DNA from: Apostichopus japonicus
Lineage: Eukaryota; Echinodermata; Holothuroidea; Aspidochirotida; Stichopodidae
NCBI RefSeq assembly: GCF_037975245.1
Contig: NC_092564.1
Span: forward strand, 23,634,484-23,698,483
Direction: 5' to 3'
Length of the DNA: 64,000 bases
Positions 1-64,000 of the stretch are shown here, one piece after another. Positions within the stretch are counted from its first letter, which is position 1. Each line of letters begins with the position of its first letter. The notes beneath the pieces were generated by a model, which was not told the origin of the DNA, did not search any database, and worked only from the letters and a program-made list of their open reading frames with translations. Position numbers and translations under genes: made by a program.

Positions 1-1819
1 CAGTTCAGTGTCTATTGCACTTTCTCCTTTTCTGACAAAAAGGGAAAATCATTGCAGATGGGTTACTTTCACTTTGGTTCATTAACAAAAAAACAAAAAC
101 AAAAATTCATTTGAGCAAAAGATCAAAGCCATCAAAAATTCAGAAATTTATTTTAAAAGCTAACAAATAAAACCTTTTTGTGGATGAAATCCCTGATTAG
201 GAGAAGTTAGGTTTTGACCCTTGCTTCAAGAATCACACTAAGAATCCTAAAATGACAGTACCAAACAGGATTCTACTTTGTATTTCAAGAGACAGAACTT
301 AGCAAAACATTGTGAAATAAACAAAAACAAAGTTACATCAAAGCATTGCAGAATATTGCTATACTGCTAGGCCCCCGACTCCCCCCGAGGCACACATAAT
401 TTTTTTTAAATCTTATTATTCTCAGAATAAAAGACCGATAAGGTCACTGTATGTTGTTTGTTACAGTAGATCATATCAGTACTGTATTTATAAACTGCAA
501 TTCATATTTTCTCAACCTCACTGATTCCACGATGCCATAACGACATACATAACTAGCTTATCTATTCAATATATCTAACTTCAAATGGTGGCATAAAAGT
601 CGAAAAATTTACAACTCTCAACTTTGTTTTTCTCAAAGATATTTTCCGTTGGGATCCAAATAAACCTCCCCCATAATATGAATATTTAAAAGCTACGAAC
701 GTCATTGGCTAATAGGTAATACAAGAACATGCTTGATTTGTGTAGATTGTCTATGGCAGTTGAACCAGGGAGCTGTTAGAGTCCATCTCGCTGGATGTAC
801 CAAGTTACCAACTCAATGTTTTGAATCTATTTTTAGCAATGGCTCATAACTAAACCTGCATCTCTGATCGGTTGAATTCAAACTAGTGGGTTGGGGGAAC
901 TGTATGCGATTAATATTAAATGTGTAATTTGTTGGAGGACACTTTTATCATTATCTGCAAATGTCCTTAATTACTCGCCAATTAACGCTTTTGGCAGGGA
1001 AAAAACTTGGCTAATATCTTAGTTTGCTGTTTTGTGATTGATATATGTAAAAAAACTTGATGGACTTTTCAAAAAAAGTGGAAACGGTGACAAAATGCAA
1101 AAATGCTGCTTTAAGTGGAGCAGATATCCATCAGACATGTTCACTGTAACAACCCAAAAAACCCTTCTTTGAATCGCTGCCATCTTTCACCAATGATTCG
1201 CTCCCTCCCATGAGTCTCATACCAACTAAACCAAGACCAGACTCCATCCAACAATATCATTACAACTAATATAACCAGGAGACAGAACTGGATTATATCA
1301 ACAAATATTGATGTCTTCATTGAGGGAGGAAAAATGTAGAGTGGAAAATTCCACTTGGCTTTAGGGAATCATATCTTTTTGTGATACAAGTTTAGTTGTG
1401 TACACACATTAATGTACCATGTTCTATTCTCAATAATCAAATCAACTATCTGGATTTCAGCTCTGCTTCCTGCAAGTAAGATGCAGGGTTTCTGTAATGA
1501 AAACTCATTTTGACTGTTTTTAATAAAATATTTCTTATTATTTCTAACGGTTTGAGGTCAATGGAAGAACATCAATGTTATTGTACTGTGCTAACACAAC
1601 TCTTGCATAAATACAGAAATTGACATATCGTTTTGGTGATCTGTGCTTCAGTTCCAATTTTAACATGAAGAATCAGCTCGCCACTCATATTACAATTCAT
1701 TACAAAGAAAGTGAGATTTAAAAAATGTTAATTCTCAAGATAATAACAACAACAAATGTTATGATAATAAACAAAACTACTTCAAAATCAAATCGTAAGA
1801 ACTTACGTTTTTTGTTCAC
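1..1819. other. Region downstream of the hinderin gene, no coding signal seen
   Basis: This AT-rich stretch follows the hinderin stop codon on the minus strand and probably holds its 3' UTR. I see no exon with conserved protein sequence and no clear repeat. A minus-strand AATAAA (TTTATT on the plus strand near 145) exists but is too far from the stop to assign with confidence. Confidence 0.4.
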
Positions 1820-4800
1820 TCAATTCACAAAGAAAATGTCATCTAACATTTTAGACTCTTCTTCTTCATCGGAACTCTCTACAATTTCGGAGCCATAGAG
1901 GCGAGAGGAGAGAGTGGCGGGTGGTATTCTCGACCAATCAGATGAAACTTGGGCTGTCTGTTTTAGCGGTGCAGTGCGACGCCGACGAGGATGTGATTCG
2001 ATGGGTGTGGCTGGGTGTGTGAATGGTCTGTTATTACTTTCGGAACTATCAGATGGTACGCTGTTAAGGTCCTCAATTAGATGTTCAAGAATGTGAAAGT
2101 CTCTGAGCAAAGAGAAATGTTATCATTGAAATTTATGAAGAAAAAAGAAATGTTACCACTAAAATTTACAAAGAAAAAAAAGAAAAAAGAGAAACCTTTC
2201 CATAACAAGTTGGAAGAAAATGAATATCAATGTTCCTAATATGTGCTGAGAAACAGGTCATATGAGGTCACAAAAGACTTCTCTGGATTTCTATGTTGTT
2301 TCTGATTAATTGACTTCTTGGTCTGTGTGCTAGACTACCTAGTCCAGCCACTGTGATTGATGCGGTTGTGGCTTGAAGATTAATTCTCAAAAGCTAAAAA
2401 GTTATATTGAACAAAAGCAAACTCACAAGAGTAGCTATTTTTAATAATTTGTGACATATCAAACTTTATTTTGAAATTTATTTATTGAAATTTATTTTGC
2501 TCATCCCACTCTAACAGACCGTTGCTCCAATAATGATTATTTAAAACAACCATTTGTAGTCCTTGGAAGGAAAGCTAACCGATATCTTCATGAAGAAATG
2601 GGAAATTCGACAGATTATCTTACAGCAGTAGCTGCTTGTGTCTGGATGACAACATATTCTGACACATTCAGTAAAGAAAAGTATTCATCAAATCTGTTCA
2701 AAAGATACCAACAGTTTGTCTAGGCCAACAACACTTTCACCCCGTTGGAAATTTTGTTAATTAACTGTTCTTTCCTGTCACACTTTAAAGCACTCTTGTT
2801 GGAACAGTATGAGCAGTAGCAAGGTCCTGCTCTTATGAAAGCATCATAAGTGATTATTGTCTGTGCAACTGTACACAAGCCTTTATCATACGACAATTGT
2901 CACGATTGGCTTACACTTTCATAACATACATATGTATAGCCTAATTTGCATACAAGAGTTTAGGCAAAACTGTTATCACTATTTGGTACAGCTAACAAAT
3001 GGCTAACCCTGCACCTCTTTAGTGAAAACTAGTACAGACTCCTGACCTGAAAATGGGATTACTGGAGTGAAATCTTCTATGGAGTCAAAATGTTTATGAA
3101 ATTGAGAAATGAAATGTTACTGGTTGTTTATTACCAAGTCGAAACCTTTGGGTTCATCCTCCGATATGTTGTCATTTAACAGTTAAAACTTGATGCCTAA
3201 ATAAGCCATTCTTGGTAATTTCTATGGGCTGACATAAAATCTAGTGAGATATCTGTCAGAAGGTAGGGTCCAACATCTAAGTCACTTACGTCACTCTCGC
3301 TGAATTCCCAACTGGCCTCTTCTCTGGTGACGTAACAAATTCGTCAGATGAGAGCGCATCTACTGAGGATTCTCTGGACAAGCCCGACCCCGGATGGTGG
3401 ATTGCAGGAGATGCCCTGAGGACTCTCCTCTCAGGATGAAGGTGAGATACTATAAGAGCAGAAGTCGCAACATCCACTGTAGCATTTGATGCTCGGTCTG
3501 AATTCAAGATAAATTTGAAGAACAATTATTTTAGGGATGTATTATCAAAAAAAGTAGAGAAAAAAAACACATTAAATAATTCAAGTTTGTAATGACAATC
3601 TAAGAGCAAACACCAAACAAAAAACTGCATTTTATGACATGACCAAAACATAGACAATTGATACAAATTGGCAGAAATTTACAAAATGGCAAAAATGATA
3701 AAACACTCTTTGAGTATGTAGTATTAAACCTAAAAGTAATATTCTGGTAGAAATATCCATGTTATGGAAGTCAAAATAAAAGTCACATTGCTACTGCAAA
3801 CCCCATCTCAACAACTATTTTCTAACTCCAGGATAACCTTGGTGACGTATATTTTGCACTATGAATTCTTCAGTGCTCTAGAAAATGGATCACATTGGGT
3901 AGTCTGTGATGTCATCATGGCCGATGCTTTTCAAAAGCTTTACTTTCCTTTTACAATTTTACTTTGATTGTCCAGTTGATTTTAGATGTCATCATTCTCC
4001 GAATTCAAGGTAACACCCAATTACAATATTTGTTTACGCAATATAATTTTCTCCTATGGATACAAAAAAAAAAAAACACCATTCAGGGCAAAATTCTAAA
4101 GACATTTTCTGGTTGTACCTCTGACAACCGGGTTTTACCAGTTGGTTGTCCGAACAGTCAATTTTGGTTGTGCGGAAAAAATGCAGCAAAGAAGGACGAG
4201 TATGTCTACACTGTAGAAGATGTGTAGGTTTGGTGAATAGAACCACAGCTTTGAGTCAGTAAAACCCCCATTTGGGTTGGTCATAGGCTTACCAATATTT
4301 CTTTGTTATTTCAATATCTCCATATGATGTAGGGTGATATCAATTTTAAAAAAGTTTTAGGGGGGGGGGTATTTAGTTACAATGCAATTTGAATTTGATT
4401 TAAACAATTAGTCTTTTCCCAGACATTCCCCAAAGCTGAATTGGTTAAAAAAACAGGACAAAAATTTGCCCTGTCATTCTTTGACTTTGTAGCATACTTG
4501 GAGATAATAATAACAATTACATCATCAACCAAATTTAACATGTAGTCAACAATTCTTTTGAGAAACTTACCAGGTTTACTAGTCTTGTTTTCTTTGCGGT
4601 GACTGTCACTGTGTAGGGTCACCGAACCTTGAATCTGACCGACGCTGATGTGACTGTCCTCTCCACCTCGCATCCCAAGCACACTAGTCCTATCCCCATC
4701 AAGGCCACCATGATGAGAGAGGTTTCCTCCATTGATTGGACCTCCCATTCTCCCTCGACCCTGTAACCTTTCAAAACCTGGGTCTATGTGGGCTGTTAAA

Positions 4801-7800
4801 GATACATCATGGTCTAGGTTATGCCTACTGTCAGAATGAAAATCTTGAAAATGAGGATTCTCCCCTCTATGGGGTATTGAGGTCACACCTTTCTGACCTG
4901 CTTGGGGGCTGTTACCCTCCAGCAAGGATCTACGATGTGCCTCGAGTTCAAGTTGCTTTTGATAGAGAAGCTCCTCTTGGTTTCTCAGTTGCTGTTGTAA
5001 CCAGTCCTGCTCCTTTCTCAATGCCTCCTTCTGTCTTTCTAAAAGTCTTTTCCTCTCTACTAACATTTCTGGTGTTGACTTCCAGCCATGTTCCGGTGCC
5101 TTCGTCTGTTCATCCATTCTAGAGAGATGCGCTGTGTTCTCGGGACAACCCTGTACTCTGTGATGAGAGAGATCTGTCTGAAATCGGTTAGAAAATGTCT
5201 GGTTTGCATTTTGCCTTGTAAATACCTGCTGCATGGTATCGTTCCTGAGGTGATGCATCTTTGAAACTGCGTCTGTCAGTTCACCATTTATAATAACACC
5301 ATGGTCGTTGGTGGGATGTCTTCCTGAGTAATGCCGATGGGGTTCCATTCTATCTTGGTTCTTCTCGACGATCGAACAAAATTCGTCTTCCACGTTTCCG
5401 AGAGCGCTTAAGCTCTTTGAGGTCATCAGCTCCTCGGGAAGCGGATGAAACTCGTCGGGTGAGAAGACGGCGGGACTGAGATGAGGAAGTTCCCTCCTCT
5501 CTGAAACATGACCAACATCTTCTCTGCCTCTGGGTGGAACTTTGTTTCTTTGAGTCTGACCTACTTGTCCAAACTCTTGACCGTTTGGTACTTTATGACG
5601 GTATACAGCAGGAATTGGATCAATTGTGCCATGGTTGGAGTAAGCATCATTGTGATAAGATGACCGCAATTTTGTGGTCTGTTCTTGACCGGATGTTACC
5701 TCTGGGTCATTCCCTGGACGATTAGTTTGATGGTCATGGCCTCTTTTCAACCTTCCGGTACTTTGTAGTTGAGGTTGGAACTCATCTTGTACGGCTGATG
5801 GTCTGCCGTGAAGAGACATCCTCTGATCACCGTTCACTCCTCCAGAAAACTTCTCGTCACTCCTTAAACCCTTCTGGGCAAACTTTAACAGCTTAGTGTG
5901 CTGCAAAATAATTGATATTAATATAAACATAACTTGCTTTTAGTTTGAACATTTATATGCACTAATGTGATCTTATAAATAAAAATTACCGATGATAAAA
6001 CCAACTAGAGTGAATAATGTCAAAACAAATTTTCGGTGGACAATGAGAACTTTAGAAAAGTAACGGAGAATGACATTCTTTGGGTGCAAAAAAATTACAA
6101 AATATTTGAACATTCTATTCCACTTTTAAACAATATTTATAATTCTGTGCTACAAATGCAGAAGGACTATTGTGATGTTCTCATCGAGGCATTTGTGAAC
6201 AATTGTAAAACTCACTTGTTCATTTGAGTAAAGAAAAATGCACAGGCAGTTCTACACATTTTACAGCTTCAAGTTAACGCAGGCCTGCTTGTGTTGTAAG
6301 ACTATAAAGCCTAACGTTACTTACAAGCAACAGACATCAGTGTGTGGAGGAACTATTTTCCTTAACATTTAGAATCTTGTTTCACTGTACTTTTACCTTC
6401 AGAATCCCTTCAACTTACAGCACAACTTTTCACAAACGTTCTCATTTTCTTTTGGACTTTTGACTACAAAGTAGCCATGAATTAGTTATTAGAGATGTTA
6501 GAATCTAATGAAATTAGAATTCAGAGTGTAGGCTAGATGACGACCTGTCAGCAGTACATTGATCTAGGGTATTCCATACATTATTCATATATAATAATCC
6601 AACATCTTGCTTTTATTTGAAAGTTAGACTTACATTATTAACAAAATTATAAAGTGAACAGAATATTCTAATCAACTTCAACATAGAAAAACTTCTGCAC
6701 AATGTGAACAATTTGAATTTCCTTGCAGAATTTTTTTCCCACAAACCCAAAAATATTGCCTGCACAGAACAATTATAAACCTTAATCTTGTTCCAGAAAC
6801 TTTGATTTTACTAAACGTTCATCTGAAATATTTAGCTGAGATTAACGTGTTCATCGGAGGAGTAGCAAATGCCTACAAATTATCACATAGCTAAAATTCT
6901 GCACAATGTGAACAATTTGATTTCCCTGCAGAAAGTTTCTACCACAAACCCTACACATTGCCTGCACAGAACAATAATAAACCTAAACTCTTGTTCCAGA
7001 AACTTTGGTTTTACTCAACGCTCATCAGAAATGTTTAGCTGAGATTAAAATGTTCATCGGAGGAGTAATAAATGCCTACATTTGATAATATTTACCTGAT
7101 TTTGTTCACTTGCGAGTCTTTCTTGACACTCTGCTAGCAGTCTTTGGCATTGGAGGTATTGCTGCTGTGTGCTCTCTCTCTCAGAATTTAACGTCTTCAT
7201 CTGAGACTCCAGGTCCACATATTTAACCTCAAACTGCTTTCTTTCCACCTTCAGCTGCTGTAAAGCCACCTGCTTTTCCTCGCCAACCCTTAACGGAAAA
7301 ACAAGAAGATGAAGAAGATGGAAAAAACAGGAATTTATGTAAAGTAAGATGTACAACCAATCATGAAATTTCCTTCTGTTAAGATATATACACTAACATA
7401 TATATACTATATTGCATAAGACAGTACTTTGTGGGATGTTACACACAATCTCTGCAGAAATTACATATTGAGAGTGAAATGGTGTCAGATGTACCAATAA
7501 CACCACAATGTTGACTTTCTGGTGAAAAAACAATAGCTAGACATAACTCAATTATATATATTTGCAATCTTTGGCCTTTCTAGTCAGGTTTTGACTTGAA
7601 AATAGATGTTTCCTCTTTCAAAAGACTTTAAATTTATGTAATCTTGACATATTTTATACCTTTTTTCTATATTTCATTTCTGTAAGTATTATTAAAATTA
7701 CAGTTTGAGAAAGTTAAGTCAAATTCTCTCCTTATATTGTATTTTCTACATGTTTAGTCGATCAGGATCACATCAAAGAAATATTTCCTATTTTAGGCTG

Positions 7801-9984
7801 ATCTTAGAAGCTGCTCAACCTCTATGCCAGATGACCTTCATATCAAACAGGTTGGACAATCTTACCCTCAAAGTTGGGTTCAGTTAGCAACCTACCTCAT
7901 ACCAGAACATAGTTCAGTGAATATTAACACAATGACACAACATGGGATGAGAGCTACCAGATTACACCAACAGTTTGAAAATTCTATTTTATTCATTTTA
8001 AAGAGAAGTTGTCTTACTTTGCAAGTTGCTTGATCAGATTCGCAATCCTCTTCTTGTCCTCCGGTCGCAGGTGCCTTAAAGAGACTTGGTCTTCCATAGA
8101 CGCATGTTCCTGACCTGTGCTTGACATTTGTTGGGATTTAGCTGTTGTTGGTTTCTTCCTTTCTTGTCTTTTCAGGTGGGTAGGTTTGGATTGCACTCTG
8201 TGAGGAAGTCTGTGCCCAAGTTTACCGTCCATTCTTTGAAAATGTGTAACACCTAGAACAAAGAGCAAAAAAATGACATGGACAGGTGTTGCCTACTGGT
8301 AGCCTAATAGAAGACTCAAGTCAATGGACAGTAACTGCAAGCAATGACAAGAAGACACCACTCAAACGTTCAAAAATATTAATTAGGTCTGCTACCTTCA
8401 ATGCAATCAGGCATTCACAAAAAAGCCATCAGGCCAACAGGTAAAAGTTAAAACACATGGAAAATGAACTTTTTGAGTATTCAATCTTTCATTGAAGTTG
8501 TTAAAAGAGAGAAACCCTCCAACTACAGTAATGAAGTAAAACAATTGCTTACCAGGAACAAAGGCAGCCTGTCCATTAGTGTCTAAGTTTGTATCACTTT
8601 CTGGAAAGCAAAAATAATCCCATGAGAAGGGTTGATAAAAAATTTAAGTTGTATTAATAAAGTCACATCTTGAATAAAATTACACCACTAACAATCTTGT
8701 ATTTGGGTTAGGTGGTTGGCCAAAAATAATAATTTGTTTGTAATGATTCAATGAAGCATCCAAATACATTAGTTTGAGGTGATTGCCACTGTAATTGGAT
8801 CAAGTACATATTTTGTGAATGGGCTACCAAGTTTCAAGGAAGAGATAAAGAGAAATTTTTTTAAATGCTTTGTACTACGAATTGCAAGCAGAAAATTTAC
8901 AGTAAGATTATGGCTTACCATATTGGCAAGGCCCAGCATATATCTATCCAACTACAGATCTAGTAGTAAAAGTAGTAGTACGTAGGCTAGTAGTACTGAC
9001 TTAAGTTAAAGTTACTGTTGCCTAGTCTGCAGACAGTAGAGTATAGTAAAGGCTTCATAATTGACGCACCCTCGTAATTGACGCACCTTCAATTATTACT
9101 AGCAACGATACAGCGGGCCACCTTAACTTTTTGCAGTCAAGCAGAATGACATATTTCATGAGTTTGAATCCATTTCAGCTATTTGCTGACCAAATTGTGG
9201 TATTTTTTAAGCTTTTAACACCTTCCCACCAGTTTTGCACATTTTTTGGTCATTTGGAAATCTTACTCCCTAAAAATAACCAACAATACCTCAGTATGAT
9301 AACACTGCTCTCTGGAACCTGACCAGTCTGAGCTTAGAGGCGCAGAGCATAGCAAACAGCATCTAAAGTCAATGGATGTATACTAAGGCCTACACTACAG
9401 TTAGCTTTACAACGAATGTGTCAATTTAGGGGTATGAAAGAACTTGACACTGCAGACATTTTGTGGTCAAATTCTGCTCAATTGTACGGTGCATAAGCAC
9501 AGAACCTTAAATATTTTGAGATCATAACATTTCTGAGGAACTACACATATGAAAAACACATACAGTCGAGTGATTTGGATTTTTCCTTGATAGATATCGT
9601 TGATCAAATCCTTAAGTGCGTCAATTATGAGCCCACCATGCTAATAGTAGGCTAAGAAAAGTATGATTTGTTACTGCTTCTATGAATAATGACTTAAGGT
9701 AAAGGATGACATACGATGTTATTTTGAGAATATCAGCTCAGATAAACAGTCGCAAACAGTCATGAAATAAGCTTTGCCAAATTTTCGCGTATTCGGTCCA
9801 CACAATGACGAAATCTACAGCAGTACAACAGTTGCTTAACTAAGTAAGTTAGGACCTAGGCCTAGAGCAGATTTCTATAATATTTATGTTAAACGACGGA
9901 AATCGGAAGAGTTGTTCAATCTAACCTACTTTGAAGTTATGTGTTACCCTTACCATCGATTTCCCAGCATATCTCGTAATTCAT
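1820..9984 (-). CDS. KIAA1328: Hinderin (KIAA1328)-like coiled-coil protein, 7 coding exons, 775 aa
   Basis: Coding exons in transcript order: 9984-9954, 8600-8553, 8252-8018, 7288-7096, 5900-4571, 3497-3290, 2102-1820. All introns are GT-AG and the phases (1,1,2,0,1,2) join without a break into 775 codons. The start is MNYEICWEID, the first ATG of the upstream exon. Diagnostic family segments are RPEDKKRIANLIKQLAK (about residues 89-105) followed by a Glu/Gln-rich coiled coil (105-169), a second coiled coil at about 448-498 beginning MLVERKRLLERQ, and a conserved acidic C-terminus ending MLDDIFFVN. Human hinderin, from memory, is about 577 aa and ends in a similar EDIFF motif. The extra length here sits in the single large exon 4571-5900, which is low-complexity and polar between the coiled coils. 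Human hinderin is reported to bind the cohesin subunit SMC3; its role here is inferred only. There are no membrane segments or signal peptide. Confidence 0.78.
6681..7080. repeat. 204-bp tandem duplication in hinderin intron 4
   Basis: Two copies with about 204-bp period (6681-6884 and 6885-7080). Both contain GCACAATGTGAACAATTTGA, a TTGCCTGCACAGAACAAT block and TTTAGCTGAGATTAA, then a TGTTCATCGGAGGAGTA block and end at ATGCCTACA. Divergence is moderate (point changes and small indels). The second copy ends about 15 bases from the minus-strand splice donor of hinderin exon 4 (7095). Confidence 0.85.
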
Positions 9985-10078
9985 TTTGCTTGACAAGAAT
10001 CATTAGCGCAAGCAGACGATCGTGCTGCAGCGGGAATTGAATTTCGAAATGTTGTTGCTGGATATACGTACGTATATA

Positions 10079-10714
10079 TGGAACGCCATGTAAACGTTTA
10101 TTCAATAATTAGAGATTTCTTCAATTTAATTCGAGATATCTCATATCTGCAACTAATTACAGATATCTCGAATTAAATTTAAGATATTTCTAGATATTTC
10201 AGATATATCCCAATTCAACTTGAGGTATCCGAAATTGCCTAGCCTTAAATGTAGTATTTGTAGCCTATATGAATCTAGTACTAGTAGTAGCCACCGAAAT
10301 GATCTCTACAGAGTACATATGCCTCCTTTTCCTGCCATGTATTTGCCGATTTAGATGGCGCTCTTCTTGTAAGCGCTACAATTCGAAATCTTGATTTCTC
10401 TAATTCAATTTTGGATATCTCTTATTCGAATTTTGGATATCTCGAATTCAAGATTGGATATCTCGAAATCTTTACTTGATATCTCTAATTCAATTTTGGA
10501 TATCTCTAAATATATTCCCGATATCTCGAATTCAAGTTTGGGTATCACTAAATCGAATTCTTGATATCTCGAATTCAATTTCTGATATCTCAAATATGTT
10601 TAAATTATTGATATCTGGAAATGAATGAGAAATATCTGAAAATGAATTAGAGATACCTGAAAATGAATTATAGATATCTGTAATTGTTGTAAAAATGTTA
10701 GAAAGGCGTTCCAT
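10079..10714. mobile_element. GATATC-rich element A with inverted termini
   Basis: The element is bounded by ATGGAACGCC on the left and its inverse GGCGTTCCAT on the right (10705-10714). Both ends are flanked by the palindromic string ACGTACGTA. The interior consists of diverged units of about 20 bases built on GATATCTCGAATTCAA, in both orientations because GATATC and GAATTC are self-complementary. There is no coding capacity. The layout resembles a non-autonomous foldback or MITE-like element with satellite interior. The superfamily cannot be named. Confidence 0.65.
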
Positions 10715-10727
10715 ACGTACGTACATA

Positions 10728-11345
10728 TGGAACGCCATGTTATCTTAAATAAAATTCATGATATCTGTAATTAATTTCATATATCTCGAATTAAATTGAA
10801 TATATCTCTAATTATTTCTGATATCTCCAATTCAAGTTGAGATATCAGATATTGCATTTTCGATATTTTGAAGTTTTTTAAGATATCTGAAATTGATTTT
10901 AAGATATCAAGAGATAAATTAAAGATATCAAAAAAAGAAACATTATTTAAGATATCTTGAATTTAATTCGAGATATCCATAACTTAATTCGAGATATCCA
11001 AAATTAAATTCTAGATATCAAGAATTCGAATTAGAATTCGAAATTAAATTTTGATTTTATTCCCGATATCTCTAATTCAGTTTTGGATATCTCTAATTCG
11101 AATTCTTGATCGTCTTGATATCTCGAATTCAAATTTTAGATATCTCGAATTCAAATATCTTACATAATGTTTCCATATTTTATATCTTTAATTTATTTCT
11201 TCATATCTTAAAATTAATTTGAAATATCTAAAATAAAATTCAAGATATCGAAAATGCAATTTCGGATATCTCATATTGAATTGGAGATATCTAAATATTT
11301 AAGGTAGCTTCAATTTAATTCTCAAATTGAATGGAAATATCTGAA
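10728..11345. mobile_element. GATATC-rich element B, second adjacent copy, right end missing
   Basis: A second ATGGAACGCCATGTTATC left end begins 14 bases after element A and leads into the same GATATC/GAATTC interior, which fades at about 11345. I see no GGCGTTCCAT right terminus, so this copy is truncated or eroded. Elements A and B together occupy almost half of the space between the hinderin and AGPS start codons. Confidence 0.6.
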
Positions 11346-12828
11346 ATAATAAGCTCAGCTTGTCGCGTCAAAATCTGATGATAGTATTGTTTTGTAAACT
11401 TGTTTACATGTGATGACCTATAGTAAATCAAAAGGATATTGAATTACCGTTTTTCTTATTATTACTGCTGTTACCATATGTCTAAGCAAATTGTAATCCT
11501 GTAACGATTTTGCTATACCGTGAGAAACGTCACAAAGGGGGGGGGGGGTAATCGGCTTGAGCCCCCCACCTCCGATCGTCATTCGGCGGAAATGGTTCAG
11601 TCGGGGGGTGTTGCATTCTACAGGGGAAGAATAGGCCCACTACTAAAGCTGGTGTACCCACCCCTCCCTTTTCAACCTCACACAAAGTTTTTATATGCAA
11701 AACTTTACGTTTAGAGCTACTTCTATTAACCTAACTTAGGCCTATAGTCTAAATATGCCTTACCCAGTCGGGCATTTCTAAATTTTTATCTATGTTTTTA
11801 TGGAGCGACACCCACGGGCAGCACCTTTCTCTTAAAAAAAAATAATTCATTCACATCTGCCATCCCGAAAATATTCCTTTCATTTATTAAATCTGGGAGT
11901 GTTTTAGAGTGTTTTAAAATTTATTAGCACGAGCTACTTGTATAGCCCTAAATGTATGCCTCAGAATCCACCATTTGACTTTACTTTTATTTATTTTTCT
12001 CTGGGGTGTACTGTACCCCCTACACAGGGGACGGCTACAATGACCCAAGTTGCGCCCCCTCCCCCCCCCCCCATGCCTCACATATAAAATCGTTCAGTCG
12101 CCTCCGGCCCTTCCACAAAATGTGCCCTATACCTTATAATCACATGGGGGAGGGGGTTGGGCATTTTAATTACCCGCAACTGTGCACGCCAGTGGGATGG
12201 ACACCGAAGTTGTAAGCTTTATCCTTCATCTCGTGTAAGTTTTATATAGATATGAATGAAAATAGTCATTTGCAGAATTTTTGAACCTTCAAATTGTTCT
12301 CATGATCGCTTTAGGATGAAGTTAGTCGATTTCGCAATGTCATTTGTACTCTTCTGAAATCTTCACACTTACACAAAGCATATTTGTCCTAAGGTCAAAC
12401 AACTTTTGAAGATCATACGAGTTTTTAAAATTGATAACCTATTTAAAGTGTTACGATCTAAAAGCTGTAAATATGTTAAGGTGAAAACAGCCTAAAGCTT
12501 ACTTTAATCACTTATGCATATATTTTGATATTTTTTTTTCATCTTTTAAATTACGGTGTTGTTCATAAGATGTAAAAATATGTGATAATTGTTCGTCAAA
12601 AAATGTACTATTTTCTTAAAGGTTACATCAAACTTGAACGCTAGCCTGGCTGATACACATGTGGGTTGGTGTAGTCTGTTATGAATTGAATGACATATTG
12701 TACAACACAGGTGTACAAAGTATATACACTATACTGCACATTACATTGCCAAAGACTGGTTAGGCCGACTGCAGTGTTACTTTACATTAAGCCTTTGATT
12801 ACAAAATCAGTCATTGTTATTAACTGCA
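11346..12828. other. AGPS upstream region with G/C homopolymer-rich patches
   Basis: This holds the remainder of the head-to-head intergenic region. Two patches (11530-11660 and 12000-12210) are rich in poly-G and poly-C runs and are probably eroded transposon sequence. I found no exon. The AGPS promoter must lie toward 12650-12828, but no TATA box or initiator stands out. Confidence 0.35.
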
Positions 12829-29661
<16,833 letters not shown>

Positions 29662-32600
29662 AATTGCCAGGAATGAAATTTAACGACGTTGAACCATGTG
29701 ATGGAAGGGTGTTTCATTATATGAAGAGAGAGTTATAGAGATGAAAGATGATTTGTAAGGAAAAGTCTGTCTAAAAATTGCCATGGAATGCTCAATAGCT
29801 TGTAATTAAAATATTATGAAATGCTCAAGAAAAACTGATTATATTGGTTATTTGCACAAACAATCATTGTTTATGAAAGATTTACAATTTGGAAATTGCA
29901 GAATCACACATGTTGTAGTTTCCTTAAAGGAAGTGGTTCTATATTACAAGATTGACATTATTTTTTCCGATGACCTTCTGTTACATAACTTAACCAACAA
30001 GTAGGTAGTCCTGTGGGGGGGGGGGGGGGAGAGGGTGGAGGACTTAATTTCCTATGACACAAGCAAACACTACCTTTGTCTTCAGGACAATCAGATAATA
30101 TAATTATAATTGTTTGCGCTATAATCACACAGTCTTGTTACACAAATAACTTTGCTGTCTGACCTCTGGAAAAGAAAGCACTTGATTTCCAAAATCTTCA
30201 CCGACAAATTAAAAAGAAAAAAAATGTAACCGGATGCAATACTGCTGGACTTGCTTGTTGTAAAAACTTGGTATGGATTACTTAAGAAGTGATATCATAG
30301 AAGAAAATACTTTACTCCATTAAATTCTGGGGTTAAAATTAAGAAATGTCAAAAATGATAGATTAAAAATTTCCATTGGAAGTTAGAAATGTTGTAAGCA
30401 AATGATAAAAGGTGATAAAAAAGAACTGATTAGTTAGTTTAGGCTGGAATGGGATTTGACCATTGACATCAGAAAAACAAAAAAACAGAAATAGGACAGT
30501 TTTTTTTTTAAACGTTTATGGTAAAACTTTTAAAGACGAAGAACAGTATTAAACTTCAAGGAAATTAAACTTTCATTGTTAATATACAAGTTTCAACTTA
30601 TTCTGTTTTTTGAGATATATTTTAAGTTCTTCATCAACATTTTAGTTATATTCATTTTTACTGTGAAAGCAATCTATTCATAAAATTTCTTTCTTTCCCC
30701 CCCCCCACCCCCTGTTAAGAAACACTGCGATTTTTAAATAGTATTAATCAAAGCAACTCATTCTTGTGTCGGGAAAGGAAAAGTTTCTTTAATGATTTTC
30801 CCTCCAAGTATTAAATGTGTCAGTTTTTTTTTTTTTCTTTTGACTTGCTACAATGTTTTCAACTTTTGAAATTGTATCAATGAAGACAGCCATTTTGTGT
30901 CCTATCTGAAGATCCTGAACGACCATTAATCCTGTTACAATGTAGTTATTTATCTTTTAAAATTATGAAATTTTGCTTCATATAATCATGAATTTTGTTA
31001 TGTTGGTGTAAGGGTTAGGCTTGCAGCTTGCATGTGATTATTAATACTAGCATAACAAAAGTCCTTGACGGACAAAATTTGTCAGAATTGCCTTAGGTCG
31101 TAAGTTAGTGTCTATGGGGAGTTCCAGAATGGTGTACAAACATCCTTGACTCATTGTTGCATGTGCATTTACTAAAAACCAGCAATGAACGGCAAAAATG
31201 TCGATTTCAGAACAAGTTTGTAACCATTATGACAAGCTCATATACAGGTACATAGACAAGCACAAAATATTTCAAATTTTATTTATTGCGCAAAGAAAAT
31301 CTTTATTACCTAAAAAGAATGTGTTCAAATCAAAAGTTTTTAGTCTGTTGATCAGGTGTTACCAATTTACAGAAGACAAATCAAACCAAAGCATTTATTT
31401 GAATTTTTTTTTTTTTTTTAATAACCACCTGGCTTTTTTTGATAAAAAAAAAAGAAGCAAATTCTATAGTACCATATATTACAACATTTCACAAATCTTT
31501 GGTTGATCATTAGCCATGTACTATGAATGAGTCCATTTAACTTTCTACCATTCTTAAACAATTTGCTTCACAATTTTTTGCCATGATTCAAAAGAATTGT
31601 TATGAAAAGGGCAAAACTTACCAAAAGTCCATCTGAGATGGCAAGGACTACAACAGCTTGTCAGAGTAATGTTCAACAATATTCACGCACATTATGACAG
31701 ATAATAAATTCTTGTCATATGTGGGAATCAGCACTCATTGCAATGTGTAGCTGTAGCAGATGACAAGATATTGTCTAATTCGATGTTATATTGCCATGGC
31801 AACAACGGGTTGACAAAAACATCCAAATTACTGCCCGAAATGCACATAGCTTCAATGTTGTAATGGTTGATGTTTCTCTATATAGATGAGTATTTCTCTA
31901 GAATGGTGACCAGAATAAATTCTTCCAGCTAGAACCTCTTTGTTATAAAATGAGGCAAAACTAACTGTAATATGCAATATATGAGAGAAGGGTCTTAACT
32001 TTTACTGGTAACTTGGTTAAAACCAGGTTTTTTTTGTTTATCAGTTTCATAATTATGGTTTAGTCCATGGGACTCAAATATCCCAGCCAATCAAAACTTT
32101 CCATTTATAATTTATTCATGATGTATTATGATGTTATATCTTGGTTGCAACAAGATCCATTGTGTCTGATAATTTTGCTACGGCATTAAATAATAGCAGA
32201 ATAAAAATGGATAAAACCTTTAACATGCCTTTTCTCTTTCTTTTTGGCCATCGTTAGGGTCTTTTTATCCCTGGAATTTAATAATTTTCCCATTAACAGA
32301 AATTATAAATCTATTTTGATTTTACTGATAGTTAATTCAGCCTGGTGACATTCAATGTACCAATAGCAAACCAGTATGTTGTTTGTCTATATACAATTTA
32401 CTGAGTGAAAGTGCAAACTGTATGATCCTGGAGATTAGAGATTAACATGGAAGGGAAAAGTTGGGGAAGGGGCCGAGGTGGGTGGTCTGGTGGACTCTGA
32501 GGTGATAAAGCAATAAACTGGTATTTAAACATTGAATGTAATTGGGACATTACATTCGAATGTTGATGGGTATATTACTCCCTGGAAATGATTTGAATGT

Positions 32601-33941
32601 TATGCCCACTATGTGTGAACCCATGAAGACTCAACCATTGGATGGGTGGTGGAGGAGGTTAAATATCTTAAACCCATGTCTTACCCATTTCTACTGGTCC
32701 CCTTCCTCCCCTGCAGCACCTCCCTCCCAACGTGTCAGCATTACAGAAGTAGCTTTAAAAAACCCACAGACAACCTATTTTAATCCATATCCTGGAGTAA
32801 GGAAATTTGGTACCTGGCAACGAAAGTTATCTTTCTGGCAGCCTTCACTTAAAGTGAGGAAAAAGATTGCATAAATTTTTACGTATTTGGGGTTTTTAAC
32901 TAAACGTTTGGAATATCATTATCTGTGTTATTGTCGAATCTGTGACGGCTTAGCATTTATTGGTTGGAAACAACATTTGAAATTGTCGAGTTTAAAATCG
33001 ATAATATTCATATCTGTATAGAAAAATCTACAATATCATTACTGTGACAAATTGGACAGCATTCAAATAATCTGTAATTAATATGTCTTGTAAGGCTTTA
33101 CCGCTAATATTGTCTATATCACGCTAATAGATACCACAGTTACTCGAGCTCGTTTCACATTCCCATATATCCCATTCCCATGTATGCACTGCCACTCCCT
33201 TCGACCCTTTCCCACCCCCGCTTGTTACGGTGACTACATTGAAGCTTATACATAGTGAGTGTGCCCTTCAATACGTTTGCTCTTATTCTTTTTTATATAA
33301 ATGAAAATAATAAGAAGCAAGGAATCATTCGTCCAGTGTTACCTCCTGTTCAGAATTTCCTACTGTAAATAACATAGTTGTAAAAGTAATCAAGGCCCGG
33401 GAATTTCTCTCGTCAGCTCGAAGTGAATTGCAGATATAATATGACAAACCCTGCCCCAAATATTAAAATATGAAGATGGCTTGTGCTATCACAGGGGATA
33501 TGCAATGTTAACTGTCCCAAATTCCTTTTACCGGAGTCGGTAGAAAAGTTCAGGGTTTATTACCATAGAAATAACGATGATGCCTACTCTACTAAGTTTT
33601 ATATAGTCCATAGAGCAGAATAACTGCTCTATGATAAAGTTCCTTTAGACTTTGTTAATGTAGTTTACTGTAAAAGTTTGTTATGATTTTATGATAGCCA
33701 CGCCCCCAACCGCAGATAAAGTACCGCAAATTGCGTAACATTGACCGATGTGCGTGCATCGTAGGCTAACGTGGCATTAACTCACAGTTCGTTAAAACTG
33801 GTACCCGTTATGTTAGTGTTGACCTCGATATAGATATAGTCTTCTGCAAGCCAGATACACGTAGTATAACGCCGCGCACGTTATACTGTGTGTGAAATAC
33901 AAGTAACAACAGTGTCGTGGACTTAGCTGAAAGGATTCATT
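29662..33941. other. AGPS 3' UTR and intergenic region to PDIA5
   Basis: AT-rich sequence with homopolymer runs. The proximal part must be AGPS 3' UTR, but no single polyadenylation site can be chosen. I recognise no coding exon. An ORF at 32542-32874 has no recognisable protein features. The last 250 bases before 33942 should contain the PDIA5 promoter and 5' UTR. Confidence 0.4.
33766..33775 (+). promoter_or_regulatory. Candidate UPRE-like site upstream of PDIA5
   Basis: CTAACGTGGC, about 170 bases upstream of the start codon, contains ACGTGG and matches the TGACGTGG unfolded-protein-response element except for one base. PDI-family genes are often induced through XBP1 or ATF6. A single short match could be chance. 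Confidence 0.25.
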
Positions 33942-36900
33942 ATGGATTGGCACTTCGTTGGCGTGTTGCTTTGTCTTGTAAGTAATTTTTTAGTATGAAA
34001 CAACCGTGAAGTTCTTATAAAGTCAATATTTTCGTGTTGCCATTGCTGTAATCTTATTAAACGGACACTTTTTCGGCAAGAGACGATGTAGGCTAAATGT
34101 CCCTTTCACACTAACGTTAGGCACTGTAAGTTTGTACAGACTGTACGTAGCAGGGTAGGCAGTATTACAATTTTTTGTAAATTGAGTTATTACAATTCGT
34201 TTAAAGATTTTGTTCTGTAGTTATGTTTAGTTTGATGAGGAACTGTTAAGTTTTTTTTAGTGTGCAGTGCTGTTAGTTGTTGTCTGTTGTGTGTGAATCT
34301 GTTTTGCGTGAAGTTGCAACCTAGTCTCCATAATACGAGATGTTAACTCTCTGATTTTACCAGAAATCTTCTTGTTTATTAGACAATCTCACAATCTCAC
34401 AATTTTATGTGTTAACCATCCGGAAAATTTTGATTTCCAAATTGCAATCGTAAATGGGCTATGCGTATGCTTGCCTTTCGGAAAGTGGAGAAAATCTTGT
34501 GTAAAATGCTAAATGCCATTGTGTTCTGCAATGCTAAACGCTAGTGTGACAGTTACTGTAACAAAGCCTATATGATTGCATCGGTGACTTGTTAAACACA
34601 TTTAAAATATTGCTTTGTTTCTTTTCGTATTGTTGTCTGTTATTCAGTCGACTTTGCTCAATTCTTGATATTTATTCTCTGATCTCCTGATTTTTTGGGG
34701 AGATAAAATTGCAATTTCCCTTTTTTTTTTGGGTGAAAGACAAGTTGGCAGGTCTGATAATATAAATCAATGCCACAGCTGAGCCCAAATACAAAGCCTT
34801 AAAAAAGGAGGTTGTAAGTCAACAATTAAATTGTAAATTTCTGTGAGGTACAGAGTGCACCTATTGTTGTGTTCATGCAGTTAAAATACTGTGCATTAAT
34901 TTACCTGCAGTGTATTGACATGCTGAATATCACATAAACTTACAGGAGCAATGAAAATATGTTGACAAGACTGTACTATGGCTGTACACCGTGGCCGAAC
35001 GTCCATACAGTCAGGGGGGGCGGATGCCCCCCATGACGGACTCAAATGGACTGCAGGCTCCTTTTTCAGCTAATTAACACTTTTTACTTATTCGCGATTA
35101 TTGACTTTTTTATTGTGCTGTCATCTACCTATTGACATTTGTCGCATTTTGTTGGCGATAACACCTATTTATTCTCCGTTTATCTGCAAATTAGCAAGGC
35201 CCGGAAAGGGTCACTTCCGACGATCTAGGGAGTATCTTTACTCAAAAAATTTCTGTACGCTCTGCGCCAATCTGTGGTGGCGCTCAGCTTAGATAAAGTC
35301 GAAAGCACCCATACAGACCATTCAAGCTGACCGAAGTCAGTCTCTTAGATTCATATTTAACGTCCATGATTATGAATTATCAATTGTCAACAACTCTTGG
35401 AGTGACTTGAACTTGGGATCTCATGATTGAAAGGCACTAGCGTATATCACAGGATATCTTTGTGTTAACATATCCGTCCCTTACCCCTTTCCCTTCCCCA
35501 AAAATTTGGTGGAAATGCAGATTTTTGGTATTCTTTGAGATGTTCAGTGTTAAGGGTATCCCACCGTAGGGTATTCCAGGGTTAAGGGTATCCCACCCTG
35601 TTAAACCATTATGATTTATACAACAGTACTTAAATATCTTTTGGTTGTGCAGATTTGTGCAAGTGTATCTACTTCTGCTAAGAAGACTTCCAACAGGAAT
35701 CTTGTCCAGGATGTCACAGACATCAAAGAGTTTAAGAAGGTGTTGAGAACCAGGACAAATGTTTTAGTGGTCTTTGCTGACAATGGTAAGTTTCTTTCTA
35801 TTGTCCTTCCTGATACTGATGCTATTAATAACCTTTCTATGTGTTGTATTGTTTTATAGTCAAGTAAAACAATACTTGCCCTATTACTATAGGGCCAAGA
35901 ATGTCTTTACCCTGAGAGAGGTGTCTGGAGGGCAAATAGCCCGAATAATTTATCCAGCTTCGCAAACTGCTATGCAAAATCAACAAATTTCTATGAATGC
36001 AACAAGTGCAATGAATTTGTCAACAGTTTTTGCATTCACAGAGACAATAGCATAATTTGTAAGAGACAAATTCAAAGCTCTTCAAAAATGGTAAACAAAA
36101 GTTGAACAATAAATTATTCCCAGGCAAATGTAGGCGGGGGAGGTGGATTTAGATGCAAGAGCGAGATAAACTGTCTTTTGAAGTAACTCAAGTTGCCTGC
36201 TTCAATCAGGATGGTCTGATGGTCTTTCTGTATCAATGCCAATGAACTCTTGTTACCTAGGGTTGTAGCCAGTGTTGAGGATTGGTGGGGGGGGAGGGGG
36301 GATTGACATCAAAACGTTTCTGACATTTATTTCTTTCAAATGGCCTACATTTAAAGCCTAAAAAGTGGAAACTTGTAAGTCCTACAGAAATGTGGAACGA
36401 TTGAGATTATAGCACCATTCTGCTTTTAAACCCTCGTTGGCTCTTACCTCAACAGAAATTTCTCACCACTCCCCTTAGACCCTTCTCCAGGTAGGACGTT
36501 AGCCAACATTTGTGACCCTCCTGGCCTCCTCCCCAAATTGGAACTCTTGCTAAAGGCCTGGTTATCCTTCAAATGAAATTCCATCATCCCTTAGCTATCC
36601 CCTCCTATTGGCTCATAATGTATGGTCTCTCTCCCTGAAACAATTGAGGTTCTATATATTTAAATAATGCACAGTGAAGTTTCTTCATTTCAATACTTTA
36701 TTACTACTGTAAAAATACTTTATTTGTTTGATATACCAAACTGCTACACATCCCTTGCATTTGTCTGAGTAATTTAATGATGTTTGCATAAACAGATAAA
36801 ATTATTCTCTTTGCCATGGCACACCACTGATTGTCAAGTTGTTTTGTTTACTGTGGTCTGGTCCTCCCACATTTATTGCAAGGGTTCCTTGTACTGCCCT

Positions 36901-39900
36901 AACCACACCCGTGCATTGCACGTCACACATGCACCGAGGATGAAACTGTGCATGCACTCAATGTACACACTTCCACTCAGGAAAAGGAACCATGTGGTAT
37001 CATTATTGACCTCTGACCTTCACAACATGTATGCATTAGTCCCTGTAACCTTCTTTGAACCTCTTGTTGATGAATCTTGTAAATTTAGAAGTCAGAAAAC
37101 AGTAAAATCTGAAAATCAGGAATGAAAAATCCTAATATCCATTGACAACTAGGTTCTACATAAATTGTAGCTTCAAAGAAATATGAGCTCTTCAACTCCA
37201 AACATAATTTGAACTTTCCTGGATGTTTTACTGGGTGTTGCAAAGCTGCTTTTGGGTCTGGAATTTTTTATAGCAAACCTAAAGAGTCTTTCTTAAAATA
37301 ACATTGCATTTGATCAAATCTAGACACCCACTGTGATTTTGTTTTGTTGCTCTAATTGAAGGTTAATTGGCAGATAATTAATGACATCATTTAGGTTCAT
37401 GTCAACATTTCATTACCAAGAAATATTGTCATGTCAGTATTGATTGAATTGAACTAAGGAATATGTTTTAAAAACTGGAAAAGTTTAAAATTTTCATAAT
37501 TTTACCTATATAGTTAAATAACATCACAAAACGGATCACAAAATTGACCATACACTTTCTCATCTCTCACGAATTGTGATCGCTTTTGATTAAAATTACT
37601 TGCTAATAGGCAAGTCTTTTGTCAAGAAATTCTAATAAGTAAGACCAAAAAAAGGGGAGATGTGCAAAGTGTTAAGGAAGAAGGGATTTGGCTGCAAACT
37701 CTTAGCGCTACCAAAATTTGTATTCAATACCAGCCATCTTTGTGACTTTCATTTTGAAAGTTATTTCGATATTTCAGTTTGGTGAATTGTCGTCTTGTTT
37801 TTTAACCGTTTCACAGAGAAAGGAGCGAGAGGTTGGATGGACATAGTCTCTGATACTGCCTTTGAGATGAAAGGCCTGGCCACGGTCGTATTTGTTCCCT
37901 GCGATGACACTAAGAAGATGTGTAAAAAATTAAAGGTGTCCCCTCCACCGGTTATGATCAAACATTACAAGTACGTCGTTCCATTTCATAGTTTGGCTCC
38001 GTACCAAATCAGGGCTGCATGGTTTGTAATGTACTGCAGAGACCTGTGAGATATTGTTATTCATTTGCCTGCTTGTGCAAGGATGGTACTAAAAGTACTG
38101 CCCACCTCACACTCATTGAGGCACTGAATTACTGAAGTTTTGGTGGGTTAAATGTGCATTGCTTTAGAGACAGGGGGGTGTTCAAAGGTTAAAGGTCATT
38201 GAAAGCAACATATTAAACAATGTTCATCAAAGGGTTCAATAGCAGTCAAACATGACAAATTTATTTGCAAAAAATATGTGACAAGTTTTTATCTCATTAC
38301 CCAAGTTTTGAATTGGGATTAATTAACACAAAATGTCAAAGGTCACTCGTTCAATGGAAGTCAAAGGTCATACTTTGCCAGATTTGTGCAAATCATATCA
38401 AATATATTGTATCCTCAATGGTAATCCTACTGGACTTAAAACTTGTTGGATGTAGGCATATGCTGCTGAGCCTAGGTGAGTGATGATGTCAGTGGACAGA
38501 GGTCAAAGGTCATTGAAGCCAAGAAACTGTGACTATTGTAAGCTTGTAGAATGGACTATGTATATGTGCTCTACAGTATTTCATGTCGTAGACAATTTTT
38601 AAAAAATCTGTTCATATTTGACACAAGCTGTCTGTTAAATTGTGTTGCACGTATAGCTTACTTATTAGTAGACTTTTTAACCATTGAAGAAATCACATCC
38701 AGGGATTCCAGGGATTAATATTTTGTGGAAGAGGTCGTCATCCTCACCCCTGGGTGTTCCTCTCTGCCAGACTGTTTTGCTTATTGAGCACTGGTAATCC
38801 CAACCCCAACACCTGCATTTCACTAAATCATGTGTGTTAAATTACTTAAGAGATGTAGTCTATATACTATACACAATCGACCCATCCCTGCCCGGAGACA
38901 TGGCTATGATTTCTCCATCTCGAGGCCTCGAGGGTATTTTTACAACGGTTTATCACCATTCAGGTGAAAATATAATTACTGTGTCGTGTTTGCTCACTGA
39001 CAGTAGGCCTTCCTATCTTGTCAGATATCATCTTTGCTCGTATGGCAAAGAATCCAATTTCCCTTTGTATCACTTGTAAAATGTTCAAGGATTCAACTGT
39101 TTGTAACCTTGGCAGATGAGTATTTTGTAGTTGGTACATGTATACCCTAAGGTTATTTTGATTTGAATTTTTCTGTAATATCTGCAAAATATTGCAAAAC
39201 AGACTCATGGCTCTGAACAGTGAAACAACCATGTCCTATAGGTGACACTTTGTTTTCCTAACCATGGAATGGCTATTGTAATTTTAATAGGAGTGTTATG
39301 TAGTTGCTCAGAACCTCCCAAAATATGACCAAAAAGAAATCCTTTCACTATTGTTGAGTTGTTGTTGACAATTCAGAGTTGTTGACAATTGACAATTCAT
39401 AATTATGGACGTTAAATATGAATGTAAGAGACTGACTTAGGTCAGCTTGCGGCTTTGATAAGCCAATGAGGCTTCTTCGCGAGTTCCTGCTTGCAGGAGG
39501 ATCTAAAATACATACATACAAACATACATACATACTATGCATAGCAAGTTTAGTTAATTGATTTCTGGTCAGTGTCCAGGAGAGACCGAAATGAATAGTA
39601 ATGATGCAACATTTTTGTAGTTTAAGGGCAAACAGTTTGAAGTGTACACTCAACTTTGAAGCTATTTTTGGTTTTTATTTTTGATTGCAGGGATGGAGAA
39701 TTTAACAAAGATTATGACAGGTTAAAAACAGTAAAGGTAAGCGTAAGAACTCTCGGCTCTGACATGTCAATCGGCCATATATTTGTTAGGCAACACCTTG
39801 TGTGAATATTTTAGCACCAAAATACTTCATGTACTTCAAATACTTTGTCTTAACTTATTTTGAATGAAATGCCCACTGGTACCTTTGTACAGTATATTCA

Positions 39901-42900
39901 ACATCTTGTACCGACGGTACTCTGTGTTATTATTCATAATTACGCTATATTTCCACGTTTAGTTTGCATTTTCGAAGAATGTTATATTGTCACCGATAAT
40001 TAGGAATCTTGCCTAATATCTTATGCTCATATTTTAACCCCCTCTTCTTTGTTTTAACTGAACTTCCTTCTGGATTGCAGTATTAACAGACGCATTGTGT
40101 TTTCCCTTTCTCTACAGTCAATGGCTAAATTCCTTAAAGATCCAACTGGGGACATTCCATGGGAGGAAGACCCTGGTGCACAAGATGTACAGCACCTTGA
40201 AACTCCAAAGGTACATGATTTACATTTCATTTGCATAACAATGATGACAATTGTTTCAATCGCAACACTATAAGTTGTGCGATGTAGTGCGTTTTGAGAT
40301 CAAACGACGATAGGAAGTTTCAAAGGTTTCTTGCCAATGATGGACTTGGTTTATTGTGTTTTTGAAGATTTTTTTGAGGGGAAAGGAGGGGGTTGGGTTC
40401 GTTCCTTAAAAAGGCCAGAATTAATTAGTAATACATTACTTAACCTTTTAACTTTTGGATATTTGTCTGAGAAAGTATTTTTTTTTTCTTTTTAAATGCA
40501 GCAAAAGTATGCAATTGGAGTTCTCTAGTTGTCAATTGAATTCAAAGTTTTATTTTCTGATAAGAAATTATTGATATGAACTTTCAGAAGTGCATGTACA
40601 ACACCAACTTTGGGTTACTCATTCTGAACACAGCTGTCATTGAGCAGTTCAGGCAGTGTGTATGGCTTTGCAGTATACATTCCTACTTGGTTTCTGTCTG
40701 TTGTTTAACGCTTAACTCCAGAAGGAAATGGTTTCTAAACTTTATACTAATTCATCGGGATAGTTTCAGTAAGGAAACAGTTACCTGAAATGTTCTCAGG
40801 GATAGGAAAACTATTGTAACAATTGAGTGTAGTACTCTTAAAAAGTTCATTTAAACAGAACCTTTATGTGTCAACAGAATGGAGAGTTTCAATGGCTGTT
40901 AAATTGGCTAATAAAACAAGTATTAAAGATGGACTTTGAAGTTGTTCCTCTTTCATGTTAGAGAGAAAGTTCCCGATTTCTGCTGACCCGTTCTTTGATA
41001 GGTTTATGTGTTAGTTTCTGTTATTTGGTTACTCTTTGTTGTAAAAAAAAAAATTTTCACAGAAAATACTTCATAGTAACATTTCATGATTTTTTTTTCC
41101 AGTCTTTCAATAAACTTATTAGCAGTGAGAAGAAACCCATCTTGATTATGTTTTATGCACCATGTGAGTATCTAGGCTTGACTATCTTAAATTATTTTTA
41201 AATATTACCCTCAGATCACCCCCTCCCCGCCCATTCTTCCACCGTTTCACACCCTTGTACCCACAAAAAGCTGGTTTTGATTGACCTCAGATCTCAGCTT
41301 GCCAAAAAGTTGTCAAAACTTTGTAAAAAGTTGTTTTCTTAGGTGTGTTCAGGACCATTCTGATTATTGACAAACATGGAGGGTGGGTTGAAGTCGAAGA
41401 AAATTACGTGACTAATGGACGGAAAACATTGGTACAAAATGTTAGGAGTTTTAGCATGAGTGACTTTCCTTTGAATATAAAGAGAGGGGATGGATGGTGG
41501 GAGGGGGTGGGGGGGTGGGAATGTTGTTCACTTGTAACCCTCAAAAAGAATTTAATTAGAAACATTGGTGGAATTTTTAAACTATGTGATAAATTGCTTT
41601 GAAGAAACCTTTCATGTTATGGAAAATATGTTTTGAGCGATTATCTGTTTTGGGGAATTAAAGCCCTCTCAAATCAGTTGGAGAACCAGCTTTGATGGAA
41701 TCTGCATGTTTTTTTCTTTGACCCCATTATTAAAGGCATTGATGACTTGCCCCAAACGGGATGCCGCCCTCTGAAAAAAGTTAACCCTTGCAAGTGAAGT
41801 TTTTTTCTTGTCGCAAAATGCAGACAGTAATGAAACGTGATACCTTGTTACCTTTTATCTTGACCTGAGATATCCATCGCTGCTATGTACACTGTGTTGT
41901 GGGTATTGACTGTAGCTGCATGTATGGACTGTACACTAGTGTCTTATTACCGACCGTAGCAAGCGGTGTGTGTATTTTCTGGGATCGATGGTAGTGTCTA
42001 ACACGTCTGTTACACCTCATTAGAAACTTGGTCAGATTACCGGCATTAGACATTTCTTTGTGCAGGAGTCTTCACACCCTTTAAGCAATTTGGCAATTTA
42101 AGCTGTATTTTAGTGGTGAAAAATGTGCCATAGGGATATGTACCTACAGAGGGCGCTATTGCTAAATCAATGTTAATATTAACTCGTCTTGCAGTATTAA
42201 GACGGACGGCATCAAAGGCAATGTCGAGAGTGCTAGCATCAATATTGTTCTTTCTCTCTTCACTTAATTTGTATACCTCTTATCTTATTTTCAGGGTGTG
42301 GTCATTGTAAAAGAATGAAGCCAGAGTTTGCTCAAGCAGCTACAGAACTAAAGTCTGATGCTGTAAGTAACTATTAGTAACTTGAAGTAACTGTAACTTG
42401 AAGAAACTGTATGTAACTTGAAGTCTATTAGTAACTTGAAGTAATTATTAGTAACTTGAAGAAACTGTATGTAACTTGAAGTCTATTAGTAACTTGAAGT
42501 AATTATTAGTAACTTGAAGTAACTAATAGTAACTTGAAGTAACTGTAACTTGAAGAAACTGTAAGTAACTTGAAGTCTATCAGTAACTTGAAGTAATTGT
42601 AACTTGAAGAAACTGTACGTAACTTGAAGTAGTCGAAAGAGTACTTATTTATTGAGCACTTGTCGTATTATTTGTAGTATGTTGTATCGAATTAGTTTTT
42701 TGCAAGTAATGTGTGGGATGCCATTTCCATTACATTGCCACCAATCTTGGCTCGAGACATTGCCATGTCGTTCTGTACATGCCTTAAAAAATTACAGTGT
42801 GCAAACTAAATCAACTAAAATGTGTCATGGACATTGTGGGTAAGTTTAGCAGTGAACTGTTGTAGTAAAGCCAAACTCATAGGCATGTTTTGCTTGCTTT

Positions 42901-45900
42901 CAAAGAAATAATTAGTCTTAAATTATTGAGTGAAACTGCAGTGAGTTAAAATGTAATAATGCTTTTATTTCTTTACCCATATAAAAATATTTTACAGAAA
43001 TCGGAAGAAATGTCTTCCTTGTGATATTCATCCACTTAATGCATTATGAATATGTATTGATTGTACCAGAACAGTTTGAATATGCAACAGTCTTTGATTT
43101 CAGAAAAGGATTTCAACTTTTAGGCCGTTCTGTATTTTGTTTTGTCGAAGGGTAATTTGACGTGATAGTCTATTAATAATGTGTTTTTTTTTGTACACTA
43201 CAATTTGAGGATATGCATATGCATTTGATTTAAATGAATATGCATACTGCAATGATTTTTTTTTATAGGTTTTGGTAGGCATGGATGTTGACAACCCTCA
43301 GTCTCAGCAGCTTAGGTCGGTTTACAACATCACTGGTTTCCCAACAATCCTTTATTTTGAGTGAGTATTTTATGTTTCCTAAGTTTCTTTACTTTTCTCT
43401 TTTCCCACTACTCTTAAACCCATCTTATCTGCGCACATCTTATTCATCAGTGTTCATGCGTCATATGTATCACAAGGATGTTGAAAGGAACGTAGGTTTT
43501 CTCGTTACCAATTAAATGGTGTAAAAACGTTATTTTTTAAAACTTTTGAGTTCATCTCACAATCAGAAAGTTACCATGAAACTTTCATAGAAATACTTCA
43601 CATTTGTCAAGTGTAAGTTTAACCAACCAATTATTATTTTATTCTTCTTTCTTTCTCTCTCTAGAAATGGAAGAAAGAAATATAATTTTGGAGGTGAAAG
43701 GACAAAAGATGGCATTATTGAATGGATGCATGAGTATGTATAATTTAGATATAACACTTGTATTATAAATTTTTGAAAGAAATCAGAAATTAACAAAACA
43801 GGCAGTAAAGAGGTTGTAAACAACTACTCGTGTGTAAGTTTTGTTAATGAAGTTTTTTTGTAGTAGGAATTATGTGAGCACACTCATTGGAGGGTTTGAA
43901 AGCTTAAAAGAAGGGGTGGGAGTTTTGGGGAAGAATGGAGGCTGGGGGTGGTGGGGTGGAGTTTTAAGGGTGGACAAGGTATTCATGTTTTTGGTTCTTT
44001 TAGATATTATGCTTTTAGTTTATTTTGTAATATTGATTCTGAAAATGCCACAGCAACAAAAAAACATTTAGAGGGCAGCAGATAAAAGCCTGGAATGAAG
44101 ATGAGCATCAATCTTGTTAAGACACATAAGGCATCTTTAAGGAAGATGGAATCCTGGAAGGGTATCATATAATAATTGCTTTTTTGCAATCTTGAGGCAA
44201 GATTTGGAAGTTAGTGTATATACATAATGCATAACAGGAAACCAGTTTATCAACAAATTAGTTGTCCTCATTTAGTTAATTGATCTGTGCACATATTTCA
44301 TGAAACTGACTACAATCTATAAAACCGTGAAAAATTGGTGTTGTTTAGCCACTTTTTAAATTTTTTTTAATTCTCATCCTAGTCCGCAACCTCCAAAGGA
44401 AGCAGAAAAGGAAGCAGAGTGGAGTGACGAAGAATCAGAGGTTGTCCATCTCTCAGACGATTCATTTGACCCTTACCTTCTGGAACATAGCTCTGTGTTA
44501 GTTATGTTCTATGCACCATGTAAGTCCATCGTATTGTGTTGTTTCACCCATACCTTCTGGAACATAACTCTGTGTTAGTTATGTTCTATGCACCATGTAA
44601 GTCCATCGTATTGTGTTGTTTCACCCATACCTTCTGGAACATAACTCTGTGTTAGTTATGTTCTATGCACCATGTAAGTCCATGCTATTGTGTTGTTTCA
44701 CCCATACCTTCTGGAACATAACTCTCTGTTAGTTATGTTCTACGCACCATGTAAGTCCATGCTATTGTGTTGTTTCACGCATACCTTGTGGAACATAACT
44801 CTGTGTTAGTTATGTTCTACGCACCATGTAAGTCCATGCTATTGTGTTGTTTCACGCATACCTTGTGGAACATAACTCTGTGTTAGTTATGTTCTACGCA
44901 CCATGTAAGTCCATGCTATTGTGTTGTTTCACGCATACCTTGTGGAACATAACTCTGTGTTAGTTATGTTCTATGCACCATGTAAGTCCATGCTATTGTG
45001 TTGTTTCACCCATACCTTGTGGAACATAACTCTGTGTTAGTTATGTTCTATGCACCATGTAAGTCCATGCTATTGTGTTGTTTCACCCATACCTTGTGGA
45101 ACATAACTCTGTGTTAGTTATGTTCTATGCACCATGTAAGTCCATGCTATTGTGTTGTTTCTCCCATACCTTGTGGAACATAACTCTGTGTTAGTTATGT
45201 TCTACGCACCGTCTAAGTTCATTCTGTTGCTATATTTTACTTGTACCTTCTAGAACATGACTTTGTGTTAGTAATTTTGTATGCACCATGACAATCCTGT
45301 TTTTTGCCCCCAATTTTATTTTATTTTTACTTCTTTAAAGATGGGGAATTTTAGTAACGATTCACAGGGTGTTATCAACAGTGTGCCTCCTGTTCATCTT
45401 TCATTACACAGTGTGTTTATTTGTTTCTACACAGTATGTTTATAATTGTTTAATTTTGTTTACTGCAGGGTGTGGTCACTGTAAAAAGATGAAGCCGGAA
45501 TACGCAGACGCAGCTGAACAACTCAAAGAGGAAGGAGTGAGTATAAAATGTCTTCTGGGGGAATCTTTCATATTTGAAAACAAATGATGCCTTAACAGTA
45601 ACAATCTCATTCATGGTTATATGCTTGTCTATTTGTTTTATGGTTTTTTTTACCTGTGAGTAAACCGTTGCTAGTTTATTGATTGGTAAACTGGTGCACC
45701 ATTCTAATAAGGGAAATACGTTGAAATACAAATTAGAAATGGATTTATGATGATGAGTTATTCCTTTCTATATGTACCCGTACTGTTTCTTCTAATCGAT
45801 CATGTTCTTGTTTTTTGGTCTCAGCTTCCCGGTGTCTTGGCAGCGGTTGATGCTACCAAAGCCCCAGGCGTGGCCGGCAGGTTTGACGTTAAAGGCTACC

Positions 45901-48900
45901 CAACAGTAAAGTATTTCAAGTAAGCAATCAATCGTGTTTATTATGCATGATAGTTGTCAAGTACAATGTGTTCGAATGTCTATTTTTATGCAATACTCAA
46001 GTGATAGAAAACTACTATCATCCTCCCCCTTCCCCATCACCTCCATCCCCTTTCTACCCATACCCTCCTGGGTCACAATAATATTAAACTCAAATTCAGG
46101 ATTCAAGACAACAGTCAAAAACAGTTTTCCCCTTTGTGGATTACAAGCTTTGTTTTGTAGTAGGCCGATGAAGTACAACATGCCGGTGTCCTTTTCTGCC
46201 TCAGAGTATGTTGTAACATGTTTAAAGTAAACATTATACCTACCAAGGCAAAGCCAACGATTACTTGCTTTTTGCAAAGAAATGTTAAGTATTTTCTGAT
46301 TTGTCTTGAGGATATTCTCACACGGAGAAAGTCAACATGTGGTCATCGTTGTTTTTTCGTACAGAGACGGCGAGCTCGCTTGGGATGTCAACGAGAGGAC
46401 TGCGGATAAAATTATTGAACACATGAGAGAGTAAGTGTTTTGAAAAGTATTATGTTATTTTGTTCCTTTCTAACCTGCTGAATGTTGGACACACTTTGTA
46501 TGTTGCCTGGTTATCTACAGTAGCTGTGAGCTTGTTTAATATATATGGTATATTTTTGAGTAAATTTTATCTCAAAAGATTGAACAGCATCATCAGTTCA
46601 CTTCTCGCCAGGTGCTCTGATTTTTCTCTCAAACAATTTAGTACCTCGTTGCCATAGGAATGATGCTAATGACAACTTTTTTCAGGCCCAAAAGAGACAA
46701 TAATAGGGGCACTAAACTCATTAAATGATGACACAATAATGTTTTGTCTAGATTTTTTTTTTATGTAAATTAAGATAATTCTAGACTGTGTAAAAGTGCT
46801 GTAATGTTTTGGCTACGAAAAAAGAAATAAACTTAATCCTCGATACGCAAGATACTGATTTTGTGGACTTTAAGCACTTTGGGCTTACAGTAATGGAGTT
46901 ACTTTAGAGCATATTGTGCATTCAAGTTGTTACATTAGTGGGATCATTAAATGACTAACATGCTTTTAATTCATTCCCAGAAGATTATGTTGATATTGGA
47001 ATCAATTTCAAACCTTAGCAGAATCATTTATACCATTCAAATTTTCATGTTAAGTAAGGTCTACTAAATGTTTACCATTTGTTATGCAATTTTGCTTTGT
47101 TCTGTCAGCCCCCAAGAGCCTCCCCCACCCCCTCCCCCAGAGGCAGACTGGAGTGATGAAGAAACAGAGGTGAACATTCTGAGCAGTGACAAATTTAAAC
47201 CTTTCACAAAGAAGAAAAAACACAGTTTGGTCATGTTTTATGCACCTTGTAAGTATTACTTGTTATTTTTTATTTTATCAGTTTACTCTGAGAATGTTGG
47301 TAACACTGAGGCCAATACTAAGTTGTTGTGATATTTTTTTCTCAAAAAGTGTTGAAATGATGCATCACAATATTTACTTCATAAGGTAGTAATGCAAACC
47401 TTTATGACCATTTTGATCGAAATTTATATCTGGTATAAACTGTTGTGTAAAAATGTATCAAACCCCTCAATTTTTAAGTAGGATAATTTACATGTCATTC
47501 AATAGTCTCTGTTAAGATGATGGTATAAATTTTGTGGAAAAGGTGACCTCTTTGTACAAATTGTTTCTCTACTTTCCTTCTTGAGCTCCTCCTCCCCTAC
47601 TCCCCTCATACTTTTGTTCCAAATTTCTTTCCATCTTGTTGCCTACCTCGTTAAATGAATAAAAAAGTGACACGTTCAAATATCATAAAAAAATGTTTAA
47701 TTACGACAGTTACTCTTACTTTAATCGTGACAGTATTACAAATTCTGCAGAAATGTGTTTAAATTTGTGGCTTTTGAAAGACTTTTCTTATTCGGTGTCT
47801 TTTTTCTCTGAAGGGTGTGGTCACTGCAAGAAAGCCAAGCCCGAATTTTCAGCGGCAGCTGAGGAGTTGAAAGATGAACTCAAGGTAAGCCAAACAAATT
47901 ATGCCGGATCATTTTCACGAGGTGAAAAATGAAGGAAGTATTCTTTACCCGGGGGGGGGGGGGGGAGGGAAGAGAATAAATGAAGGATGTGAAACAAAGG
48001 TACAACCATTTTTCAATTCTTGGTAAGTACTTTAACGGTAACTTACGTGACCGAATAGTATACACACAGCATAAGCTAGTGTGACAGTGGAATAGTCCAC
48101 AGCAGTGGATGTGACAGAACCCTTCTCGGCCGTTTGGATAAGATCATGTGTAGCATTAGGTTCCCCTTGTAGAGGAATCGTGATACACACCTAACGTTGA
48201 TCACACAGTCACAGTCTCGATGCTCAGGGACTGGGGTTGAGAGTGGATTAGTCATTCGGTTGTTTGGCTTTTCGTGCCCAGGTTCTTTCCTGGGTGACTT
48301 TCTTAAAAAGTATGTGACCGTTGGCATACCAACAGAGTGTATATGTGACAGCTCAAAAGTCATCGCAAATTGCATGTATATAGTTCGTGAAAATATTTTT
48401 AAAGTTTTGTTCCAATAGGCTATGAATTTTCACGACCAAGGTTTGACCGAAACTATGAGAATTCTCGTTGTTTGCTTAGAACCGGTGTTTCTGAAAGAAA
48501 GTAATCCTCATATTTGGTTTGTTTCGTAAGTTTTGTATCAATGAACACAGAAGTACCAAAAAGTGTACAGAGTGGTTGCTATGACAATTGGAAAAGATGG
48601 TGGTATAGAAAATATTGGTTAATTCAGTGTTAGGTCCAACATGGAAAAACGGCTTAGTTTTGTCCTCATTTGTGGATTTAAATTAACATGACAAAATGTC
48701 ACCAGACAAAATGTCACTAGAGTGATTAACATTAAGACAAACAAATTTAAAGTAAAGGAGCAATTTTAAAGTTGATGAAATGAGCGAGCCAACAAGTGAA
48801 GGAAGGAGAGCTAGGCTTGAGTGCATCTGAGACTTGGCTAAGATAAGAACACAACACCAAAATATTGTATCAAGCAGCTTTATGAATGTTAGTTTTTTCA

Positions 48901-51900
48901 GATTTCTTCTTGTCCTGTATAAACCAGAAAATAATGTTGCGATCCATTTTGTGGCTGACGATACCAATTCCACTTTGTTGATATTATCTTTTTATAAATT
49001 TATGTGTGTCTGCGTGTGTGTGTGTGTGACTGAGGAATTGAACAACGAAATCCAAGTCCTTAGATGTCATTTCAAATGAATTACAACGTCCTCAGAAGAA
49101 TTCTATTGTTGTTACCAGTGAGGTGTGTAGATCCAAACAAAAAACTATTGAGACTATTTTTTTTTCATATTTAAGTATTTTTTCTGAACTTTCACAGGCA
49201 GCTTTTGTCGCAATGGACTGTACCATCGATACAAACAGACCCATCTGTGAGAGCTATGAGGTGACAGGATTCCCGACCCTCAAGTATCTCAACTACGGGA
49301 AAAACCCGGAACCTTACTCTGGAGGACGGGAATCGGCCGACTTCATCCGGTTTATGCAACAGAAGATAGATCCTAGCTCGGTGGTCCCCACCCCTCCCCC
49401 ACCCCCAGAGGAAGACTTTTGGTTGACTTTAGACGGAGGAGAGAACGTCCAGCAACCCGGAAGTGACTTTGACGCATTCGTCGCTGACAAAGAGGCTGTA
49501 CTGGTTATGTTCTATGCACCCTGTAAGTATCATTCAATTTTTTATTTTTTTATTTATTTATTTTATTTACCAAATTTATATAGCGCTCTTTTCATGCTTA
49601 AGCATGTTCAAGAGCACTTTACAATGACAACAAAATGACAAAACCCTTTAGAATATGCATATGAAGAATAAAATTGACACAGCTTAAATATTAATAATAT
49701 ATATATATATATATATATATTAACGAAGGAATAATTTTAAAAATAATATAGATTTACAGTGAAATTCCTAAAAAGAAAAAAAAAGGGAGTTTTATGTAAA
49801 TTTAAGTAACAAAATGACAAAACCCCTTAAAATATGAATACGAAAAAAGAAAATGGATGCAGCTTGAAATATTAATATAAAAAATTGTTCAAGTTAAAAA
49901 ACTCTTGTGATTTCTAATGACTGTTAGGTCTGACATAGCTCTCACTATTAAAGCATGTACAGGAATTGCGTTAAGAAGTTAAGAATATCGCAAAACATTC
50001 TTAGGTCCTCTAAATCATTATTTTGAGGTGAAAGAGAAGGAAAGGGAAACATAACTTTTCCCTTTTTTATAAAAGTATGACTAATGTTAAACTTAAATCC
50101 ACCTGCATCAATTCCTTTGGAAGAAATCTATTTGCTGTAAAGTTTGCCCCTAGATTATGATTTTTATATTTTTTTTATTTATTTTTTTTTATTTGTTGAA
50201 ATTATTTAACTAATTCAAATACTGCCAATGCTTCTCAAGAATTTCTTTCAACCATGTGGTAATTGTTTTCTAGTTTGTAGGTGGATTGGCAAGTTCTATA
50301 ACAGTATCTGTGACTTTTATTTCTGTTTGTTGCAGGGTGTGGACACTGTAAGATGATGAAGCCAGCATTTTCAGAAGCTGCAACCAAAGCCAAGGAGTTG
50401 GGGGTAGGCAAAGAATTTTATCGCTCGGTAGTTGATGAGCAGTGTGGCATATATATGTGGCCCTGTACAGTGATTTATAGAATACAATGAAAATTGGGAG
50501 TCGTTGTTCTGAGATGCATCATCTTGAATTTTTTTTAGAAATATTTTTGCTCCAAGTACAAAATTATGTTTACTGGCATACTTCACAGTACATATAACAG
50601 ATATATGTTTTAATTTGGGAATAAAAAATGAATGAATCTTTGATATATATATGGACCAGCATCGGATACTTTTCATGTTGTTGCCAAGTGGGTCAATGGG
50701 TAATTAAATCTGGCATCTTTCTAGCCTATTTGATATCTTTATTTAGCTTGTTTCCTATTTTTATAGCATAATTTAGCATTTTAGAACCAATAATGATGTC
50801 TCTGTAATTCAGTGGATTGGATATAGAAGTTAGAAGTTGTTACTAGAATGAATTCAATTATAAAGTTGGATGTATCTTTATGACAGATTTATCAGTTTTT
50901 ATCTGTAAAGCCAAAGATCTTTACTAGCAGAAACACTGCAGCAACTTCATAGTTTTGGAATGATTTTTATCTCAATCGTTTAGCTGAGTGGAGCGTTTGC
51001 TGCCGTGGATGCTACAGTTCACCCGGAAGTCTCTGGGAAGTTTGGTGTTAAGGGTTTCCCAACACTCAAACTATTTCAGTAAGTACAATTGAACTTCTTT
51101 GAATTCCTTTCTGGTGACACCTAAAAATGGGCTCAGAATCTTCCTTATAGTTACAATTCTCTTTCTTACCAACCAAATTCTGCCTGTACCTTGGTTTAAC
51201 TTGTTTGAAAGTGTGATACTATCAGAATCTTAAAATTGTCACTTTATGAAATTTTTATCCAACTATGTAATTTTTTTCCCATCTAGATATTTATTTCTGT
51301 CCCCCCCTTACCCCCCCCCATAGCCCTAAAATATGTTACGTTGATACCACATTAGGCGGTTAATGTATGCTGGTGTTAACTGCCAGTACCAGAGATGTTT
51401 TATGTACCATGAACAGGGATGTGCCCACGCTGGGCGGCCTGCCCAGCACTAAAACTTAACGCCCAGCACTGTCTTAAAAATCGTGAATCCCGCCTAGCAC
51501 TATTTTCATCTAAAGTCCCGACATTCCTAACAATATATTCAACATAAATTGGGCCTAGCCTGTGCCAAAATCATACAGACTAATAATGCATTACTTAGGG
51601 CTCTCAATCGGTCCCTTGTACAATCTCTTTGAAACAAGCTAATAACTTTACCAGGTACGTAATATATTTCACTAAAAAAAAAAATTAAACAATGTAAATT
51701 GTTAGCAAAACTAGTACTTGTGTATGTGCTTAAAAAGCTACACAGGTGCCAGCATTTGGCATCTGAGCACCTTCAAAAATCGAAAAATTTCCCCTTAGAT
51801 CCCTCCCCCAGGACGGCGATCAGTATACCCGGCACTCAGGAAATCCTGGGCACATCCCTGCATGAACTTTGCTATTTCTATGAATATTCATGTCCAGTCA

Positions 51901-54693
51901 TATATTTCATGTTATTATTTTGAATTTTCATGTCCATGCATCCTGATTTCTGGAACCTTCTTTTTTTTAAAGTGAATTGAATCCTAAAAAGTCTTAGTAT
52001 CATTTTTCAGTTGATTATGTAATGTCTCCTGAAATTCTATGAATATTCATCAATGATATTTGTCATTTTTTTCTTTGTCAAGTTTGAGGTCTTATTAATT
52101 TTCAGTTTCTTATTGTTTAGTAAGATGAAGTGATCATTAAAGTGTTAAAAACTATTAGTGATATTATTATTATGATTGTGATTATGATTGTGATTATTAT
52201 TATTATTATAATTATTATTATTATTATGTTTTAAATTTTTTTTTGCAGGAATGGAAAACTCTCATCTGATTATGAAGGTGATCGAAGCACTGAGGATATG
52301 TTGGCCTTTATACAAAAGTAAGAAAATATATCTTTTCTGTAGTGTTTCTGTCTTATACATCATAGGAAGGGGCTGGTATTATTGGGCAAGATTCAATTTG
52401 AACTATGATGCCCACCACAATTTATTTATCGATTGAACATTAGGAAATACAATTACTTAACTGTTGAAATAGATATTAAGTTTTTGGGGGTTTTTTTTGT
52501 CCAGATGCTTTCTGGAATGGTGGAAAGTTTGCCTGCAGGAGGTTAAAGTATTGTTACTTTTATTTTATTGTGCAAAAATGGGTTATTACACTATTGCAAG
52601 TGTCTAGTCTCAAAACTGTAGTAAAGTCATTGCAACCGTTTCAGGGCTTACATATTTATGCCTTCGGTGGTCATAGCCACCTTTCAAGGAAGGACCTAAG
52701 GTCCATGACTTCTTGAATCACCAAGAAATCTTTACCTCCCTGATCTTCTAAAATGCTTTCAAAGTTTCATCTGTACAGTCATTTTAATTCAGTGTTTTAA
52801 GATATTCAAGTAGTCAGTTGTGTTTGCTATGTATGACAGCATCCTGCCATGCAAAGTGCACCTGTGTTGTTTTGTATTGCATTGTATTGTTTTGTATTGT
52901 ATTGTATTGTATTGTTTTGTATTGTATTGTATTGTTTTGTATTGGATTGTATTGTATTGTTTTGTATTGAATTGTATTGTTATGTATTGAATTGTATTGT
53001 TATGTATTGTTTCGAATTGTATTGTATTTTATTGACTATTATGTTGAAATGTTACAATTGAAGTACAACAGCTGTTTTTTAACAAAGAACTACATGCTTG
53101 TCAAAGGCAGTTGGTAGTTAAATGCATCAACCTGTTAGAAGTATATAGTCTGGTTTGCAAATAACTGCAACATTAAAGTAAACTTAGAAATAGCATTTTG
53201 TGTTTACTTTTTTCCCCCCAATTTGATCCTTTGTTTTTCTTCTTCTGTTTAGCCCCAATCGAGAAGTTCCGAAGCCCCCGGTAGAGGCCAAATGGAGCGA
53301 CGAACCGAGCTCCGTCAATCACCTGACGGGGGACACCTTCAGCTCTTTCATTACAGAGAATAAAAACGTTCTCACCATGTTTTATGCTCCTTGGTGCGGA
53401 CATTGTAAAAAGGCCAAGCCGCATTTTACGGCAGCCGCTGAAAAACTGAAAGATAACACCGACAGTAGGTTAGCAGCCGTTGACTGCACAGAAGTTAAAG
53501 GTGAGATCCCATCATCTCAAAAATGGTCATATTGTTACATTCTGTTGACTGCTATTGAGTGGAGCTATTTATATGATATATTGCTATTTATATTTTATTG
53601 CTATTTATATTGCTATTTATTGCTATTTATAATTATTAGTTTTTATTTATTTTTATATTTTTATTTTTATTTTATATATATTTTTTATTTATTATTAATA
53701 TTTATTAATACTATTTACATTGCTATTTATTGCTATTTATTATTATATACTATTATTTATTGCTATTTATATTATATATTGCTTTATATAGAGGAGCTAT
53801 CAAAACGTTGAGGGTGGGGAAGGGTACCTAGTGGGTGGTAGGGGGTCTTCACCACAAGAATATTACTTTTGTAGATGATAAATTGGCCCAGGTGGTTCAT
53901 TGAACAATTCTATTCTCTCTATGAAACGGGATGGATGTCTGTGTTTCATTGACATTTTTGCTTAGAAAGTTGACTTTTTGTCCAAATTTTTGAGAGCAAA
54001 AATTATAAATTGGATAAATTATGTAGTGTGTGAAACAAAAAAGTGATCTTTTGATTGGGTAATTCAAATGATCCAGATAAATGAGTTAGCACCGCCTTGA
54101 GTGCCTCTCTAGCTACACTCTCTGCTCCGCCCCTCACCCTCCCTCCCGTCCTCCACTGTACCTACGAGGATTCTCAGTGCTTGTAGGTAGGAAAGAGAAG
54201 GGTGGGATATGATAAGAAGAAAATGACTCTCCCTTGTTGACTTGAAATTGCGAGAACTGTGGTATTCCTTTGTTGTTTCGTGGCTGTTGCCAATAATGTT
54301 CCATGTTGGGTGATGACTGGAGAGGGCAGAGGGGGGGGCCTTGGCAGGTTTTATTTTTTGGGGGGGGGGAGGCATCACAACTTAGACTAAGATGAGCTAA
54401 CCAATGCCTTCATTTCATATGTCCATTTCAAACTACAGCACAGTGATGATAAAATAATTACGCAGCATATTAGACATGAATTTATTCTTTCTCCTGTGTT
54501 CTTATCTTGCCATTTTTTTGTCCCAACAGATATTTGCCAAAAATATGGCGTCTCTGGCTACCCAACATTTAAACTCTTCCAGAACGGTGAACTCGGGGAG
54601 CCATTCACCGGCGGAAGAGACGAGGCGGGTTTCGTGAATTTTATGTCCACCCTTAGTCCATCTTCATCTTCAAGACAAGCGGGTGACCTTTAA
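33942..54693 (+). CDS. PDIA5: PDIA5-like protein disulfide isomerase with five CGHC domains, 21 exons, 765 aa
   Basis: Exons: 33942-33977, 35653-35785, 37817-37970, 39691-39736, 40118-40210, 41103-41163, 42295-42362, 43269-43360, 43665-43733, 44383-44519, 45469-45536, 45825-45919, 46365-46430, 47109-47248, 47814-47884, 49198-49522, 50336-50403, 50984-51078, 52249-52317, 53253-53500, 54530-54693; phases are consistent. It should catalyse disulfide formation and isomerisation in the ER lumen. A hydrophobic signal peptide (1-21) precedes a non-catalytic thioredoxin-like domain. The stretch FLKDPTGDIPWEEDPGAQDV is nearly diagnostic for PDIA5. Catalytic motifs WCGHC have Cys pairs at 176/179, 298/301, 421/424, 553/556 and 677/680, each with a later cis-Pro motif GFPT or GYPT. 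Vertebrate PDIA5 (about 519 aa) has three catalytic sites, CSMC, CGHC and CPHC. The C-terminus AGDL is a poor KDEL-type signal. Confidence 0.95.
34985..35410. mobile_element. Probable dispersed repeat fragment, PDIA5 intron 1
   Basis: The sequence has a G-run/C-run foldback near 35015 (GGGGGGCGGATGCCCCCC). Its right part (35318-35393) is shared in inverse orientation with 39364-39445. The paired copies show that at least this part is a dispersed repeat; assigning the whole stretch to one element is an inference. Confidence 0.5.
35653..40210 (+). other. PDIA5 N-terminal non-catalytic thioredoxin-like domain (exons 2-5)
   Basis: Residues about 22-154. The segment begins NLVQDVTDIKEFKKVLRTRT, which parallels the human PDIA5 segment with LRTRNNVLVL. 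It has no CxxC; the equivalent strand reads VLVVFADN. It ends in the WEEDPGAQDV linker that leads into the first catalytic domain. Confidence 0.85.
39355..39660 (-). mobile_element. Dispersed repeat, second copy (inverted), PDIA5 intron 3
   Basis: Read on the minus strand, CAAGCTGACCTAAGTCAGTC, then a TTCATATTTAACGTCCATAA segment and GAATTGTCAATTGTCAACAA match the plus-strand sequence at 35318-35395 with few differences. Upstream on the minus strand are a CATA/TATG microsatellite and a GCAAGCAGGAACTCGCGAAG block absent from the first copy. The family is unnamed. Confidence 0.75.
41103..43733 (+). other. PDIA5 catalytic domain a1 (exons 6-9)
   Basis: Residues 155-250. The Trp of WCGHC is split by a phase-1 intron (T at 41163, GG at 42295). 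Exon lengths are 61, 68, 92 and 69. The cis-Pro motif is GFPTILYF. The human site here is CSMC, so the CGHC form is a difference from vertebrates. Confidence 0.9.
42363..42631. repeat. AACTTGAAG minisatellite starting at the PDIA5 exon 7 splice donor
   Basis: The core GTAACTTGAAG recurs about sixteen times in a higher-order unit of about 70 bases. The array begins directly at the donor (exon end GCT followed by GTAAGTAACT). CTGTAAGTAACT recurs at 42559-42570, with CTGTATGTAACT and CTGTACGTAACT variants elsewhere in the array. Confidence 0.9.
44383..46430 (+). other. PDIA5 catalytic domain a2 (exons 10-13)
   Basis: Residues 251-372. The acidic linker AEWSDEESEVVHLSDDSF precedes VLVMFYAPWCGHC. 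Trp is again split by a phase-1 intron (44519/45469), and exon lengths are 137, 68, 95 and 66. The cis-Pro motif is GYPTVKYF. Confidence 0.9.
44469..45293. repeat. 77-bp minisatellite duplicating the exon 10 / intron 10 boundary of PDIA5
   Basis: About ten to eleven head-to-tail copies with an exact 77-base period. Copy 1 is the real 3' end of exon 10 plus its donor (GT at 44520). Intact CACCATGTAAGTCCAT recurs with GT at 44597, 44674, 44751, 44828, 44905, 44982, 45059 and 45136. Two degraded copies follow (45213, 45290). Each copy carries coding-like TTAGTTATGTTCTATGCACC. Because 77 is not a multiple of 3, use of a later donor would shift the frame and reach an in-frame TAG. Confidence 0.97.
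47109..49380 (+). other. PDIA5 catalytic domain a3 (exon 14 to mid exon 16)
   Basis: Residues 373-504. It begins with a proline run and EADWSDEETEVNILSSDKF, then HSLVMFYAPWCGHC with the Trp codon split (47248/47814). The rest, with GFPTLKYLNYGK and SGGRESADFIRFM, is continuous in exon 16, so the introns found in a1, a2 and a4 are absent here. Confidence 0.9.
49535..49625 (-). mobile_element. LINE/SINE-type 3' tail, minus orientation, PDIA5 intron 16
   Basis: On the minus strand CATTGTAAAGTGCTCTTGAA is followed by AGAGCGCTATATAAATT and an A/T-rich tail. It is the same type of terminus as at 29366-29440 but not the same copy. Confidence 0.6.
49699..49722. repeat. (TA)n microsatellite, PDIA5 intron 16
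   Basis: An uninterrupted TA dinucleotide run of about 24 bases. Confidence 0.9.
51414..51860. mobile_element. hAT-like MITE in PDIA5 intron 18
   Basis: Perfect 14-base terminal inverted repeats CAGGGATGTGCCCA / TGGGCACATCCCTG. The flanks share CATGAA (51408-51413 and 51861-51866), or 7 of 8 bases if the boundary is shifted by one. Repeated GCCCAGCACT motifs lie near the left end. There is no transposase; length 447 bp. Confidence 0.8.
52150..52230. repeat. (ATT)n / (GATTAT)n microsatellite upstream of PDIA5 exon 19
   Basis: Imperfect ATT and TTATGATTGTGA repeats that end about 20 bases before the exon 19 acceptor. Confidence 0.85.
52862..53030. repeat. (TATTG/TTTTG)n microsatellite, PDIA5 intron 19
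   Basis: Units of five bases, mostly TATTG with regular TTTTG interruptions, giving TTTTGTATTG and longer composite periods. Confidence 0.95.
53253..54693 (+). other. PDIA5 catalytic domain a5 (exons 20-21)
   Basis: Residues 629-765. The linker EAKWSDEPSSVNHLTGDTF precedes VLTMFYAPWCGHC. Here the Trp codon is intact within a 248-base exon, unlike the four other catalytic domains. The cis-Pro motif is GYPTFKLF. The tail SPSSSSRQAGDL ends the protein. Confidence 0.92.
53535..53795. repeat. TTGCTATTTAT repeats, PDIA5 intron 20
   Basis: TGCTATTTAT(T/A) recurs many times in AT-rich sequence starting about 35 bases after the exon 20 donor. Frames through it give only Tyr/Leu/Ile-rich peptides. 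Confidence 0.85.
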
Positions 54694-57600
54694 CGTCAGG
54701 AGAAATGTATTCCTTTAAGTAAATTAGAAAGATCGGTCTTTGGGGAAACTAGGTTGCCTTAATTTATTTTCTGTTCAGAGGGAAAACTATGATAAGGTGT
54801 GTTTGAAGGATCATTTTATGTTTTTTTATGGTTGATTCTGGGAAGGGGTGAGCGATTTTTTTTGTTTTCGTTTTTAAATCTTAAATGAACGTTAGATTTC
54901 GTTGTCAAAATTCAGAAACTTTTGAAAATGTGGTTTATTTTTCTCTGGCGCTCTTCTCTAGCTATCTATCTATCTCTCTGATTTGACATGAAAATGATGA
55001 AAGGGTAACATTGATTTTATTTATTTCTCAAATATTTATTATCCTTTGTGACATCATGGTATAGTCATTAAGTCTCATAGATTAGGTTTTGAATCAAAAC
55101 TCTAGAGAACGAAATGGGAATTGATGCTAAAAGTATTATATTTGATTTGAAAGCTTGACTTCCACGTTAAGTCGTTTACCAATTGGTCCATGTCCATTCT
55201 GGTCTTGTTGCTCGCAACATTTTGTTTTTAAAATCACTTCTCTATTATTGATGACGGTGATTTTTCACCACCATCTTTTTAGGAAATATTGTCTTCCAAT
55301 CAAAGGTCACAAAGTACCCGTTATTAATATAAACCTTGCAAAGTAAAGTCTTTCTTTATGAATTATGTTGGGGGAACTCGTCCGTCACGCAGGGGTCGCC
55401 CGAAGGTCAGTCTCAATTTTCCAAACGATCGTCACAGGGCAGTTTGAGATTCTGAAGTTTATTTTTCCTGACGATATTTGGAGGAACAAGGTCTCCTTTG
55501 ACCGGCACTGCTTCCCTTTAAAGCAGCAGATGTGCCATGTGTCATTTTGGCCCACGGTTCAATGTACAGATGCAACAATCATTTCTGTAAAGTAAGTACT
55601 GTGGCTTAGACCGTATGATGTTATTACACAGGAGATAAAATAGTTCTTCTGTACACATAAACATGTTGCATATTGATCATAATGTGGATTGCTGGCACTG
55701 AAAAGTTAACATCTTTTTTGACATGACATGAAAACAAACTGGAACTGTCTCCTCTCAGGGTCACCAATTCAGATGTTTCCTCTCAATGGTTTAAATTAAA
55801 GTTTTTTGACATACTTACAATTGCACTGGACTTGCAAGTAGTTTGGGCTAATCATGTTTTTTCAAATTTTATTGATTTTATTGGATTGTTTTTTCTTCTT
55901 TTTTGGTGGCTTCAATAACATATTCTTTTTAGCATATTGGGCACCAAAGCATAATTAACACTTTCATTTACCTTCCATCTTTTGAGGCAATTTTGACAAA
56001 ACTATGACCCTATTCGTTGAACTTTTCTGCGTTAACTCAGCACATGGATCTGTTGTGTGGCTAAGTATAAGTCCTTTGCTTCAATTGTGGGCGCAACATC
56101 CAAATTTCACACAAATATCTTGATAGATACAGCTCTCTATGGTTTGAACCGCAACCTTCTGTTGAGCCGAGTATTGGAAATGGGAAAGCAAATAGTATGG
56201 AATGAACTTTTGTGATTCAAAGAGTTGATGACAATAGCTGACAAAAGAAAAGACAATGGTACAGAGGGTGAAACAGATGTTGTTCAGTGCTTTCATCAGG
56301 TGCATATTTAAGATGGGGGGGGGGTGGGCAAAGCTTTTCAGGTTGGGCAGTCAGCAGAAACTAGTTTCTAAAATAAACAAATTCTTACTCTTTGTTGAGA
56401 GTAGCCAGACAAACAATTGGGGGCCTTCCCACCTCCCTCGCCACTGGTTTTTCATTAAAATTATTGATAATCTGCAGTATTGAAAAGAATAGTTAAGATG
56501 GACTTCATCAACTGTTAAACGTAGATACAGAATTAAGCTGTATTGAGTATTAAGTGTGATTATGGGAAGTAAATCATGCACTAAGATAAGAGAGTAATTT
56601 GTCATTGGTTTTGTGTGTATTGCTTACCTAATAACATTTACAGTGTTAGCAGAGACAATAGGCCACTCATTAAACAGATCTTTCAGTTTCAAGTAGTATG
56701 TAGCCTACTACTCTGTGAAAGTCAGTGTTCTTCAAAACGAAATCTACATTCCAAGAAGAGGAAACACAGAATATCTAGTCACAGAGGAAGGAGGATATAT
56801 GATGTATTATCTCTTATCTTCTTACAAAAGATGTTTAAAACAATGTGTAATTCTGCTTTCTATCGTGTTGTTGTCATGTCAATAATTCAGGTAGAAGTTA
56901 GCAGACACTAACAGCACACCCAAACAAACATATTGTTCTTAAAGAATAGAGGGCAGCAATCCGAAATAACTAGTAATAATCAAAAGGTAATATATGTCAT
57001 AATACAATGACTGTGTCATCAAGAAAGGCTGCAGCTATATGTAGCTATTTGTCCTATGCAGCCTGGCTGCATGCTGCTGTAGCGCCCTCTTCATCTGGGC
57101 CTCCTAGTCTCACCATAATACCATGACAGTTGTCAGATATGATATTATTCTGGAGCATTTTGGATAGATGCCAGTGACAATGGCAAAACTGATCAGTATT
57201 TTTTCAAGCCTTAGATCAAATCAATCAGTGAAGTGTGATGTTTGTATTGCAATTAGGATGGTACTGCACAGATAGGATTTAATGTGATTAGAGAGACTGT
57301 TAAAAGAGGTTTAAAAAGCTATAACAGCTTATCAGGGATGTTATGTCATTCTTCATCATGACTGTCAATAATTAGGTATAGTCTTTAATTTATCAGGGTA
57401 ACCTTTTCATCATGTTAGTCAATAAAGCCTAGCCTTAGTTCGAAGCTGTTATTTCACATGTTAGTTTATAAGGCCTAGCCTTGAATCATGGCTGTTACTT
57501 GATTCCAGTTTTAGAAATCAACCTGCCAAAGTAACTCTGGTAACTGTAGTTAACCTGTGTTCTTAACAATATTTTGGATGGGCTACTGAGCATGGGTCAT

Positions 57601-59056
57601 AATGTTTTAAATATATAATAACAATGAAACAATGAAAATTTAGCTTGAATCATCTATATTCAACTATGCATATTCAGAAAGAATCTTGATGGCTGAAGTG
57701 CGCATGAGTTTTTGTGCAGAGATTTTGTACAATATGCACGAAGGTAATTAAATACCTGTCAAATTTTGGGCTGGTTTCCATGGTAACTATATTTTTGTAT
57801 GCAAGAAATACTGCAAATGTGATGTCCAAAAATTCTGTTGAACTTTTTTTCCTTTTACAATTTCCCTCCCTCATATTGATGATTAAATTTTATTCATTAT
57901 CCATTCTTATACTCTTTTCTATTTATATGATGGGTTTACATTGACAAGGGTATATACTGTTTAGTATTACCTTGAATGGTCAAAGGTCAAAATCATGTTG
58001 CTTCACTGGTGAATGGGTTTATGAAATAAACATGTTTCTACACAATCATATGAAATAAACATCTTTCTACTCAATCATTTAGTAGTGTTCATTTTTCTTG
58101 GGTGATCATTAAAAACCTTATTTACGTATCATAATAACTGGCCTAGAAGATTGTTAGCCAGCGAGTAGATAGGCCCATATATAGCCTATGTGTGTAAAGG
58201 TGAAGGGCATGTATGATATGCTAAATGTCAGGTTATTTCAGAGGGAAACATTCACTACCCCACCTAATAGCTGGTCAGAACTCCCACAACACCCCAGATG
58301 TTAGAATATATTGCTTCCCAGTCACCCATCCGCCAAATTCCACCACTCTCTATGATCACAATTGGCAGACATAGACAGGGCAATATGAGGTTACTGCACA
58401 TAGAAGCCATCCATGCAAAGCTATTTATGCATTCTTTTATGAAAATATATTTATGAGTTGTTTACATTACGAGTACATTGGCTTTCTAAAATGAACGAAC
58501 GATTAAGGCAAACAGCAACTGTTTTTCTGTGAACGACCTTTGCTGAACTAGGTCACATGCAAAAGTACTTTCCTGTGATTGGCTACATTTGTCAAAACTT
58601 CAGGTTAAGTTGTGACACGCAGAACACTGTCGGCTATCCGTCTGGAAAACACTTGCTCTGTTTTGCCGAATGGAGCCGAACGTGACTTAAAAAAAGGGGC
58701 AGATGTAGAATTTCAAACGAAGAGGACGGGAAAGGGGAGTGGCATAGCTGGGAAACATTTAGGCCATAATTTAGATTTATAATTAAATTTCAGACGGGTG
58801 GTTTGTATGTGTGTGTTTGAAGGGGGGGGGGGGAAGAGGGGGGTTGGGGATAACTTCACAATATCGGAGTATTCGCGATTTTCCACGCTACGACGGTCGA
58901 GTTCTGATTCGCATTTAGTAGAGCAGTGTGCAAACTTGTGTATTTTGATACTTTTCTTCTATTTAACTAGGTTTTAAAATCATTCAATTCCTATTGATTC
59001 TCCAGTTCTTCCCTCCACGTTCTTCTCTTTATACCCCTCCGTCCTTAGGCTTCTTG
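54694..59056. other. PDIA5 3' UTR and intergenic region to ABI
   Basis: The first part is PDIA5 3' UTR with T-rich runs. I recognise no coding exon. Short ORFs (for example 55365-55595 and 56615-56911) show no motif or conserved sequence. GAAATAAACAT occurs twice at 58020-58065. A poly-G run lies near 58825. Confidence 0.4.
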
Positions 59057-59063
59057 TCCCGTA

Positions 59064-59913
59064 CGCGAAATTATTTTTCCCACTTCGACGCGGCCATATT
59101 AGCATAATGGGCGTGGACTATCGGTCGTTGTTACGGCTTATTAGTCCACGTCACAGACTATGCAGCGATATCTCTCGGGTGTTTGTTTGGGTGCTGAAAG
59201 TTCTCAATTAAGTTACATGTCAGGGATTCTAGTACACGTACCAGTATAATAAATAGTATAGCACAGAGGGACATTGCTATTTAGGCATAGTTATAGCAGG
59301 GAGCTGCTACTCTAACAGTAACAGCTCCCTGGTCATAGTTAATACAGACGCAAGTGACAACTGTTTAATAAAATGGGTAGAATATTTCAAGTCCGTAACA
59401 ATACGAACTAATGATGAAAGCACGTAGGCTCCTTACTGCCGTTTAAAAGGGAGTTCATTTATAAATGAACAAATAATTTAGAATGATGGATAAAACAATA
59501 TGGGGCACAATACAATACATGTATCTTTGTAGGTTTTTAGCATTGAAAGGTCAGTACGCCTACCTATAACTTTTCCAGACCCTGCTGTCACTGGAGGTTC
59601 TTTTCCAAACTTTTCCAGACACGGGAGGTTCATAACACATCTAATAAACAAACACAGTTTGATTTTGTGATGGAATTTACCTCAAGAGCTCCATAAGACC
59701 CGATTGACTGGGAGGAGCAGTCGCACATCATCATGGATCTCATGAAGTCATGTCTTAGGCCTGAGTATATTAGGCCTGAGTATATTAGCTGAGTATATTA
59801 TTTAAGAGCTTTACGTAAGAGCTCGAAGTCGAAGTCACAAACTTGCCGGCCTGTGACGTATTTCATAAGCCACGCCCATGTGGCCGCGTTCAAGTGGGAA
59901 AAATAATTTCGCG
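59064..59913. mobile_element. 850-bp terminal-inverted-repeat element upstream of ABI
   Basis: The left end and the reverse complement of the right end both begin CGCGAAATTATTTTTCCCAC. They agree at 32 of the first 34 bases, and after a short gap share ATGGGCGTGG. The flanks are identical 7-mers TCCCGTA (59057-59063 and 59914-59920), or GTCCCGTA if the shared G is counted. No ORF of note lies inside, so it is non-autonomous. The superfamily is uncertain. It ends about 280 bases before the ABI start codon. Confidence 0.88.
59295..59332. repeat. Short perfect hairpin inside the TIR element
   Basis: CAGGGAGCTG and CAGCTCCCTG form a 10-bp stem around a 14-base centre that can extend the pairing through TACT/AGTA. 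Confidence 0.6.
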
Positions 59914-60194
59914 TCCCGTACCAGTACGGCCATCGTAACTACTACATGCAATCACCGTATAAACACCTAAAGTTGATACATTTGCTATAGCGCCCTCACT
60001 TCCAGGGTGATTATCCACAATCTCCGACAAGGAAGAGAAAAGGTAGCTAGGCTTGGTCAGTCTAGCTAATTTGTGTATGTAACCTACGTTAACAAGAATT
60101 TTACGTTAGTATAGTGTAAGGATTTCCGTCGAAGTTGGTATCAGACTTTCTACAGTTTTGGAGTGCAAATAAACGGAAATCGTAGGCTTTCATC

Positions 60195-63219
<3,025 letters not shown>

Positions 63220-64000
63220 GTAGGTCACGTCCCCATCACACAGGGATGGCTCTTTCAAACCTTTTTTCTTTCTTTGATAAGTCAAACAGTCATTGTGAAT
63301 TATGTAAATGTGGAAATGCCAATGGAAAACTTGAAAGTTACTTGAAAACTTCCTTAGTTACTTCATAGAGGGTGTTATTCTATAGGCAGGGAAAATGTCT
63401 TCAATGACTGTTGATTACATAACACTCAAGTTCCTTCCAGAAATGATGTTTGGTCTTTCAAGCATTTTTATAACTTTCAACTTATGCTGTGAAATCTTAA
63501 CCGTGGGTCAATTTGCTAAAAAAAAAAGCAGCTTTGGGTTCTTGTGTATAATAAAAAAATATATATATTTATAAAAATTAGCACTATAAGAAAAAACTCT
63601 GCTCGAGAAATTTCTCAAAGATCTCTTGACAGACTAATTTTTATCTAACCTTACCGTAAAGGTTTTTATGTTATTTTTTTATGATTTGGTGTTGATCAGC
63701 CAGGCCTGTCAAAAGATTCTGCCTGTGCAATATTTAAATCTGTAAAGTTTTGCTGGAAATTGCGTTCACAGAGATCGAATTTGCTAAATTTTTATGTCAC
63801 TAATCAAGTTTGTTAGTACATAAGTCAATGGAATTCTGTATCCTTCCAAGAGCAGCAGTGGATTGAATCATGGACAAATGTTACATCTTTCAAATTCATT
63901 TGCGTTTTGTCTAAAGGAAAGATACCCGTTAGTTCGTTGACCAAACATGCCTGCGGTCTGAACGTAGCTAATTATTATCGCCATAGAAACTAAATCCCGT
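63220..64000 (+). other. ABI intron 4, partial
   Basis: Sequence after the GTAGGT donor. No further ABI exon is recognisable before the window ends. AT-rich with short A-runs. Confidence 0.6.

Follow-up and report, generated by a model that had tools for sequence, protein, structure and literature searches.

A 77-bp minisatellite across an exon-intron boundary of a PDIA5-type gene in Apostichopus japonicus, and tandem arrays at donors and acceptors of the same genome

Boundary minisatellites in amphioxus, human and sea cucumber

The closest described counterparts of the array reported here are the mirages of amphioxus, the original description of which is reportedly that of Canestro et al. 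in 2002. As presented in two papers (PMC3087553, PMC3902484), mirages are minisatellite-like tandem duplications of exon-intron boundaries, found in Adh3, in the globin genes BflGb6 and BflGb9, and in PGBD5; their units are 10-160 bp long, the AG/GT signals are kept in many copies, and both boundaries are affected. According to the same papers, RT-PCR suggests regular splicing of these genes, and the arrays display length and somatic instability.

We have analyzed a window of 64,000 nucleotides of the sea cucumber Apostichopus japonicus (NCBI RefSeq assembly GCF_037975245.1, contig NC_092564.1, positions 23,634,484 to 23,698,483), the positions of which are used below; all its features discussed here lie on the forward strand. 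It contains a 77-bp array that is real, of this known kind, and not unusual in its genome. As in amphioxus, the repeated unit spans a boundary, combining 55 nt of exon end with 22 nt of intron start, and the splice signal is kept in many copies, GTAAGT being retained in eight of the ten intronic copies and lost in two. The homogeneous center and divergent edge of the array also recall an amphioxus globin mirage. The differences are that the host is an echinoderm, that arrays here reach up to 34 exon-containing copies, and that donors are affected far more than acceptors in our A. japonicus sample, whereas in amphioxus both boundaries are involved.

A second comparison is offered by the human IFI6 (6-16) minisatellite, in which two downstream units are used as donors, giving three mRNA species (reportedly Turri et al. 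1995; PMC4526556). The likeness lies in a splice donor provided by every tandem unit beside a real exon. The later donors of the 77-bp array, however, bring a stop codon: the unit length of 77 is not divisible by 3, and a TAG at 44576-44578 is read from all later donors, which does not agree with alternative isoforms of the IFI6 type. Tandem-duplication models of intron gain, reportedly put forward by Rogers in 1989 and by Gao and Lynch in 2009, likewise involve duplicated sequence that carries splice signals, but the 77-bp array enlarges an existing intron, and no new intron position is seen. The DDX3Y MSY2 minisatellite, a promoter repeat, was set aside as a parallel, as were C. elegans CeRep25B, amphioxus huntingtin and PMC8724738, the last of which contributed nothing on competing donors. 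Among the matches in a limited literature set, taken by title and the start of the abstract, there is no report of boundary repeats in echinoderms or sea cucumbers; as far as that literature goes, what is new is the lineage of the host and the tally of donors versus acceptors.

Anatomy of the 77-bp array and its host gene

In the parts examined, the host gene is a PDIA5-type protein disulfide isomerase. The exon that enters the array (44384-44519, 136 nt) encodes the first half of a catalytic thioredoxin domain and includes the motif FYAPWCGHC (...FYAPWCGHCKK...); it is delimited by GT-AG signals, reading frame and PF00085, and it contributes its last 55 nt to the repeat unit. Its authentic 5' splice site, GTAAGT at 44520-44525, interrupts a Trp codon in phase 1, and the next exon (45469-45536, also placed by GT-AG and reading frame) begins with the GG of that codon (CTGCAG/GGTGTGGTCAC). 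The same T/GG split is found in three sister exons (motif starts 41157, 47242 and 49516), in keeping with the initial annotation, which had assigned the first donor the phase used in the sister domains; at the fifth motif place (53386) there is no intron and the frame reads through. Splicing from 44520 to 45469 gives a product of 100 residues that matches PF00085 with 79.6 bits (profile positions 2-80 of 103) and has protein disulfide isomerases as its best PDB relatives, and the best PDB match of an N-terminal exon is PDIA5 (4i6x, E 0.0005).

The array extends from 44465 to 45290 and comprises 10.7 head-to-tail copies of the 77-bp unit (TRF: 94% matches, 0% indels, score 1372). It had been described from the sequence as about ten repeats, at a 77-base period, of exon end, donor and intron start with eight extra intact donors, and that description is confirmed. 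When the copies are aligned in donor register, CACCATGTAAGTCCAT is unchanged in nine places, with starts from 44514 to 45130, namely the exon copy and eight intronic copies. The first decoy donor (GTAAGT) lies at 44597-44602 and seven more at 44674, 44751, 44828, 44905, 44982, 45059 and 45136, each within the 9-mer CAT/GTAAGT. The last two copies (45164-45290) are decayed and have lost their donors: copy 9 (45164-45240) has GTCTAAGT at the donor position, and copy 10, from 45241, has GACAAT.

A chance origin of this pattern is excluded. At a lag of 77, the sequence matches itself exactly over stretches of 116, 170 and 151 bases. The true donor falls within the first of these (44491-44606), so a late duplication involved the functional boundary itself. 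Recent expansion, as initially proposed, fits the central copies, of which 4 and 5 are identical and 1-8 vary at only 7 of 77 columns, but does not extend to the 3' end: of the 77 positions of copy 10, only 48-50 agree with copies 0-9. By analogy with amphioxus mirages, the copy number of the array probably varies.

Tandem arrays are prone to miscounting, and the exact copy number of this one may be off. That the array as a whole is an artefact of assembly is, however, very improbable, given the ordered variants along it together with its decayed 3' copies, the length of the contigs (18 to 43 Mb) and the presence of like structures at other loci. A genome search at the DNA level, in which very common words are skipped, placed the 77-bp array itself at one locus.

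The same gene carries a second donor-adjacent array (42363-42631), for which the donor GTAAGT at 42363 is followed by 20/58-bp repeats from 42365, as identified with TRF. It starts at the donor as GTAAGTAACTATTAG..., and donor-like CTGTAAGTAAC and CTGTATGTAAC occur in its later units.

Arrays at donors and acceptors in surveyed gene families

The genome was surveyed through 147 exon matches of three families, with 45 of 51 matches entered for thioredoxin, 60 of 64 for the CCT chaperonin and 42 of 44 for adaptin. Two donor arrays beyond the 77-bp one, that at 42363 and a 97-bp array in an ERdj5-like gene, had already emerged from the PDIA5-type gene and its family. Six thioredoxin rows were left out (two on C23 that are copies within an array, and four on C19, of which two are second matches at entered loci and two were unfetched), along with four CCT rows (a single one on C8 and three that share a long frame on C3) and two adaptin rows (both on C20, an apparent second copy). 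Loci were fetched and TRF was run; after neighbors had been merged, there were 60 loci, the window included, with 283,559 bases and 74 arrays. Protein-kinase matches (135, with 131 of 1182 candidates scored) stand outside the survey counts and showed no repeated-exon pattern by eye.

A weight matrix of human type served to call the donors, three of which were set by eye. The score cut-off was moved twice, from >3 to >0 and then to >-1, to which it was lowered because the homology-supported donor at C21:16416725 had been missed; the donors found in arrays number 5 of 86 at >3, 7 of 113 at >2, 7 of 130 at >0 and 8 of 138 at >-1. The first automated count of acceptors (score >3) placed 1 of 139 in an array, and the acceptor call at C20:33310652 was removed by eye as false, as the exon begins further on. 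With the array exon at 44384-44519 uncounted, 8 of 138 donors lie in arrays versus 1 of 139 acceptors (Fisher P 0.0175). Without the window, the counts are 8 of 132 and 1 of 132; for CCT and adaptin alone they are 4 of 98 and 0 of 98 (P 0.06), and adaptin alone has no donor in an array among 37.

Donor arrays of the same kind as the 77-bp array thus recur elsewhere in the genome. Four of the eight hold 31 to 75 nt of coding exon, and the other four 2 to 6 nt. Those containing exon are a 78-bp repeat of 33.9 copies (C23:5460682), a 97-bp repeat of 3.0 copies (C23:5465378), a repeat of 46-bp units, reported by TRF as 138 bp and 3.9 copies (C21:16418014), and a 121-bp repeat of 7.1 copies (C21:16416725). 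In all five exon-containing arrays, the 77-bp array included, reading through to the second donor meets an in-frame stop.

Some individual loci merit description. The 97-bp and 78-bp arrays lie in apparently one ERdj5-like gene on C23, in which an exon end with GTAAGA is repeated three times at a period of 97. Right after this boundary array, the intron holds a 94-bp repeat of 18.9 copies with 98% matches (positions 1865-3645 of locus L002), which ends 41 nt upstream of the next acceptor. The 78-bp array (C23:5460644-5463288, locus L007) begins in a coding exon and keeps the donor GAG/GTAAGC in all eight copies checked. At a CCT donor on the minus strand near C17:161725 (L041), there is a 31-bp array of 38.5 copies; the true donor is GTAAGT, while the units seen have GTAGTA, so that the true site here is stronger than its decoys. 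The sole acceptor found in an array is on the minus strand near C19:17505777 (L028), where a 355-bp repeat of 3.5 copies ends 3 nt into the exon.

The positions of array edges were compared with random placement of the arrays in their own loci, with an overlap of up to 80 nt with the exon match allowed. Eight donors in arrays are about twice the expected 4.0 (P 0.041); for CCT and adaptin, the observed four compare with 2.6 (P 0.24). In 13 of 74 arrays the 5' edge falls between -100 and +30 relative to a called donor, versus 5.5 expected (P 0.001), and of these 13, eight contain the donor and five start 8 to 27 nt after it. Array 3' edges at acceptors number 1 versus 6.5 expected (P 0.007). 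In CCT and adaptin the corresponding figures are 7 versus 3.7 at donors (P 0.06), an excess that is suggestive, and 0 versus 3.8 at acceptors (P 0.016), by which the acceptor shortage holds in families unrelated to the PDIA5 array.

The excess of 5' edges near donors could mean that 5' splice sites act as seeds, some process at transcribed donors starting minisatellites more often than elsewhere. The signal comes partly from the thioredoxin family, which entered the survey on account of the PDIA5 array, and of the 13 arrays one is in the PDIA5-type gene and three are in apparently one gene, the ERdj5-like gene on C23. Outside that family the excess is that just given for CCT and adaptin, and adaptin alone has 1 versus 0.75. 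Tolerance of arrays at donors would also raise the count by itself, and we regard seeding as rather unlikely.

We also considered secondary structure. The exon copy of the 77-bp unit contains an inverted repeat (44483-44509) with 10-nt arms that are 90% complementary and 7 nt between them, and in copy 7 the 10-nt arms are perfect (45022-45031 and 45039-45048). For this unit, a stem of 10 bp is unusual, one as long arising in 1 of 60 shuffles in one run and in 0 of 60 in the other, and the inverted repeat is not shared by the other donor arrays that were tested. The hairpin was rejected as a cause common to such arrays: the stems of eight other donor arrays are as expected (0.57 to 0.98 of 60 shuffles have one as long), in a test that left out one donor array with a consensus above 200 bp. 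RNA fold z-scores are modest, at -1.1 to -2.9 for the nine folded among copies 0-9, copy 5 having been left out as identical to copy 4, and +0.2 for copy 10.

Elsewhere in the assembly, the contig C35 (16,099 bp) carries COX1, in which, as read by eye from an alignment, AAA stands opposite Asn of mammalian COX1 in 10 of 11 cases and several AGA stand opposite Ser; TGA occurs within the frame 14 times, and codon use is that of NCBI table 9 (echinoderms, flatworms). Of these two groups, the echinoderms are favored by how closely this COX1 matches that of vertebrates. Five pieces of COX1 lie on the minus strand of a 31-kb contig (C29:14745-31219), perhaps a second or rearranged mitochondrial copy.

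Donor choice and the fate of duplicated boundaries

We think it probable that the 77-bp array is a mirage produced by neutral growth of a minisatellite across an exon-intron boundary, with the exon-nearest donor used and the later ones silent. It would have been born by tandem duplication of a segment that straddled the boundary by chance, and would have grown within the intron by unequal exchange or slippage. Among equal donors at introns long enough for exon definition, the spliceosome would pick the one closest across the exon; the intron here is 949 nt, which makes exon definition plausible. The eight later donors would then be silent and the array close to neutral. Duplication of a donor would go unnoticed, since the copy nearest the exon is at the same time the upstream one, whereas duplication of an acceptor would place an intact copy upstream that would tend to be used, leading to mis-splicing and purging. 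Such an upstream-copy rule predicts arrays over donors and hardly any over acceptors, which matches the survey. Alternatively, acceptors could be short of arrays because their branch point and polypyrimidine tract are constrained. The mirages of amphioxus, present at both boundaries, also speak against this reading.

The 9-mer CATGTAAGT is common to all nine donors, as is their predicted pairing with U1 (-5.8 kcal/mol), so strength cannot explain the choice among them, which must depend on position or context. In the same model, the donors of the three sister exons pair better with U1 (-7.4 to -7.9) than the array donors. The proximity rule comes from human cells and is extended here to A. japonicus. 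In its source (PMC9225289), the upstream of two equal strong donors was used exclusively in five exon-defined human minigenes, but with unmatched donor pairs about 60% of events favored the downstream site, and weakening of both donors of an equal pair caused the larger exons to be skipped instead. For alternative 3' sites, the same text gives the upstream copy in human as favored on the whole, less so under exon definition.

The equality of the nine donors in 9-mer and U1 pairing, and the use of downstream repeat units as donors in IFI6 (PMC4526556), can also be read in favor of decoys with an effect, where some of the transcripts would be spliced at donors 2-9, take in the TAG and be directed to nonsense-mediated decay, copy number tuning the level of the enzyme. 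The frame consequence expected by the initial annotation is borne out, as the exons ending at donors 2 to 9 (213 to 752 nt) all include 44576-44578, which would also be read on intron retention. Use of such donors runs against the exclusive choice of the upstream site among equal strong donors under exon definition (PMC9225289), and would require exons of a length that is rare here: among the 122 exons of the sample for which both ends were called, only 4 are longer than 250 nt. Nor is selection on the decoy donors supported: seven variable columns miss a 16-base stretch of 77 with a probability of 0.18, and donor invariance is no sign of selection because it is expected at this probability without it. 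We consider such decoys improbable, and the effects on splicing fidelity and nonsense-mediated decay suggested earlier are not likely. A point in favor of first-donor use is that the donor-1 product restores the domain, with the PF00085 score given above, while the donor-2 product (64 aa) matches no Pfam family at E 0.001.

Each unit also has a TTAG 18 nt upstream of its donor, through which it might be spliced in as an in-frame microexon; 18 nt preserves the frame, and in the four units examined TGTTAG runs into TTATG... at this distance from the donor. This site scores -0.7 on our own acceptor scale, however, compared with 5.9 for the true acceptor, and the best-of-window acceptor calls of 144 sampled exons all score at least 0.0. 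Moreover, no more than 59 nt would be left for an intron between units, and we give inclusion of such microexons almost no credence.

Returning to neutral growth with use of the exon-nearest donor, we tentatively suggest, somewhat short of an even chance, that boundary minisatellites form a large standing class in this genome, covering several percent of donors and very few acceptors, since splice-site choice would hide donor duplication and make acceptor duplication harmful; a process at donors may in addition seed them. If this is true, the genome holds many natural versions of the classic experiment with duplicated donors, in which as many as 34 near-equal sites follow one another. The little-known structure of amphioxus is extended to an echinoderm, with counts for donors (8 of 138) and acceptors (1 of 139). 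If these counts hold genome-wide, gene prediction would be warned that false exons may be called in such arrays, and the arrays would provide a natural test of how the spliceosome chooses among many identical donors.
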